Assembly: GCF_009856365.1 (NCBI RefSeq)
Contig: NZ_WMEX01000003.1
Coordinates: 1 to 64,000, forward strand
Length of the DNA stretch: 64,000 nt
Source of the DNA: Vreelandella halophila
Lineage (GTDB): Bacteria; Pseudomonadota; Gammaproteobacteria; Pseudomonadales; Oleiphilaceae
Direction: 5' to 3'
Below are positions 1 through 64,000 of the stretch, piece after piece. Each line of letters begins with the position of its first letter. Position 1 is the stretch's first letter. The position numbers were made by a program, and so were the translations under genes. The notes under the pieces are model-generated. The model was not told where the DNA came from. It saw only the letters and a list, made by a program, of their open reading frames with translations, and searched no databases.

Positions 1-87
1 CAAAGACCGCACTCGAATCAACGAGCACTGACTTTGATGATCGCACCGACCACCACAGCCAGCGCCCACACAAATAACCTGACCCCA

Positions 88-99
88 TTGTTAAAGAAC
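88..99 (-). promoter_or_regulatory. rRNA operon boxA antitermination element
   Basis: On the minus strand these bases read GTTCTTTAACAA, a close match to the boxA element (TGCTCTTTAACAA) that recruits Nus factors to rRNA transcripts. It lies downstream of two tandem promoters in the same direction. The 16S gene itself should start just left of base 1; it is not in the window. Confidence 0.8.
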
Positions 100-135
100 C
101 TCAGAAGGCGTTAAGCCCCTGATTGGAGAAACAAA

Positions 136-163
136 ATTCTAAAGCATTTCAGAATTTTGTCAA
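136..163 (-). promoter_or_regulatory. rrn P2 sigma-70 promoter
   Basis: Minus strand: -35 TTGACA (158-163), 16-base spacer, -10 TAGAAT (136-141). The -35 is perfect and the -10 is one base off consensus. It sits about 45 bases upstream of boxA and points left, as expected for the proximal rrn promoter. The inverted repeat here (AAAATTCT/AGAATTTT) is part of the AT-rich promoter and is not a terminator. Confidence 0.78.
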
Positions 164-231
164 TCCCCGGAACAACTCATCTGCGCCCGAAAGCGCCGCC
201 GCTGTGGGCCGTTGCCCCGAAAGAGATGCGT

Positions 232-259
232 ATTCTACACCCTGCGCCGTGAGCGTCAA
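232..259 (-). promoter_or_regulatory. rrn P1 sigma-70 promoter
   Basis: Minus strand: -35 TTGACG (254-259), 16-base spacer, -10 TAGAAT (232-237), followed by a GC-containing discriminator and preceded by an A/T-rich stretch (CTTTAAAACG) that could act as an UP element. P1, P2 and boxA in this order are the standard layout of gammaproteobacterial rRNA leaders. No gene is seen in bases 1-326. Confidence 0.75.
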
Positions 260-326
260 CACGTTTTAAAGCTCCCCTGGCACAGTGTTTCGGTTTCCAC
301 GTATCCAGGCGTAACAGGGGCTTTTT

Positions 327-869
327 TCAGCCCTGGTCGCTGGCCCCGAATGCCGCCTTCAGCGCGGTTCGATAGCGCTCCGCATTCTCCACGTAATGCG
401 CCGCGCTGTATTCCAGCATGGCCTTGTGCTCGTCACTCAGGGTGCGCTTGATGACGCCGGGCGAGCCCACAACCATGGAACCATCCGGCACCTCCATACC
501 TTCCGGGATCAGCGTATTCGCCCCAATCAGGCAGTACCTGCCAATGCGCGCCCGGTTCAGGACCACCGCATTGATACCGATCAGGCTGTAATCGCCCACT
601 TCACAGCCGTGGAGCATGGCCTGGTGGCCCACCGTAACGCCACGACCCAGAGTGAGCGGCAGGGATGGATCAGTATGGAGCACGGCCCCATCCTGCACAT
701 TACTGTCCTCGCCGATGGTCATCAATTCATTGTCGCCGCGGATAACGGCGTTGAACCAGACGCTGCTGCGTGCCTCAAGCAGAACAGAGCCAATAATGGT
801 GGCGTTGTCGGCGATAAAGTGACCGTCGCCGCGGATTTCAGGCCGGCGGTCTTCCAGTTCGTAGATCAT
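327..869 (-). CDS. Gamma-carbonic anhydrase family protein (YrdA/PaaY type)
   Basis: A 180-residue left-handed beta-helix protein with hexapeptide repeats, of the YrdA/PaaY/CaiE group. The zinc-binding pattern of gamma-class carbonic anhydrases is visible: an HTD segment near residue 70 and GHxxxxHG (GHQAMLHG) about 20 residues later, plus the conserved RGDNE segment. Proteins of this group bind metal, but carbonic anhydrase activity is often weak or untested. The start at 869 is chosen over the upstream GTG at 875 because GAGGGTGAGA precedes it. The start region overlaps the stop of the upstream Nudix gene, so the two are probably translationally coupled. Confidence 0.88.
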
Positions 870-871
870 TC

Positions 872-1456
872 TCACCCCTCGCGTGGTGGCTTTGTTATAT
901 CAATGGCGGCATCAAAGGCCATGTTCAGGCATTCCACCAGAATGATGGCGGACAGACCCCAGATGTCATGCTCCTGCCAGCGGTAGCACGGCACGTACAG
1001 GCGCCAGTCGTGGAAACTGATCTCATCCGTCCGGCTGCGACGGTCATCCAGAAGCCACCGCACGGGCACCTGGAAAACGGTTTCCACCTCTCCCGGTTCG
1101 GCGCAATAGGGATAGGTTTCCGGAACAAGCCCCACATAGGGCGTCACCAGAATGCCGTGACGGGAGACCACCTGGCTCAGTTCGCCCAGCAGCTCCACCC
1201 GCTCGGGAGGCAACCCGACCTCTTCATGGGTTTCACGCAGCGCTGTAGCTTCAGGCCCCGCATCCTCCTCACTGGCCATGCCGCCGGGAAACGCGACCTG
1301 ACCGCTGTGGGGGCCATTGCGGGCGGCCCGGCGCGTCAGAACAATCTCCGGATCCCGCGCGTTCGTAATGGGAACCAGCACACTGGCGCGCGGATAGGCC
1401 AGCGGCAGCGCCCTGGGCCGATATTGACTGAACCGTTGCAGAAGATCCTGTTTCAA
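872..1456 (-). CDS. nudL: CoA pyrophosphatase, NudL-type Nudix hydrolase
   Basis: A 194-residue Nudix hydrolase expected to cleave coenzyme A (or oxidised CoA) to 3',5'-ADP and phosphopantetheine. It has the NudL-specific signature [10 protein letters not shown] just before the Nudix box (GGM... ending in RETHEEVGL). No ATG is available in the plausible start region. I chose a TTG at 1456 (protein begins with [11 protein letters not shown] after Met); longer GTG/TTG starts reach 1687 but run into the divergent gene and give a sequence unlike the family. It is coupled to the downstream carbonic-anhydrase-like gene. Confidence 0.82.
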
Positions 1457-1588
1457 AGGTGTGACCCCGAGTTCCCGATCGTATTCGACATTATGAGATA
1501 ATGCGGGTGGCCGCAATGGCCGCCGAATCAACCAGTGGCGCCGGCCCGCCGAAAAGGGTCGGAAACAGAAGATGGCCAGGAGACGGGC

Positions 1589-2143
1589 ATGCAGTACTGC
1601 AGCAGCTGCGGGGCAAACGTGGAATTCCGGATTCCCGAAGGTGATGACCGGGAGCGCCACGTGTGCCACAACTGCGGCACGATTCACTACATCAACCCAC
1701 GGATCGTAGCGGGGACGATTCCGGTCTGGGAAGACCGGATCCTGCTGTGCCGGCGCGCGATCGAGCCCCGCTATGGGTTCTGGACGCTACCGGCGGGATT
1801 CATGGAGAACGGCGAGACCACCACGGAAGCCGCTATCCGTGAAACCCTCGAGGAGGCCGAGGCCCGTGTGGAACTGGACGGCCTCTACACCGTCCTCAAC
1901 GTGCCGCACATCGACCAGGTACACATGTACTTCCGTGCCCGCCTGATCGATGGCCAGTTCGGAGCCGGCGCGGAATCACTGGAAACAGCCCTCTTCCGGG
2001 AAAGCGAGATTCCGTGGGAAGAGCTCGCCTTCCCCACTGTCACCGAGAGCCTGAACCGCTACTTCCGCGACCGCAACGCCGCGGATGCCCAATACGGTGT
2101 GGTGGTGGATGACATCCGGAGACGCCTCGAGCGCAACGGCTGA
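1589..2143 (+). CDS. Zinc-ribbon Nudix hydrolase
   Basis: A 184-residue protein with an N-terminal four-Cys zinc ribbon (CSSC ... CHNC within the first 30 residues) followed by a Nudix domain with box residues GFMENGE...RETLEEAEA. The Gly usually found after the EE pair is replaced, as is common in this zinc-ribbon subfamily. The substrate is unknown; relatives act on nucleoside diphosphate derivatives such as ADP-ribose or NADH. The ATG at 1589 has a strong AGGAG seven bases upstream, so the in-frame GTG at 1535 is not used. Transcribed divergently from nudL. Confidence 0.85.
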
Positions 2144-2147
2144 GCGC

Positions 2148-2459
2148 TCAGAAGTCCTCCATCCGATAGACCTCGTAGGCCGGCTCCTCGTAGGGATGCC
2201 CGGCCTTCATGGCCCTGATGACGGCACGGATCAGGTCCTCCTCGCAAACCAGCTCAACCCGGTACTCAGGAACCGTCTCAATCTGCCCCTGATGACCGAG
2301 AAACGGCTGACTGCCATCCATGGGACGGAACTGCCCCTGACCCTTCGTCTGCCAGCAGCAGCTGTCGTAGTTCCCGATCCGACCACCGCCAGCGGCAAAG
2401 ACCGCGGTCTTGGTCTGCTCCAGATAATCCTCCGGAACGAAGAAACAGATCTTGTACAT
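2148..2459 (-). CDS. NIF3-like/YqfO-type small protein
   Basis: A 103-residue stand-alone version of the domain inserted in YqfO/NIF3 family proteins (begins MYKICFFVPEDYLEQ, ends with HPYEEPAYEVYRMEDF). The pattern HPYEEPAY near the C terminus is typical. The fold resembles PII-like proteins; the role is not established. The start at 2459 is supported by GGGAGG five bases upstream. Convergent with the zinc-ribbon Nudix gene, only 4 bases away. Confidence 0.85.
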   Translation of the reverse strand: MYKICFFVPEDYLEQTKTAVFAAGGGRIGNYDSCCWQTKGQGQFRPMDGSQPFLGHQGQIETVPEYRVELVCEEDLIRAVIRAMKAGHPYEEPAYEVYRMEDF

Positions 2460-2715
2460 ACGTGCCTCCCGAGAGCCCTGAAAGTTAACCACAGAATCTG
2501 TGGAAAACTCTGTGAACAATTTATGGGAACAGCCTCTGAAACCGCTCAGTGACGGGCTCAGCCTCTCATTGATGAGATTTTCACCGAAACCCGATAGTTC
2601 TTTATTTTCAGATAGTTACGAATATTGAACACTTATTCGGCAGTTCGATTCAGCTTGCTATCTAAACCCGCCTGAATCGATACTCCAATGTGAATAACGA
2701 TGCTGTGTCAAGGCC

Positions 2716-5700
2716 TTAACCGACCCATTTACGGGCATTACGGAACAATCTGAGCCAGGCACCGTCCTCGCCCCAGTTATCCGGATACCAGCTGCACTGA
2801 ACCGACCGGAACACCCGCTCCGGATGGGGCATCATGATGGTGGCCCGACCGTCTTCGGAACAGAGCCCGGTAACCCCTTCCGGGGAGCCGTTGGGGTTAT
2901 GCGGGTAGTGTTCCGTCGGGCGCCCGTAATGGTCAGCGTACCGCAGAGCCACCTGGTTGCCTTCCCGGAGCCCCCGCAGATCCGAGCCGTTACGGAACTC
3001 GGCCATGCCCTCGCCGTGAGCCACCGCAATGGGCAGCCGTGAGCCCGCCATGCCCTGGAAAAAGGCGGAGCGGGATTCCGGCACTTCCACCATAACGGTG
3101 CGCGCCTCAAACTGTTCCGAACGGTTACGCACAAAGCGCGGCCAGTGCCCGGTTCCGGGAATCAGCTCCCGCAGCTCCGCCAGCATCTGGCAGCCGTTGC
3201 AGACTCCCAGGGAGAGCGTGTCCCCACGCTCGAAGAACGCCTGGAACTGGGCCCGGGCACGCTGATTGAACAGGATGGACTTGGCCCAGCCACCGCCGGC
3301 CCCAAGCACATCACCGAAGGAGAAGCCACCGCAGGCCACCATGACGTGGAACTCATCCAGGGTCATCCGGCCGGAGAGGATGTCGCTCATGTGCACATCC
3401 ACCGTATTGAACCCGGCCCGATCGAAGGCCGCCGCCATCTCCACCTGGCCATTGACGCCCTGCTCCCGCAGCACGGCCACGGAAGGTCGCGCCCCTGTGT
3501 TCACCAGCGGCGCGGTGATGTCCTCGCCGGGATCAAAGCTGAGATCAACATGGAGACCGGGATCGGCATCATCCGCCAGGGTCTCGAACTCCTCATCGGC
3601 ACAGTCACTGTTGTCCCGGATGGCCTGCATGCGATAGCTGGTCTCGGCCCATTTCTGCGCCAGTTCCGCGCGACCACGGTCAATGAGCGCTTCGCTCTGG
3701 AAACTGAAGGTCAGCCTCTGGTCCGAAGCCGGCGCCCCGATCATGGCGATATGACTGGAAAGCCCGGCTTCCTCCATGGCCGCCAGGACCGCACTCACAT
3801 TGTCGCGCGCCACCTGGATCACCGCGCCCAGCTCCTCGTTGAACAGCTCGCGCACCAGATGGCTGCTGTCTTCCAGCAGTGAATCCAGGGTGATCCGGAG
3901 ACCGGTGCGGCCGGCAAAGGCCATCTCGCAGAGCGTGGTGAACAGCCCGCCATCAGAGCGGTCATGATAGGCCAGCAGCAGCCCCCGGCGATTCAGCGAC
4001 TGGATGGTCTCGAAGAAGCCCCGCAGCTGTTCCGGCTTCTCCACGTCCGGCGCCACCGCACCCATGGCGCCATAGGCCTGCGCCAGGGCCGAGCCGCCCA
4101 GCCGGTTCCGGCCCTCACCCAGATCGATCATGATGAGTTCGGTGGGGCCCTGGTCGGTCCGCAGTTCCGGCGTCAGCGTTCTACGGACGTCATCCACCGG
4201 CGCAAAGCCCGTGGTCACCAGCGACAGGGGCGAGGTGACGCTGCGCGATTCGCCCTCCTGTGACCAGACCGTCTTCATGGAAAGCGAATCCTTGCCCACG
4301 GGGATCGTGATTCCCAGCTTCGGGCACAGATCCATTCCGACGGCGCGCGCCGTCTCGTAAAGATTCTCATCCTCGCCGGGGTGGCCTGCGGGCGCCATCC
4401 AGTTGGCGGACAGGCTGATCCGGGTAATATCCCCGATGGGCGCTGCCGCCAGGTTGGTCAATGTCTCGCCCACCGCCAGGCGCCCGGAAGCCGGCGCGTT
4501 GATGCAGGCCACCGGTGGCCTCTCGCCCATGGCCATGGCCTCACCGGTGTAGCCCTCGAAACTGCTGGCGGTCACCGCCACGTCCGCCACCGGCACCTGC
4601 CAGGGCCCGACCATCTGGTCACGGGCCACCTGGCCGGTAATGGAACGGTCACCAATGGTGATCAGGAAACTCTTGGACGCCACAGCGGGAATCCGCAGCA
4701 CCCGATCAATGGCCTCGTCCGGATTCAGCGCTTCACTGTTGAACACCGGCTTGGTGAAGCTGGCCCGCTTCACGTCACGGTGCATGCGCGGCGGCTTGCC
4801 GAACAGCACCTGCATGGGCAGGTCCACGGCATTGTTGTCGAAATAGGCATCATGGACAGCCAGATGCGGCTCTTCCACGGCATCGCCGACCACCGCGTAG
4901 GGGCAGCGTTCCCGGCGGCAGATGGCATCGAATCGATCCAGATCGTCCGCCGCCACGGCCAGCACATACCGCTCCTGGGCCTCGTTGCACCAGATCTCCA
5001 GTGGCGACATGCCGGGTTCCGCATTGGGCACTTCACGCAGCTCAAACCGGCCGCCGCAGCCGCCGTCCTTCACCAGCTCAGGCAGGGCATTGGAGAGCCC
5101 GCCAGCGCCCACGTCATGGATAAACGCGATGGGATTGCCCTCGCCCATCTGCCAGCAGCGGTCGATCACTTCCTGGCAGCGGCGCTGCATCTCCGGGTTC
5201 TCACGCTGGACGGATGCAAAATCCAGGTCTTCCGCGCTGGCCCCGGAATCCATGGAGGAAGCGGCACCGCCACCCAGCCCGATCAGCATGGACGGGCCAC
5301 CCATCACAATCAGCCGTGATCCGGTCGGGATCGCATCCTTGTGGACGTGGTCCTCGCGGATGTTGCCGAGACCGCCGGCGATCATGATGGGCTTGTGATA
5401 GCCGCGGTACTCCACCCCGTTCACACCCGGCACCTTCTGCTCAAAGGTGCGGAAATACCCGGTCAGGTTCGGGCGGCCGAACTCGTTATTGAAGGCCGCT
5501 CCCCCAACGGGGCCGTCCAGCATGATCGACAGCGGCGAGGCCATGCGCCCGGGCCGGCCGGGACTGTCTTCCCATGGCTGCTCAAAGCCGGGAATCTGAA
5601 GGTTCGAGGTGGTGAAGCCGGTCAGACCCGCCTTGGGCTTGCCACCCAGGCCGGTCGCGCCCTCGTCCCGGATCTCACCACCAGACCCCGTGGCCGCGCC

Positions 5701-6618
5701 CGGATGCGGCGAGATGGCCGTGGGATGGTTATGGGTCTCAACCTTGGCCAGGATGTGGATCGGTTCGCTGTGATAGCGGTAGCGCTGGGAAGAGGGATCC
5801 GGATAGAACCGCTGACCCTGAGCGCCCTCAATCACCGCCGCATTGTCCCGATAGGCGGAAAGCACCCCGTTGCCCCCCACTTCGTGGGTATTGCGGATCA
5901 TGTCGAACAGCGAGCGATCCTGCTCCACGCCGTCAATGGACCAGGAGGCATTGAAGATCTTGTGGCGGCAGTGCTCCGAGTTCGCCTGGGCGAACATCAT
6001 CAGCTCCACGTCCGTGGGATCACGCTCCAGGCCGGCAAAGGACTCGGCCAGATAATCGATCTCATCCTCCGCCAGAGCCAGCCCGAGGCGTTCATTGGCC
6101 TCCGCCAGCGCGGCACGACCTTCCGCCTGCACCGGCACGGCCTCCAGCGGCTTCGGCGCCTCTTCGTCGAAGAGCAGCTCCGCGCCGGCCATTTCATGGA
6201 AGACCCTTTCGGTCATACGGTCGTGAAGCAGCGCCGCCAGCGCCTCGCGTTCAGCCAGTTCCAGCTTGCGGCCGGCGCGCAGGTAAAAGGCCGTGCCGCG
6301 CTCAACCCGGCGGACCTTCGTCAGACCGCAGTTGTGCACGATATCCGTGGCCTTGCTGGACCATGGCGAAATCGTGCCGGGCCGCGGCACCACAAGGAAA
6401 AGCACCCCGTCCACTGCCTCCGCCTGGGCCCTGGGCCCGTACGTCAGCAGACGGTTGAGGACATCCAGGCCACTGCTGTCGAGCTCGGCATCCAGGTCCA
6501 CAAAGTGCATGAATTCAGCGTAGAGTGACTCGATGGCAGGGCAGGTCGCCTGTACCCGCTGCATCAGCCGTTCTCTGCGAAAGGCGGAAAGGGCCGGGGC
6601 GCCGCGAAGTTCCAGCAT
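2716..6618 (-). CDS. purL: Phosphoribosylformylglycinamidine synthase
   Basis: A 1300-residue PurL (E. coli PurL: 1295), which makes formylglycinamidine ribonucleotide from FGAR, glutamine and ATP in the fourth step of purine synthesis. N-terminal PurS-like domain (starts [14 protein letters not shown], aligned with E. coli), two AIR-synthase-type repeats ([19 protein letters not shown] motif in the first), and a C-terminal class I glutaminase with the nucleophile in GVCNGCQML and catalytic HPE in [11 protein letters not shown] placed the start at 6618 by alignment; a GAGG lies about 10 bases upstream. A TATGAT -10-like hexamer is seen on the minus strand at 6674-6679. Confidence 0.97.
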
Positions 6619-6773
6619 GGGTCTATGAGCCTCGTTGATGGGCCGGGATTCAGGTAGGTTCTGAGGAGCGCGTATCATACTCAAATCGACGGACAGGATA
6701 CAGGGGCAAATGACGGATGAACGGTTGTGACAGGGCCATCAACCCATGTCCGTTTTTTAACGTAGAATAGAGT

Positions 6774-8330
6774 ATGTTTCCATCTTTGCCGGACGGGACA
6801 ATGCGCAGCAGTAACCCCAAGCGCCCGGGTCTCGAACCCGGTCTGGCAGTACGTCTGGCGGCGCCGGCCATCCTGGCACTGGTGCTTACGGCCTGCTCCC
6901 AGCCCACCACACTGGACCGCATCAACCAGGAGGGCGTGCTCCATGTGGTGATGCATCCCGCCTCCACGGTCTATTACGAGGAGAACGGCGAGCCCTCGGG
7001 GTTTGAATACGAACTGGTGCGGCGTTTTGCCGATTCACTGGGCGTGGAACTGCGCGTGGAGGTGGTGGATGACTTTCCCGAGCTCTATCAGCGCCTGGAC
7101 GAACACCATACCCACCTGGCTGCCTCGGGCCTGGCGCTGACCCCGGAACTCCGCCGCCGTTACCGCCACGGTCCGGTCTACGACCGGAGCCGGCCGGTCG
7201 TTGTCTATAATGCCGACGTGGATCGCCCCCACACACCAGCGGACCTCATCAGCATGGACATCGCAGTGCGGGCCGGCAGCGCCGCCGAGCAACAGCTGGA
7301 ACGGATCCGCGAAACCTTGCCGGAGCTGGCCTGGCAGTCGGAAAGCAACCAGGACCCAACTGAGCTCCTTCACCGGGTCAACAAGGGTGAACTGGATGCC
7401 ACCGTGATCAACAGCCGTGAACTGGAAAACAACCAGGTTTTCTTCTCCAGCGTACGGGACGGACTGGCACTGAGCAGCCCGCGCCCCGTGGGATGGCTGC
7501 TCCCCCCCGAAGGCGACGGCTCACTCATGCAGGCAGCCCGCGATTACTTTCAGAAGATCCGCGCCAACGGCACACTCGCCCAATTCGAGGAGCGATTCTT
7601 CGGCCACCTGGACCGCCTGGATTACGTCGGCGCGAAAACCTTTACCACCCACCTTGAAAACCGGCTTCCGGACTACCGTGAGACCTTCAGGAAAGCCGCC
7701 AGCGCCCATGATCTGGACTGGCGCCTTCTGGCCGCCATCGGGTACCAGGAATCCCACTGGGAACCGCGGGCTGTCTCGCCCACCGGCGTGCGCGGACTGA
7801 TGATGCTGACCCTGGACACAGCCGCCCTGATCGGCGTCAAGAACCGGCTGGACCCGGAAGCCTCCATCTGGGGCGGCGCCCGTTTCTTCCGGCGCCTTCA
7901 CAACCGCATTCCCGACAACATCACCGAGCCGGACAGGACCTGGTTCGCACTGGCCGCCTACAACGTTGGTTACGGCCACCTCCAGGACGCCCGCCGCCTG
8001 GCCCGCAGGGACGGCAGCAACCCCGACCGGTGGCTGGACGTCAAGGAATACCTGCCACTGCTCGCCCAGCGCAAGTACTACACCCAGACACGATACGGCT
8101 ACGCCCGTGGCTATGAGCCGGTTCTCTACACCCAGAATATCCGCCGCTATTACGACGTTCTGAAATGGATGTTCCCGGGAGAGGATACTTCCGTGGCGAT
8201 GACCGAAAACGGGGTGGAATCCCCTCTGGAGGACCCCGAGGAGCAGCCCTCCCGGCCCCGGAAAACCAGGGAGCAGACCGCATCCGGCGACCAGCGCCGG
8301 GAGCTGCGCCGCGTCTCCCCCCTCCTCTAG
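6774..8330 (+). CDS. mltF: Membrane-bound lytic murein transglycosylase F
   Basis: A 518-residue lipoprotein that cleaves peptidoglycan strands to 1,6-anhydro-muropeptides at the outer membrane. Signal sequence with lipobox LTAC (Cys about residue 41), then a periplasmic binding-protein (SBP_bac_3) domain (about 50-275), then a family 1E SLT domain with catalytic Glu in AAIGYQESHW, followed by SPTGVRGLMML and the AAYNVGYGH motif. The last 50 residues are a charged tail. A second ATG at 6801 is an equally possible start, since a TAGAAT -10-like hexamer (about 6763) is very near the first one. Divergent from purL. Confidence 0.93.
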   Translation: MFPSLPDGTMRSSNPKRPGLEPGLAVRLAAPAILALVLTACSQPTTLDRINQEGVLHVVMHPASTVYYEENGEPSGFEYELVRRFADSLGVELRVEVVDDFPELYQRLDEHHTHLAASGLALTPELRRRYRHGPVYDRSRPVVVYNADVDRPHTPADLISMDIAVRAGSAAEQQLERIRETLPELAWQSESNQDPTELLHRVNKGELDATVINSRELENNQVFFSSVRDGLALSSPRPVGWLLPPEGDGSLMQAARDYFQKIRANGTLAQFEERFFGHLDRLDYVGAKTFTTHLENRLPDYRETFRKAASAHDLDWRLLAAIGYQESHWEPRAVSPTGVRGLMMLTLDTAALIGVKNRLDPEASIWGGARFFRRLHNRIPDNITEPDRTWFALAAYNVGYGHLQDARRLARRDGSNPDRWLDVKEYLPLLAQRKYYTQTRYGYARGYEPVLYTQNIRRYYDVLKWMFPGEDTSVAMTENGVESPLEDPEEQPSRPRKTREQTASGDQRRELRRVSPLL

Positions 8331-8335
8331 CGGCC

Positions 8336-8803
8336 TCAGTCCGTGGGCAATCCGTCATCCGGTGTCATGGCCAGCGCCTTCTCAATGTGCGAGTGGCTGT
8401 ACCCCTTCTGCGCCAGGAAACGCCCCTGCCGCCCCTTCTCCTTCCACTCCGCCGGTGCCTCTGGCCCGAAACGCTTCTGACGCTGTTCCAGCGCCATATT
8501 CACCCAGTCATCCTCCGCCAGGGCGGTCAGCGCCTGACTGTCCCCGCTGACACCACGCTGCTCCAGCTCGGAGCGGATCCGCAGTGGCCCGTAACCCGCC
8601 TCGATCCGCTGCCGGCTGAAGGACTCCGCAAACCGTTCGTCGCTCTGCCATCCCTCACCGGCCAGCTCATCCAGAACCTCCGCCAGCAGCTCCCCACTCT
8701 CCGCCGCCCTCTCCAGCTTGCGCCAGAGCTCCAGCCGACTGTGCTCCCGCCGCGCCAGAAGCTTCATGGCGCGCTCCCTGAGGTACTGCCTGTCATCACT
8801 CAT
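8336..8803 (-). CDS. recX: Regulatory protein RecX
   Basis: A 155-residue, all-helical RecX protein, which binds inside the RecA filament and limits its activity. The sequence shows the typical three-helix repeats (LARREHSRLELWRKL; GEGWQSDERFAESFSRQR; GYGPLRIRSELEQRG). The start at 8803 was chosen because the downstream sequence begins the conserved part; a GGGTGGTG stretch precedes it. recX is usually downstream of recA; here it stands alone, convergent with mltF, so recA must be elsewhere. Confidence 0.92.
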   Translation of the reverse strand: MSDDRQYLRERAMKLLARREHSRLELWRKLERAAESGELLAEVLDELAGEGWQSDERFAESFSRQRIEAGYGPLRIRSELEQRGVSGDSQALTALAEDDWVNMALEQRQKRFGPEAPAEWKEKGRQGRFLAQKGYSHSHIEKALAMTPDDGLPTD

Positions 8804-8919
8804 ATCACCACCCGCCCAATAGGCTGACGCCATTTCTGTGTGCTAATTTTAACGACCTGATTCCAACCACCTGCCCAAACTTGCCGGGCGGGCTTTTTCG
8901 GCATTAAAGGACACTCATC

Positions 8920-11385
8920 ATGGCCGGCTTTCTGAAACAGTTCTTCAAACCCAGGCAACCCACAAGCGCCGCCGAACAACCGGAGCCTCAGGCCAGAACG
9001 GCCACACCGGAACGCCCGGCCCCGGACCCCGATATCGTAGCCAAAGCCACAACCACCGGCGAACTCGAAACACTGGCGAGCCAGGGCGAAACCGCTGCCA
9101 TCCGTCGTGAAGCCATTGGCCGCATCCAGGACACCGAGGCGCTTGAGCGCATCAGCCGCGCCCTCAAGGGCCGGGACAAGGGCGCCTTCCAGGCCGCGCG
9201 CCGCAAACTGCGCGAACAGCGTGAGCAGGCCGAAGCCGAAGAGGCCCGCCAGGCTGACATAGAACGGATTCTCCAGGACATCGAGGAACTGGCCACCACC
9301 CAGGATACCAAGCTCTACCAGGCACGGCTCGACGCTCTCGTCAGCCGTTGGGGCAGTATCAGCGGCACAATCGAAAGTGCCCAGACACAACGATACGAAG
9401 CCAGCCTCGCCCGGTGCCGGGAGCGGGCACAGGCCATCGCCAACGAGGAGGCCCAGGCCCGGGCCGAACAGGAACAGGCGCAGGAGCAGCAGGGTGCGGT
9501 GGAAACCCTGGCGGCCACGGCTGCGCAGCTTGCCTCGGCATGGCCCGAAGAAGGGGCAAACCTCTCCTCACTGGACGCCATGATCAAGACCCAGCGCAAC
9601 CGCTGGGAGCAGGCCACCGCCAACCGGACGCCCGACACCGAGCTGAAAGCGCGCTTTGAGCGACTGATGGCGCAGCTGGAAGCCTACTATCAGGCACTCA
9701 GCACCTGGCAGCAGCACGAAGCGCAGCTGGAGCAGGCCCTGCAGGAAAAAGATACTGCCACCGTCGAGGCCACCCTGACAGCCGTCAACTGGCCTGAAGA
9801 CTTCCCCGCGCCGCCAGCGCTGACCCGAGCACGCAAACACAGGGATGGGGAGGCCAGATCCACCTCCGAACCGCAGCAGGATGCGCCCAGCGTGGACACC
9901 GGTGAGCTCAGCCGTACCCTGGACGCCCTGGAACAGAGCCTGGAACAGCAGCAGCTCAAGCCCTCACGGGAGCATTTCCGGGAGGCCCAGAAGCTCCAGG
10001 ACCAGCTGCCGGAAAAGGAAGCCCGCCAGCACCAGGCCCGGATCACCCGGCTCGGCCGTCAGCTCCAGGAGCTGCGGGACTGGCTCGGCTTTGCCGCCCG
10101 GCCCAAGCTGGAATCGCTGTGCGAGCAGATGGAATACCTGGCCGACCAGCCCATGGAACCCGAGGCCAAGGCCGAACACATCCAGGATCTGAAGCAGCAA
10201 TGGTATGACCTGGGCGGCACACCGGACCAGCAGCTGTGGCAGCGCTTCAAGGAGGCCACGGACCGTGCCTACGAGCCGTGCCACCAGTACTTCAACGAGA
10301 AGAAGCGCCTCAAGGAAGCGAACCTTGAGAAACGCCAGTACATTGTCGAACAGCTCCAGGAATTCGTGGATAACCTTGACTGGGCCGGCTGCGACTACAA
10401 GGCCGTCGACCGCATCCAGCGCACCGCCCGGCGCGAGTGGAGCGACGCCAAACCCGTGGACTACCGCGCCAACCGTCCACTCCAGAAACAGTTTGACCGG
10501 TTGATCAAGACGCTGAACGCGGGCCTCGAGCAAGAACGCGAACGTAACGATGCCCTGAAGCGGGATGTTGTTGAGCGGGCCGAAGCCCTGGTCGAGCATG
10601 AACCGCTGCGCGAGGCCACCGACGGCGCCAAAGCCCTGCAGAAGGAGTGGGAGGCCATCGGCATCACCCACCAGCAGGAGGACCGCCGTCTCTGGAAAGC
10701 GTTCCGCAGCGCCTGCGACCGGATCTTCGCGCGCCTGAGTGAAGAACGCGAAGCGCGCGACGAAGCATTCAATGCGGCCGCCGACGAGGCCGAAAAGCTC
10801 ATCCGCCAGCTCCAGGATGTGGACCCGACGGAAACGGCCCCCGGCGAGCTTGAACAGTTCCGCAAAGCCTTCCGGGCACTGGAACTCCCCCGGGACCGTG
10901 CAAACGCCCTCGCCGACCGTTTCAACAAGGCCATGGACGGCGTTCAGGAGCAGCAGATGAGTGCTCTGCGCGCCCAGCGTTACCAGCAGTGGCTAGCGGC
11001 CCTGGACCAGCATCAGTCCGGTGAAGCACCTGGCCCGGAAAGCTTCCGTCACCCACCCATGCCTTTGGAGCAGGCGACCCAGGAGACGGATACCGCCAGC
11101 CAGGCCCGGGCGCTGTGCATCCGGGTGGAGATCGTATCCGGCGCCGCCACGCCACCGGAGGACCAGGCCCAACGCATGGCCCTGCAGGTCAGCCGGCTCA
11201 ATGAAGGCATGAAGAGCGAACAGAGCCTGGAATCCCAGGAGGATGAGCTGGACAGTCTGCTGGCGACCTGGTGCGAGCTGGATGCCGCGGACGGCCTGAC
11301 GCCGGAGCACTACCAGCGCCTGCGCGAAGCACTGAAGCACTGGTTCCTGCGCAGTAGCGGCGATGAGGCTTCGCCGCAGGAGTGA
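8920..11385 (+). CDS. DUF349 domain-containing coiled-coil protein
   Basis: An 821-residue acidic protein, mostly helical and coiled coil, with several DUF349 repeats in the middle (segments such as LKQQWYDLGG...QLWQRFKEATDRAYEPC and LQKEWEAIG...RRLWKAFRSACDRIF around residues 420-620). No signal peptide or membrane segment, so probably cytosolic. The function of the family is not known. GGA lies 9 bases upstream of the ATG. It is followed by a structured repeat element before the beta-oxidation genes. Confidence 0.9.
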   Translation: MAGFLKQFFKPRQPTSAAEQPEPQARTATPERPAPDPDIVAKATTTGELETLASQGETAAIRREAIGRIQDTEALERISRALKGRDKGAFQAARRKLREQREQAEAEEARQADIERILQDIEELATTQDTKLYQARLDALVSRWGSISGTIESAQTQRYEASLARCRERAQAIANEEAQARAEQEQAQEQQGAVETLAATAAQLASAWPEEGANLSSLDAMIKTQRNRWEQATANRTPDTELKARFERLMAQLEAYYQALSTWQQHEAQLEQALQEKDTATVEATLTAVNWPEDFPAPPALTRARKHRDGEARSTSEPQQDAPSVDTGELSRTLDALEQSLEQQQLKPSREHFREAQKLQDQLPEKEARQHQARITRLGRQLQELRDWLGFAARPKLESLCEQMEYLADQPMEPEAKAEHIQDLKQQWYDLGGTPDQQLWQRFKEATDRAYEPCHQYFNEKKRLKEANLEKRQYIVEQLQEFVDNLDWAGCDYKAVDRIQRTARREWSDAKPVDYRANRPLQKQFDRLIKTLNAGLEQERERNDALKRDVVERAEALVEHEPLREATDGAKALQKEWEAIGITHQQEDRRLWKAFRSACDRIFARLSEEREARDEAFNAAADEAEKLIRQLQDVDPTETAPGELEQFRKAFRALELPRDRANALADRFNKAMDGVQEQQMSALRAQRYQQWLAALDQHQSGEAPGPESFRHPPMPLEQATQETDTASQARALCIRVEIVSGAATPPEDQAQRMALQVSRLNEGMKSEQSLESQEDELDSLLATWCELDAADGLTPEHYQRLREALKHWFLRSSGDEASPQE

Positions 11386-11486
11386 GCGCATCCGCCAACG
11401 GTTTTGATGGGTGGTGCCATTAACCCCGGGAGGGTGCGCCGCTATCGTGCCCTTGGACTTTGACACAAGCATGAAAACGGGCTGCG

Positions 11487-11598
11487 GGTGATCGGCAGGG
11501 AGTTCTTTCCGGGAATCGCTATGAATCCATCCATGGACGCTGCGCGATCGCCATCCATGGCGATCGAGCTTCCCTCCAAGCACTCCCTGCCGCTCACC
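11487..11598. repeat. Multi-hairpin intergenic repeat element, copy 1
   Basis: An intergenic element with nested palindromes. The outer arms (11487-11503 and 11582-11598; GGTGATCGGCAGGGAGT and its near-perfect complement) form a 17-base stem with one mismatch. Inside are CGATCGCCAT-CC-ATGGCGATCG (11545-11566) and a shorter TCCATCCATGGA palindrome. It shares CCGGGAATCGC next to an outer arm with the larger element at 19363-19537, so the two probably belong to one dispersed repeat family. It occupies most of the 259-base gap before the thiolase gene. Confidence 0.65.
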
Positions 11599-11644
11599 TC
11601 CAGACGCATAGCTGATTTGAACCCCACATGACAGAGATCCCGAG

Positions 11645-12853
11645 ATGACCGAAGAAGCCTACATTTTCGATGCCGTGCGGACACCGCGCGGTCGGGGTAA
11701 AGCCGATGGTGCCCTGCACGAGGTCAAGCCGGTAACCCTGCTCGGCCAGACTCTCACGGCCCTGCAACAAAGGACCGACCTGGACACCAGCCTGGTCGAC
11801 GACATTGTGATGGGCTGCGTGACGCCCATCGGCGAACAGGGCGCGGACATCGCCAAGACGGCCGCCCTGGCTGTGGACTGGGATGAGTGCGTGTCCGGTG
11901 TCCAGCTCAACCGCTTCTGTGCCTCCGGGCTGGAAGCCGTGAACCTGGCGGCGATGAAGGTACGCTCGGGATTTGAAGATCTCGTAGTGGCCGGCGGCGT
12001 GGAATCCATGTCGCGCGTGCCCATGGGCTCGGATGGCGGTGCCTGGGCCACGGATCCGGAGACCAACCTGCACACCGGTTTCATGCCCCAGGGCATTGGC
12101 GCGGATCTGATCGCCACCATCGAGGGTTTCTCCCGCCAGGACGTGGATAACTTCGCCGCGGAATCCCAGCGCAAGGCGGCCGAGGCCTGGGAGAAGGGCT
12201 ACTTCAAAAAATCCGTGGTGCCGGTTAAGGACAGGAACGGTCTGGTCATTCTGGACCGGGATCAACACGTGCGCCCCGGCACCACCGCCGAGGCCCTGGG
12301 CCAGCTCAAGCCGTCCTTCCAGCAGATGGGCGAGATGGGCTTCGACGGGGTGGCGCGGGAGAAATACCACTACGTGGAGAAGATCAACCACGTCCACACG
12401 CCGGGCAACTCATCCGGCATCGTGGACGGCGCGACCGCCATGCTGATCGGCAGTGAAGCCCGGGGTAAGCAGCTTGGCCTGAAACCGAGGGCGAAGATCA
12501 TCGCCACCGCGGTGACCAGCACCGACCCCACCATCATGCTGACAGGCCCGGCTCCGGCCTCGCGCAAGGCGCTTGAGAAGGCCGGCATGACACCGGACCA
12601 GATCGACCTTTTCGAGGTGAACGAGGCGTTCGCGGCCGTGGTGATGCGTTTCCAGCGCGAGCTCAATGTCCCGGACGAGAAAGTCAACGTGAATGGCGGC
12701 GCCATTGCCATGGGCCACCCGCTCGGTGCCACCGGCGCCATGATCCTGGGCACCCTGCTCGACGAACTCGAGCGCAGGGACCAGCGCTTCGGCCTCGCCA
12801 CGCTCTGCGTCGGCGGCGGCATGGGCATCGCCACCATCATTGAACGGGTTTAA
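11645..12853 (+). CDS. Acetyl-CoA C-acyltransferase (FadA/FadI-type thiolase)
   Basis: A 402-residue thiolase, the last step of fatty acid beta-oxidation (3-ketoacyl-CoA plus CoA to acyl-CoA plus acetyl-CoA). The catalytic residues are all present: Cys92 in [10 protein letters not shown], His358 in [14 protein letters not shown], Cys388 in CVGGGMG. It lies 16 bases upstream of the multifunctional partner. The thiolase-first order resembles E. coli fadI-fadJ rather than fadBA, but the exact orthology cannot be settled by eye. Confidence 0.93.
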
Positions 12854-12869
12854 GGGCAGGACGAACACC

Positions 12870-15020
12870 ATGACGGCAATCAACTACGAGATCGACAACG
12901 ACGGCATCCTGACCCTGACCATCGACATGCCGGGGCAGTCCGCCAACACCATGAACGCCGCCTTCCGCGAGGCACTGACCGAGACCGTCCAGAAGGTCGA
13001 AGGCGATGCGGAAAAGATCAATGGCATTATCATCACCTCCGCCAAGGACACCTTCTTCGCCGGGGGCGACCTGAACGAGCTGATCCAGGTCACCAACGAC
13101 AACGCGGATGAGTTCTTCCAGACCATCCTCTCGCTCAAGGCCCAGATGCGGAAGCTGGAGACCCTGGGCAAGCCGGTAGTTGCCGCCATGAACGGCACGG
13201 CGTTGGGCGGCGGCTACGAGCTCTGCCTGGCGAGTCACCGGCGTATTGTGCTGGATGATCCAGGCATCAAGATTGGCCTGCCGGAAGTCACCCTGGGCCT
13301 GCTCCCCGGCGGCGGCGCCTGTGTGCGCCTGCCCCGGCTCCTCGGGCTTGAGAAGGCCTTCCCTTACCTGATGGAAGGCAAACAGATCGACCCGCAGACA
13401 GCGCTGAAGGAAGGCATGGTCGACGAGCTGGCCTCCTCACAAGAAGAGCTGCTCAAGAAAGCCCGCGAGTGGATCAAGGCCAACCCGGAAAGCAAGCAAC
13501 CCTGGGACCAGAAAGGCTTCAGGATCCCCGGCGGCGGCCCCAACCATCCGGCCATGGCCCAACGTCTCGCCATAGGCCCGGCCATGCTCAAGGAGAAGAC
13601 CAAGGGCTGCTACCCAGCTCCCGAACGCATCATGGCCGCGGCCGTTGAGGGCGCCAGCGTGGACGTGGATACCGCGGACCGTATCGAAGCTCGCCACTTC
13701 ACCGAGATCACTTGCAGCCAGGTGGCCAAGAACATGATCCACACCTTCTGGTTCGGGCTGAACGCCATCAAGGCGGGCGGCAGCCGGCCGGATGCGCCGG
13801 CGAAATCGAAGGTCAAGAAGGTGGGCATCCTCGGTGCCGGCATGATGGGCGCGGGCATCGCCTACGTCAGTGCCAACCGGGGCATTGAGGTGGTTCTGAA
13901 GGATGTTTCCAGCGAGAACGCCGAGAAGGGCAAGGCCTACTCGGACAAACTGCTCGCCAAGAAGGTCTCGCGTGGCCAGCTGGACGAAGCGGGCAAACAG
14001 AAGGTGCTGGACCGGATCAACGCCACTGAAAACGCCGACGATCTGGCCGGCTGCGACCTGATCATCGAAGCGGTGTTCGAGGACAGCGACCTGAAGGCGA
14101 AGGTCACTCAGGAAGCGGAACCACACCTGGCCGACAACGGCATCTTCGCCTCCAACACCTCGACCATCCCGATCACCCAGCTGGCAAGGGCCTCCGCCAA
14201 CGCGCAGAAGTTCATCGGCCTGCACTTCTTCTCCCCCGTGGACAAGATGCCCCTGGTCGAGATCATCAAGGGGGAGCAGACCGACGACGAGCCCCTGGCC
14301 AAGGCCTTCGACTACGTCATGCAGATCAACAAGACGCCCATCGTGGTCAACGACAGCCGGGGCTTCTTCACGTCACGGGTGTTCGGCACCTTCGTGAACG
14401 AGGGCATCACCCTGCTCTCGGAAGGCTTCCACCCCGCCTCTGTTGAGAACGCTGGCCTGCTTGCCGGCATGCCCGTAGGGCCACTGGCCATCTGTGACGA
14501 GGTGAGCCTGACGCTGACCCAGCACATCAGGGACCAGTCGAAGAAGGATACCGAAGCGGCAGGCGGCACCTGGGACCCACATCCGGCCGAGGCGGTGATC
14601 GATGCCATGGTTGATCAGCACGGTCGCAAGGGCAAGGCCGCCGGCGCTGGCTTCTACGAATACCCGGAAAACGGCAAGAAATACCTCTGGCCGGAGCTGG
14701 AAGCCCTCTATGTGGATCAGGACAGGGCCCGCAACGCGGACCTGACCCTGCTCAAGGAGCGGTTGCTCTTCATCCAGGCCATCGAGACGGTGCGCTGCCT
14801 GGAGGAAAACGTGCTGATGGAGGTGCGCGACGCCAACATCGGCTCCATCTTCGGCATCGGCTTCGCCGCCTGGAGCGGGGGCGCGCTGCAGTACATCAAC
14901 CAGTACGGGCTGCAGGCGTTCACCGAGCGCGCGGATGAGCTGGCGGACCGCTTCGGCGAGCGTTTCCGGCCACCGGAGCTGCTGCGCGAGCATGCCGCGA
15001 AGCACCAGTATTTCGAATGA
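12870..15020 (+). CDS. Multifunctional enoyl-CoA hydratase/3-hydroxyacyl-CoA dehydrogenase (FadB/FadJ type)
   Basis: A 716-residue alpha subunit of the beta-oxidation complex. N-terminal crotonase domain (about 1-200) with oxyanion and catalytic segments ALGGGYELCLA and GLPEVTLGLLPGGG; NAD-binding Rossmann domain from about residue 315 (GILGAGMMGAGIAY); dehydrogenase catalytic His in LHFFSPVDKMPLVE; then the C-terminal HAD domains. The start at 12870 gives the expected N terminus; AGGA lies 10 bases upstream. In operon with the preceding thiolase, and followed by a GC hairpin. Confidence 0.93.
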   Translation: MTAINYEIDNDGILTLTIDMPGQSANTMNAAFREALTETVQKVEGDAEKINGIIITSAKDTFFAGGDLNELIQVTNDNADEFFQTILSLKAQMRKLETLGKPVVAAMNGTALGGGYELCLASHRRIVLDDPGIKIGLPEVTLGLLPGGGACVRLPRLLGLEKAFPYLMEGKQIDPQTALKEGMVDELASSQEELLKKAREWIKANPESKQPWDQKGFRIPGGGPNHPAMAQRLAIGPAMLKEKTKGCYPAPERIMAAAVEGASVDVDTADRIEARHFTEITCSQVAKNMIHTFWFGLNAIKAGGSRPDAPAKSKVKKVGILGAGMMGAGIAYVSANRGIEVVLKDVSSENAEKGKAYSDKLLAKKVSRGQLDEAGKQKVLDRINATENADDLAGCDLIIEAVFEDSDLKAKVTQEAEPHLADNGIFASNTSTIPITQLARASANAQKFIGLHFFSPVDKMPLVEIIKGEQTDDEPLAKAFDYVMQINKTPIVVNDSRGFFTSRVFGTFVNEGITLLSEGFHPASVENAGLLAGMPVGPLAICDEVSLTLTQHIRDQSKKDTEAAGGTWDPHPAEAVIDAMVDQHGRKGKAAGAGFYEYPENGKKYLWPELEALYVDQDRARNADLTLLKERLLFIQAIETVRCLEENVLMEVRDANIGSIFGIGFAAWSGGALQYINQYGLQAFTERADELADRFGERFRPPELLREHAAKHQYFE

Positions 15021-15027
15021 GCCACAC

Positions 15028-15051
15028 CCCGACCAGTTCCGGCTGGTCGGG
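15028..15051 (+). terminator. GC-rich hairpin after the beta-oxidation operon
   Basis: A perfect 9-base stem, CCCGACCAG (15028-15036) and CTGGTCGGG (15043-15051), begins 7 bases after the stop codon. It is followed by a C-rich, not T-rich, tract, so it may stabilise the 3' end or terminate only weakly. Confidence 0.5.
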
Positions 15052-15128
15052 CCCCCTCCCTCCCCTACAATTCAGTGTCGAAGCATAGTATGGTGACTGA
15101 GACCACCTGATCAGGAGCAACGGCAACC

Positions 15129-17261
15129 TTGCGTATCCAAACCTTTCCTACTCTGTTCCTGGTGCTGGCGCTTCTGGTTACCGGCGCGGCACAGGCCAAT
15201 CTCCAGACCGAACGCGACTACCAGGCGGTTGAGCCCACGGCCGACCAGGCTCGCGCCAATATCCTCATCGCACGCCAGCTCCAGTTCGGCCATTTCAAGG
15301 AGCAGGACATCGATGACGAGCTGGCCTCCGAGACCCTCGATGCCTACCTCGACCAGCTGGATGGCCAACGCCTCTACTTCACCCAGGGCGACATCGACCA
15401 GTTCGAGACCTACCGCGACTCCATGAAGCGCTCGCTGACATCCGGCAATCTCGAGCCCGCATTCCGTATCTACAACCATTTCCAGCAGCGGACCATCCAG
15501 CGCCTGGAATACATTCTTTCCCTGCTGGAAAAAGGCATCGATAATTTCAGCTTCGATGAGGACGACCGTTACCGGCTCGACCGCAGCGACGCCGACTGGG
15601 CAGCCAATGTGGAGGAGCTGGACGAACTCTGGCGGGATCGTATCCGCAACGCCGTCCTGAGCATGCGACTGGACGGCCAGCCGGATGAGGCGATCAGGGA
15701 AACCCTGACACGCCGCTACGAAAGCCAGCTGGACCGGGCCTACGACGCCCGCAGCGAAGATGCCTTCCAGCAGTGGATGAATGCCTTTGCCGGGCTCTGG
15801 GATCCGCACACCCAGTACCTGTCGCCACGCACCTCCGAGAACTTCGACATCAACATGAGCCTGTCCCTGGAAGGCATCGGTGCAGTGCTCCAGTCCGAAG
15901 ACGGCTATACCAAGGTCTCCCGGATCGTGCCCGGTGGCCCTGCAGCCGAGGAGGGGTCACTGGGTGCGGCGGACCGGATCGTCGGCGTCGCCCAGGAAGA
16001 CGAAAAGATGAAGAACGTCATCGGCTGGCGCCTTAGTGAAGTGGTGGACCTGATCCGGGGCCCCAAGGGTTCGAAGGTCCGGCTTGAGGTCATCCCGGCC
16101 GGTACCCAGAACGACATGAACACCCACGAGATCACCATTGTCCGGGACGAGGTGAAACTCGAGGAGCAGTCCGCACAGAGCGATATGATTGAAATGGAGA
16201 ACGGCGGCGACCCGTGGCAGCTGGGCGTCGTCGACATCCCCACCTTCTACGCGGACCTCAAGGCCGCCCGCCAGGGCGACAAGAACTACCGCAGTACCAC
16301 CAGGGACGTCCGGGCGCTTCTCGAGGACCTGAAGGCCGACGGCATGGACGGACTTGTGATCGACCTGCGCGGCAACGGCGGCGGTGCCCTCTCGGAAGCC
16401 AACCAGCTGGTGGGCCTGTTCATCGAGAGTGGCCCTACCGTCCAGGTCCGTGGCCCGGATGGTTCAGTGCAGGTGTTCCAGGACGACGGTAACAACGTTG
16501 CCTGGGACGGCCCCGTAGTCGTACTCGTCAACAATCTCAGCGCCTCCGCCTCCGAGATCTTTGCCGGCGCCATGCAGGACTACGGCCGCGGCCTGATCGT
16601 TGGCGCCCAGACCTTCGGCAAGGGCACCGTTCAGGCCATACGGCCGCTGAACCACGGCCAGCTCAAGATCACCCAGTCCAAGTTCTATCGGGTCTCCGGT
16701 GCCAGTACCCAGAACCGGGGCGTAGTGCCGGATATTGAGATCGAGGACCGTATACAGCGCGAGAACGTGGCCGAGTCCGCCCTGGACGGTGCCCTGACGT
16801 GGGATGAGATCGACACTCTCGACTATCACCGCTACTTCGAGTTCGGCGATGTACTGCAGACGATCACCAGCAAGCACGAGAAACGCTTCTCGGAGGTGCC
16901 GGAATACAAACTGCGCCAGCGCGAACTGGAACTGCTCAACGAACGCCGGGATCGGACCTGGGTCAGCCTCAATGCCGAAGAGCGGCGGGCCGAGCAGGAA
17001 GCCTTCCGCGACAAACAGCTCGCCATCGTTAACAAACGCCGCAAGCTGCAGGACGAGGAACCCTTCGACTCCTGGCAGGCGTACGAGGAGGATGCGGAAT
17101 CCCGCCCGGCCATGGCCCGGCGCAGCGAACTGGCGGATGAAGGACCGGACTTTGTGGTGCGGGAAGCAGGCGCGATCCTCACCGATCTTCTGGCCCAGAG
17201 CCAACACTACGCCAGCATCTATCACGAAACTCCCGAAAAGGGAGCAGTGGCCGGCGAATAG
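15129..17261 (+). CDS. prc: Tail-specific (carboxy-terminal processing) protease
   Basis: A 710-residue periplasmic protease of the S41 family that degrades or trims proteins from their C terminus (in E. coli, PBP3 and MepS). Sec signal peptide (residues 1-23, ending AAQA), helical N-terminal domain, PDZ domain (about 235-330) and the protease core, with catalytic Ser in NLSASASEIFAGA and Lys in TFGKGTVQ. The C-terminal DUF3340-like region is present. The start is a TTG with AGGAG 10 bases upstream. Probably co-transcribed with the HTH gene 15 bases downstream. Confidence 0.94.
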   Translation: MRIQTFPTLFLVLALLVTGAAQANLQTERDYQAVEPTADQARANILIARQLQFGHFKEQDIDDELASETLDAYLDQLDGQRLYFTQGDIDQFETYRDSMKRSLTSGNLEPAFRIYNHFQQRTIQRLEYILSLLEKGIDNFSFDEDDRYRLDRSDADWAANVEELDELWRDRIRNAVLSMRLDGQPDEAIRETLTRRYESQLDRAYDARSEDAFQQWMNAFAGLWDPHTQYLSPRTSENFDINMSLSLEGIGAVLQSEDGYTKVSRIVPGGPAAEEGSLGAADRIVGVAQEDEKMKNVIGWRLSEVVDLIRGPKGSKVRLEVIPAGTQNDMNTHEITIVRDEVKLEEQSAQSDMIEMENGGDPWQLGVVDIPTFYADLKAARQGDKNYRSTTRDVRALLEDLKADGMDGLVIDLRGNGGGALSEANQLVGLFIESGPTVQVRGPDGSVQVFQDDGNNVAWDGPVVVLVNNLSASASEIFAGAMQDYGRGLIVGAQTFGKGTVQAIRPLNHGQLKITQSKFYRVSGASTQNRGVVPDIEIEDRIQRENVAESALDGALTWDEIDTLDYHRYFEFGDVLQTITSKHEKRFSEVPEYKLRQRELELLNERRDRTWVSLNAEERRAEQEAFRDKQLAIVNKRRKLQDEEPFDSWQAYEEDAESRPAMARRSELADEGPDFVVREAGAILTDLLAQSQHYASIYHETPEKGAVAGE

Positions 17262-17276
17262 AGCGGAGCAGGCGCC

Positions 17277-18248
17277 ATGGCGAGCGACGACGAGAAATCC
17301 GAAGCGCTGGAAACCTTCCTCAAGGACTCTCTGCACGCCCTGGAGTCACTGGAAAAGGTTCAGGAGCTCGAAGACGAGGATCAGGACGGATCCAGCCCAC
17401 AGGAAGGCACGGCATCAGAGCAGCGCACGGATGCCGATGGTGACGAGGAGCCGAACCTTCTCGACCGCCTGGCTGGCTACACCGGCTCCGCCTACAAGAT
17501 CGCCCGGCGCACCACCGGCACCTCGCTCAAGGTGGGCCGAAAGCTCATGGGCAGCCAGGATCAGCTGCGCATGATGCTCGCCGCCGGTGAATCCCTGCGC
17601 GACCTGCGCGAGGTGGCCGGGCTCACTGTCAGCGACCTGGCCGAGTCTCTCAATCTCCGCGACAAAAGCCTGCTGGAAGCCGCCGAGGATGGCACCGCCG
17701 CCCTCCCCTTTGAACTCATCCTGCGCCTGGCGGCCGTACTGGCACGCAACGACCCAGTTCCGTTCATCCTCAGGTACACCCGCGCCTACAGCCCGGATAC
17801 CTGGCGGGTACTCAACGACTGGGGCGTGGGCCGCCTGCCACTGCACTTCGAGCGCGAGCGCGAATTCATCAATATCTACCGGGGCCGCGACGAAGCCCGG
17901 GAACTCTCGGACGAAGGCTTCAAGCGCGTACTGGAGTTCACCCGCCAGTCATTCGAGATGTCCCTGCACTTCGTGGCCGAGGAAGAGGAGCGTCTCAACG
18001 AAGCCCTGGATGACCTGGAAGCCGAACGTGACGCCGCAAGGCAGGAAGGCCGGGAACCGGCCACGCCCAAGCGCGAACGGCGCCATCGCGGTCAGTCGCA
18101 GAAGCAAACCGAGGACAGCGCCACTTCCAGGACCGCCGGGAACCAATCCGGAAAGAGTAAGCAGAAGCAAAGCAGCAACAGCAGCAGAACGACGAGCGGC
18201 CAGTCCCGGAAAAAGACCGGCGGAAGCGGCCGTCAGTCAGGTGAGTGA
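17277..18248 (+). CDS. Helix-turn-helix (XRE-type) domain protein
   Basis: A 323-residue protein with an acidic N terminus, an XRE-like HTH in the middle (about residues 105-165; SLRDLREVAGLTVSDLAESL), a helical charged region (about 215-265), and a Ser/Lys/Gln-rich, low-complexity basic tail. Related proteins are found next to prc in other gammaproteobacteria. Its target and role are unknown. A GGAG lies 10 bases upstream of the ATG. The last 12 bases overlap the convergent mtnA gene. Confidence 0.8.
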   Translation: MASDDEKSEALETFLKDSLHALESLEKVQELEDEDQDGSSPQEGTASEQRTDADGDEEPNLLDRLAGYTGSAYKIARRTTGTSLKVGRKLMGSQDQLRMMLAAGESLRDLREVAGLTVSDLAESLNLRDKSLLEAAEDGTAALPFELILRLAAVLARNDPVPFILRYTRAYSPDTWRVLNDWGVGRLPLHFEREREFINIYRGRDEARELSDEGFKRVLEFTRQSFEMSLHFVAEEEERLNEALDDLEAERDAARQEGREPATPKRERRHRGQSQKQTEDSATSRTAGNQSGKSKQKQSSNSSRTTSGQSRKKTGGSGRQSGE

Positions 18249-19286
18249 ATCCAGCGGCGTCACCTGATCCCCCGGCGCCTCACAGATCCCCTTCTCCGTC
18301 ACAATCACATCCACCAGCGACGCTGGTGTCACATCGAACACCGGGTTGAAAACCGCCACTGAGTTCGGCGCCAGCCAACGCCTGCCGGAACGCCGCAGCT
18401 CCGTACCATCCCGCTCCTCGATCTCGATCCGATCCCCACTGGGTGTCTCTGCATCCAGGGTTGACGATGGCGCCACGACCATCACCCCCACACCATAGTG
18501 CCGGGCCAGGATCGCCAGCGGCAGGGTCCCGATCTTATTCGCTACATCCCCGTTCGCCGTAATCCGGTCCGCCCCAACCACGACCCAGTCCACTCTCCCC
18601 TGAGCCATCAGCGTCGCCGCCGCGCCGTCCACATTGAGCGAACAGGGCATCCCCTCGCGCTCACACTCCCAGGCTGTCAAACGCGCCCCCTGCAACCAGG
18701 GCCGAGTCTCATCCATATGCACACAGGTAAGCGCACCGCGCTGAAACAGCTCCCGCACCACGCCCAGCGCCGTCCCCTGGCCCCCGGTAGCCAGCGCCCC
18801 GGTATTGCAATGCGTCAGCACCTGCGCCGGCCCTTCACGCTCAGCCAGAATCCGATCCGCCCCGAGCACACCCATGGCCCGGTTCGCCTCCGCATCCTCT
18901 CGGTGAATGGCCAGCGCTTCCGCCTCAAGCATGGTTATAAGATCAGCCGAATCCGCCACCTGCGCGAGACAGGCACGCATCCGCTCCAGCGCCCAGACCA
19001 GATTCACCGCCGTAGGCCGCGCCTGCGCCAACCAATCCATGGTGGCACCCAGCCGCGAATACCAATCCGGTGCCTCCGCGCAACTGCGGGCAGCCAGAAC
19101 CACCCCATAGGCCGCCGCAATCCCGATCGCCGGCGCCCCGCGCACCTGCATCTCATGAATCGCCCGGTACACCCCCTCAGCATCCGAATACGCCTGCCAC
19201 ACCTCCTCAGCCGGCAACAGCCGCTGATCCAGTACCTCCAGAACCTCGCCATGCCATCTAAAAGGGGTTACTTGATCCTGTGTCAT
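18237..19286 (-). CDS. mtnA: S-methyl-5-thioribose-1-phosphate isomerase
   Basis: A 349-residue MtnA that converts methylthioribose-1-phosphate to methylthioribulose-1-phosphate in methionine salvage. Characteristic motifs: RGAPAIGIAAAYG (about 49-61), the catalytic Cys in HCNTGALATGG, and the catalytic Asp in VVVGADRITANGDVANKIGT. The start is supported by GAGGA about 10 bases upstream. Separated from mtaD, which acts upstream in the same pathway, by a large hairpin element. Confidence 0.95.
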   Translation of the reverse strand: MTQDQVTPFRWHGEVLEVLDQRLLPAEEVWQAYSDAEGVYRAIHEMQVRGAPAIGIAAAYGVVLAARSCAEAPDWYSRLGATMDWLAQARPTAVNLVWALERMRACLAQVADSADLITMLEAEALAIHREDAEANRAMGVLGADRILAEREGPAQVLTHCNTGALATGGQGTALGVVRELFQRGALTCVHMDETRPWLQGARLTAWECEREGMPCSLNVDGAAATLMAQGRVDWVVVGADRITANGDVANKIGTLPLAILARHYGVGVMVVAPSSTLDAETPSGDRIEIEERDGTELRRSGRRWLAPNSVAVFNPVFDVTPASLVDVIVTEKGICEAPGDQVTPLDSLT

Positions 19287-19362
19287 TCAGAACGATCCTC
19301 AATCAACTCAATAAAGACAAATCCGCGGGCGCAAACCTAATCGAGGCGCTCAAAAGGCGGGT

Positions 19363-19537
19363 ATGGGGTACGGCTCTCCGGGAAGCTCTGGAGCCATGGG
19401 TCAGGCCAAAAGGCCTGACGGGTTGCCATGGATGGTAACCCAGGACCGTCACGCGGAGCAGGATCGCGTAGCGTGACGGGCGGAAGAGCAGCCTACATGG
19501 ACGTACTCGTGGCGATTCCCGGAGAGCCGTACCCCAT
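19363..19537. repeat. Large multi-hairpin intergenic repeat element, copy 2
   Basis: The 399-base gap between mtnA and mtaD is dominated by a nested palindromic element. The outer arms 19363-19384 and 19516-19537 are a perfect 22-base inverted repeat. Inside lie GTCAGGCC-AAAA-GGCCTGAC (19400-19419), a GGGTTGCCAT/ATGGTAACCC hairpin (19420-19441), and CCGTCACGC/GCGTGACGG (19446-19479). It shares CCGGGAATCGC with the element at 11487-11598 (opposite orientation). A TTATACT -10-like sequence at about 19604-19610, right of the element, may belong to the mtaD promoter. I see no coding gene in the gap. Confidence 0.68.
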
Positions 19538-19685
19538 GGCCGCCCGCAACAGGCCAACAGTCTTGAGACAAGGCAAAGCCATGGGACCCAAAGCCACCAT
19601 CCGTTATACTTTCGAGTCTGAAGCCACAGGGCACCACCCACAAGTCCCTGAAAGCCGAGACCCGAAACCAGCAACCGAGCACTCC

Positions 19686-21017
19686 ATGAGCCAGATGCAA
19701 CCAATCGACCAACTCATCAGCGCCCGCTGGCTCCTGCCCATGACCGACCGGCAGGTCCTTGAACACCACAGTGTCGCCATCCAGGGCAACCAGATCCTCG
19801 ATATCTGCCCCACGAACACCGCCCTGGAACGCTACCAGCCCAACCAGCACCGCGACCTCGGCGACCAACTGCTGATGCCCGGGCTCATCAACGCCCACGG
19901 CCACGCCCCCATGACCCTGCTGCGCGGCCTCGGCAACGACCTGCCCCTGATGGAATGGCTCCAGGACCACATCTGGCCCGCCGAGGGCCGCTTCGTGGAC
20001 GAAGCCTTTGTGGCGGACGGCACCCAGCTGGCCATCGCCGAAATGCTGCGTACCGGCACCACCTGCTTCTCGGACATGTACTTCTTCCCCGAGACCATTG
20101 TGGAAACCGCCCAGCAGCACGGCATGCGCATCCAGTCCACCTTCCCGGTACTGGACATGCCAACCCAGTGGGGCAGCGGCCCGGAAGAATACATCCAGAA
20201 AGGGCTGGCCCTGCACGACCGCGTACGCAACAGCAACCTGGCCACCATCGCCTTCGGCCCGCACGCTCCCTACACCATTTCTGACGAACCACTGCGGCGC
20301 ATCGCCACCCTGGCCGAGGAAGTCGATCTGCCCGTTCAGATCCACCTGCACGAGACCGCCGGGGAAGTGGATGACAGCATCCAGAACCACGGCCTGCGCC
20401 CCACCCGCCGACTGGCGGAACTGGGCCTGATCTCGCCGCGCACCCAGTGCGTGCACATGACCCAGGTGGACGATCACGACCTGAAGCTGCTGCAGGAAAG
20501 CGGCGCCCACGTGCTGCACTGTCCGGAAGCCAACATGAAGCTCGCCAGCGGCGCCTGCCCGGTGCAGCGCCTGCTGGATGCCGGCGTGAATGTAGGCCTG
20601 GGCACGGACGGCGCCGCCAGCAACAACAATCTGGACATGTTCGGCGAGATGCAGAGCGCCGCCCTGCTGGGCAAGCTCAGCACCCTTGAGGCCGGCGCCA
20701 CGGACGCCTACAGCGTCCTGCGCATGGCCACCATCAACGGCGCGCAGGCTCTGGGCATCGACGACCGGGTGGGGACGCTTGAACCCGGCAAACAGGCGGA
20801 CATGATCGCCGTGGACCTGGGCGATATCCTGGCACAGCCGGTCTACGACCCGATCCCGCATCTCGTCTACAACACCAACGGCCGCCAGGTTACCCATACG
20901 TGGGTCGCCGGCGAACCCCGGCTGATCGAGGGTGAGCTCCAGCGTATGGATCTTCACGGCCTGCGCGAGCGGGTCAACCAGTGGCAGCGCCACATCGCCG
21001 CAGCCGACCAGCACTGA
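19686..21017 (+). CDS. mtaD: 5-methylthioadenosine/S-adenosylhomocysteine deaminase (TRZ/ATZ family)
   Basis: A 443-residue amidohydrolase that deaminates methylthioadenosine (and/or S-adenosylhomocysteine) to the inosine form. Metal-binding motifs are visible: NAHGHAPMTLLRG (about 66-78), HLHETAGEVDD (about 220) and GTDGAASNNNLDMF (about 308). In Pseudomonas the orthologous gene also precedes ubiG, mupP and the YciK-family SDR gene. The start at 19686 matches the family N terminus; the reading frame is open further upstream through the repeat element, but that part is not gene-like. Confidence 0.9.
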   Translation: MSQMQPIDQLISARWLLPMTDRQVLEHHSVAIQGNQILDICPTNTALERYQPNQHRDLGDQLLMPGLINAHGHAPMTLLRGLGNDLPLMEWLQDHIWPAEGRFVDEAFVADGTQLAIAEMLRTGTTCFSDMYFFPETIVETAQQHGMRIQSTFPVLDMPTQWGSGPEEYIQKGLALHDRVRNSNLATIAFGPHAPYTISDEPLRRIATLAEEVDLPVQIHLHETAGEVDDSIQNHGLRPTRRLAELGLISPRTQCVHMTQVDDHDLKLLQESGAHVLHCPEANMKLASGACPVQRLLDAGVNVGLGTDGAASNNNLDMFGEMQSAALLGKLSTLEAGATDAYSVLRMATINGAQALGIDDRVGTLEPGKQADMIAVDLGDILAQPVYDPIPHLVYNTNGRQVTHTWVAGEPRLIEGELQRMDLHGLRERVNQWQRHIAAADQH

Positions 21018-21027
21018 GGACAGCGCC

Positions 21028-21741
21028 ATGACCCCGAACGTCGACCAGAACGAAATCGCCAAATTCGATGCCATGGCCCAGCGCTGGTGGGACCCGGAAG
21101 GCGAATGCAAACCCCTGCATGAAATCAACCCGCTGCGCCTGGGCTACATCGAGCAGCACACCGGCAGCCTCAACGGCCAGACCGTGCTGGACGTGGGCTG
21201 CGGCGGCGGTCTGCTCAGCGAAGCCATGGCCCGCCGCGGGGCGACGGTGACCGGCATCGACCTGAGCCGGGAAGCCGTGGGCGTCGCTGACCTGCACGCT
21301 CTGGAAGCCGAAGTCACCGTGGATTACCGCGTGGAGGATGTGGAGGCGCTGGTGGAACAGGAAGCGGGCCGCTACGACACCGTCACCTGCCTGGAGGTCC
21401 TGGAGCACGTACCGGATCCGGCCGCCACGGTCGCGGCCTGCGCCCGCCTGCTCAAGCCCGGCGGCAGCCTGGTTGTCTCGACCATCAACCGCAACGCCAA
21501 GTCCTGGCTCTTCGCCAAGGTGGGCGCCGAATACGTGCTCAACCTTCTGCCCCGTGGCACCCATGAGTGGAAACGTTTCATCCGGCCTTCCGAGATGGAC
21601 CGCCACTTCCGGCACGCGGGCATTGAGACCCGAGACACCACGGGCCTGACCTACAACCCGGTCACCGGCCAGTACCGGCTCGGGCGGGACATCGACGTTA
21701 ACTACTTCATGCACGGCATCAAGCCGGAGGCCGACGCGTGA
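21028..21741 (+). CDS. ubiG: Ubiquinone biosynthesis O-methyltransferase
   Basis: A 237-residue SAM-dependent methyltransferase catalysing both O-methylations of ubiquinone synthesis. N-terminal EIAKFDAMAQRWWDPEG and the SAM-binding motif VLDVGCGGGLLSEAMA are diagnostic, as are CLEVLEHVPDP and the STINRN segment. GAGGA precedes the ATG; mtaD ends 10 bases upstream and the next gene starts inside the last codons. Confidence 0.96.
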   Translation: MTPNVDQNEIAKFDAMAQRWWDPEGECKPLHEINPLRLGYIEQHTGSLNGQTVLDVGCGGGLLSEAMARRGATVTGIDLSREAVGVADLHALEAEVTVDYRVEDVEALVEQEAGRYDTVTCLEVLEHVPDPAATVAACARLLKPGGSLVVSTINRNAKSWLFAKVGAEYVLNLLPRGTHEWKRFIRPSEMDRHFRHAGIETRDTTGLTYNPVTGQYRLGRDIDVNYFMHGIKPEADA

Positions 21742-22421
21742 GCCGCTTCAGCGCCATCCTGTTCGACCTGGACGGCACCCTGCTGGATACCGCACCGGAC
21801 TTCATCTGGTGCCTGAACACCCAGCGTGCACGCCACAGCCTGCCCCAGCTGGACGAACACAGTATCCGGCGAGTGGTCTCCAACGGAGCCCGCGGGCTGG
21901 TTCAGCTCGGTTTCGGGCTGCGCCCCGGCGATCATGGCTACGACGACCGCCATGCCGAGCTTCTGGAACTGTACATCAGCCATATCGCCGTCCACACCCG
22001 GCTTTTTCCGGGGCTGGCCGAGGTTCTGGCGCACCTGGAGGCGAAACAGGTGCCCTGGGGCATCGTCACCAACAAAGCCAGCCAATACACGCTGAAGCTG
22101 CTCGAGGACATGGACCTTCTCAAGCGCTGTGCCAGCGTCATCTGCCCGGATCATGTGGCCAACACCAAACCGGACCCGGAACCGGTACTGCTGGCCGCTG
22201 AGCAGATCGGTGTGGCGCCTGAAACCTGTCTCTACGCCGGTGACCATCGGCGCGATATTGAATCCGGCCTGGCCGCCGGCATGACCACCGTGGCCGCACG
22301 CTACGGCTACCTGGGCGCGGATGAGAACGTGGCGGACTGGAACGCCCACCACATCATCGACCACGGCCGCGAACTCTTTCACCTGATCGACACCCACCGA
22401 CCCGAAACGGATTCCGCATGA
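21738..22421 (+). CDS. mupP: N-acetylmuramic acid 6-phosphate phosphatase (MupP-like HAD hydrolase)
   Basis: A 227-residue HAD-IA phosphatase with the nucleophile motif FDLDGTLLDT, the VTNKAS motif II and KPDPEPV motif III. In Pseudomonas the protein at this position (between ubiG and a YciK-type SDR) is MupP, which dephosphorylates MurNAc-6-phosphate in cell-wall recycling; a phosphoglycolate phosphatase role (Gph) is the alternative. The start is a GTG overlapping the ubiG stop (GTGA). Context rather than sequence alone decides the name. Confidence 0.85.
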   Translation: MSRFSAILFDLDGTLLDTAPDFIWCLNTQRARHSLPQLDEHSIRRVVSNGARGLVQLGFGLRPGDHGYDDRHAELLELYISHIAVHTRLFPGLAEVLAHLEAKQVPWGIVTNKASQYTLKLLEDMDLLKRCASVICPDHVANTKPDPEPVLLAAEQIGVAPETCLYAGDHRRDIESGLAAGMTTVAARYGYLGADENVADWNAHHIIDHGRELFHLIDTHRPETDSA

Positions 22422-23185
22422 GCGCACAGACCATCGAGAACTACCAGCCCACAGCGGACCTGTTGAAGGACCGCATCATCATGGTCACCGGCGCCGGTGA
22501 CGGCATCGGCCGGGCCGCAGCAAAAGCCTACGCCGCCCATGGCGCCACCGTTATCCTTCTGGGGCGCACCATTAAAAAGCTGGAAAAGGTCTATGACGAG
22601 ATCGACGCCGCTGGCCACCCGGAGCCGTTGATCCTGCCGCTGGATATTGAAGGCGCTGGCGCGGCGGACTATGACCAGGTGGTGGAACGCATCGAGGAGG
22701 ACTTCGGCCGACTGGACGGCCTGCTGCACAATGCCAGCCGTCTCGGCGACCGCACGCCGCTGGAGTACTACAATCCGGAGGAATGGGAACGGGTGATGCG
22801 CACCAATGTAACCGGTGCCTTCCTGCTCAGCCAGGCCATGACCCCGCTGCTGCGCGCCGCTCCGGACGCCTCAGTGATCTTCACGTCATCAAGCGTGGGC
22901 CGTAAGGGGCGCGCCAACTGGGGCGCCTACGCCATCTCCAAGTTCGCCACCGAAGGCCTGATGGAAACCCTCGCCGATGAACTGGACGATGCGCGCACCG
23001 CCGTGCGGGTGAACAGCCTCAACCCCGGCGCCACCCGCACCTACATGCGCCACCTCGCCTACCCGGCCGAGGACCCGGCCAGCAACCCGGAACCGGACGC
23101 CATCATGGGCGCCTACCTGTACCTGATGGGCCCGGATTCAAAAGGCGTAACCGGCCAGCAGTTCGACGCCCAGATCAAGCGCTGA
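22418..23185 (+). CDS. yciK: YciK-family SDR oxidoreductase
   Basis: A 255-residue short-chain dehydrogenase with the NADP-binding motif TGAGDGIGRA (about 23-32), HNAS (about 106) and the YAISK catalytic motif. Members are predicted oxidoreductases of unknown substrate. The start ATGA overlaps the stop of mupP, so it is the last gene of the mtaD-ubiG-mupP-yciK operon. Its 3' end overlaps convergent rdgC by 11 bases. Confidence 0.92.
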   Translation: MSAQTIENYQPTADLLKDRIIMVTGAGDGIGRAAAKAYAAHGATVILLGRTIKKLEKVYDEIDAAGHPEPLILPLDIEGAGAADYDQVVERIEEDFGRLDGLLHNASRLGDRTPLEYYNPEEWERVMRTNVTGAFLLSQAMTPLLRAAPDASVIFTSSSVGRKGRANWGAYAISKFATEGLMETLADELDDARTAVRVNSLNPGATRTYMRHLAYPAEDPASNPEPDAIMGAYLYLMGPDSKGVTGQQFDAQIKR

Positions 23186-24098
23186 GCGCGGAACGGTCCT
23201 CGCCGCCAAAGGCCTCCAGCAGCGCCGGAACCAGGCGTGACAACTCCAGTGTCATCAGGCTGAAGGCGGCATCAAAGCGGGCGACGCGGTCATCCCCGGC
23301 ATCGTCGTCCAGCTTCTCCTTCAGGTCATCCCCGAAGCGCAGCCGACGGATCGTCAGCTCATCGTCCAGCATGAACGACAGCTGATCCTCCCAGTCCAGC
23401 GCCAGCCGCGTCACGCTCATGGCGTTATCCAGATGGGCACGAACCTCATCCCCATCCAGACCCACGCCCTTGATGCGGACCACACCGCCCTGCTCCTCAT
23501 CATCGCGCAGTTCACACTCATCCGCTGGCACCAACCCAGCTGGAGGATGCGCTTCACCGCGTAGCCATTGGGTCATAGTGAACGCCGGCGATTGCTGTAC
23601 CGCCGGCGGGCGCACCGGCATGGAGCCCAACGTCTCACGCAGCTCCGAAAGCAGTGTCTCGGCCGCGTTACTGGCAGCGGAGTCCACCACAACCAGTTCC
23701 TGGGACGGCGCAATATAGGCATGAATGAACCGCGACTTGGTGAACGCCCGGGGCAACAGTTCCAGCGTCACCTGCTCCTTGATCTCCGTCTTATCCTTGC
23801 GCCGCAGCGGTTGCCCCCGCTCTTCCTCAGCCGCGGCAACGCGCTCATCCACCTCCTCGCGGATCACCGCCGGCGGCAGCACCTTCTCCTCGCGGCGCAG
23901 GCAAACCAGATGGCACTCTCCGGACGTAAACACCAGCTGATCGCCATCACGCCCAAGCGGCGACACCCAGCCCATACGCTCGGTGTCCTGGGGCCCGCAG
24001 GGCTGGAACGCCCGCTTTGCCAGCGCCTCCTCCAGGGCCTCGGCGGACCACTCGAAGGCTTTGGTGATACGATAGAGACGCGCGTTACGAAACCACAT
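23175..24098 (-). CDS. rdgC: Recombination-associated protein RdgC
   Basis: A 307-residue RdgC, a ring-shaped DNA-binding protein that antagonises RecA and is important in strains with certain recombination defects. Typical N terminus MWFRNARLYRITK and conserved segments FQPCGPQDTERMGWV, EEKVLPPAVI and LLPRAFTKSR. The start at 24098 aligns with E. coli RdgC and has GGGGAT upstream; a longer in-frame start at 24116 is unlikely. Confidence 0.96.
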   Translation of the reverse strand: MWFRNARLYRITKAFEWSAEALEEALAKRAFQPCGPQDTERMGWVSPLGRDGDQLVFTSGECHLVCLRREEKVLPPAVIREEVDERVAAAEEERGQPLRRKDKTEIKEQVTLELLPRAFTKSRFIHAYIAPSQELVVVDSAASNAAETLLSELRETLGSMPVRPPAVQQSPAFTMTQWLRGEAHPPAGLVPADECELRDDEEQGGVVRIKGVGLDGDEVRAHLDNAMSVTRLALDWEDQLSFMLDDELTIRRLRFGDDLKEKLDDDAGDDRVARFDAAFSLMTLELSRLVPALLEAFGGEDRSALSA

Positions 24099-24157
24099 GA
24101 ACCAGATCCCCGGCATTGACCAAACAGGGCCGGGATTATCCGGGGGAAGCCAGCACC

Positions 24158-24409
24158 ATGTCCACAGGCACCAGCCTCTATTTCTACATCACTGAAAACT
24201 GCGAACTCTGCGAACAGGCCGAACAGATCCTCGTCCGCACCCCACTCGAGACCCCCATCCCGGTGGACGTCGTCGACATCAGCGAATCCGAGGAGCTGGT
24301 GGAACAATACGGTGAGCGCATTCCGGTTCTGCGTATGGAACCTGAAGGAAAGGAACTGGACTGGCCGTTTACGGCGGAGGATGTGATCGCGTTTCTGGGA
24401 AACCACTGA
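24158..24409 (+). CDS. Glutaredoxin-family protein (DUF836 type)
   Basis: An 83-residue thioredoxin-fold protein with a CxxC active site (CELC near residue 13) and the cis-Pro segment RIPVLRM. Probably a small cytosolic redox protein; the partner is unknown. The start at 24158 has GGGGGAAG upstream and fits the family length. Divergent from rdgC with a gap of about 60 bases. Confidence 0.85.
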   Translation: MSTGTSLYFYITENCELCEQAEQILVRTPLETPIPVDVVDISESEELVEQYGERIPVLRMEPEGKELDWPFTAEDVIAFLGNH

Positions 24410-24452
24410 CCGATAGTCGTGTGGGCTGGGCCAGATAAAGGGGGCGTTACTA

Positions 24453-24470
24453 TCGCGGCTGTAGCCGCGA
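24453..24470. repeat. REP-like palindrome
   Basis: A perfect 18-base palindrome (TCGCGGCT-GT-... with 8-base arms) between the glutaredoxin-like gene and yaaA. It has no T tract on either side, so it is not an intrinsic terminator; the sequence resembles the REP palindromes common in Pseudomonas relatives. Confidence 0.5.
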
Positions 24471-24535
24471 CCCCCACGCCCACTCACCAGAAAAATGTTA
24501 GACTACCCCTAACAGAAACCTTGGGAGGATAGAAA

Positions 24536-25300
24536 ATGTTAATGGTCGTCTCACCCGCCAAAAAACTCGACTACGAAAGCAAGCTCCCCACGAGCAGCTA
24601 CTCCCAACCCCAGTTCCTCGAACACAGCCGGGAACTGATCGACGACCTGAAACAGCTGGAACCCCACCAGGTCAGCAACCTCATGGGCATCAGCCAGCAG
24701 CTCGGCGAACTCAACGCCCAACGCTATCAGGAATGGCACACCCCCTTCACGCCCGACAACGCGCGCCCGAGCGTCCTCGCGTTCAAAGGCGACGTCTACG
24801 AAGGCATGGCGCCGGAAAAGTTCACCCAGAACGACTTCGACTTCGCCCAGCACCACCTGCGCATCCTCTCCGGCCTCTACGGCGTGCTGCGCCCGCTGGA
24901 CCTGATGCAGCCCTACCGCCTGGAAATGGGCACGAAGTTCCAGAATGCCCGGGGCAAGGACCTCTATGCCTTCTGGAAGGACACCATCACCGCCCACCTG
25001 AAGAATGAGCTGGAACAGGACGACGGTGTGCTGATCAACCTCGCCTCCAACGAATACTTCAAGGCCGTGGATCACAGGAAACTGGGTGCCCGCATCATCA
25101 CACCCCAGTTCAAGGACTGGAAGAACGGCCAGTACAAGATGATCAGCTTCTACGCCAAGAAGGCCCGGGGCATGATGGCCGCCTACATCATCCGCAACCG
25201 CTTGACCGATCCAGAGGATGTGAAAGGCTTTGATACCGACGGCTATGCGTTCAACGAAGAGCTGTCCAATGGGGATAACTGGGTATTTACGCGGGGATAG
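24536..25300 (+). CDS. yaaA: Peroxide stress protein YaaA
   Basis: A 254-residue UPF0246/YaaA protein; in E. coli it lowers free intracellular iron during hydrogen peroxide stress and binds DNA. Highly conserved start ([14 protein letters not shown]) and segments [37 protein letters not shown] and [19 protein letters not shown] lies about 8 bases upstream of the ATG. Single-gene unit. Confidence 0.96.
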
Positions 25301-25307
25301 AATGCCC

Positions 25308-25397
25308 ATCGCGACCGAGGGTCGCTCCTACAGGCCATATGTCCTGTTCACAATGAACCAGGACCAAGTCTCTGTAGGAGCGGCGCCCCTCTCGTGA
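25308..25397. repeat. REP pair (BIME-like)
   Basis: Two inverted copies of a REP unit, 25308-25332 (reads TGTAGGAGCGACCC... on the minus strand) and 25373-25397 (TGTAGGAGCGGCGC... on the plus strand), flank about 40 bases. Each unit begins TGTAGGAGCG and contains an imperfect hairpin ending in CGCGAT or a variant. Located between yaaA and the lysozyme gene. Confidence 0.72.
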
Positions 25398-25540
25398 CCC
25401 CCCAATTGCCTGCCGGCAAGACTTCGTCCGAGACCGGCCCTTCTGTTGACCTGAGCCTGAATGCTAGGCTTAGCATCAAGAGGGTCGAGCCAAAACCAGC
25501 CCTCCATCAAACAATCTGAAGACTGATAAAGGGAATTATC

Positions 25541-26032
25541 ATGAACCAGTTGAGCACTAAAGGACTATCCCTCCTGAAAACTCTGGAAGGGTTCCGCAAT
25601 GCTCCGTACGACGACCAAACCGGTAAAGACACGGATAGTTGGGTCGCGGGAGCGACTGTCGGCTTTGGCCATCTAATCGACAGAGATGAATGGGATGAGT
25701 TCAAGGATGGAGTTACCAGGGAAGAGGCTGAGCGACTGTTGAGACAAGATTTACGTCCTTTCGTTAACGCTGTCCGGAACAAAACCCAAACGCCGTTGTC
25801 CCAGCACCAGTTTGATGCATTGGTGATCTTTACGTTCAATATAGGTCGAACAGCTTTTAGAAACTCGTCCGTACTGAAACTGATCAACAGGCCTCAGGCA
25901 AACACCCAATACCGGAACCTGGAATCTGCCTGGAAAGCATGGAACAGATCTCAGGGACAGGTCATGGAAGGACTCAAGCGCCGCCGGGCGATTGAATGGC
26001 AGCTTTTTGAATCAGGGAGATATCGTAAATGA
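25541..26032 (+). CDS. GH24 (T4-type) lysozyme
   Basis: A 163-residue phage-type lysozyme that would hydrolyse peptidoglycan glycan strands. The catalytic triad of T4 lysozyme is recognisable: Glu16 (LEGFRNAPYDDQTG), Asp24 or Asp25, and a Thr in ATVGFGHLI; later DALVIFTFNIG and the C-terminal RRRAIEWQLFESG are typical of GH24. There is no signal peptide. Its composition is more A/T-rich than the neighbours, and no holin, spanin or other phage gene is nearby. The next gene starts inside its last codon (ATGA), so the two are co-translated. Confidence 0.88.
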   Translation: MNQLSTKGLSLLKTLEGFRNAPYDDQTGKDTDSWVAGATVGFGHLIDRDEWDEFKDGVTREEAERLLRQDLRPFVNAVRNKTQTPLSQHQFDALVIFTFNIGRTAFRNSSVLKLINRPQANTQYRNLESAWKAWNRSQGQVMEGLKRRRAIEWQLFESGRYRK

Positions 26033-26487
26033 CAGGGATTGGTTCACTACTGAAACACCAGGTTGCCGTATTACTTCTGGCCATTATGGTTCCAATGTTC
26101 GCATACGGGCTCGACAACCCGGACAAACCGGATCTGGTAGCATCCTTCCAGTCGCGTGCCGAACCTTATAAGGAACGAATCAGGAACAAGTCTGAAACAA
26201 CCCAACAATACCGGAAAGCCTATTCAGACTATCGGGTATTTCTTGAAAAGGAACTCGAGTCCTCATATCAGAAGCTGATCCAAGCACTGCCTGACTCGAG
26301 GACGAAGTCTTTCAAACGTTCCCAGAAACAGTGGGCAGCATTCCAGGACTCGGAGTTCAGATTTATTGACGATAACTGGAGTCACACCAGCTTCGGCAGT
26401 TCATCTGTCATCTCCCGGGGCGGCTACAAAACCCAGGTTCTTGAAAACAGAATAATCCTCATCCTCCAGTATCTTCAGAACTATTAA
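26029..26487 (+). CDS. LprI-like (DUF1311) lysozyme-inhibitor-type protein
   Basis: A 152-residue exported protein: Sec signal peptide (about 1-27, hydrophobic LLLAIMVPMFAYG), then a helical domain with the DUF1311/LprI pattern (ELESSYQKLIQALPDS...FKRSQKQWAAFQDSEFRF). The Cys residues often conserved in LprI homologues are absent. Mycobacterial LprI inhibits lysozyme. The coupling with a GH24 lysozyme suggests it protects the producer's periplasm from that enzyme. The family assignment is by motif; the inhibitory role is inferred. Confidence 0.72.
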   Translation: MTGIGSLLKHQVAVLLLAIMVPMFAYGLDNPDKPDLVASFQSRAEPYKERIRNKSETTQQYRKAYSDYRVFLEKELESSYQKLIQALPDSRTKSFKRSQKQWAAFQDSEFRFIDDNWSHTSFGSSSVISRGGYKTQVLENRIILILQYLQNY

Positions 26488-26551
26488 GGCGGCCATTTGC
26501 TAAGGGTGGTTGAGGGCATGGGAGGCCCCTACAGCTCAGTATAACGCTCCC

Positions 26552-26603
26552 CTTGCAGGAGCGTACCCCACACGCGGTTCCTTGGTCTCCTTGCTCCTGC
26601 AAG
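26552..26603. repeat. Degenerate REP pair
   Basis: Inverted CTTGCAGGAGCG (starting 26552) and TTGCTCCTGCAAG (26591-26603) resemble diverged halves of the GTAGGAGCG REP family found at 25308, 27316 and 34616. It separates the lysozyme/inhibitor pair from the convergent toxin gene. Confidence 0.5.
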
Positions 26604-26627
26604 TAAATGCCTGCCGCTGTACCATCG

Positions 26628-27041
26628 TCAAGGTGTCTCCACTCCCGCAATCCGCAACGCTGCCCGGTCAAAACTGTACAGTGGCTCAGCCCCCATGGAC
26701 CGGGCCTTGTGAGCGATCAACGCATCCGGCAACCCAAAGCCAGTCTGGTCCACAAAATCGCAGTAGGCAGCCCATACCACCTGCTCATCCTCAAAGCCGA
26801 AGCCCGGTTCCTCCAAAAGAGCGAGCACAACCCGGGCCAGTTGATCCCGCGACAACCGGTAGCGTTTGCCGGCCAGCGTCCAGAGCGTTTCGCAGAGAAC
26901 AACATCAGTAATCAGAACCTGCGCAGTGGCTCCAAGGCACGCTCTGGCGCGCCGCGTCTGCTCTGGATCATCGTTCAGCAGGTGGCGAAGCAGTACATTG
27001 GTATCAATGGCCACCATCCCTGGACTGCTGGATTCCGTCAT
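26628..27041 (-). CDS. PIN-domain ribonuclease toxin (VapC-like)
   Basis: A 137-residue PIN protein, expected to cleave RNA. Acidic metal-binding residues are present: Asp in VAIDTNVLLRHLLNDD, Glu in DVVLCETLW, Asp in GFGLPDALIA, and Asp in YSFDRAA. The start at 27041 has GAGGAG seven bases upstream; an internal ATG at 27017 (MVAIDTN...) has a weak site but fits the usual VapC N terminus. Its start region overlaps the end of the antitoxin gene, the normal arrangement for a toxin-antitoxin operon. Confidence 0.85.
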   Translation of the reverse strand: MTESSSPGMVAIDTNVLLRHLLNDDPEQTRRARACLGATAQVLITDVVLCETLWTLAGKRYRLSRDQLARVVLALLEEPGFGFEDEQVVWAAYCDFVDQTGFGLPDALIAHKARSMGAEPLYSFDRAALRIAGVETP

Positions 27042-27240
27042 CCCTGGACTCCTCTTCACTGAAACGCTCATCCGGCTGGATATCCCTCAGAAGGCCGTCA
27101 CTGGCTCCTGGTGTCTGTTTGATCAGGGTGATGTGCCCATCGTGTTCCAGAACCTTGAACTCATCACCACTGCTCAGACCAGCCCTGTCACACAGGGATT
27201 TGGGAAGCGTAACCTGACGCTTGGAACTGAGTCTTGTCAT
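27004..27240 (-). CDS. AbrB/MazE-type antitoxin
   Basis: A 78-residue protein with a SpoVT/AbrB swapped-hairpin DNA-binding domain (TRLSSKRQVTLPKSLCDRAGLSSGDEF, about 2-28) and an acidic C-terminal tail that would bind the PIN toxin. Likely represses its own operon. The start at 27240 has GGGGGAAA upstream. It overlaps the toxin gene by 38 bases if the toxin starts at 27041, or by 14 if at 27017. Confidence 0.82.
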   Translation of the reverse strand: MTRLSSKRQVTLPKSLCDRAGLSSGDEFKVLEHDGHITLIKQTPGASDGLLRDIQPDERFSEEESRDDGIQQSRDGGH

Positions 27241-27315
27241 GGTTTCCCCCAAGAGTTGGATCCCAACATAGTAAGAATTTACCATTCCAGACCCAGTAAA
27301 GCCATGCACCAGAAA

Positions 27316-27382
27316 ATCGCGACCAAGGGTCGCTCCTACGCAATATCGTCCTCCCTTCGTAGGAGCGCGCCCTGCGCGCGAT
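27316..27382. repeat. REP pair (BIME-like)
   Basis: Inverted REP units at 27316-27340 and 27358-27382, each with the GTAGGAGCG core and a CGCG-containing end, separated by 17 bases. The arrangement matches the pair at 25308-25397, so the lysozyme and toxin-antitoxin genes lie between two such pairs. Also downstream of the protein acetyltransferase gene. Confidence 0.72.
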
Positions 27383-27398
27383 AGATCAAACTTTCCTT

Positions 27399-30140
27399 TC
27401 AGATCGGCGGCATCTCGCCATCCAGCCGATCCAGATGCCAGTCCTCCGTGGGCTTGTTCAGGGGCAGCTTCAGGGCCACAACGTCTTCTTCCTGATCGTA
27501 GGTGACCGAGAACCCGAGCGCCCTGGCAAGACCGGCCATGGCCTCATTGCCGGGGAGGACGTGACCCACCATCTCGAGGGTGCCGCGGGCCTTGCAGTAG
27601 CGGATCATCTTCTCCATCAGGATCCGGCCCAGACCCTCGCCGCGCAGATCGTCCCGCACCATAACGGCAAACTCGCACTGGATGTTGTCTGCATCCGTCC
27701 ATACACGCACGGTGCCAAGGGTGCGTTCACTGCCATCCTCCAGCCACTCCGTGGCGATGAACACCATCTCCCGGTCGTAGTCGATCTGGACCATCCGCGC
27801 GATGTCATCGTGGGTGAAGCTGTTGCGATACTGGAAGAACCGGTACCGGATCGTCTCCGGGGATTGGCTCTGGTGGAACTCCAGGTGACCCGGCTCATCC
27901 TCGGCGCGGATCGGGCGCACCAGAACCTTGCGGCCGGACTTCAGGCTGACCCACTCCTCCAGCTCACGGGGATAGGGCTTGATCACCGGCCGAACCGGCT
28001 CGCCCAGATCAATGGCCACATCGCAGGCCACGGCACCATCCTCCCCAAACAGCAGGGGCAGGATCTCCAGCCCTCGGATCTCGGGAATGTCGCTGTTGAT
28101 CTGGGAGAGCGTTACCAGCGTCTGGCACACGGCCCGGATGTCCTCCTCCGGTTTTGGGCTGTACTCGCGCAGCAATCGGTAAGCATTACTGCGCGCCAGC
28201 AGCTCATTGGCCAGGTTCATGTTCAGCGGCGGCAGTGCCACGCGCCGGTCGCTCATGATGTTCACCCGCGCGCCGGCGGAGCCACACACGATCAGGGGCC
28301 CGAAGACCGCATCCCGGGTGAGACCGAGGCTGAAACCAATCCCCTCCAGCCCGGCATTCGTCTGGTGCATGGCAAACCCCAGGAAGCCGCTGTTGGGGAA
28401 GTGCTTGCGGTACTGCTCCATGAGCGTCTGGCAGGCATTGGAGATGGCCGCCTCATCATTGAGCCGGCGGATGGTGTAGCGGTAACGCCCACGGCCGGAG
28501 GTCTCCTCCAGGTACGGATGGCAGCCGCGCTCATGCAACAGCGTGATGTTCACTGGCCCGCCCCACTCACGGAACGCCTCCACAGCCTCCTCTTCATCGT
28601 CGCAGTAGGCCGTCTCCAGGGTCTGGATGCCGTAGGCGGCCACCAGCTGGCGGGCCTCGCGGTTGGTCAGGTGGTTGCGGCGGCTGCGGATCACCTTCTG
28701 GACCATCTCCCGGGCCTCCTGGCGATTCACCTCCGGTTCTACCCAGGATTCCGGTGTCTCCGCCAGCAGCCGCTGGCCACGCTGGTGCTTCACAAAGTGC
28801 ATAAAGGCACGGATCGCCTTCTCCGGTGAGAAGAAGGTGGGCACCCCGGCCTCGTAGAAGGCATCCCGGGCGTCCAGAACCGTGCTCTGGCCCAGCCAGC
28901 AGGTGAACACATTCAGGCGCTGGCGCCGGGCCACCTGCATCACCGAATCCGCAATGTGCAGGGTGTCCTCCAGCAGCGTGGGCGTGTACATCACCAGCAC
29001 ATTCGCAATGCCCGGGTCCTGCCCCAGGATCTGGAGGACATCCGCGTAGAGCTGGGGCGAGGCGTCATAGCCCAGGTCCAGTGGGTTGCGCACGCTCAGA
29101 TAACCGGGCAGGCGCTGCTCCAGTTTCGCCACCGTCTCCTCGGAAAACTGCGCCAGCTCGCCCCCCTGGTAAAGCAGCCGGTCCACCGCCAGCACCCCGG
29201 GGCCCACGCCGTTGCACAGCACCACCAGCTCCTCACGGCGCACCCGGCGCATGCGTGAGAGGCTCTCCAGGGCATCGAACATCTCGTCCAGGCCGTTCAC
29301 CCGCAGCACACCGGCACGCTGGAGCGCGGCATCGTAGATCGGATCCGTCTGGGTAATGCCATCCGGGAGTGTGTGCGGCAGATACTCGGACTCCGGGAAA
29401 CGGCCACTTTTTACAGCGATCACTGGTTTGGAGCGCGAGGCGGCCCGTACCGAGGAGATGAACCGGCGCGGGTTCGGGATGTGCTCAATGTGCAGCAGGA
29501 TCGCCCGGGTCCCCGGGTCCTCCGCCAGGTAGTCGATGAGATCGTCATGGGCGATGTCCACGCCATCCCCCAGGGTCAGCAGGCGCGAGAACCCCACACC
29601 CCGGGCAAAGGCCCAGTCGATGACCGCACTGGCCACGGTACCGGACTGCCCCACGAACCCAATCTTGCCGGGCAGCACGCCCATGTGGGCGTAGGTGGCG
29701 TTCAGCTGCGTGTCCGGCGACATGATGCCGATGGTATTGGGCCCCAGAATCCGCACGCCGGCCTTCTTGGCGGCATCCCGCACCGCGTACATCAGCGGTT
29801 CGCCATTGCGGCTGTAGGAACGGGACATACCACCGGTCATCACCATGGCGGTCCGCACCCCGCATTCGCCCAGCTGGCGCACCAGCTTGGGCACGGTTTC
29901 CGGCGGCGTACAGATGATCGCCAGATCCGGTGCCCAGGGCATCTGCTTGATGCGGCGCTCACAGCGGATGCCGTGCACCTTGTCGTACCCCTGGCGGTTC
30001 ACCACCAGCAGCTGGCCCGGGTAATCCCCGGCCATGAGGTTGCGCAGCACCATGCCGCCCAGGCTTGTAGCCCTTTCGGACGCCCCGATGACGGCAATGG
30101 AACGCGGATTGAACAGCGCATTGAGATGCCGGGTGGACAT
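27399..30140 (-). CDS. PatZ/Pka-type protein lysine acetyltransferase (ADP-forming acyl-CoA synthetase-like plus GNAT)
   Basis: A 913-residue protein with an N-terminal ADP-forming acyl-CoA synthetase region (CoA-binding domain with IAVIGASERATSLGG; ligase domain with FVGQSGTVASAV; ATP-grasp-like part about 490-700) and a C-terminal GNAT acetyltransferase (about 735-890; acetyl-CoA loop VRDDLRGEGLGRILME). This is the architecture of E. coli PatZ and Salmonella Pat, which acetylate acetyl-CoA synthetase and other proteins. The position equivalent to the synthetase's phospho-His appears to keep a His (YLPHTLPDG); I cannot tell whether the ligase half is active. Divergent from a deacetylase-family gene. 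Confidence 0.9.
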   Translation of the reverse strand: MSTRHLNALFNPRSIAVIGASERATSLGGMVLRNLMAGDYPGQLLVVNRQGYDKVHGIRCERRIKQMPWAPDLAIICTPPETVPKLVRQLGECGVRTAMVMTGGMSRSYSRNGEPLMYAVRDAAKKAGVRILGPNTIGIMSPDTQLNATYAHMGVLPGKIGFVGQSGTVASAVIDWAFARGVGFSRLLTLGDGVDIAHDDLIDYLAEDPGTRAILLHIEHIPNPRRFISSVRAASRSKPVIAVKSGRFPESEYLPHTLPDGITQTDPIYDAALQRAGVLRVNGLDEMFDALESLSRMRRVRREELVVLCNGVGPGVLAVDRLLYQGGELAQFSEETVAKLEQRLPGYLSVRNPLDLGYDASPQLYADVLQILGQDPGIANVLVMYTPTLLEDTLHIADSVMQVARRQRLNVFTCWLGQSTVLDARDAFYEAGVPTFFSPEKAIRAFMHFVKHQRGQRLLAETPESWVEPEVNRQEAREMVQKVIRSRRNHLTNREARQLVAAYGIQTLETAYCDDEEEAVEAFREWGGPVNITLLHERGCHPYLEETSGRGRYRYTIRRLNDEAAISNACQTLMEQYRKHFPNSGFLGFAMHQTNAGLEGIGFSLGLTRDAVFGPLIVCGSAGARVNIMSDRRVALPPLNMNLANELLARSNAYRLLREYSPKPEEDIRAVCQTLVTLSQINSDIPEIRGLEILPLLFGEDGAVACDVAIDLGEPVRPVIKPYPRELEEWVSLKSGRKVLVRPIRAEDEPGHLEFHQSQSPETIRYRFFQYRNSFTHDDIARMVQIDYDREMVFIATEWLEDGSERTLGTVRVWTDADNIQCEFAVMVRDDLRGEGLGRILMEKMIRYCKARGTLEMVGHVLPGNEAMAGLARALGFSVTYDQEEDVVALKLPLNKPTEDWHLDRLDGEMPPI

Positions 30141-30246
30141 ACAGCCCCTCTTTCAGACCCTTTCCAGACGCCGGATTGCTTGCCACATCCATCCGCGCGG
30201 CTCACAATCCCTGTCAGAAGTGTAACCTGCATGGCGAGGCGCGACG

Positions 30247-31173
30247 ATGGCAACAGCCTACTTCCATCACCCCGACTGTGAAAAACACGATATGGGGGAT
30301 GACCACCCGGAAAGCCCGCGGCGCCTGAGCGCCATCCGTGAACACCTGCAGCAGACCGGCCTGTGGGAGCAGCTGGCCGTCAACGAAGCGGAAGAAGCCT
30401 CCCACGATGAACTGCGCCGCGCCCACCCCGACCGCTACATCAGCCAGCTGGAGCAGATGACGCCCAGCCAGGGCCGCATCATGGCGGACCCGGACACGGC
30501 CATGAACCCGCACACGTTCCGTTCCGCCAAACTCGCGGCGGGCTCCGGCATCCAGGCCGTGAACCAGGTGCTCACCAACCAGGCGCGCAACGCCTTCTGC
30601 GCCATCCGGCCGCCGGGCCACCATGCTGAACGCAATCGCACCATGGGGTTCAGCTTCTTCAACAACATCGCCATTGCTGCTCTGCACGCGCTCACTTTCC
30701 ACCATCTGGAACGGGTCGCCATCCTCGACTTCGACGTCCACCAGGGTAACGGCACCGTGGACATCTTCCACCATGACCCGCGCGTGCTGCTGTGCTCCAG
30801 CTTCCAGCACCCCTTCTACCCCTTCAAGCACAGCCACGGTATGCCCGGGCACATCCTGAACGTCCCGCTGGAACCAGGCACGGACAGCGCCAGCTACCGC
30901 AAAGCGGTCACCGATGGATGGTTTGAGGAACTGGCGGCCTTCAAACCCCAGCTGATCCTGGTGTCAGCGGGTTTCGATGCACATCGGCTGGATCCACTGG
31001 CGGATGTGAACCTGGAAACCGAGGACTACACCTGGATCACGGAAGAGATCACCCGCCTCGCCTGGGAACTGTGCCGGGGACGGGTCGTGTCGATGCTGGA
31101 GGGGGGTTACCACCTGCAGTCACTCACTGAAGGTGTCGAGGCGCACATCCGCGGGCTGATTGCCGCCAGCTGA
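30247..31173 (+). CDS. Histone deacetylase family protein
   Basis: A 308-residue zinc-dependent deacetylase of the HDAC/AcuC/acetylpolyamine amidohydrolase superfamily. Catalytic and metal residues are present: tandem His in RPPGHHAERN, Asp and His in DFDVHQGNGT, Asp in SAGFDAHRLDPLA, and the Tyr-containing EGGYHLQSL near the end. The substrate could be an acetyl-lysine protein or an acetylated small molecule. GAGG lies upstream of the ATG. It diverges from the PatZ-type acetyltransferase, with 106 bases between. Confidence 0.92.
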   Translation: MATAYFHHPDCEKHDMGDDHPESPRRLSAIREHLQQTGLWEQLAVNEAEEASHDELRRAHPDRYISQLEQMTPSQGRIMADPDTAMNPHTFRSAKLAAGSGIQAVNQVLTNQARNAFCAIRPPGHHAERNRTMGFSFFNNIAIAALHALTFHHLERVAILDFDVHQGNGTVDIFHHDPRVLLCSSFQHPFYPFKHSHGMPGHILNVPLEPGTDSASYRKAVTDGWFEELAAFKPQLILVSAGFDAHRLDPLADVNLETEDYTWITEEITRLAWELCRGRVVSMLEGGYHLQSLTEGVEAHIRGLIAAS

Positions 31174-31935
31174 TCACTCCCGGGCGATGTCCGCCTCATA
31201 GCGGTTGCGGAAGAGCCGCTCCATGGTGCCGTCCTCGTGCATGCCCTCAATGGCCGCGGCAATGGCCTCCGCCGCCTCTTCCCGAGGCGAGGATCGGGAC
31301 ATGAACACTTTTCCCTTCAGGGTATCCAGCCGCATCAGGGTGCGAACCGGCGCCCCGGAGCCATCCGGATTGAAACCAGCCGGGATGGCCAGCTCCGACG
31401 CCACTACCGCCCTCAGCCTGTCACGCTTCAGCAGCCTAAGGCCATGGGCCACATTGTTGACGGGAACCTTACGAATGGCCTCATTAGCAGCAAAGGTGTG
31501 CCCGTACCAGGTACCGCTGAGATAACCCACGTTCTCGCCTGCCAGTTCGTCCAATGAGTCAATGGGCTCATCCCCGGCACGCCCCAGAGCCAGAACCTGC
31601 ACGTCCACCAGGTCAGCCACGGGTTCTGCGATCTGATTAATGCCGGGCGCGACGAAGGTGGGTACGAAATCCGCATGCCCCTCCTCCATTTCCAGAATGG
31701 CACGACTGTGGGGGCGGATCTGGTAACGGATGGGGATATCGGTACGACCGCGGATCGCTTCCACCAGATCCACAAGCAGACCACGGCGCTCGCCTTCCGG
31801 CGTGCGTTCAGCCCAGGGCTCTATGGCCGCGAGGCTGAATGTGACGGGGTCTTCAGCGGTGGAGTTGGCCTGCAGGGCAGCAGAGCCCAGCGAGACCAGC
31901 AAAACAAAGGCACCGTACAACAGGGCACGCAGCAT
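31174..31935 (-). CDS. Periplasmic solute-binding protein (SBP_bac_3 family)
   Basis: A 253-residue secreted protein with a signal peptide (1-23, ending ALQA) and the two-lobe fold of amino-acid-type binding proteins (YQIRPHSRAILEMEEGHADFVPTF; NVGYLSGTWYG; DGTMERLFRNRYEADI at the C terminus). No permease or ATPase gene is nearby, so it may work with a distant transporter or as a sensor partner. GGAG precedes the ATG. Confidence 0.85.
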   Translation of the reverse strand: MLRALLYGAFVLLVSLGSAALQANSTAEDPVTFSLAAIEPWAERTPEGERRGLLVDLVEAIRGRTDIPIRYQIRPHSRAILEMEEGHADFVPTFVAPGINQIAEPVADLVDVQVLALGRAGDEPIDSLDELAGENVGYLSGTWYGHTFAANEAIRKVPVNNVAHGLRLLKRDRLRAVVASELAIPAGFNPDGSGAPVRTLMRLDTLKGKVFMSRSSPREEAAEAIAAAIEGMHEDGTMERLFRNRYEADIARE

Positions 31936-31997
31936 GGATGACTCCAGTCCTCAGGCTCGCCCTGAATTAAAGCACAGGGACTGAAATCCGTCATCCC

Positions 31998-32405
31998 TCA
32001 GCCGGCGTCGCGCTGGCGCAGGAAGTCCAGGGCCTCTTCGCGGATGCCTTGCCAGCCTTCCTTGACCGTGCGTAGAAGCCCGGCAACTTCGTCCAGTTTT
32101 TCCACGTCATTGCGCATGCTGGCTTCCAGCAGAGCTCTCTCCATGTAGTCGTAGAGCCTCTCCAGTTCACCGGCCAAATCCCCGCCTTCTTCAAAATTCA
32201 GGGAGCCACGTAGCACGGCCACGATCTCCATGCTCTTGTTGATCAGATTTCCCTTGGCCGCGTAATCCTTTGCCTCAATCTTGCCCTTCGCCATATTAAT
32301 GCGTTCAAGCGCCCCATCCAGAAGAAGCTGGACCAGCTTGTGGGGATCCGCATCCGTGATGCTGGTCTGGGTGTTAACCTGCTGGTAAGCCTGCAGTGCG
32401 TTCAT
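31998..32405 (-). CDS. fliS: Flagellar export chaperone FliS
   Basis: A 135-residue helical FliS that binds the C terminus of flagellin and prevents early polymerisation. Diagnostic segments: NALQAYQQVNTQTSITDADPHKLVQLLLDGALERI and LRGSLNFEEGGDLAGELERLYDYM. AGGGG lies about 8 bases upstream of the ATG. Immediately downstream of fliD in the same operon. No fliT-like gene is recognisable after it. Confidence 0.95.
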   Translation of the reverse strand: MNALQAYQQVNTQTSITDADPHKLVQLLLDGALERINMAKGKIEAKDYAAKGNLINKSMEIVAVLRGSLNFEEGGDLAGELERLYDYMERALLEASMRNDVEKLDEVAGLLRTVKEGWQGIREEALDFLRQRDAG

Positions 32406-32455
32406 GGTGTTACCCCTGTTGCCTGGCTTGGTTGTTCATGATCAGGAGGCGACGA

Positions 32456-34441
32456 TCACCCGCCGCCAATCATCCCGCTGCCGCCGCTCATACCCGCCAG
32501 TTGCTGGCTCAGATACTGCTGCGTGCTGTTGAATTCGGCAATCCGCGCGTCCGCGGAGCTGAACTGGCTCGTCAGGCGTTCGCGGTAGGACTGGATACGC
32601 TCATTCAGGTCTTCACGCTCCTGCGCAATGTCGTCCAGTTCATTATTGAGTGCATCCGTACGGGAGCTCAGGGCACCATTGGAGCCGACCATGTTGGAAA
32701 CGGTATCGACCATCCGTTCGCTCACACCCTGTATGAACTCAACCGTCCCACGATCACCGGTCTGGCTGCCATTAATGCGCACCTGGATGCCGTCTGCCGC
32801 ATTGTCACTGCTATCCGACAGGCGCAGCACCCGACCATCACCTTCCGCCGTAGCGCCATTAATGGTGCCCGCAACGTCATTGCCTGTTGTTCCCGTCTCA
32901 ACGGCCAGCCCGAACTCTGCCTCGGTGTTGGTATCAACGCTGGTGATGGCAACATTTGAGTCGCTGCCGTAACTGCCCGAGGTAAACGTGAGACTGCCGC
33001 TGCCATCAACGCCAACATTTACGCTACGGTCCGCCGAATTCAGCGCATCATTCTTGTTGAGCTGGGTCTGTATCTCAGTCGCAAGCTCCTGACGGGTATA
33101 GGTGCCCGCGGTCAGCTCGATGCTGGCGCTGGTCTGCCCGTCAACCTTGAACGTCAGGCTGTTGTTGTCCGCATCAACATTGATACCGGTCGCCGGAGTC
33201 TGGTTACTGGACACCAGCTGCCCCTGGGTCGCGGCCTGGCTTACGTTGATACTGTATTCACCCGCCTCGGTGTTCACACTGCTACGGACGAATTCCACCT
33301 GGGAATCGGATGTGCGGCCCTGCTCCGCGAAAAGCGCTGTTACATCGTCTGGATTGGCTTTCAGCTCTTCCTGAAACTTCTGCGAGTCAAATTCCAACTG
33401 CCCGGTCTGGAAATCCGTGCTGATGCCCACATCCGACAGACTGCGGACACTCGCATTCTCAAGACCCGGAACGATCTGGTTGAGCTCCCGCTTGAGCTGG
33501 TTCTCAACGTTCCGCACCGTGGCATCACCAGTCAGCAGACTGCCCCCGCTATCCTGACTGAAAGAGGTCAGCTCATTGACCGTGCTCTTGAAGGCATTGA
33601 ACTTGTCGACGAACTTCTGGACCTTCTCGGCGACCGCGCCGGTGTCCTGGCTGACTCCGACGGACGTCGTGCCAGTTTCCTGAAGCTGGAACGTCAGTCC
33701 ATCCACGACACCTTCCACGCTGTTGGAAGAACGCGTCACGTCAATGCCATTCACGCTCAGCTTGGCGTCCTGGGCAGCGACGGTCTCTTCCATGTTCTTG
33801 GTCGTGTCGTTAAATGCGAACTGTGATAGCCCCGCGTTGTCGGTATCGTTACCGTCGGAATCCGCAACCGAGATGGTTGCGCCGTTGGCCGTACCGCTTT
33901 CGTCCGACGACAGGGTCAACCGATAGCCATTACCCGTGTCCACGATACCGGCCGAAACGCCCGCGTCGGATTCATTGATGCTGTTGGCGAGCCCCTGAAG
34001 AGTGTCGTTGCTGCCATCGACTGTAATATTGGTCGTATTATCGCCAGTCTGAATCGTAAGCGTGCCCTCCCCGACGCTCGTGGTATTGCGGTCCGAGAAC
34101 GAGCCGGACGCGAGGGACTGGTTGGTCGCGAGCTGCTGAACATCGAGGCTGTAGTTGCCCTCGCTGGCATTGGCGCTGTCCACGGAAACGCTGACACTAT
34201 CTCCGTTGGTTGAGGCGGAATACGACTGCATCGCTTCCGGGGAGCCCAGTTGGCGCATGGGAAGCCTGAGATCGGTCACGGCACTACGGATCTTGCCGAA
34301 AGCCGAAATCATCGCCTCGGTTTCTTTCTGCTCCTGATCCAGGCGCGTCTTGGCCGGGCCACGCTCCGCCTCGACCAGTCGATCAACAAGGTCGGCGTTC
34401 AGAACACCCGAGCCTACGCCAAGGGATGATATGCCGCCCAT
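32456..34441 (-). CDS. fliD: Flagellar filament capping protein FliD
   Basis: A 661-residue hook-associated protein 2, which forms the cap under which flagellin subunits assemble. N-terminal FliD_N domain (MGGISSLGVGSGVLNADLVDRLVEAE), a long central region with flagellin_IN-like segments (IQTGDNTTNITVDGSNDTLQGLANSINESDAGV), and a FliD_C coiled-coil end. Larger than E. coli FliD (468) because the outer domains are expanded. The start at 34441 has GGGAGGAGG seven bases upstream. A sigma-28-type promoter lies 43 bases upstream. Confidence 0.95.
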   Translation of the reverse strand: MGGISSLGVGSGVLNADLVDRLVEAERGPAKTRLDQEQKETEAMISAFGKIRSAVTDLRLPMRQLGSPEAMQSYSASTNGDSVSVSVDSANASEGNYSLDVQQLATNQSLASGSFSDRNTTSVGEGTLTIQTGDNTTNITVDGSNDTLQGLANSINESDAGVSAGIVDTGNGYRLTLSSDESGTANGATISVADSDGNDTDNAGLSQFAFNDTTKNMEETVAAQDAKLSVNGIDVTRSSNSVEGVVDGLTFQLQETGTTSVGVSQDTGAVAEKVQKFVDKFNAFKSTVNELTSFSQDSGGSLLTGDATVRNVENQLKRELNQIVPGLENASVRSLSDVGISTDFQTGQLEFDSQKFQEELKANPDDVTALFAEQGRTSDSQVEFVRSSVNTEAGEYSINVSQAATQGQLVSSNQTPATGINVDADNNSLTFKVDGQTSASIELTAGTYTRQELATEIQTQLNKNDALNSADRSVNVGVDGSGSLTFTSGSYGSDSNVAITSVDTNTEAEFGLAVETGTTGNDVAGTINGATAEGDGRVLRLSDSSDNAADGIQVRINGSQTGDRGTVEFIQGVSERMVDTVSNMVGSNGALSSRTDALNNELDDIAQEREDLNERIQSYRERLTSQFSSADARIAEFNSTQQYLSQQLAGMSGGSGMIGGG

Positions 34442-34483
34442 GAACAACCTCCTCCCGAAGGTACTGTTACCTGTCTATAGAGT

Positions 34484-34510
34484 GTAACGGCCAATTGCGG
34501 CAAAACTTTG
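34484..34510 (-). promoter_or_regulatory. Sigma-28 (FliA) promoter of fliD-fliS
   Basis: Minus strand: CAAAGTTT-N11-GCCGTTAC. The -10 is identical to that of the two flagellin promoters, the spacing is the sigma-28 optimum, and the -35 differs from TAAAGTTT only at its first base. It lies 43 bases upstream of the fliD start. Confidence 0.75.
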
Positions 34511-34615
34511 CCTCTTTACCGCCGCAAACCTGTTACTGATTGTAAGCAGGCCGGGTTTTGCCGTCTTTTGGACGATCAATGCACACCGCATGCCACCACT
34601 GGTCGTACGGCCTCC

Positions 34616-34686
34616 GGTAGGAGCGAGCTCGCTCGCGATCAACAACATTGAAACCAGAACCGATCGCCTGCAAGCAGGCTCCTACA
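34616..34686. repeat. REP pair (BIME-like) between flaG and fliD
   Basis: Inverted REP units at 34616-34640 and 34662-34686, both with GTAGGAGC cores. The 329-base gap between fliD and flaG holds, right to left, the flaG terminator, this REP pair and the fliD promoter; no gene is seen there. Confidence 0.75.
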
Positions 34687-34704
34687 CACCAAACAGGCCC
34701 CCGC

Positions 34705-34743
34705 AAAAACAAAAAAGCCGCCATCCCGGAAGGATGACGGCTA
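34705..34743 (-). terminator. Intrinsic terminator after flaG
   Basis: On the minus strand a hairpin with an 11-base stem (AGCCGTCATCC, loop TTCC, then its complement with one G-T pair) is followed by TTTTTTGTTTTT. It lies 28 bases after the flaG stop and should end the flagellin/flaG transcript before fliD. Confidence 0.88.
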
Positions 34744-34770
34744 TCCCTTGAACCTCTGTTCTACAGGGCT

Positions 34771-35193
34771 TTACACCTTGATGTTCAGCAATGATAGAGG
34801 CTCGTCCTGCTGCAGATTCTCAGCCAGCTTGAGTGCCAGGTCATCGGGAATCTGGCGAACCACCTCATCAGTCTGCTGGTCGATGACGCGAACCACCGTC
34901 TGACCGGTGTCGTCGTTCACGTCAAACTCCAGGTCCCGCTGCACGGACTGGACGAAATCATTAAGGCGCGAGACCGCCTCGTTCAGCTCTTCGCGGATGG
35001 CTTCGCTCCGTTTTTCGGATTTTTCAGCCCGGGTTTCCCCGCTCCGCCCCGCTTCAATCGCCGTCACAGAACCGTTGTCACTACCTTCCCTGCTTGCGGA
35101 GGGCTGTGATGATGGCGCTGACACCCGCCCCGATTCGGGCTTTTCCAGGGCCTTGCGGTTCGGGTCGGGGCTGTTCAGGTTTATGTCACTCAT
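34771..35193 (-). CDS. flaG: Flagellar protein FlaG
   Basis: A 140-residue FlaG: a disordered, Ser/charged N-terminal half and the conserved C-terminal part (DFVQSVQRDLEFDVNDDTGQTVVRVIDQQTDEVVRQIPDD). In Pseudomonas and Vibrio, FlaG limits filament length. The start at 35193 has GAGGTG upstream. It lies 72 bases after a flagellin gene, behind a GCCACCC/GGGTGGC hairpin without a T tract (35229-35246), which may lower readthrough. Confidence 0.92.
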   Translation of the reverse strand: MSDINLNSPDPNRKALEKPESGRVSAPSSQPSASREGSDNGSVTAIEAGRSGETRAEKSEKRSEAIREELNEAVSRLNDFVQSVQRDLEFDVNDDTGQTVVRVIDQQTDEVVRQIPDDLALKLAENLQQDEPLSLLNIKV

Positions 35194-35265
35194 ATCACAC
35201 CTCACCAGTGCGGTTACGCGGCCTGAACGCCACCCCGAAGGGTGGCGGCTGCCTTAACGTCCCGC

Positions 35266-36492
35266 TTACTGCAGGAGGGACAGGACCTGCTGCGGCGACT
35301 GGTTCGCCTGGGCCAGCACCGAGATACCGGCCTGCTGCAGCACGTTCGCCTTCTGCAGTTTGGCCGTCTCGGACGCAAAGTCCGCATCCAGGATCCGGCT
35401 CTTCGACGCCTCCAGGTTCTCAACGTTGTTGTTGAGGTTGGTGATGGTCGACTCGAAGCGGTTCTGGACGGCACCCAGTTCACTGCGGAAACCGTTGATC
35501 TTGTCCAGTGCACCGTCAACGCGAAGGATCGCATCATTGGCATTGGCAACAGTATCAACGGATGCTTCATTGAGGCTGCCATCGTCTACCGCTGCATCTG
35601 TGGTTGCATCACCAAAGTCGCCGGCATCCAAGGGGTTACCCCCGGTGATGGTTGCATCATTGATGGTCAGGTCTTCGGTCGAACGAAGCTCAAAGTCAGC
35701 ATCATCATTCGATGCATCCGGCGAGAAAGAAGCGTATGCAGCATTGCCGAGTTGATCGTTGACTTGACGCGCCACCTCATCAAATACGGCCTGCTCATTG
35801 ATCGCTGCATCACCATCAGCCTGATCAAAAAGGTCATTACTGAGGGTCAAAGACACATCGATCTGGTCACCATCGCCAACCGTTACAGAAAAGGCATCGG
35901 CGCCAGCATCGCCTACGGCATCAGTGAATGTTGCAAAGTTATCTGCATCCAGGTCGCCACTGTCTGCAAAGGCAAGCTGTCCGGTGTCACCGGTACGTGC
36001 ACTGGTATTCAGGTCCACACCGATGGTCTGGCCCGCGTTGGCGCCCACCTGGAAGTCCTGACCGCTGAGGGTGCCATCCAGCACGTTCAGGCCGTTGAAG
36101 TCCGTCTGGCTCGCGATCCGGTCGATCTCTTCCAGACGCTGCTGCACTTCATCATTCAGCGCGGAGCGGTCAGTGTCGTTGTTGGTGGCGTTCGCCGCCT
36201 GTACCGACAGCTCACGTACGCGCTGCAGGTTATTGGTGATCTCATCCAGCCCGCCTTCAGCGGTCTGCGCCAGCGAGATACCGTCCTGCGCATTCCGGGT
36301 GGCCACGTTCAGCCCGCTGATCTGGGATTCAAACCGGGTTGAGATCGCAAGACCCGCCGCGTCGTCCGCCGCGCTGTTGATGCGGAGGCCCGAGGACAGG
36401 CGCTCCAGCGCCTCGTTCTTCGTCGACTTGGACGCGTTCAGCTCGTTCTGGGCATTGATCGATGCCACGTTTGTGTTGATACCGAGTGCCAT
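35266..36492 (-). CDS. fliC: Flagellin, copy 1
   Basis: A 408-residue flagellin. N-terminal D0/D1 (MALGINTNVASINAQNELNAS...ERLSSGLRINSAADDAAGLAIS) and C-terminal D1/D0 (SRILDADFASETAKLQKANVLQQAGISVLAQANQSPQQVLSLLQ) are canonical. The outer domain (about 170-310) is short and very acidic. The protein is identical to that of the gene at 36750-37976; the genes differ at about two dozen synonymous sites, most of them in the first third. Promoter of sigma-28 type about 80 bases upstream. Followed by flaG. Confidence 0.97.
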   Translation of the reverse strand: MALGINTNVASINAQNELNASKSTKNEALERLSSGLRINSAADDAAGLAISTRFESQISGLNVATRNAQDGISLAQTAEGGLDEITNNLQRVRELSVQAANATNNDTDRSALNDEVQQRLEEIDRIASQTDFNGLNVLDGTLSGQDFQVGANAGQTIGVDLNTSARTGDTGQLAFADSGDLDADNFATFTDAVGDAGADAFSVTVGDGDQIDVSLTLSNDLFDQADGDAAINEQAVFDEVARQVNDQLGNAAYASFSPDASNDDADFELRSTEDLTINDATITGGNPLDAGDFGDATTDAAVDDGSLNEASVDTVANANDAILRVDGALDKINGFRSELGAVQNRFESTITNLNNNVENLEASKSRILDADFASETAKLQKANVLQQAGISVLAQANQSPQQVLSLLQ

Positions 36493-36572
36493 AACCGTTC
36501 TCCTGCCTGTTCACTCGTTTTAGGGACCGGAGGCAACCACCGCCGATCCGATGGTCTCGCCTTCTGGCTTGA

Positions 36573-36599
36573 GTAACGGCAGAACCTGTCTGGTCTTTA
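36573..36599 (-). promoter_or_regulatory. Sigma-28 promoter of flagellin copy 1
   Basis: Minus strand: TAAAGACC-N11-GCCGTTAC, matching the FliA consensus (TAAAGTTT-N11-GCCGATAA) at the key bases. The 5' untranslated region of about 75 bases is nearly identical to that of copy 2, so the duplication included the promoter. Confidence 0.8.
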
Positions 36600-36666
36600 A
36601 TCCGGTTTCAGCGGATTTTGTTAATGGATGTAACGAAGACAAAAGATCGAGAAAATCTGCACCCAT

Positions 36667-36703
36667 AAAAAAACCGCCACGCCCTGGTGGGAGAGGCGGT
36701 TTT
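36667..36703 (-). terminator. Intrinsic terminator after flagellin copy 2
   Basis: Minus strand hairpin AAACCGCC (36695-36702) and GGCGGTTT (36671-36678), followed by TTTTTAT-type sequence. A second GC-rich hairpin (GCAGCCGCC/GGCGGCTG) sits between it and the stop codon. This should isolate copy 2 from copy 1, which has its own promoter. Confidence 0.78.
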
Positions 36704-36749
36704 GAAGAGCCAGCCGCCGTGGAAGGGGGCGGCTGCTTTAACGCCCTGC

Positions 36750-37976
36750 TTACTGCAGGAGAGACAGGACCTGCTGCGGCGACTGGTTCGCCTGGGCCAG
36801 CACCGAGATACCGGCCTGCTGCAGCACGTTCGCCTTCTGCAGTTTGGCCGTCTCGGACGCAAAGTCCGCATCCAGGATCCGGCTCTTCGACGCCTCCAGG
36901 TTCTCAACGTTGTTGTTGAGGTTGGTGATGGTCGACTCGAAGCGGTTCTGGACGGCACCCAGTTCACTGCGGAAACCGTTGATCTTGTCCAGTGCACCGT
37001 CAACGCGAAGGATCGCATCATTGGCATTGGCAACAGTATCAACGGATGCTTCATTGAGGCTGCCATCATCTACCGCTGCATCTGTGGTTGCATCACCAAA
37101 GTCGCCGGCATCCAAGGGGTTACCCCCGGTGATGGTTGCATCATTGATGGTCAGGTCTTCGGTCGAACGAAGCTCAAAGTCAGCATCATCATTCGATGCA
37201 TCCGGCGAGAAAGAAGCGTATGCAGCATTGCCAAGCTGGTCATTGACCTGACGCGCCACCTCATCAAATACGGCCTGCTCATTGATCGCTGCATCACCAT
37301 CAGCCTGATCAAAAAGGTCATTACTGAGGGTCAAAGACACATCGATCTGGTCACCATCGCCAACCGTTACAGAAAAGGCATCGGCGCCAGCATCGCCTAC
37401 GGCATCAGTGAATGTTGCAAAGTTATCTGCATCCAGGTCGCCACTGTCTGCAAAGGCAAGCTGTCCGGTGTCACCGGTACGTGCACTGGTATTCAGGTCC
37501 ACACCGATGGTCTGGCCCGCGTTGGCGCCCACCTGGAAGTCCTGACCGCTGAGGGTGCCATCCAGCACGTTCAGGCCGTTGAAGTCCGTCTGGCTCGCGA
37601 TCCGGTCGATCTCTTCCAGACGCTGCTGCACTTCGTCGTTCAGCGCGGAGCGGTCGGTGTCGTTGTTGGTGGCGTTCGCCGCCTGGACCGACAGCTCACG
37701 CACGCGCTGCAGGTTGTTGGTAATCTCGTCCAGCCCGCCTTCCGCGGTCTGCGCCAGCGAGATGCCGTCCTGCGCGTTCCGGGTGGCCACGTTCAGGCCG
37801 CTGATCTGGGACTCAAACCGGGTCGAGATCGCCAGGCCTGCCGCGTCGTCCGCCGCGCTGTTGATACGGAGGCCCGAGGACAGGCGCTCCAGCGCCTCGT
37901 TCTTCGTCGACTTGGACGCGTTCAGCTCGTTCTGGGCATTGATCGATGCCACGTTTGTGTTGATACCGAGTGCCAT
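36750..37976 (-). CDS. fliC: Flagellin, copy 2
   Basis: A 408-residue flagellin whose protein sequence is identical to copy 1, residue for residue. The start context, promoter and about 130 bases of upstream sequence are also shared. It has its own sigma-28 promoter and terminator. The SapC-family gene ends about 150 bases upstream on the same strand, with no clear terminator between, so transcripts of the upstream modification operon could enter this gene. Confidence 0.97.
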   Translation of the reverse strand: MALGINTNVASINAQNELNASKSTKNEALERLSSGLRINSAADDAAGLAISTRFESQISGLNVATRNAQDGISLAQTAEGGLDEITNNLQRVRELSVQAANATNNDTDRSALNDEVQQRLEEIDRIASQTDFNGLNVLDGTLSGQDFQVGANAGQTIGVDLNTSARTGDTGQLAFADSGDLDADNFATFTDAVGDAGADAFSVTVGDGDQIDVSLTLSNDLFDQADGDAAINEQAVFDEVARQVNDQLGNAAYASFSPDASNDDADFELRSTEDLTINDATITGGNPLDAGDFGDATTDAAVDDGSLNEASVDTVANANDAILRVDGALDKINGFRSELGAVQNRFESTITNLNNNVENLEASKSRILDADFASETAKLQKANVLQQAGISVLAQANQSPQQVLSLLQ

Positions 37977-38056
37977 AACCGTTCTCCTGCCTGTTCACTC
38001 GTTTTAGGGACCGGAGGCAACCACCGCCGATCCGATGGTGTCGCCTTCTGGCTTGA

Positions 38057-38083
38057 GTAACGGCAGAACCTGTCCGGCCTTTA
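38057..38083 (-). promoter_or_regulatory. Sigma-28 promoter of flagellin copy 2
   Basis: Minus strand: TAAAGGCC-N11-GCCGTTAC, optimum spacing, same -10 as the copy 1 and fliD promoters. It lies between the end of the SapC-family gene and the flagellin start. Confidence 0.8.
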
Positions 38084-38130
38084 ATCCGATTTCAGCGGAT
38101 TTTGTAAACGGATGTAACGCCCCGGGGAAA

Positions 38131-38901
38131 TCACTCGCCAAACACGAACAGATCGCTGTTCTGGGAAAACAGCGCATTGCTTGCGCCCTGGGTCGCCGCC
38201 AGCCACAGCTGTGACTGCTGCTTCTCCAGCGTCTCGAAACGCTTCAATGAGACCAGGTGGGAATAGATCAATGGCAGGGCGCCGGGCTCACGCAACCGCA
38301 GAAAGGACTCATCATCCAGAGCCTTGATCGCCGCTTCGTCCACGGCGTATAGCTGGCTACTGGCCGTGCCTGATGCCTGCCCTCGCGGTTGCCAGGGAAC
38401 AAGCAGACCCAGCTCGGCGAGAATGTCGGTCACGGCCCAGGTGGTCTGCTGCTGAGCCCGGATCTGCTCAAGAACCCGGAGCGCTGTACACGTCAGCTCC
38501 GAGGGTTCACCATCATCCTCGAACAGCGCCAGGCTCTCCTCCTCAAGTACGACCTCCCGCGTAAGCGCAGGGTCCTCTTCATCAATGCCGAGAACCGGTT
38601 CACCCTCCGCCGAGTCAATCGAATAGAACGGGTGGGCCCGCAGCACCGCGGGAATGTAGTCAGCCAACCACTTCCCTTTGGCGGATACACAGGGATTCTG
38701 GCCCTGCTGCAATCCCATCAGGGCCATGGGAATCCAGGTTCCGTCCTTGGGCATGAAAACAACCGGGAAAAAACGGGCCGCCTGGGGGATCTCCTGCCCC
38801 CAGACCGGCACCATCATCCGTTCACGCGCAAAGCTGAAATCGCTGTTTTTCTTGAGTCTCAGGTCCGAGTGGCGCGTGGCATCGAGCACCGTAAGGGCCA
38901 T
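38131..38901 (-). CDS. SapC-family protein
   Basis: A 256-residue SapC (PF07277) family protein, recognised by segments FFPVVFMPKDGTWIPMALMGL, AVLRAHPFYSI and EPGALPLIYSHLVSLKRF. The name comes from a Campylobacter S-layer locus; in other proteobacteria the family occurs with halogenase, cupin and TonB-receptor genes. Biochemical function unknown. No signal peptide. The start at 38901 has a G-rich site (AGGGGGA) about 8 bases upstream. It follows the double-PLP gene by 41 bases and so is the last gene of a three-gene operon that runs towards the flagellins. Confidence 0.82.
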   Translation of the reverse strand: MALTVLDATRHSDLRLKKNSDFSFARERMMVPVWGQEIPQAARFFPVVFMPKDGTWIPMALMGLQQGQNPCVSAKGKWLADYIPAVLRAHPFYSIDSAEGEPVLGIDEEDPALTREVVLEEESLALFEDDGEPSELTCTALRVLEQIRAQQQTTWAVTDILAELGLLVPWQPRGQASGTASSQLYAVDEAAIKALDDESFLRLREPGALPLIYSHLVSLKRFETLEKQQSQLWLAATQGASNALFSQNSDLFVFGE

Positions 38902-38942
38902 GATCCATCCCCCTGCTGTCGTCGGCTCCGGCCCGTCCCCCA

Positions 38943-41900
38943 TCACCCCTGAGGGAATCGATGGAGGCAGAGCCGGATCTTGTCAAAAATGATGCCCACC
39001 TGCGCCAGTTCCTCCTGCAGGTGGTCGTGTGTCCTCGCACCATCATAGCACCCATCCGAAATGATCCGGGCGCCCATGCTGATCCGGAGCGCGGACGTGC
39101 CATGCCCCTCAACCGGAACCGGCTGACCAATATGGCAGCAGCGAGCCGCGAGGGCGCGCTCTTCTTCGAAAGTCAGTTCCGGTCGGTCTCCGAGGTCATG
39201 GTTCAACTGCTCATACAACGTTCGGGTCTGCTCCGGCGACAAATAGCCGCCTTCTGGATGCCGGACCAGGAACGGGAATATGCTGCGACGGCGCGAGAGC
39301 TCGCCCCCCTGCATCTCCGAGCGCTGCCACCATGGGCTCGCGGGCTCGAAGACAGGCTCAATATTCGGATCCGCCTGCATCATGCCAATTGTCCCCTCAC
39401 TGAACCGGTCCAGGCCATTCGACCTGAGGGCCTCCGGAACGCGGTAGTAACGCCGGATCTCCGTCAGGGCGGCCTGCCAGCGCATGAGCATTCCGATCCC
39501 GAGGGATGGCCTGGCGTCCGGAAGCAGTGGCTCCCAGAGCCCAAGCTCATTGGAAGCCCGATAATCCGCCAGTCCGCTGGGCAGGTGCCGCCCTTTATTG
39601 ATCAGCCTTTGGGTAAACGCAGCCGGAAAAACAGTGGCACCACTGAAGGGTGGCCCCGTAAAGAACTTGGAACCCGTGAGAAGAAGAATATCGCCCTGCT
39701 CCAGGCAGTATCGAAGATCCGGCGGATCCAGCCGCACCTGGCAGGCATCCATCACCACCTGCAGACGGTCAGGCCATCGGGAACGGAGGCGTTGCAGAAC
39801 CTCCGTGGACGGTGCCCAGCACCCGAGCTTGGATTGGTCCATCGCGTGCAGAATGACCGAGAATCCGGATTCAATCCAGGCGCTGACCGACCGCTCGATA
39901 TCCCGGTCCATCTGTTCCGGCCACTTGAGACGGCCATCATCGCTGCGAAAATCGATTCCCTCATGGTCAATCGCGGGCATTCCGCTCAACCGCTCGCCCC
40001 GCAAAACCGACTGCCCAAGGCAGGTGGTGGCATCAAAGTGGCGGCCGGTGACAGAGAATGGCGTTCCGCTGCCGGTTTCATCGGCGCCACACACGATGCT
40101 CACCCAATTGCCCGGCTGCTCAGTAACAATCGCAGCCACGGCATCCAGTTGGGCGTCGGTCCCGGAAGGCGACAGATGGATGTCCGGTGCCAGATCAGCG
40201 AGATGGAACGCCTCAGCAATCGCCGCCTCAACCTGACGTGCCTGTTCCCCAAGTGGCGTCGCCGATTCCTGGCTGATCACCTGGTGTGTCAGTTGCTGCC
40301 GGTAATCATCAGCCGCACGATAGGCTTTCGACGACACGGAGGTTGCTGTTGACGAGGCAAAGGTGAAGGCCTCCTCCCTTGGCGCCGGCGAACATCCGTA
40401 GCGGTTCAGTCCTGTATCGGGATCAATAACCAGCCGCTCATCCCCATCTTCCATCAGGTGCCAGTAGGTTGCTCTCAGAAGGCGGGAAAAACGGCTGTCG
40501 ATGGTTTCTCCAAGCGACCGGATGGCACCAAGCAGCTCATCCATGTGCCGCTTTTCCGTGCGGTGATTCACGATGGCCACCCGGATGGCGAGTCGACCAT
40601 CGAGGCGGGTGGTCGAAGGTGCCGCGAGCCCCTGCAACGAAAGCTGGGTAACAATGGTCCGGTTCAATCGGTCCAGTTCGGACTGCCCACTCTCCTCACA
40701 TCCCTGGAGCCGGCGGGGAATGTAACGGAGACAGACGATGTTCATCGGAACCGGGGCCAGACACTCAAGATCCGGGCTCTCGTCCACCTGCTGCGCCGTA
40801 TAGGTGGCAAGCTGACAGTGCTCCCTCACAACGGCCGCAAGCTTCTCGCTGCCAACGCCCTGAAGAGTGAACCAGACCTTGAGCGCCAGAAAACCGCGCG
40901 AGAGTTCGGGCCCGAAATCACAGGGCCATGGCGCCCCGGCATCGAGCCCGACCGCCTGCGTCGTGAGGTATTCACTGGGTTCCGAGAACGTCGCCTGGTG
41001 CATTGCCCGGTCGCGTACCAGCAAGCCGCCAACGGCATAGGGAGCCTGGAACCATTTGTGAAAATCAAAAGCTAGGGAGTCCGCGGCCTCAATGCCCTTG
41101 AGGCCCTCCCGGTATTCGTCAACGAGGGCAACCGCGCCGCCAAAAGCAGCGTCCACATGGAACCAGAGCTCCTCATGGGCACAGACATCATGAATCGCGC
41201 CAAGATCGTCGGTGGCCCCGGTGTTCACCGTGCCCACGGTCCCGATCACGCAGAACGGCGTGAACCCGGCTTCCCGATCCGCCCGGATTCTGGCCTCCAA
41301 GGCCGAAGCATCCAGCGTGTAATCATCATGCACCGGAATTGGACGCAACGCATCACTGCCAAGCCCAAGCATCTGAAACGCCTTGGCGACGGAGCTGTGC
41401 CCCTGGGATGAGCAATAGCCAACCAGGGGGGAGGTGCGCCCCTGGACGCCCTCACGCTTGACCGACTGACCGGTACACCACTGGCGTGCCACTGCCAAGG
41501 CTATCAACGTGGCCATGGACGTGCCACTGGTCAGCAAGCCCGAACTGGTTTCGGGGAAACCGAAAAGGTCGCGGCTCCACCGCAGTACCTGTTCCTCAAC
41601 CTCATGAGCGATATGATCCCTGCCCCCGAGATTGTTGTTCAGGAGGGCAGCACAGAACTCCCCGAGGGCACCGTAGAGATTGCCGCCACCATGCACCCAA
41701 CCGAAAAAACGCGGATGGGTGTTGCCGTTGCCATACGGAAGCAGTTCCTCCCGGAAACGGCTGATCAGTGATTCCAGTGACTGGGGCTGGCGCGGCATTG
41801 GCCCGCGGAATGCCTTCCTGACTGCATCCGGCACCGGGCGCCATACTGGCTGACTGTCGAGCCCCTGGTAATGGGTAACCCCCGCCGCGAGTGCGTCACG

Positions 41901-41948
41901 GAATGCTCTGTCCAGTTCCTCCCAGTCTCGTGGGTCAAGATCGGTCAT
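38943..41948 (-). CDS. Fusion of a group II PLP decarboxylase and a second PLP-dependent (class V-like) domain
   Basis: A 1001-residue cytosolic protein with two PLP-enzyme halves. Residues about 1-480 are an aromatic-L-amino-acid/glutamate decarboxylase-type domain: THPRFFGWVHGG, SGTSMATLIAL, PLP-stacking His184 (SQGHSS), Asp266 (HVDAAFGG) and the PLP Lys298 (DFHKWFQ). Residues about 520-1001 form another PLP fold resembling class V aminotransferases/desulfurases: PSGTDAQLDA, an Asp in VVMDACQVRL, and a predicted PLP Lys near 761 (LTGSKFFTGPPFSGAT). Both lysines are present, so both halves may be active. Substrates are unknown. The start (ATGA) overlaps the stop of the ATP-grasp gene, so the two are co-translated. 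I know of no described enzyme with this exact layout. Confidence 0.85.
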   Translation of the reverse strand: MTDLDPRDWEELDRAFRDALAAGVTHYQGLDSQPVWRPVPDAVRKAFRGPMPRQPQSLESLISRFREELLPYGNGNTHPRFFGWVHGGGNLYGALGEFCAALLNNNLGGRDHIAHEVEEQVLRWSRDLFGFPETSSGLLTSGTSMATLIALAVARQWCTGQSVKREGVQGRTSPLVGYCSSQGHSSVAKAFQMLGLGSDALRPIPVHDDYTLDASALEARIRADREAGFTPFCVIGTVGTVNTGATDDLGAIHDVCAHEELWFHVDAAFGGAVALVDEYREGLKGIEAADSLAFDFHKWFQAPYAVGGLLVRDRAMHQATFSEPSEYLTTQAVGLDAGAPWPCDFGPELSRGFLALKVWFTLQGVGSEKLAAVVREHCQLATYTAQQVDESPDLECLAPVPMNIVCLRYIPRRLQGCEESGQSELDRLNRTIVTQLSLQGLAAPSTTRLDGRLAIRVAIVNHRTEKRHMDELLGAIRSLGETIDSRFSRLLRATYWHLMEDGDERLVIDPDTGLNRYGCSPAPREEAFTFASSTATSVSSKAYRAADDYRQQLTHQVISQESATPLGEQARQVEAAIAEAFHLADLAPDIHLSPSGTDAQLDAVAAIVTEQPGNWVSIVCGADETGSGTPFSVTGRHFDATTCLGQSVLRGERLSGMPAIDHEGIDFRSDDGRLKWPEQMDRDIERSVSAWIESGFSVILHAMDQSKLGCWAPSTEVLQRLRSRWPDRLQVVMDACQVRLDPPDLRYCLEQGDILLLTGSKFFTGPPFSGATVFPAAFTQRLINKGRHLPSGLADYRASNELGLWEPLLPDARPSLGIGMLMRWQAALTEIRRYYRVPEALRSNGLDRFSEGTIGMMQADPNIEPVFEPASPWWQRSEMQGGELSRRRSIFPFLVRHPEGGYLSPEQTRTLYEQLNHDLGDRPELTFEEERALAARCCHIGQPVPVEGHGTSALRISMGARIISDGCYDGARTHDHLQEELAQVGIIFDKIRLCLHRFPQG

Positions 41949-43891
41949 GATGGCTCATCGGACTCCGCAGGTACTTCCGCCGCTTCCCGGATCTGCACCC
42001 GTTCTGGATGCCGTCCATACCAATCACGGACTTCCCTGGACTTCAGCTCTGCCGCTTCCGGCCCCATAGCCTGCCCCAGGAAGTGCTCCAGGGCATCCTC
42101 TGGCCCCGCTATAACCGCTTCAACACGACCATCGCCCAGGTTGCGGACCCAGCCATTCAATGCATGCCGGTGCAGCTCATGCCGCACCCACTGCCGGAAC
42201 CCCACCCCCTGGACACGCCCACTGAACAATAGCTGGATGGCGCGGCTCGGCGCATCACTGCTGTCAAACCCATCTTCCGTCGCAGGGGTTGATTTACCCG
42301 CTGGCAACTGGAATGCCCAGGGTTCAATGCCGGCCTTCTCACAGAAATGGTCGTGCACGGCGACGATCACTTTCCGTGCCGCCTCATTTTCCGGTGTGTT
42401 CTGGTCCGTATCGATCAGGAAGCTGCGCATACTGGCATTGGCTTCAAATATGACGATATCCCCCTTGTGCCGGGGATCCGTGCAGACCGCAAAGTCCACC
42501 CCGAAATACCCGAGATCCAGGCGCTGAAGGGTGCGTTCAAGATTCTTCCAGACCCCGGGTGCGAAGGTTCCTTCCGGATCTTCCAGGAAGTCCTGCTCAT
42601 CGTCATAGAGCCAGGGGAACTTCTGGAAGGTGCGATTCGACTCACCAATATGCACGTTCCAGTCGCCGTCATGCCCCACCCGCAGGTGAATCGGGTAAAG
42701 CCGCCCACCCACCATGAAGGCCCGATATTTGGGATGCAGCCGATGATCCGGCGCACGCGGGTCGGTGTAGGTCACGTCGTGATACTGGAGCAGGTAGACT
42801 TCAGCCGGTTCAACAAGGCGAACCTTGACGTTGGTGGGGTCCTCGATGAGGTGCATGTTGCGGCCATTCTGGAAACCGGCAGCGCGCATGATCACCGGTG
42901 CCTCAAGCTCGTGCTGTTCCACGGCCTCGCTGATCCGGTCACCGATTTCCTCTTCAAGGCGCCCCAGAGGGATGCTTCTGGGCACCAGAACGCCCTCCGC
43001 GTCACCCAGGCGCTGGGCATTCTCTTCCCGAGTGGTTCTGAGGACTTCGCTGGGATGGTTGATAACCGGCACGTTCATGCGGTCACAGAGCCATTCCGCC
43101 TTGTGCAGGGCCTCGGTGCATCGGCTGGCATCCGTGATCCCGTTGTAGATGATGTCCACCTCGGGAATCTGTTTGATCAGCTCGGGGTGATCATCCAGCC
43201 GATCCACACTGAAGCGGTAGCGCGTAACCGATTGGGCATCGAGCATCTGAGCCAGGTTGTTGTGCCCCTCAACCGTCGCGAGCACGCCATCCTGCGGTCT
43301 ATAGCGGTAGCTGCCGCTGGCCACCGTTCCAAGGACCAGGACCCTCATACGCTCTGTTTCATTTGCCTGATTGGCACTGAGAGGCTGTACAAGAGCGGAC
43401 TCACTGGCCCAATGCTGGCTCAGGGACTCCTTCCCCAACAGCCCGTAGAGGCCGGCAAGCACGCGCGCGGCTGCAGCGGGTTTTTCCACGGCAGCATCGA
43501 CCCAATGACGCGCGGCGCACAGCGCATCCCAATGGGCACCCGCTTTCGCAGCCTGCCCGATGTACCGTTCCAGTAACGCTTCGTCATTCGGCGACACGCG
43601 CAAGGCTCTGGCAAATGTTTCCGCCGCCTCCTTCGGAACACCGCGTGCAATCTGCATCTCACCCAGATAGCGAAGCGCTTCCGGATCCGTAGGCTCAATC
43701 TGGAGTACAGCGCGAGCAGCCTTGACAATGGCCTCGAGTCCCCTAGCTCCCCGCATGGTCCGCTTGGCGTCAAACACCTCTGTTGCGGGCGGCGCTTTGA
43801 GACTGTAAGCCTTACCATCTCTGTGATTGCCGCCCCCCCTTCCCTTCGAACGTTTGTTCACGGCTACCTTTCTGTCTTTCGCTTTCGCCAT
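41945..43891 (-). CDS. TPR / ATP-grasp ligase / acylphosphatase fusion
   Basis: A 648-residue protein. Order: Lys/Arg-rich disordered N terminus (1-45); TPR-like helical repeats (about 50-180; DPEALRYLGEMQIARGVPKEAAETFARAL); a pre-ATP-grasp fold beginning MRVLVLGTVASGSYRYR; an ATP-grasp domain (about 285-520; INHPSEVLRTTREENAQRL, PVIMRAAGFQNGRNMHL, metal ligands in IVIFEANASMRSF); and a C-terminal acylphosphatase domain (about 555-640) with the catalytic Arg and Asn of GRVQGVGFR and GWVRNLGDG. ATP-grasp ligases make amide bonds through an acyl-phosphate; an attached acylphosphatase could hydrolyse stalled intermediates or proof-read. The substrate is unknown. The start at 43891 has GGAGGATGGA directly upstream. 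First gene of the operon. Confidence 0.82.
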   Translation of the reverse strand: MAKAKDRKVAVNKRSKGRGGGNHRDGKAYSLKAPPATEVFDAKRTMRGARGLEAIVKAARAVLQIEPTDPEALRYLGEMQIARGVPKEAAETFARALRVSPNDEALLERYIGQAAKAGAHWDALCAARHWVDAAVEKPAAAARVLAGLYGLLGKESLSQHWASESALVQPLSANQANETERMRVLVLGTVASGSYRYRPQDGVLATVEGHNNLAQMLDAQSVTRYRFSVDRLDDHPELIKQIPEVDIIYNGITDASRCTEALHKAEWLCDRMNVPVINHPSEVLRTTREENAQRLGDAEGVLVPRSIPLGRLEEEIGDRISEAVEQHELEAPVIMRAAGFQNGRNMHLIEDPTNVKVRLVEPAEVYLLQYHDVTYTDPRAPDHRLHPKYRAFMVGGRLYPIHLRVGHDGDWNVHIGESNRTFQKFPWLYDDEQDFLEDPEGTFAPGVWKNLERTLQRLDLGYFGVDFAVCTDPRHKGDIVIFEANASMRSFLIDTDQNTPENEAARKVIVAVHDHFCEKAGIEPWAFQLPAGKSTPATEDGFDSSDAPSRAIQLLFSGRVQGVGFRQWVRHELHRHALNGWVRNLGDGRVEAVIAGPEDALEHFLGQAMGPEAAELKSREVRDWYGRHPERVQIREAAEVPAESDEPS

Positions 43892-44244
43892 TCCATCCTC
43901 CGGCAGTAGCTGCACCACCTTAACTATAGCCGGCCTATCTCACACCCTGACCTTCAGGGTCTTATTCACAAAGGCTTGTGCAAGCTGGTTCAGTTTTACA
44001 TGTCAATGATAGTCAGCGGCAGCCGCGTCATGCCACTTTCTTCTTCCTGGCTCCGAACTGAAGTCCCAGATGCCACTTGGATTCAGCGGCGGGGATTGAT
44101 CGATTCTGATTTTCCGGTCAGAGAAGCATAGTCACAACTTTGCGGACGGGCTAATATCGGACAGGTTTTTGTACACGTGGAGGTCATAGTCATTCTGACC
44201 TTCCCGATTTGACTATGGGGATACTGCGAACCAGGACCTGCCAG
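43892..44244. other. Divergent intergenic region between the ATP-grasp fusion and the formyltransferase-like gene
   Basis: About 350 bases of lower-GC sequence that must hold the promoters of both divergent transcripts. I see a TTGACA on the minus strand but no convincing -10 at the right distance, a small ACCCTGA/TCAGGGT hairpin near 43951, and a repeated CATAGTCA motif near 44130 and 44185. No gene is supported. Confidence 0.4.
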
Positions 44245-45156
44245 TTGACTACGCGCATCGCTCTCTTCGGCTACTCCGATTTAACCCGTCAGTGCGCCAG
44301 GGCCCTGCAGCAACTCGGGCACCAGATCGAGCTGTTCTGCCCACTCGAAGATGAGGCCTTGCTGGTTCACTACGGCCTCAACAGACTTGATTTACCGGTT
44401 CACTGGTTTGAAAGCATCAAGGATCCGTCTTTGCCAAAGGCATTGGATGCATTTGAACCGGACCTGATCCTTTCCATCATTTTCAACCACAGCCTTCCAG
44501 CGCCCGTCCTACAAAAGGCCAGCATAGCCGCGCTCAACATTCACCCAGCCCCTCTGCCCGCAGTGCGCACAGCGGCGGTCTGGTACTGGCCTCTGCGACT
44601 GGGCCTGACTCAGTCGGAGGTATGCATCCACCACCTGACTTCGGTGATGGATCAGGGGCCTGTGATTCTGCGCTTTCCCTTCCGGCTGCGTGAGTCTGAA
44701 ACCCAGGGTACCCTCACTTTGCGGCTCGTTGATCTGGCTCCAAAGGTCATGAAACAGCTTCACAATCTTCTGACCACCGGCCCAATTCCAGAAGGTGAGC
44801 AGCAGAGTGAGGGCACCACCTACCCGTCGCTCCGGGAAGCGGACCTCTGGATCGATTTCAATGAATCCGCAGCATCCATCCGCAACCATGTGCGCGCCTG
44901 CACACCCTACCATCCTGCCCAAGCGCGCTTCCGTGGGCAGACCATTGCCGTTCATGAAGTTGGGTCTTTAACCAGCCAGCTGCCCCCGAACCGATCACCA
45001 GGTGAGCTGATTGTGGAAAATGGGCTATGGCTGACCTGCGGCGATAGTCTGGCGCCCATGACGGTTCTGGAAATTCCCGGCGAAGGTGTATTCAGTGGCG
45101 AATGCTTTGCCGAGCTGTTCAACCTGGAAAGCGGGGAGTCCCTGAACGCTGGCTAG
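44245..45156 (+). CDS. Formyltransferase-like protein (Fmt/ArnA N-terminal type)
   Basis: A protein of about 303 residues with the formyl-transferase fold used by methionyl-tRNA formyltransferase, ArnA and sugar N-formyltransferases. Catalytic-type residues are visible: LNIHPAPLPAVR (His; the usual SLLP is replaced by APLP) and MDQGPVI (Asp). A C-terminal Fmt_C-like part follows (ATIAVHEV-type region, about 200-290). With no peptide-deformylase or tRNA context, an amino-sugar or amine acceptor is more likely than tRNA. The start is uncertain: a TTG at 44245 has AGGA upstream; an ATG at 44215 has no visible ribosome site. Confidence 0.75.
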   Translation: MTTRIALFGYSDLTRQCARALQQLGHQIELFCPLEDEALLVHYGLNRLDLPVHWFESIKDPSLPKALDAFEPDLILSIIFNHSLPAPVLQKASIAALNIHPAPLPAVRTAAVWYWPLRLGLTQSEVCIHHLTSVMDQGPVILRFPFRLRESETQGTLTLRLVDLAPKVMKQLHNLLTTGPIPEGEQQSEGTTYPSLREADLWIDFNESAASIRNHVRACTPYHPAQARFRGQTIAVHEVGSLTSQLPPNRSPGELIVENGLWLTCGDSLAPMTVLEIPGEGVFSGECFAELFNLESGESLNAG

Positions 45157-45162
45157 GCCTTA

Positions 45163-46290
45163 TCAGCCAAGCAGCCGGGCCAGATCCAGCGACGGCCGGG
45201 GTTCCGTCACCACGGTCTGTTCAATCAGGGAATGTGTGCCGTCATCACGTCGCAGGATGGGATCCAGGTAGAAGTGCCCCTGTGGATTGGCCACACACAG
45301 CATCTCCAGCGGGCGCTCCCCCAGGGCCCGCTTGGCCACCACTGCCGTCTCACCGTTCCTGAGCTGCACGAGTGCACCGGGAGGGTGGATGGTCAGGGTG
45401 TTGTAGAGCGCCCGATAGTGGGCCTTATTCGGATCCTGCCGAGCCACATCCAGAAGGTAGCGCAGGGCGTCGTCCGTACGGTAGCGCTCACGATAAGCCC
45501 GGCGGGTAATCAATGCCACATAGCGTTCAGCCATGGCCAGGATACGCGCCGGCTGGCTGATGGCCTTCGCCCTGAGCCCGTTGGGGTAACCGGAGCCATC
45601 CCACTCCTCATGATGCTGGCGAATTGCCGTGATGATCGGCTCATCCGCAACACCGGCGGCCGCCAGCACCTCCGCGCTGCGCTCCGGATGCCGGCGGATG
45701 ATGGCCCGCTGCTGGTCGGATAGTGTATTGCGCGAAGCATTCAACCGGTCCTGGAACGGCATCAGCGCGATGTTGGCGCTCAAGGCTGCGGCCACCAGCT
45801 GCTGCAGAGCCTCCTCCTCATAACCGAGCTCGCTCCCTACAAACCAGCACAGGAATGCGTAGAACAGCGTCTGCTCATGGACACTGGGCCTGGCGGCGTA
45901 CACATGAATCAGCGCCAGACAGGCCTCGGGGTTGCTCATACCAGCCAGGCGCACCCGCTGAACCAGATCCATAAGCCGCTGGCGTGCGTCCTTCTGGCCA
46001 CGTGCCAACGCATCCAAAGCACGCTCAAGGGAAACCAGCAGGAAACCATATTCGGTGAAGGGATCTATGGGGTTGAGCGAGTCCACCGCCGCCGCTTCAG
46101 AGATAAGAACCTCTTCCAGCCGCTCGGGTGGATGATAATAGCCCTGCGCCCGGAACCGCGCGCACTCCCCCTCTGTCTGGATCACATGCCCCTGGGGAGC
46201 AAGCTGTCGGTCCGAGGCGCTGTAAAGCGGCCACAGCAGCGGCCGCCCCACCTCAAGCAGATCCGGCGCAACCTGAACGGGCTGGCTCAT
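45163..46290 (-). CDS. Degenerate HD-GYP domain protein
   Basis: A 375-residue protein with a C-terminal HD-GYP-like domain. The HPERSAEVL, HHEEWDGSGYPNGL and ARILAMAERYVAL segments are well kept, but where HD-GYP enzymes have the metal-binding HDIGK this protein has SANIALMP, so the HD dyad is missing. It may be a catalytically dead cyclic-di-GMP-binding protein or regulator. The start at 46290 has AAGGA upstream; an ATG pair at 46311/46314 would add eight residues. Convergent with the formyltransferase-like gene, divergent from the long flagellin. Confidence 0.8.
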   Translation of the reverse strand: MSQPVQVAPDLLEVGRPLLWPLYSASDRQLAPQGHVIQTEGECARFRAQGYYHPPERLEEVLISEAAAVDSLNPIDPFTEYGFLLVSLERALDALARGQKDARQRLMDLVQRVRLAGMSNPEACLALIHVYAARPSVHEQTLFYAFLCWFVGSELGYEEEALQQLVAAALSANIALMPFQDRLNASRNTLSDQQRAIIRRHPERSAEVLAAAGVADEPIITAIRQHHEEWDGSGYPNGLRAKAISQPARILAMAERYVALITRRAYRERYRTDDALRYLLDVARQDPNKAHYRALYNTLTIHPPGALVQLRNGETAVVAKRALGERPLEMLCVANPQGHFYLDPILRRDDGTHSLIEQTVVTEPRPSLDLARLLG

Positions 46291-46487
46291 CAAAACTGAA
46301 TCCTTGTTCATCATTCCCAGGCAATGGCGTGAAGTCTAGCGCATAAAGACCGCACACGGCGACCCCGGAAAAGCGGCAAAAGCCTGCCAGAAAGCCGGCA
46401 CATCTTCCGCAGAACCATCCCTATATGCCCCAGACCCTATCCATTTTTTATTTTATAAACAGAAGCCTGAAAATCATTCACCAGAAT

Positions 46488-46503
46488 TGGCACACCCTTC
46501 GCT
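46488..46503 (+). promoter_or_regulatory. Sigma-54-type promoter of the long flagellin
   Basis: TGGCAC-A-CCCT-TCGCT matches the RpoN -24/-12 consensus (TGGCAC-N5-TTGC) at 9 of 10 conserved positions. It lies about 88 bases upstream of the flagellin start. No FliA-type sequence was found here, unlike the duplicated flagellins. Confidence 0.65.
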
Positions 46504-46591
46504 TAACCGGCCTCAGCAGAACAATCTTTGATCGAACCAGTGCCGACACCGGCAATGCCCGACCGGCAAAGAGAAGGCGGAGGAAAAAGCC

Positions 46592-48670
46592 ATGCCTCAG
46601 ATCATCAATACCAACATCGCGTCCATCAACGCACAGCGCAATCTGGACCGAAGCCAGGAGGCAAACCAGACCGCGCTGGAGCGTCTGTCCTCTGGTCTGC
46701 GCATCAACAGTGCCGCAGATGACGCTGCCGGTCTTGCGATCTCAACACGCTTTGAGTCCCAAACACAGGGCCTGGCTGTTGGTATTCGAAATGCCAATGA
46801 TGGCGTATCGCTGGCCCAGACCGCAGAAGGTGCTTTGGGCTCCATGACGGACAACCTCCAGCGCATTCGGGAACTTTCTCTGCAGTCTGCCAATGCGACC
46901 AACAGCGCTCAGGACCGGGAGTCGCTCAATCAGGAAGTGCAGGAACTGAAGGCCGAGATCGGCCGGGTTTCCAGACAGACCAACTTTAACGGCACCAACC
47001 TTCTGGACGGCTCATTCGAGGGAGCCAACTTCCAGATCGGTGCGAATCGCGGGGAAACCGTCTCGGTGAACATTTCCGGCGCTACCCCGGATGAACTGGG
47101 TGCGGCCCAGACCGACGGCATCACCTCCTCTCCCTCGGCACAAGCGATGCAAGGGGGTGACCTGGTCCTCAATGGATTTTCGGTGCCCTCGTCCGAGGCC
47201 GGCAGTGACGACACATCCTTCGCCAACAACAGCGCCAGTGCCATTGCCAAGGCAGCGGCCGTCAACGAGCGAACAGACCAGTCCGGTGTCAAAGCCGTTG
47301 CAAACCAGACCTCCGTCACCGGCTCTGCGGTCGGTTCCGTCGCTGGCTCAACAGCGACAATCACGCTCAACGGCGTGGACATCGACATGCCCGCCGGCAC
47401 CGGCAACGATGTTGAAGGCTTCCTGAACTCAGTCGCAGAAAAAATCAACAAAAACACCGGCCAGACGGGCGTTGAGGCGACCTTCAATGGCGACCCGTCC
47501 GTCGGGATCACCCTGACGGCCGAGGACGGCCGCAACATCACGTTGAGTGATACGGATGGTGCAGCCGATGTGCCTGCCCAGTATGGCCTGGCAGGTTCCT
47601 CCGGTGACGGCAGCGCCGATGACTCACGGACTTATACCGGCACCTACACCCTCATTTCCGAAGATGGTAGCGACATTAACATTGAGAGCGACGGCGACAT
47701 CAGTCGCGCTGGCTTCCAAGTCGGAACTTTCAGCGGCACAAACAGTGGTGCAGCCGGCCAGGTAGTCGGGGCCAGCGACATGGCCAGCGGCGACATCACC
47801 ATCAACGGGGTTCCCATCGGCAAGAGCGTCGCCTCAGCCGATACATCCTCGTCCACAGCCCCCGCGTCCAGCGCAATCGCCAAGGCAGCGGCCATCAATG
47901 CGTCTTCAGACGCAACAGGCGTAACGGCCAGTGCCAATCCAACGCTCTACACAGCTGGCGCAATCTCGGACAACGTAGACGCCACATTCGATGTCAATGG
48001 CACGGAGATCTCAGTCAGTATTCCCTCCGGTGCGCAACCGGCCGAGCGCCAAACTGCCATGGTCGACGCGATCAATGCCAAATCCGGGCAGACGGGCGTC
48101 ACAGCGGAAGCGTTCACTGATTCCGGAGGTAACGATACATTCCGTCTGGTAGCGGAAGATGGCCGCAACATCCAGGTTGATAACTTTACCTTCAACACGG
48201 GCACATCAGGGGACCTTGGTTTTGGAGGAGCCGTTACCCAGCGTTCCTCCATCTCGCTGCAGTCCGCCGGCAAGATCGAAATCGGCACTCTGACCGGCAA
48301 CAACGCCTCTGCGGGCTTTGAGGTAGGCACCTACGGCTCCAACGAGTCCGGCCAGCTCCTGCGGGACGTGGATATCTCGACGGTCGAAGGGGCCAACGAT
48401 GCGCTGAGCGCCATCGACAATGCCCTCAACCAGGTAAACCGCCAGCGCGCGAGCCTGGGCGCCATACAGAACCGGTTCGAATCGACCATTGAAAACCAGG
48501 AGGTAGCGTCCGAAAACCTCAAGGCCGCCAACTCCCGGATCCGTGATGCGGACTTCGCCAAGGAGACAGCGGAACTGGCCCGTACCCAGACACTGCAGCA
48601 GGCCGGCCTGTCGATCCTGAGCCAGGCCAACCAGCAACCGCAGCAGGTTCTCCAGCTGCTCCAGGGTTAA
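46592..48670 (+). CDS. Large flagellin with an expanded outer domain
   Basis: A 692-residue flagellin. The N terminus (MPQIINTNIASINAQRNLDRS...ERLSSGLRINSAADDAAGLAIS) and C terminus (SRIRDADFAKETAELARTQTLQQAGLSILSQANQQPQQVLQLLQG) are canonical, but the central region (about 180-560) is far longer than in the 408-residue copies. It contains at least two related blocks of the flagellin_IN type (INGVPI/LNGFSVP, then AIAKAAA..N...SGV or TGV, then AEDGRNI), at about residues 187-310 and 405-535, suggesting internal duplication. Two further hypervariable segments may form the filament surface. Preceded by a sigma-54-type promoter and followed after 36 bases by a TPR/methyltransferase gene. Confidence 0.95.
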   Translation: MPQIINTNIASINAQRNLDRSQEANQTALERLSSGLRINSAADDAAGLAISTRFESQTQGLAVGIRNANDGVSLAQTAEGALGSMTDNLQRIRELSLQSANATNSAQDRESLNQEVQELKAEIGRVSRQTNFNGTNLLDGSFEGANFQIGANRGETVSVNISGATPDELGAAQTDGITSSPSAQAMQGGDLVLNGFSVPSSEAGSDDTSFANNSASAIAKAAAVNERTDQSGVKAVANQTSVTGSAVGSVAGSTATITLNGVDIDMPAGTGNDVEGFLNSVAEKINKNTGQTGVEATFNGDPSVGITLTAEDGRNITLSDTDGAADVPAQYGLAGSSGDGSADDSRTYTGTYTLISEDGSDINIESDGDISRAGFQVGTFSGTNSGAAGQVVGASDMASGDITINGVPIGKSVASADTSSSTAPASSAIAKAAAINASSDATGVTASANPTLYTAGAISDNVDATFDVNGTEISVSIPSGAQPAERQTAMVDAINAKSGQTGVTAEAFTDSGGNDTFRLVAEDGRNIQVDNFTFNTGTSGDLGFGGAVTQRSSISLQSAGKIEIGTLTGNNASAGFEVGTYGSNESGQLLRDVDISTVEGANDALSAIDNALNQVNRQRASLGAIQNRFESTIENQEVASENLKAANSRIRDADFAKETAELARTQTLQQAGLSILSQANQQPQQVLQLLQG

Positions 48671-48706
48671 CCGCAAAACGACTGAACAACGAGATAGGGG
48701 ATGATC

Positions 48707-50710
48707 ATGCAGGCGCAGACCCAGCTGGAACAGGTAACCCGCGAACAGGAAGCGGCCATGGCCCGTCGCCTGCTTCAGGCGAATGAGCTCTACCGTTTTG
48801 CCAACAGCCCGGAGACAGAGCCGGCCATGCGCGGCCACGCCCGCCAGCAGGTGCGCGAGGCCCTGGATGTGGTTCTCGGTGCCCAGCCGGAACACCCGGA
48901 GGCCCTGAACCTCCTCGGCCGTGTCGCCATGGACGAGGGGCGCCTCGAGGAGGCCGGCGAGGTGTTGGGCCGGGCCCGGGTTGCAGCTCCGGATTCCGGC
49001 CAGGTTCTGGCCAACCTGGGCTATCTTGCGCTGATGCGTGAGGAGGCGGAACAGGCCGAAGCTCTGTTTGACGAAGCCCTGACCCATGAGCGCCAGTCCG
49101 CCCCTGCCTTCGCCGGTAAGGCCCACGCCCTGCGCCAGCAACAGCGGTTCGATCAGGCCTACCTGCATTACCGCACGCTGCTCGATCACGGCGCTGAATG
49201 GGATTCCGTCTACGCCGGCATGCTCGAATGCGCTCGCCACCTGGACGTGCACCAGGCCGACAGCGCCCTTGCACAGGATGCCATCCGCCTCCTTTCCCAC
49301 CCTGGCCTGCCCCATCAGGAGCTGAGCCGCTTCGTCACCAACCTGCTGCGCCAGCAGTACGCGCAGGAAATGGCGCCGGGCGACTGGTTGCTGGATGCGG
49401 TCTGCGCGGACGAACTCCTGCTGCTGGCACTGGAAACCACACTGCTGGCGGACGCCGAGCTGGAAAGACTGATCACCCAGGCCCGCCGTGCCCTCCTGCT
49501 GGAGGTCCGCGACACCGGCGAGCTGTATGAATCCCGCCAGCGCCTGGCCATGGCGCTGAGCCGCTACGCCACGCGCACCGGTTTTGCCCAGGTGGTTTCC
49601 GAGGAAGAGGATGCCTTCATCCGGGAACTGGATGCCAACCTCAAGGTGGAACTGCGTGACAGCTTCCAGCCGGAGGAAGTCGCCGCCGGGCTGATCATCC
49701 GCAGCCTCTACGGCGCTCTCTTCCACCAGAGCTATGCCCAGCACATCGGTCGTCTCGCCCTGGCGGACTGGCCGGAGGGCATGCAGCCACTGATGGCGGA
49801 GACCTATTACCACAAGGCCGATGAAGAAGCCTACAAGCAGCAGTTCCAGGAGAAGCAGGACGAGCTGGCCCTGGCGCGCGCGGACCTGCCCCACGCCTGG
49901 CCCTGCTGGCATAACCTGCGCATCCACCATGAGCAGCCGCTCAAGCAGGAACTGGAACAGAGCCTGGGCATCGACACCAGCGCCTGGCCCGAGACCGTGC
50001 GCATTCTGGTAATCGGCGCAGGCTCCGGCCAGCACGCCATGGAACTGGCGAACTACTTCACGGACGTGGAGGTGGTCGCGGTGGATGAGAACCTGGCGGG
50101 CCTGGCCCACGGCAACCGCCTGGCACAGGAGAAAGGCCTGCAGAACATTGTGTTCTGGCCCTATTCACTGGCCACGCGTTTCATCCAGGACGGCAACCAG
50201 GTGCAGATGGTGGAAATCCGCCAGTTGCCGTCAGAGGGCCATGACGGCACACCCATCAAGACGCTCGCCCAGCAGGCGCTGGGCAGCGGCGGGCTGCTGC
50301 ACATCCACACCGGTGAGCACGGCGCCAGCCGCGTGGATGTGGCACTGCGCCGGATGATGGAGCGTCACAGACTGCAGCCGACCACGGAGACACTGCGGCG
50401 CCTGCGCCGGATGATCCTGAACAACCCGCAGCATGAGGCCTACCAGGAACTGCTGAACGAGCCGGATTTCTACGCTACGGCCGGGTGCCGCAAGCGCTGG
50501 TTCTTCCCGGAGGACGGCAACCAGCTTCACGCGCTGATGGACAACCTCAGCAGTGAGGTGGACTGGAAGCTTCTGCGGGCCCGGGATACGGACGGCGCCA
50601 ATCTGGCCACCGCGCCCGTGGTGCGCCAGCTCCAGGCCCAGGCGTTCGGTTCCGGCACCCAGAGCCTGGTCGGCCAGGGGCTGAGCCTGTACTTTCAGCG
50701 CAGGCGCTGA
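48707..50710 (+). CDS. TPR / SAM-dependent methyltransferase fusion
   Basis: A 667-residue protein. The N-terminal part holds TPR repeats (about 55-180; HPEALNLLGRVAMDEGRLEEAGEVLGRAR and two or three more). A long helical middle follows, then a class I methyltransferase fold from about residue 430 (RILVIGAGSGQHAMELANYF, with acidic VEVVAVDEN about 25 residues later), and a C-terminal helical segment. The target is unknown, but it sits directly behind a flagellin on the same transcript, so flagellin or its glycan is the obvious candidate. The ATG at 48707 has AGGGG six bases upstream; the ATG at 48701 is too close to it. Confidence 0.82.
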   Translation: MQAQTQLEQVTREQEAAMARRLLQANELYRFANSPETEPAMRGHARQQVREALDVVLGAQPEHPEALNLLGRVAMDEGRLEEAGEVLGRARVAAPDSGQVLANLGYLALMREEAEQAEALFDEALTHERQSAPAFAGKAHALRQQQRFDQAYLHYRTLLDHGAEWDSVYAGMLECARHLDVHQADSALAQDAIRLLSHPGLPHQELSRFVTNLLRQQYAQEMAPGDWLLDAVCADELLLLALETTLLADAELERLITQARRALLLEVRDTGELYESRQRLAMALSRYATRTGFAQVVSEEEDAFIRELDANLKVELRDSFQPEEVAAGLIIRSLYGALFHQSYAQHIGRLALADWPEGMQPLMAETYYHKADEEAYKQQFQEKQDELALARADLPHAWPCWHNLRIHHEQPLKQELEQSLGIDTSAWPETVRILVIGAGSGQHAMELANYFTDVEVVAVDENLAGLAHGNRLAQEKGLQNIVFWPYSLATRFIQDGNQVQMVEIRQLPSEGHDGTPIKTLAQQALGSGGLLHIHTGEHGASRVDVALRRMMERHRLQPTTETLRRLRRMILNNPQHEAYQELLNEPDFYATAGCRKRWFFPEDGNQLHALMDNLSSEVDWKLLRARDTDGANLATAPVVRQLQAQAFGSGTQSLVGQGLSLYFQRRR

Positions 50711-51315
50711 AAGCGCGCCCAGTCCTCGGGCTCGTCCACATCCCAGAGGGGCTCCAGGCATTCCACCTGGAGCCCTTTTTCGTGGAGAGCCGCCTGGGTC
50801 TGCGCCAGCGCCTGCTCACTGCCCCAGGCCGGCCCTTCCAGCATGCCCGGCACTGATCGCTTGGCACCGATCAGGACAAAGCCCCCGTCGTTCGAGGGGC
50901 CAATCACCACGTCCGCCGTCTCCAGTGTCTGCGCCGCCCTTCGCACGTAATCCGGCGTGACCGCCGGGCAGTCACTGCCCACGATCATGCCCGCACCGGC
51001 ATGGGCAATGGCCTCGTCCAGCGCGTTGGCCATGCGCTCCCCGAGACCCGCGCCCTGCTGGACCCGTTGCGGAATGCCGCCCTTGCGCAGGCGCAGGAGA
51101 ATGCCTTCCGCTTCAATGGGGGTCTCCGTCAGTTCCCGGTCCCACCAGAATGTGAGCGGGTAACCGCTGTCCATCAGGTTCTTCAGAACCGTATCGGTGA
51201 GCACAAGATGGGCTTCCAGTGCCTTGCGCTCTCCCAGCTCGGCGGCAAGGCGGGTTTTGACCTGGCCCTTCTGGGGCCATTTGGCGAACTGCATCAACGC
51301 AGGTGGGTGCTGCAT
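50695..51315 (-). CDS. TIGR04282-family glycosyltransferase (DUF2064)
   Basis: A 206-residue nucleotide-sugar-transferase-fold protein with segments MQFAKWPQKGQVKTRLAAELGE, GADxxx-type GSDCPAVTPDYV, and GPSNDGGFVLIG. The family is annotated as arsenosugar-biosynthesis glycosyltransferase, from its occurrence near arsS in some genomes. Here no arsenic gene is nearby, so the substrate is open. It is paired with the TIGR04283 gene upstream, the usual arrangement. Its 3' end overlaps the convergent methyltransferase gene by 16 bases. Confidence 0.9.
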   Translation of the reverse strand: MQHPPALMQFAKWPQKGQVKTRLAAELGERKALEAHLVLTDTVLKNLMDSGYPLTFWWDRELTETPIEAEGILLRLRKGGIPQRVQQGAGLGERMANALDEAIAHAGAGMIVGSDCPAVTPDYVRRAAQTLETADVVIGPSNDGGFVLIGAKRSVPGMLEGPAWGSEQALAQTQAALHEKGLQVECLEPLWDVDEPEDWARFQRLR

Positions 51316-51342
51316 TATTATTGTTCCCTGTTCCGCTCCATG

Positions 51343-52023
51343 TCAGCTGCGATAGCGCCGGGCCAGCTCCTTCGGATCCACTCCCCGCCAGTAGGCCCAG
51401 CGCAGACGCCACATGAGTACGATGGTACGCCAGGGACCGTTCACCTCCCAGCGACGGCTGTCCGTGATTACCGAAGCCCGAATGCAGTAGGGGCGGGTGT
51501 AGCGCCGCAGTGTTTTACTCAACGCTACGTCCTCCATCAGCGGAATGGGTTCGTACCCGCCCACCCGTTCGAACAGGCTGCGGCGCACGACAATGGCCTG
51601 ATCTCCGGTCGCAACGCCGGTCAGCCGCGAGCGCTGGTTCATGAACCAGGCGATCACTCGGAACAGCGGGCGGTTGCCGGAAAGGCGCACATCAAAACGC
51701 CCCCAGACCCGATCACTGGCGGCGAATCGCTCCAGCCACTGCAGCGCATTGGCAGGGAGCCGGGTGTCCGCATGCAGGAACAGCAGCAGCTCACCGGTAG
51801 CCGCTGACGCCCCCGCGTTCATCTGGTTCGCACGCCCTCGGGGAGCGCTAATCCACCGGTCGAAGCGATCGCCAGCCGCCTCGTGGGTACCGTCCTCACT
51901 GCCCCCATCCGCCAGGATCACCTCACAGCCAGCGACCCGGAGCGGCTGCAGCGCGGCCAGTGTGGCCCCGATGCCCGCGGCTTCATTGAGCACCGGCATA
52001 ATGATGGAAATCCGCAAGCTCAC
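51343..52023 (-). CDS. TIGR04283-family glycosyltransferase
   Basis: A 226-residue GT2-type glycosyltransferase: N-terminal RISIIMPVLNEAAGIGATL, nucleotide-sugar DGGSEDGT, and the metal-binding LHADTRLP. It works, by co-occurrence, with the TIGR04282 protein. The start is a GTG at 2021-2023 of the 50-kb segment (52023); a shorter ATG start would cut the first beta strand. 27 bases upstream of the TIGR04282 gene, same operon. Confidence 0.9.
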   Translation of the reverse strand: MSLRISIIMPVLNEAAGIGATLAALQPLRVAGCEVILADGGSEDGTHEAAGDRFDRWISAPRGRANQMNAGASAATGELLLFLHADTRLPANALQWLERFAASDRVWGRFDVRLSGNRPLFRVIAWFMNQRSRLTGVATGDQAIVVRRSLFERVGGYEPIPLMEDVALSKTLRRYTRPYCIRASVITDSRRWEVNGPWRTIVLMWRLRWAYWRGVDPKELARRYRS

Positions 52024-52129
52024 CCCCGGAAACGGACGAAAAGAGGGGCAGTCTAGGCCGGCCCGGTCACCACCGGCAACAACATGATTTGATGCCGGAT
52101 GCAGAGCCCGCTACCATACGCACCTCTCC

Positions 52130-52206
<77 letters not shown>

Positions 52207-52284
52207 TATTCTGGCCTGAATCCTGCATACCCCTGCCCGTGAACGACGGAAAACCGGCAAACCTCTGCCAGGAGTGAACCGATC

Positions 52285-52941
52285 ATGGGTATTCTGGATG
52301 CGGCACTGAACTTCGGGGCCCGGGCCATTCAGGGCACTGAGACCAGCGGGGCGCAGCAGAAAGCACCGCAGCAGGCCCCTGGGAGCGAGCCCGCGCCGGC
52401 CAAGACGGCGACCTCCATTGCCGACGAACGCGTGACGCTGCAAGACCGTGGTGGCAGCAATGTCAGCCTGGCGGATCTGCCCATGCAGGAGTTCAAGAAT
52501 GCTGTGGCGCGGGACAGTGGTTTTGTGAAGGAAACCATCGGCACCAAGCTTCAGGAGCTGGAGGTGGATCTTGGCACCCGGATGGCGGTGCGGCGCAACA
52601 ATCTGGGGGACATCGAGATGGAAGCCCAGATTCCCCAGGAGACCCGGGACCGCATCGAGAACGACCTCAACCAGAACCGGGCCTTCAAGGCCGCTTTCAA
52701 CCGCCTGAGCACCAACCAGCCCACGGTGGAGTATCTGGAGAACGTCTCACGCATCTCCCAGGCCTACGGGGAAGGCAATTCCATGCTGGAGAGCCTTGTG
52801 AGCGAAAGCCCGGAGAACAACCGCCTCCAGGACATTGCCCACCGCTACCAGGAACTGCGCAAGCAGGTCATGACCGATGAATCCGGCCAGGGTCAGGATC
52901 CGGCGGCCGGCTTCGAGATCCGCTTCAACCAGCCGGCCTGA
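52285..52941 (+). CDS. Hypothetical protein
   Basis: A 218-residue, rather hydrophilic protein without signal peptide or membrane segment: a Gln/Ala/Pro-rich linker (about 18-50) followed by a mostly helical part with many Glu, Arg and Asn residues. I do not recognise a family. An AGGAG lies about 9 bases upstream of the ATG, and codon use is like the neighbours, so it is probably a real gene. Alone between the tRNA and the convergent YciO-like gene. Confidence 0.75.
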   Translation: MGILDAALNFGARAIQGTETSGAQQKAPQQAPGSEPAPAKTATSIADERVTLQDRGGSNVSLADLPMQEFKNAVARDSGFVKETIGTKLQELEVDLGTRMAVRRNNLGDIEMEAQIPQETRDRIENDLNQNRAFKAAFNRLSTNQPTVEYLENVSRISQAYGEGNSMLESLVSESPENNRLQDIAHRYQELRKQVMTDESGQGQDPAAGFEIRFNQPA

Positions 52942-52953
52942 CCGGCTTCATTC

Positions 52954-53574
52954 CTACTGGAACGGCGTAACGTCGCCCTTGCCCTCACGCAGCAGCACGG
53001 GTACGTCACCACACAGGTCCACAACCGTGGTCGGCTCGCGCCCGCAGTAACCGCCCTCAATCACCAGATCCACGTGGTGCTCCAGGCGGTCACGTATTTC
53101 CTCCGCATCACTCATGGGCCACTCGTCACCCGGCATCAGCAGGGTTGAGCTCATGATGGGTTCGCCCATCTCCGCCACCAGCGCCTCCACAATGCGATTA
53201 TCCGGCACGCGGATGCCGATCTGGCGGCGTTTGGGATGCAGCAGCCGGCGCGGCACCTCACTGGTGGCGTCCATGATCCAGGTATAGGGGCCCGGCGTGT
53301 GGGACTTGAGCAGCCGGAACTGGACGTTGTCCACCTTGGCGTAGGGGCCGATGTCCGACAGGTCCTTACACACCAGGGTGAAGTTGTGCTTGTCGTCCAG
53401 GTTGCGCAGCCACTTGATGCGTTCAGCCGCTTTTTTCTCGCCCAACGCGCAGCCGAACGCGTAGGCGGAATCCGTGGGGTAGGCGATCACGCCGCCCTTT
53501 TTCAGGATCTCCACGGCCTGGCGCACCAGCCGGGGTTGCGGGGTCTCCGGATGGATCTCAAAGAACTGGCTCAT
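52954..53574 (-). CDS. YciO-like Sua5/YrdC-family protein
   Basis: A 206-residue protein of the YrdC/Sua5 fold (L-threonylcarbamoyladenylate synthase superfamily), closest to the YciO branch: GGVIAYPTDSAYAFGC, KHNFTLVCKDLSDIGPYA and the RRQIGIRVPDN segment. YciO differs from TsaC and its activity in tRNA modification is unclear. The start at 53574 has GAGGAGGCGG directly upstream. It follows the BolA gene by 10 bases, probably co-transcribed. Confidence 0.9.
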   Translation of the reverse strand: MSQFFEIHPETPQPRLVRQAVEILKKGGVIAYPTDSAYAFGCALGEKKAAERIKWLRNLDDKHNFTLVCKDLSDIGPYAKVDNVQFRLLKSHTPGPYTWIMDATSEVPRRLLHPKRRQIGIRVPDNRIVEALVAEMGEPIMSSTLLMPGDEWPMSDAEEIRDRLEHHVDLVIEGGYCGREPTTVVDLCGDVPVLLREGKGDVTPFQ

Positions 53575-53584
53575 TTCCGCCTCC

Positions 53585-53902
53585 TCAGCCGGCTCTGGAT
53601 CCGCCCATGCAGGGCGGGGACTCAGGCGCCCCACTCTCGCGGGACTGCCATTCGTCCGGAGTGTAGAGATGCAGCGTGAGCGCGTGGACCCCCTGTTTCA
53701 GCGGCTCATCCAGCGCGCCATAGACGGCCTGATGGCGACCCACGCGGCGTTTGCCCTCAAACGCACCCGCCACCATCACCACCTTGAAGTGGGTCTCGGA
53801 GTTGGGCGGCACCGCGTGCTGATGGCTTTCGTTCTCCACCGAAAGCACTTCAGGGCTGAAATGCTCCGTCAGGAGAGCCTCGATCTGGGAATGCAGCGAC
53901 AT
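53585..53902 (-). CDS. BolA/IbaG-family iron-sulfur protein
   Basis: A 105-residue BolA-fold protein with the conserved HFKVVMVAGAFEGKRRVGRHQAVY segment; family members bind [2Fe-2S] clusters together with monothiol glutaredoxins and affect cell shape or iron metabolism. The start at 53902 has GGAGGTGGC directly upstream. Divergent from topB. Confidence 0.92.
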   Translation of the reverse strand: MSLHSQIEALLTEHFSPEVLSVENESHQHAVPPNSETHFKVVMVAGAFEGKRRVGRHQAVYGALDEPLKQGVHALTLHLYTPDEWQSRESGAPESPPCMGGSRAG

Positions 53903-53973
53903 GCCACCTCCGGCGTCCGCGGATTCGTTACAATGCGCAGTCGAGTCTAGCACAGCGTCCGGCAGGAGCCCGA

Positions 53974-56151
53974 ATGCGCCTCTATATTGCGGAAAAGCCC
54001 TCACTGGCCCGCGCCATTGCCACCGCCATCACCAACAGCCCCCAGCGCCGGCAGGGCTACCTGGACTGTGGCGGCGGGGTATACGTGAGCTGGTGCGTGG
54101 GTCACCTGCTGGAGCCCATTGAACCCGGTGATTACCGCCCGGAATGGCGGCGCTGGCGCATGGAGCTGCTGCCCATGATACCGGAGGACTGGCAGCGCCG
54201 CCCCAAAGAGGACGTGCGCGACCAGCTGACGGTGCTTGAACGGCTGACGGCTCAGGCGCAGGAGGTCATCCACGCCGGCGACCCGGACCGGGAAGGCCAG
54301 CTGCTGGTGGATGAGGTGCTGGAATGGTGTGGTGTGCGCGGCGCCGTCCGTCGCGTGCTGATCAACGACCTCAACCCTCCTGCCGTGCGCCGCGCCCTTG
54401 AGGAAGAAAGCAGCAACCAGCGCTTCGCCCCGCTCAAGGCCTCGGCGGAGGCACGCCAGCGCGCGGACTGGCTCTACGGCATCAACCTGAGCCGCGCCTA
54501 CACCCTTCACCACCAGCAGCAGGGCAAGGAGGGAGTCTTCTCAGTGGGCCGGGTCCAGACGCCTGTTCTCGGGCTGGTGGTCGCACGGGACCGGGCCATC
54601 GAGGAGTTTGAGCCCACGCCCTGGTTCCAGCTGGATGCCGCCCTGGCCCCGCCGGACACGCCGGACGCCCTGTTCCGGGCCCGCTGGCAGCCCGGCGAAG
54701 TACATTCCGCCCATATCGACGAGGAAGGCCGCCTGCTCCGGCGCAGACCCGCCGAGGACGTGAAAGCGAAGGTCACCGGGCAGGATGGCGAGATCACGGA
54801 CGCCCGCTTCCGCGAACGCAACGAGGCACCACCGCTGCCGCTCTCACTCTCCGTGCTCCAGATCACGGCCGCCAAGCGCTACGGGCTGGGTGCCGAGCAG
54901 GTGCTCAGCGCCGCCCAGTCCCTCTACGAGAAACACCGCCTCATCACCTACCCGCGCTCGGACTGCCGCTACCTGCCCGAAGCGCACTGGGAGGACCGCC
55001 AGGAACTGCTCGAAGCCATCCAGCGCAACCTCCCGGACCTGGCCCCCGAGGGCGTGCCGGACGATCCCGGCCGCCGCAGCCGTGCCTGGGACGACGGGAA
55101 AGTAAGCGCCCACCATGCCATCGTTCCCACCCGCCGGGTGATGGACCTGCAGAAGCTCAGCACCAACGAGCGGGCCGTCTACGACCTGGTGGCCCGTTTC
55201 TACCTGATGCAGTTCGAGCACGACGCCATCCACCGCGAGGGGCACCTGAGCGCGACCATTGCCGGCGAGCATTTCCGGGCTCGGGAGACCGGCCTGCTGT
55301 ACGCGGGCTGGAAACGGCTGGAACCCGTTCAGCGCCGCCAGGAAGCGGAAAAGCCAAAAGCCCCCCTGCCGCGGCTGGATCCCGGCACACCAGTCCATTG
55401 CCACGAGGCCCGCTGCCTGGAGAAAACCACCCGGCCCCCTCTCCCGTTCACGGACGCCTCACTGCTCTCGGCCATGACCGGCATCGCCCGCTTTGTAAAA
55501 GACGAGGCCCTGCGCCGCACCCTGCGGGAGACTGACGGCCTGGGCACGGAAGCCACCCGTGCGGCCATTATCCAGACTCTTTTCAACCGGGACTTCCTGT
55601 ACCGTGAAGGCCGCTCCATCCATGCCACAGGCAAGGGTCGTGCCCTGATCGATGGCCTGCCGGAAGACGCGACCACCCCGGACCGCACCGCCATCTGGGA
55701 ATCCCGACTGGAAGCCATCCGCCAGGGCGAGGCGGACACAGACGCCTTCCTGACCCAGCTCACCAGCGACATCCGCACCCTGATCGAACCCGCCCGCAGC
55801 GCCTTTGCGCCACCGGAACCGGAACAGACCGGTGTCCACTGCCCACGCTGCCGGGCCCCGATGCGCCGGCGCAGTGGCCCTTATGGGGAATTCTGGTCCT
55901 GTTCGCGCTTTCCCGGATGCAAGGGAACGCGCCGCATCACAGAGCAGCCGGAACCCCAGGATGAACCGCAGGCGCAGGCTGAAGGGACATCGGATGGCAT
56001 GGACCAGGCGCCGGTGCCCTGCCCCTATTGCTATGCGCCACTGGTCCGCCGCAATGGACGCAACGGCCCCTTCTGGGGCTGCAGCCGATACCCTGGCTGC
56101 CGCACCACGGTACCGGACCGTGACGGGAGACCCGACACCCGTGCCGTTTGA
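53974..56151 (+). CDS. topB: DNA topoisomerase III
   Basis: A 725-residue type IA topoisomerase that decatenates DNA. N-terminal TOPRIM domain (RLYIAEKPSLARAIA; DPDREGQLLVDEV), the active-site Tyr in RLITYPRSDCRYLP (about residue 328), and two C-terminal zinc-ribbon modules (CPRCRAPMRRR...CSRFPGC and CPYCYAPLVRR...CSRYPGC). The two zinc ribbons make it longer than E. coli TopB (653). AGGAG lies 6 bases upstream of the ATG. Confidence 0.96.
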   Translation: MRLYIAEKPSLARAIATAITNSPQRRQGYLDCGGGVYVSWCVGHLLEPIEPGDYRPEWRRWRMELLPMIPEDWQRRPKEDVRDQLTVLERLTAQAQEVIHAGDPDREGQLLVDEVLEWCGVRGAVRRVLINDLNPPAVRRALEEESSNQRFAPLKASAEARQRADWLYGINLSRAYTLHHQQQGKEGVFSVGRVQTPVLGLVVARDRAIEEFEPTPWFQLDAALAPPDTPDALFRARWQPGEVHSAHIDEEGRLLRRRPAEDVKAKVTGQDGEITDARFRERNEAPPLPLSLSVLQITAAKRYGLGAEQVLSAAQSLYEKHRLITYPRSDCRYLPEAHWEDRQELLEAIQRNLPDLAPEGVPDDPGRRSRAWDDGKVSAHHAIVPTRRVMDLQKLSTNERAVYDLVARFYLMQFEHDAIHREGHLSATIAGEHFRARETGLLYAGWKRLEPVQRRQEAEKPKAPLPRLDPGTPVHCHEARCLEKTTRPPLPFTDASLLSAMTGIARFVKDEALRRTLRETDGLGTEATRAAIIQTLFNRDFLYREGRSIHATGKGRALIDGLPEDATTPDRTAIWESRLEAIRQGEADTDAFLTQLTSDIRTLIEPARSAFAPPEPEQTGVHCPRCRAPMRRRSGPYGEFWSCSRFPGCKGTRRITEQPEPQDEPQAQAEGTSDGMDQAPVPCPYCYAPLVRRNGRNGPFWGCSRYPGCRTTVPDRDGRPDTRAV

Positions 56152-56284
56152 CATGATTTCAGGGAATACCGCCAACGCCTTGAGAAAGCAGTGGCACTGA
56201 TCCATGTTACCCTTTACAACATTTCAACAACTGCACCACAGGATCGGCCTGTGGAACGCTGTATGAAGGAACCCGGAGGGCCCA

Positions 56285-56986
56285 ATGCGCATTGCACTTC
56301 TGGAGGATGAGCAGGAACAGGCGGACCGCATCGCGGAGCTGCTGGAAAAAGACGGGAAACAGTGCGACTGCTTCCCGACCGGCCAGGCGTTTCTCAGTGC
56401 CGTCACCCACAAAAGTTACGACCTGCTGATTCTCGACTGGCAGATTCCCGACATCGACGGGATCGAGGTCCTGCGCCAAGTCCGGCTCAACCTGGATTGG
56501 CCCATACCGGTACTGTTCGTGACCCAGCGCGACAGCGAACAGGACATCATCCAGGCCCTGGACGCCGGTGCCGATGACTACCTGGCCAAACCGCTGCGCC
56601 CGGGCGAGCTGCTGGCACGGGTTCGGGCGCTGCTGCGCCGGGTTCATCCGGAAGTGGAGAAGGAGGAGCTGGTCTTCGGGCCCTTCGTGATCAACACCAC
56701 CAAACGCACCATCCACTGCCACGGTGAACTGATCGAACTGACGGACAAGGATTTCGACCTGACCCTGTTCCTGTTCCAGAACCAGGGCCGCCTGCTCACC
56801 CGGGAAATGCTCCTTGAGCGGGTCTGGGGCGTATCCAGCGACATCAATACACGGACCGTGGACACACACATGAGCCGCCTGAGACGGCGGCTGGGCATCA
56901 AGCCGGAGAACGGCTACCGCATCAAGACCATCTACCAGCGCGGTTACCGGCTGGAAGCGGTGGACCAGGAGGCCGAAAGCGCCTGA
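56285..56986 (+). CDS. OmpR/PhoB-type response regulator
   Basis: A 233-residue response regulator. Receiver domain (1-120) with acidic pair Glu8/Asp9, phospho-acceptor Asp51 (LILDWQIPDIDG) and Lys in YLAKPLRPGE; C-terminal winged helix (about 130-230; LTREMLLERVWGVSSDINTRTVDTHMSRLRRRLG). Heads an operon with a FecR/LysM protein and a CHASE2 kinase, its likely cognate sensor. Confidence 0.95.
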   Translation: MRIALLEDEQEQADRIAELLEKDGKQCDCFPTGQAFLSAVTHKSYDLLILDWQIPDIDGIEVLRQVRLNLDWPIPVLFVTQRDSEQDIIQALDAGADDYLAKPLRPGELLARVRALLRRVHPEVEKEELVFGPFVINTTKRTIHCHGELIELTDKDFDLTLFLFQNQGRLLTREMLLERVWGVSSDINTRTVDTHMSRLRRRLGIKPENGYRIKTIYQRGYRLEAVDQEAESA

Positions 56987-57003
56987 AGGCGGGTTGGAGT
57001 TCC

Positions 57004-58464
57004 ATGGGGCAGCAGGCAGTCGCAACCAGTTCAGTAGCACGCGGACCAATCCGTCTGTGGCCCTTCGTGATGGCCGCAATGGTGCTCTGCGCCATGCCGG
57101 CCAGCGGCGATGTCGCGCGCGGTTCCGCCAACGCGGAGCTCACCCTGGCACCGGCCCCCGCGGATTCCGATGGCGACTGGACCTACACCATCAAACCCGA
57201 TGACACCCCAGCCGCCATCGCCGACCGCCTCCTCTCTGAAAACCGCAGTGCCGGCCAGCTCATGGGTTACAACAGCCGGGCACGGGATGCAGCGCTGGAG
57301 CCCGGCAACACGCTCCAGGTGCCCGTTCAGTGGCTGGAACGCCGCCCCAGACCGGCCAGGGCAATTGCCGTGCGTGGCCAGGCCTGGCGGACCAGTCACC
57401 CGGAAGGCACCCGGGATCTGCTGGACGAAGGCGACCGCCTGAACGTCGGTGATGGCGTACGCACCGCCAGTGATGGCTATGCCCGCATCAGGCTGGCGGA
57501 CGGCTCCACTCTGGCCATCGAGCCGGACTCCCGCCTGCAGTTCAACCGCCTGACCCAGTATGGCCGTGGTGCCATGGCCGATACCCGCATGAACCTGAAG
57601 CAGGGCCGCATCGAAACGCATGTGGAACCCACGGAAGAGAACGGTTCGCGGTTCGAGATCCATACGCCTTCCGCCGTGGCCGCCGTGCGTGGCACCCGTT
57701 TCGGCCTCGAAACCCGCGAGGACGGCACCCTGCTGGAGGTGCGCGAGGGCGAGGTCTGGTTCGGTACCCGCCAGGACATGCAACCGATCCGCGAAGGCTA
57801 TTCCGCCTTCCTTTCGCCCGGACCCGGCTCAGAGCCGGTGATCCGGCCCCTGCCACCCACATCACAGCTCGCCTCGAACGCGGACGGCCTTGAATCCGAG
57901 GTCCCCCTGCAGGCTCGGCCGGCAACGCTGCAGACCCCCGCCCAGGACGCCACCGTGAAACAGGGGCAACCGGAATTCGAGTGGTCTCTCCAGGGCGACT
58001 CCGAGCAGGCCCGTGTCGAAGTGGCACGCTCGGCCGCATTCGAGGAAACCATCGCCACCAGTACCTGGGAAACCGGTGACAGCGCACGCGTGAATGAACC
58101 ACTGGAGCCGGGCCAGTATTGCTGGCGGGTGGCAACACGCGCCGGCGGCGATAGCACGGCGACCAGCCCGGTGAACTGTTTCAGGCTTGCCGGCAGCCTG
58201 GACGCTACCCGTGTCATCAGCGCCAATACCATCGACGACCGCGTCAACCTGTACTGGCAGAGCGTTGACAGTGCCGATGGGTACCGCATTCAGATCGCCG
58301 AAGACCGTGAGTTTGAGCGCATCGTGCAGGACCGGGAGGTCAGTGAACCCGAAATCCGGATGCGCCTGGACCCCGGAGAGCGCTATCATGTGCGCGTAAA
58401 GGGCCTGGCTCCACCACCCATGCACAGTGACTGGGGAGAGGTTCGCGAAATCGCCGTGGAATGA
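57004..58464 (+). CDS. Secreted FecR/LysM protein with fibronectin-like repeats
   Basis: A 486-residue exported protein: signal peptide (about 1-36), a LysM-like peptidoglycan-binding segment (about 58-115), a FecR domain (about 120-240; VGDGVRTASDGYARIRLADGS and HTPSAVAAVRGTRFGLE) and two fibronectin-III-like repeats (about 305-395 and 400-486). FecR/LysM proteins of this type commonly sit between a response regulator and a CHASE2 protein, and may pass an envelope signal to the CHASE2 domain. GGAG lies upstream. The next gene starts within its stop (ATGA). Confidence 0.88.
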   Translation: MGQQAVATSSVARGPIRLWPFVMAAMVLCAMPASGDVARGSANAELTLAPAPADSDGDWTYTIKPDDTPAAIADRLLSENRSAGQLMGYNSRARDAALEPGNTLQVPVQWLERRPRPARAIAVRGQAWRTSHPEGTRDLLDEGDRLNVGDGVRTASDGYARIRLADGSTLAIEPDSRLQFNRLTQYGRGAMADTRMNLKQGRIETHVEPTEENGSRFEIHTPSAVAAVRGTRFGLETREDGTLLEVREGEVWFGTRQDMQPIREGYSAFLSPGPGSEPVIRPLPPTSQLASNADGLESEVPLQARPATLQTPAQDATVKQGQPEFEWSLQGDSEQARVEVARSAAFEETIATSTWETGDSARVNEPLEPGQYCWRVATRAGGDSTATSPVNCFRLAGSLDATRVISANTIDDRVNLYWQSVDSADGYRIQIAEDREFERIVQDREVSEPEIRMRLDPGERYHVRVKGLAPPPMHSDWGEVREIAVE

Positions 58465-61085
58465 ACCACGAACCGGAAGGGATCTTCCGTATTATGGAAA
58501 CCGCCGAGCTGCTGCCCTCCCGCCGTCTGGCACGCTGGCATCTCGCCCTGCCCCTGCTCGCCGTGCTGGTTCTGCTGCTCAGTACCTCCGCCACCCAGCG
58601 GCTGGACTTCTGGCTGCACGACACCTTCATCCGCCTGATGCCGGTCACACCTCCGGACGACCTGGCCATTGTCGCCATTGATGAGAAGAGCCTCGAAGCC
58701 CTGGGCCGCTGGCCCTGGCCCCGCCACCGCCATGCCAGCCTGATCAATCGGTTGGATGAGGCGGGTGCCGGACCCATCGCACTGGATATACTGTTTACCG
58801 AGCCCTCGCAAAATGGTCACGACGACCGGCTCCTGGCCGAGGCCATGGAACGCCACGGCAACGTGATTCTGCCCCTGCATATCTTCCCGGGAGACAGTGA
58901 AACGCCGTTGCGGGAATTCCTGCCGACTGCCCGACTGACCCGGGCAGCAGCGGCCCTGGGCCATGTGCATGCGGAACTGGACGACGATGGCATCGCCCGC
59001 ACTCTGTTCCGGCGCCAGGGACTGGGAGAGGCCACCTGGCCCAGCCTCGCCGATGCCGTGGCCATGCAGGCCGGAATCCAGCGCCGGGCACCTGCGGCGA
59101 CGGAACAGGCGGCGCCCTACGTGAACGTACGCAGCCACCGGGTCCATGTTCCCTTCACCCGGACCGGAGCGATTCCGCGCTTTTCCTATATTGACGTACT
59201 GAAAGGCCGGGTACCGGATTCCCGGCTTGCCGGCCGCACGCTTTTTGTAGGCCACACCGCCGCCGGCTTTGGCGATGTGCTGCCCACGCCCCTGTCCGGG
59301 CGCGGCAACCCCCTGACCGGGGTGGAGTTCCACGCCAACGCCTATGCCGCCATGGCCAGGGACCGGCTGATCCATCCGGGATCGCTGTGGCCTGTGGCCG
59401 CTACCGGCATCGCTATCATCCTGCTGATCACACTGGCGTTTCCGCGCATGCGGCCAACGCGCACACTGCTGCTCAGCCTCGGCCTGACCGCTCTGCCCCT
59501 GCTGCTCAGTGCCCTCGCCATGCGCTGGCTCCAGCTCTGGATGCCCCCTGCGGCGCCGGCAGTGGTGGCGGCACTCGCCTTTCCCCTCTGGACGGCGGAG
59601 CGCCTGGCGCTGCTCACCCATTTCCTCAACCGCCAGCTGGACGCACTCGGCCATGAGCGTGATGTGCCCACCAGCGAGCTTGCGGATACAGCACCAGCAC
59701 GCCTTCTGGAACATCTGGAGGAACTGCTGGGCGCACGGGATGGCTGGCTTGTTACCGAGGGGCAAGCGGTACGGGGGCAGCCTCCCGTGACCACCCACCA
59801 GTTCCAGCAACCCGGTAAGTGGCAGCACGAGGCCACCACCAGCCGTGTCCGCTTCCACCGCAACGGTGCCTGGCATGAGCTGGGCCTGGTCTGGCCCACG
59901 AGCGGTACGGACGATGCACGGCGCGCCTATCTGAACCGCCTGCCCCTGCACGCCGGAACCGCGTCCGCCGCCATCAAAACCAGCCGTGAACGACTGTCAC
60001 GCCGTATCCAGCGCGTTCATTCCGCAGCGCTCAACCTGGCCGGCATGCGCCGGTTCATCGGCACAGGATTCGAGCGTATGCCGGATGGGGTCATTGTGAC
60101 CGACGCCCTGGGTGTGATCGAGTTCGTTAACGGGCACATTGCGGCGTGGTTCGGCACCCCTCGCGAGAGCCTTCAGGGCATGCCACTGGCCCGGCTTCTG
60201 GCGGGTTCGGTACCCTACACGACCCCGCCACCCGGAACCCGGAACTGGCGCGACGCCGTCCTGTCGGTACTCACTGGCGGCACGCCCCTCACGGCGGAGC
60301 TGCCACTCGGGCAGCAGACCCTGCTGTTTCACCTGACGCCCTTCGGCCGGAGCCCCTGGCGCCAGCCCGGCCTGATTGCCAACTTCTCGGACATCACCGA
60401 TCTGCGTGAGCGCCAGCGCCAGTATCGCGAAGCGATTGATTTCATCTCCCACGACATGCGCTCCCCCCTGGTCTCGCAGCTGGCGCTGCTGGATCAGCTC
60501 CAGCGCGAGAACCGTCATGCGGACCCGGAGACATTGGGCCAGATCGCTCGCCTGGCCCGGCGCAGCTATGAACTCGCGGAAGAATTTGTTCAGCTGGCCC
60601 GGGCCGAGGACCTCACAGAGAAACGCTTCTATGAATGCGAACTGCTGACCATTGCCGAGAACGCGGTGGATGCCGTCCAGCAGCAGGCCCGCAGCCGGGG
60701 AATCCGGATCGAACTGGAAGGGGAAGAGGATCTGTGGCTGCAGGGCAATGCGGAACTGCTGGAGCGGGCCGTGATCAACCTGCTGACCAATGCCCTGCAG
60801 TACAGCCCTGAATCCACGGAAGTCGCGGTCACAGTGGAGAAAGCCGGAGGCTATGGCATTGTGGCGGTGGCGGATCAGGGGCCAGGCATTGCCCCCGAGG
60901 ACCAGCCCCTGGTGTTCCAGCGGTTCCGTCGCCAGCAGGACCAGGAGATGGGCGGCCCGCACGGGGCGGGCCTGGGTCTGGCCTTTGTCCAGACCGTGGC
61001 CGAGCGTCATGGCGGCACTGTGGATCTGGTCAGCACCCTGGGGCGCGGGGCCACCTTCCGGCTGTATCTGCCCCTGGTGGACTGA
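58461..61085 (+). CDS. CHASE2-domain sensor histidine kinase
   Basis: An 874-residue membrane kinase. One N-terminal transmembrane helix (about 30-48), a periplasmic CHASE2 domain (about 50-310; VAIDEKSLEALGRWPWPR), three transmembrane helices (about 310-400), a PAS domain (about 530-640; VTDALGVIEFVNGHIAAWFG), HisKA with the phospho-His in DFISHDMRSPLVSQ (about residue 664), and HATPase (NLLTNALQYSP; DQGPGIAPED; GAGLGLAF). Presumably phosphorylates the response regulator encoded two genes upstream. Translationally coupled to the FecR gene. Confidence 0.94.
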   Translation: MNHEPEGIFRIMETAELLPSRRLARWHLALPLLAVLVLLLSTSATQRLDFWLHDTFIRLMPVTPPDDLAIVAIDEKSLEALGRWPWPRHRHASLINRLDEAGAGPIALDILFTEPSQNGHDDRLLAEAMERHGNVILPLHIFPGDSETPLREFLPTARLTRAAAALGHVHAELDDDGIARTLFRRQGLGEATWPSLADAVAMQAGIQRRAPAATEQAAPYVNVRSHRVHVPFTRTGAIPRFSYIDVLKGRVPDSRLAGRTLFVGHTAAGFGDVLPTPLSGRGNPLTGVEFHANAYAAMARDRLIHPGSLWPVAATGIAIILLITLAFPRMRPTRTLLLSLGLTALPLLLSALAMRWLQLWMPPAAPAVVAALAFPLWTAERLALLTHFLNRQLDALGHERDVPTSELADTAPARLLEHLEELLGARDGWLVTEGQAVRGQPPVTTHQFQQPGKWQHEATTSRVRFHRNGAWHELGLVWPTSGTDDARRAYLNRLPLHAGTASAAIKTSRERLSRRIQRVHSAALNLAGMRRFIGTGFERMPDGVIVTDALGVIEFVNGHIAAWFGTPRESLQGMPLARLLAGSVPYTTPPPGTRNWRDAVLSVLTGGTPLTAELPLGQQTLLFHLTPFGRSPWRQPGLIANFSDITDLRERQRQYREAIDFISHDMRSPLVSQLALLDQLQRENRHADPETLGQIARLARRSYELAEEFVQLARAEDLTEKRFYECELLTIAENAVDAVQQQARSRGIRIELEGEEDLWLQGNAELLERAVINLLTNALQYSPESTEVAVTVEKAGGYGIVAVADQGPGIAPEDQPLVFQRFRRQQDQEMGGPHGAGLGLAFVQTVAERHGGTVDLVSTLGRGATFRLYLPLVD

Positions 61086-61091
61086 GGTGCG

Positions 61092-61553
61092 TCAGATGGT
61101 TTTGCTGGCCGGCTCAGCCCGGACGCTCTCACGGCCCTCGGAGTCCACTGTTTTTACAGAGAAGTACCATTTGCCTTCGTTCAGGTCTTCCACTGTGTAC
61201 TCCATATCCTGACAGTCCTTGCAGGTCACTTCCGTGCTGTTGTTGAGCTGTTCCGGGTCCTGCCCCCAAAGCACCACATAATGGGAAATCTGACCGTCCG
61301 GAAGACCATCACCATTCACCCGATAACCTGGTGCATCCCAGCTCAGCACCGCACTGTCCGGCTTCACACTAGCCGTTTCCTGGGTGCTATCCTGATTACT
61401 GCTGCGATCAGCTTCACTGCCCTCCGATCCGGAGTCGGAACCGCCACCTCCCTGGCAACCGGCCAGAACCAGACCAAGGATCAGGCTGCTGGCCGCACGG
61501 ATAACCAATTTTCTGGCGGGATATGACATCTTTTTGCACCGGTTTGTTGACAT
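61092..61553 (-). CDS. Fibronectin type III-like lipoprotein
   Basis: A 153-residue lipoprotein: signal with lipobox LAGC (Cys near 33), a Gly/Ser-rich acidic linker, then one FN3-like domain (about 65-150; VKPDSAVLSWDAPGY, GKWYFSVKTVDSEGRES). Probably anchored in the outer membrane; function unknown. The start at 61553 is one of two possible ATGs (the other is 61529); neither has a strong ribosome site. Convergent with the kinase gene. Confidence 0.8.
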   Translation of the reverse strand: MSTNRCKKMSYPARKLVIRAASSLILGLVLAGCQGGGGSDSGSEGSEADRSSNQDSTQETASVKPDSAVLSWDAPGYRVNGDGLPDGQISHYVVLWGQDPEQLNNSTEVTCKDCQDMEYTVEDLNEGKWYFSVKTVDSEGRESVRAEPASKTI

Positions 61554-61646
61554 TTCAGTGCCAAGGCTACCCGCCAACTTTGTAAAAGTGTGTTTAATCC
61601 AGATGTGTTTTGGTACGTTGCCGGAGACAGCACTGAGGTCAGCCCC

Positions 61647-62147
61647 ATGAACGCGATCCACTACCAGCGCCTGCTTCCGGAAGCGGACACCACCCCGCTT
61701 CTGAGCCTCTACAGACGCAGCATCGCCTCGGTGGATGACGGTTTCTATTCAGCGGCACAGCGCCATGCCTGGACCCAGTGGGCGGTGGATGCGGCGGGCG
61801 CGGATGCACAGCTGCGGCAGGGGCTGACCGTGGTAGCGCTGGCCGACGGCAGCTCCGTGGGGTTTGCCCAGCTCTGCCCGGCGCACCTGGTGAACATGCT
61901 GTATGTGGACGACAGCTGGCAGAGGCAGGGAATAGGAAAAACCCTTGTTACCCAACTCGAGACCGTTGCCCGCCAGAGCGGCATTGCCACCCTGAGCACG
62001 CGGGCAAGCGACGTCTCCCTGCCCCTCTTTCGCAGCCTTGGCTTCGAGCCGGTACGGCGTGAGCAGATCCGCGGCACCAGGGGCGTTACCCTGATGCGCA
62101 CCCTGATGCACAAGCCGCTGCACCGCCACTCCGACCAGCGACCTTGA
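61647..62147 (+). CDS. GNAT family N-acetyltransferase
   Basis: A 166-residue acetyltransferase with the acetyl-CoA-binding motif VDDSWQRQGIGKTLV and C-terminal FRSLGFEPVRREQI. The substrate is unknown. The start at 61647 has GAGG about 8 bases upstream and gives the usual family length. Confidence 0.88.
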   Translation: MNAIHYQRLLPEADTTPLLSLYRRSIASVDDGFYSAAQRHAWTQWAVDAAGADAQLRQGLTVVALADGSSVGFAQLCPAHLVNMLYVDDSWQRQGIGKTLVTQLETVARQSGIATLSTRASDVSLPLFRSLGFEPVRREQIRGTRGVTLMRTLMHKPLHRHSDQRP

Positions 62148-62267
62148 CTGAGTGCACAGTCCTTTAAGGCAAATGCGTGCGCCCCTTCACACGTCGGGCA
62201 CAAAATGAACTAGAGTTTGTAAACAGACGTAACATGATGTATTGGATGCTGCGGCCGCAAAGGCATA

Positions 62268-62672
62268 ATGGCGGTTGATCCTAACCGCGCAGGCCGGCAG
62301 GCACAGGGGAGGCGATACAGGGTGCTGCTCAGATCTCTCTGGCGACGAAGCAGACGGCAATCGGAAAAATCCGGCAACAACGGGTTCCGGCTGCGTGATC
62401 ATCTGACCTACACCGGTGACTACCACCTGGAGCGCCTGAGCAAACTGCTGGAACTGCGCTACCAGCGGAAATTCCCCTGGAACAGTGACGACAGTATCCG
62501 GGACATGATCCATTTCGCCTCCCGGGTTCAGGATCAGGATATCCAGCGCGAGCTGCTGCTGTTCTATCTGAACTGCTCCCCTGCCGTTCAGGAGTATCTA
62601 CGCAGCGGCGGCATTGTCGACGCCTCCCATTACATCCACAATCCCAACCGCAACGGGGACGGTTCCGACTGA
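62268..62672 (+). CDS. Hypothetical protein
   Basis: A 134-residue protein with a strongly basic N-terminal third ([17 protein letters not shown]) and a helical remainder ([33 protein letters not shown]). No family recognised, no membrane segment. The frame is intact with normal codon use and ends 35 bases before gloA, so it is probably real; the start codon has no good ribosome site. Confidence 0.65.
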
Positions 62673-62707
62673 CCCCGCCTGTCACGTTCCACAACAGGAG
62701 GCACCCC

Positions 62708-63148
62708 ATGGAATACCTGCACACCATGGTCCGAGTCAGTGACCTTGAGCAGTCCCTGCACTTCTACTGCAACCTGCTCGGCATGGAAGAGGTCAGCCGC
62801 CGGGACAGCGAGAAAGGCCGGTTCACACTGGTGTTCCTGTGCGCACCGGGCGACCGTGATTCCGCACACGCCAATAAATCGCCCATGCTGGAGCTGACCT
62901 GGAACTGGGATCCGGAAGAATACACTGGCGGCCGCAACTTCGGGCATCTGGCCTACCGCGTGGAAAACATCTACGAGCTGTGCCAGCACCTGCAGGACAA
63001 CGGTGTCACCATCAACCGCCCACCCCGGGATGGTCGCATGGCATTCGTGCGCTCGCCGGACGGCATCTCCATTGAGCTGCTGCAGAAAGGGGACGCACTG
63101 GAGCCCCAGGAACCCTGGGCCTCGATGGAGAACACCGGTACCTGGTGA
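62708..63148 (+). CDS. gloA: Lactoylglutathione lyase (glyoxalase I)
   Basis: A 146-residue VOC-fold enzyme that isomerises the methylglyoxal-glutathione hemithioacetal to lactoylglutathione. The four metal ligands are recognisable: His5 (YLHTMVRV), Glu (MLELTWNW), His (FGHLAYRV) and Glu (SIELLQKG). The length matches nickel-type bacterial GloA plus a short tail. AGGAGG lies 7 bases upstream. Confidence 0.95.
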
Positions 63149-63802
63149 TCAGTCCAGGTCCCTGAGGGTATCCGCCGCAAGCTGTTCGAGCCCGGGCCAG
63201 TCCCGGGCCCAGATCCGTTCCTCCGGCACCAGCCAGGTACCGCCAACCGCGGCCACATTCGGCTCCCGCAACCAGGTCCTGGCATCCTCCCCGCTGATAC
63301 CGCCGGTTGGCACCAGCCAGGCCTCAGCAAAAGGCCCCAGAAGGGAGCGCACCATGGGTAGACCTCCACTGGCCGCCGCCGGAAAGAACTTGAACCCGCG
63401 ATAGCCGAACTCAAACCCTTTCAGCAGTTCCGTCGGGGTTGCGACACCCGGCAGCAACGGAATGCTGGCCGTAACACCATACCGCAGGAGGGTGTGCGAG
63501 GCTCCGGGGGAGACGGCAAAATCGGCCCCCGCATCAATGGCACTGTGATAATCCTCGATGGAGCGCACCGTCCCAGCCGCCAGCACCAGTTTCGGGAAGC
63601 GCCTGCGCAGGCGCTGGAGCGCCGGCAGGCCGGCGGATGTCCGAAGTGTGACTTCCAGAACGCGGATGCCACCGCTGATCAGCGCGTCGGCTACCGGTTC
63701 CGCGTCGGTTTCCTCGTCCAGGGTCAGTATTGGCACCACCCGGGCACGGCGCAGCCAGTGCTCAAGATCGTGCTGGTGATGGCAGCCAAAGTCGCTGTGC
63801 AT
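63149..63802 (-). CDS. eda: 2-dehydro-3-deoxyphosphogluconate aldolase
   Basis: A 217-residue KDPG/KHG aldolase that splits KDPG into pyruvate and glyceraldehyde-3-phosphate, the last step of the Entner-Doudoroff pathway. Catalytic Glu in VLEVTLRT, Schiff-base Lys in YRGFKFFPAAASGG, and PTGGISGEDA for phosphate binding. Starts 1 base after the stop of pgl, so the two form an operon; zwf and edd would be expected further right. Convergent with gloA. Confidence 0.94.
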   Translation of the reverse strand: MHSDFGCHHQHDLEHWLRRARVVPILTLDEETDAEPVADALISGGIRVLEVTLRTSAGLPALQRLRRRFPKLVLAAGTVRSIEDYHSAIDAGADFAVSPGASHTLLRYGVTASIPLLPGVATPTELLKGFEFGYRGFKFFPAAASGGLPMVRSLLGPFAEAWLVPTGGISGEDARTWLREPNVAAVGGTWLVPEERIWARDWPGLEQLAADTLRDLD

Positions 63803-63803
63803 A

Positions 63804-64000
63804 TCAGGGGCTCCAGTAAACGCTCAGAGGGGCCGAAAGCAGACGGGCCACAGGGTATGCCTGCCAATCCAGGTCGCTTGCCTCAATCCGTTCCAGCAGC
63901 GCCCGCTTGGCATCCCCGGAAATCAGCAGCATCCGCTCCGTGGCCTGTGCCAGGGCCGGCCAGTTCAGGGTGAGCCGTTCAACCGGCCCGCTCGCGGCAT
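63804..64000 (-). CDS. pgl: 6-phosphogluconolactonase, C-terminal part (cut by window edge)
   Basis: The last 65 residues of an open frame that continues past base 64000. The translated end (RLTLNWPALAQATERMLLIS, then GDAKRALLER, and the C-terminal PLSVYWSP) matches the C terminus of DevB/Pgl proteins, which hydrolyse 6-phosphogluconolactone. Its position directly upstream of eda supports the call. Confidence 0.82.
   Translation of the reverse strand, partial: AASGPVERLTLNWPALAQATERMLLISGDAKRALLERIEASDLDWQAYPVARLLSAPLSVYWSP

Follow-up and report, generated by a model that had tools for sequence, protein, structure and literature searches.

A candidate non-sugar flagellin modification island beside twin flagellin genes of Vreelandella halophila

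Genes of the block and the adjoining flagellins

The window, that is, the whole stretch of 64,000 nucleotides of Vreelandella halophila DNA that was analysed, contains a run of five genes on the minus strand in the order TPR/ATP-grasp/acylphosphatase, PLP fusion, SapC and two flagellins. The first three, together with a formyltransferase-like gene, were the subject of the original prediction, and all four are present as open reading frames with the packing and orientation described there. The TPR/ATP-grasp/acylphosphatase gene (41945..43918, minus strand) is overlapped by 4 bases by the gene encoding a fusion of two PLP domains (38943..41948, minus strand), referred to here as PLPN and PLPC. 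The SapC-family gene follows (38131..38946, minus strand; PF07277, E 6e-59) and has two possible starts, a GTG (38946..38131) overlapping the preceding gene by 4 bases or an ATG (38901..38131) leaving a gap of 41, the latter being the value given previously. The formyltransferase-like gene (44209..45156, plus strand) diverges from the three minus-strand genes.

The first open frame begins at 43918, with the ATG at 43891 as the likely start since homologues begin there, yielding a product of 648 amino acids. A TPR region was identified by Pfam, as was an acylphosphatase domain at the C-terminal end (E 3e-17) in which the arginine and the asparagine of the acylphosphatase motif, both catalytic, are present. 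The middle region received no Pfam name from single sequences. A profile built from 11 diverse relatives matched the ribosomal S6 modification protein 3vpd among PDB sequences (E 2.6e-5), and 6 of the 11 matched the RimK family profile with a best E value of 1.3e-5, under the curated cut-off; one relative reached 23 bits against R2K_3, for which the cut-off is 26.3. Asp475 and Glu492 are invariant in 33 of 33 relatives and position 494 is Asn or Asp in 32 of the 33, so that the conserved acidic metal-ligand pattern of RimK-like ATP-grasp enzymes (Asp ... Glu-x-Asn/Asp) is present. In an AlphaFold model of the whole protein the ATP-grasp region was too low in confidence to add anything. The weak family profiles, the PDB profile match and the two invariant residues uphold the predicted identity, and the middle region is most likely a RimK-like ATP-grasp domain. 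No glycosyltransferase was found among the matches listed from Pfam and family profiles. The homologues in Chromohalobacter (L002:8971-9855) and Vreelandella (L009:8981-9865) have the acylphosphatase replaced by approximately 294 amino acids without a Pfam match.

The PLP fusion product is 1001 amino acids in length, with PLPN (K298) at the N-terminus and PLPC (K761) at the C-terminus. PLPN matched Pyridoxal_deC (PF00282, E 5e-61) and is of the group II PLP decarboxylase type, K298, D266 and H184 being invariant in 31 of 31 relatives; its best equivalog, diaminobutyrate decarboxylase, scored 182 bits, far below the cut-off of 900. No credible Pfam family was found for PLPC in 8 members scanned, one of which weakly matched the cysteine desulfurase and EgtE profiles (E approximately 1e-3), nor did a sequence profile find a solved relative in the PDB (best E 0.23). 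The AlphaFold model of PLPC was fair (pLDDT 77.6, pTM 0.83) and matched PLP-enzyme folds by Foldseek, the closest match being a carbon-sulfoxide lyase; we take the fold class to be that of the fold-type-I PLP enzymes. K761 and D734 are invariant in 35 of 35 relatives, and the expectation of two PLP active sites is borne out by the invariance of both lysines.

The twin flagellins (36750..37976 and 35266..36492, both minus strand; Flagellin_N and Flagellin_C) are identical as proteins and share 1202 of 1227 nucleotides (98% as DNA), and the promoter region is duplicated along with them. Each has its own sigma-28-like site (38058-38083 and 36574-36599 respectively) with no mismatches to the pattern used; across the window, 10 matches with at most 2 mismatches were obtained where 3.8 were expected. 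Ahead of the TPR/ATP-grasp gene the best site matched 9 of 12 positions, a score reached by 103 of 300 shuffles, and a flagellin-type promoter for the operon was rejected since no sigma-28 site exceeded the shuffles. The three genes do read straight towards the flagellins as originally noted, but this does not imply a common transcript, each twin having a sigma-28-like promoter of its own.

A slot with exchangeable contents between flagellar flanks

The DNA on either side of the block is syntenic with that of two sibling species, Vreelandella utahensis and Halovibrio salipaludis. One flank carries an HD-GYP gene, the formyltransferase gene, a flagellin and a TPR-methyltransferase gene, the other FliC, FliD and FliS. 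DNA similarity to V. utahensis ends at 44246 and 37999 and that to H. salipaludis at 44458 and 38118; the bounds of the slot (38119..44245, 6127 bases) were set from the outermost similarity ends, 44246 for V. utahensis and 38118 for H. salipaludis. In the window the 6.1 kb slot holds only the TPR/ATP-grasp, PLP fusion and SapC genes, without nucleotide-sugar genes. The corresponding slot of V. utahensis, of approximately 12.6 kb and likewise situated between the formyltransferase gene and FliC (L164/L165), encodes an integrase-core (transposase-like) protein, a nucleotide-sugar dehydratase-type enzyme, a nucleotidyltransferase, two DegT-type aminotransferases, a methyltransferase, a sulfotransferase, WbqC and an HMW1C_N protein, the nucleotide-sugar, sulfotransferase and HMW1C_N island occupying L164:10291-19900. 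From its place and its genes we infer that this sugar-type island acts on flagellin. The slot of H. salipaludis is almost empty: it spans approximately 1.7 kb, in which a single reading frame reaches 110 amino acids or more. The three-gene block thus stands where a relative has a sugar-type island.

A TPR and methyltransferase-like protein encoded 3' of the third flagellin (48701-50710), with 88% and 95% identity in the two siblings, is possibly another flagellin modifier.

The formyltransferase-like product matched Formyl_trans_N (E 2e-13) and Formyl_trans_C (E 3e-8) and carries the N-x-H and D motifs, which are catalytic in formyltransferases. Copies 59% and 77% identical occupy the same place in the two siblings and, being part of the syntenic flanks, the gene belongs to the flank. 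It was rejected as a part of the module, and hence of the modification system in which the original prediction had placed it, since a formyltransferase-like gene was found in 0 of 54 loci examined and flanks the slot in both siblings, even where the slot is almost empty. SapC, also counted as part of the system at first, was found by tblastn to adjoin the ATP-grasp gene in only one of the 54 loci and was rejected as a core part; it is an occasional neighbour of that gene. That single locus (L119:8967-11338), where SapC adjoins a TPR/ATP-grasp gene, lies in a genome (G893) in which no Flagellin_N match was found.

Distribution of the module and its linkage to flagellin

Genome searches extended cumulatively to as many as 1749 genomes, repeats counted. 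The core of the module consists of three enzyme parts, PLPN, the RimK-like ATP-grasp and PLPC, which are conserved as a unit. PLPN and PLPC are fused in the window; elsewhere the parts are separate neighbours or are fused in other pairs. Separate PLPN, ATP-grasp and PLPC genes occur together in, for example, loci L109, L110, L115, L127, L130, L132, L134 and L135, while L128 encodes a fusion of ATP-grasp and PLPC, and L142 one of ATP-grasp and PLPN. Fusions of PLPN to PLPC were found in Chromohalobacter, Vreelandella, Halovibrio, Halospina, Desulfurivibrio and Ectothiorhodospira, with no ATP-grasp of the module type in the 10-kb flanks of the Desulfurivibrio and Ectothiorhodospira fusions. The module is rare: among 390 genomes of its order the full-length PLP fusion was found only in the source genome, and PLPC matches were obtained in 25 of 398 genomes of a phylum sample and 3 of 289 of a class sample. 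Other genomes of the genus have one copy (three genomes) or none (one genome, 68% complete), the source genome two.

Two variants of the gene arrangement were recorded. In L111:4939-11494, PLPC and PLPN lie beside a different ligase, a tandem ATP-grasp protein also ending in an acylphosphatase. On a plasmid of Paraburkholderia sp. FT54 (L160:11941-14306) a related ATP-grasp gene overlaps one annotated as serC, which may point to the substrate.

Linkage to flagellin was assessed using one representative per genus-level lineage, with the expectation calculated from flagellin positions under the assumptions of uniform placement and independent lineages. Excluding the copy in the window, the module lies within 10 kb of a flagellin in 6 of 18 lineages where 0.34 would be expected (P approximately 5e-7). 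The value becomes 1.4e-5 for five lineages if the two Halomonadaceae are treated as one event, and 1.6e-6 when three plasmid loci of Rhizobium are included among the unlinked. In Chromohalobacter and Vreelandella aquamarina, FliC lies directly upstream of the module on the same strand. All five genomes of genus group g499 are linked, one by a flagellin fragment at a contig end only, and in two of them (L109, L110) the module lies between FlgE-/FlgL-like genes and flagellins of 759 amino acids. Both module-bearing genomes of g402 are linked, as are g642 and g699. Both flagellin domains were confirmed in the neighbouring proteins of the four loci checked (L110, L129, L134, L141). When flagellin linkage was placed as a label on the PLPC tree, 6 changes were needed, 5 of them forced by supported branches. 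The controls gave no linkage, SapC being near flagellin in 0 of 19 places (two places in G893, a genome without a flagellin match, left out) and NeuB in 0 of 12.

Several groups of loci were left out of the 18 lineages. Genomes with PLPC only comprised G1198 (flagellin approximately 9.7 kb away, so that counting it would add a linked case), G1053 (approximately 14 kb), the unlinked G1004, G1202 and G1159, and the fragments G961, G964, G980, G991, G998, G1025, G1062, G1081 and G1119. Genomes with a distant ATP-grasp relative only included G617, G035, G831 and G595. Also left out were the ATP-grasp and SapC genes of G893, the named loci with PLPN only (L010-L020) and further species of genera already counted. 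G1295 was counted with two of the three parts, no PLPN being found within 20 kb. For Desulfurivibrio and Ectothiorhodospira the assessment covered the 10-kb flanks, and for G588 part of a contig.

The original prediction called for a survey of gene neighbourhoods and named as refuting it homologues residing mostly in non-flagellated genomes beside unrelated genes. Co-occurrence with flagellin is above chance, yet the refuting observation holds in part: 12 of the 18 lineages, like a second copy in the source genome, have other genes as neighbours, although a Flagellin_N match was obtained in 42 of 45 genomes checked.

The second TPR/ATP-grasp and PLP-fusion pair of the source genome (contig C16, L051:11510-17685) is 52% and 59% identical to the first and adjoins a DUF6160 gene, in a stretch common to Halovibrio, Halospina and V. 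utahensis. Most proteins around it share 88 to 100% identity with their H. salipaludis (L004) counterparts, the exceptions being one piece at 85% and one doubtful frame at 71%. In Halospina the pair is bracketed by DUF6160 genes, and no Flagellin_N match was found in the genome (G1248).

Interpretation and comparison with known systems

The position of the module at the sugar-gene slot of a sibling and the presence of its relatives beside flagellins in several distant bacteria suggest that the genes probably decorate the flagellum. The target is probably flagellin or another surface protein. We favour, with a probability of roughly 0.45, the reading of the three-gene block as a non-sugar flagellin modification island of a kind so far undescribed. 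The proposal of a flagellin or surface modification system thus survives in its core, carried by the linkage above chance, the slot with a sugar-type island in a sibling and the enzyme identities, and falls away for SapC and the formyltransferase. By title and abstract, no description of a PLPN/ATP-grasp/PLPC module was found in the literature, with a mention in Iyer et al. 2009 (ATP-grasp amidoligases) possible; literature joining flagellin, ATP-grasp and pyridoxal consisted, by title, of archaeal genome studies. The available portions of the literature on the context of the module include related ATP-grasp genes in flagellin modification clusters.

The known modifications of flagellin are mostly sugars, with some methylation. 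Group II decarboxylases produce amines, ATP-grasp ligases form amides via acyl phosphates and acylphosphatases hydrolyse acyl phosphates. In the proposed scheme, PLPN would produce an amine by decarboxylating an amino acid. PLPC, acting either on that substrate or on another derived from an amino acid, would rework it by chemistry of the lyase or transaminase type. The RimK-like ATP-grasp would activate a carboxylate as an acyl phosphate leading to an amide, while the TPR domain would dock flagellin in the cytoplasm before export and the acylphosphatase domain of the same protein could break down acyl phosphate that goes astray. We infer flagellin as the acceptor, the amide bond and the identity of the amine and of the product from these enzyme classes and from the gene neighbourhood. 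Ligation straight onto the protein has somewhat less than an even chance of being correct. The second, paralogous pair would act on a different surface protein (DUF6160); flagellin may not be the sole target, a general surface-protein role or a multi-use small molecule being further candidates. In its fullest form, put forward tentatively, the scheme describes a third chemical kind of flagellin modification in addition to glycosylation and methylation, in which a TPR-guided RimK-like ligase would attach an amino-acid-derived amine through an amide bond to carboxylates of flagellin, either on side chains or at the C-terminus. The enzyme set would be exchanged between species as a substitute for glycan islands, and a paralogous set would be aimed at the DUF6160 protein. 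If true, bacteria would exchange not only the sugars of the filament surface but its chemistry as such, which would bear upon phage and host recognition and upon filament assembly, and would provide a role for a PLP domain without a Pfam family.

Alternatively, the genes may encode a small-molecule pathway yielding a free amide (an osmolyte, signal or similar) that often resides in flagellar loci without acting on flagellin. The 12 unlinked lineages accord with this, as do two neighbourhoods: in Rhizobium tumorigenes the sole full triad of the three Rhizobium plasmid loci neighbours porin, MBL-fold and amino acid transporter genes on a 25-kb plasmid stretch that gave no flagellin match, and in L115 an ABC-transporter permease gene lies directly downstream of the module. 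We nevertheless regard such a pathway as unlikely, given that linkage to flagellin is far above chance, that the block is exchanged with a sugar-type island at the flagellin slot and that the TPR domain is a protein-binding type of module.

It is a little less likely still that the ligase decorates a glycan later placed on flagellin, in the manner of the amide groups of amino sugars, the module then being an adjunct to a glycosylation pathway whose genes lie elsewhere in the genome. Precedents lie in the ATP-grasp gene of the Shewanella sfm cluster, in which the flagellin mass shifts once SO_3265 is deleted, and in that of the Clostridioides difficile type B locus, as described in the available portions of the two papers (PMC3765264, PMC5207246). 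A formyltransferase gene flanks the slot, and NeuB was detected in 7 of 19 genomes searched, including genomes of two flagellin-linked genera. Against a glycan, no NeuB (PF03102) match was obtained in the source genome (96.9% complete), in the three siblings checked, in Chromohalobacter or in V. aquamarina, and the three genes of the slot include none for nucleotide sugars (the genome-wide sugar search covered NeuB only). The lack of a NeuB match in the source genome discounts a standard nonulosonate (Pse/Leg) cluster, in agreement with the original prediction. That the block is a mobile passenger of a hypervariable slot, unrelated to flagella, is very improbable: the integrase-core gene in the V. 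utahensis slot and the variable copy number within the genus would fit, but several other lineages also have the module next to flagellins, where chance would give 0.34 linked lineages.

The preferred reading, a non-sugar modification of flagellin, has partial counterparts in several systems. The sfmABCDE operon of Shewanella resembles the block in that SfmE (ATP-grasp_4) belongs to a flagellin modification operon and its deletion shifts the flagellin mass, but the operon has PseI-like, reductase and methyltransferase genes and the available text names no PLP enzyme of the module kinds (PMC3765264). To the extent of the portions available, the other genes of both the Shewanella and C. difficile clusters differ from the module (PMC3765264, PMC5207246). 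Caulobacter FlmG, which couples a flagellin-binding TPR domain to a glycosyltransferase, is a precedent for a TPR-guided flagellin modifier; both are modular cytoplasmic proteins pairing TPR and catalytic domains, with TPR-flagellin binding only predicted here, whereas FlmG, in the part of the account available, transfers pseudaminic acid by a GT-B domain and the window protein has an ATP-grasp instead (PMC7591256). The V. utahensis island shares the position between the formyltransferase gene and FliC but differs in its sugar chemistry (dehydratase, nucleotidyltransferase, DegT aminotransferases, HMW1C_N protein). The ATP-grasp part has weak profile matches, below curated cut-offs, to the RimK/LysX ligases, from which it differs in being fused to TPR and acylphosphatase domains and paired with two PLP domains. 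RimK itself acts on a protein carboxylate. Although it is an archaeal cofactor pathway with no known TPR domain or link to flagellin, the synthesis of methanofuran resembles the module in its chemistry, the PLP decarboxylase MfnA making an amine that the ATP-grasp ligase MfnD joins to a carboxylate.
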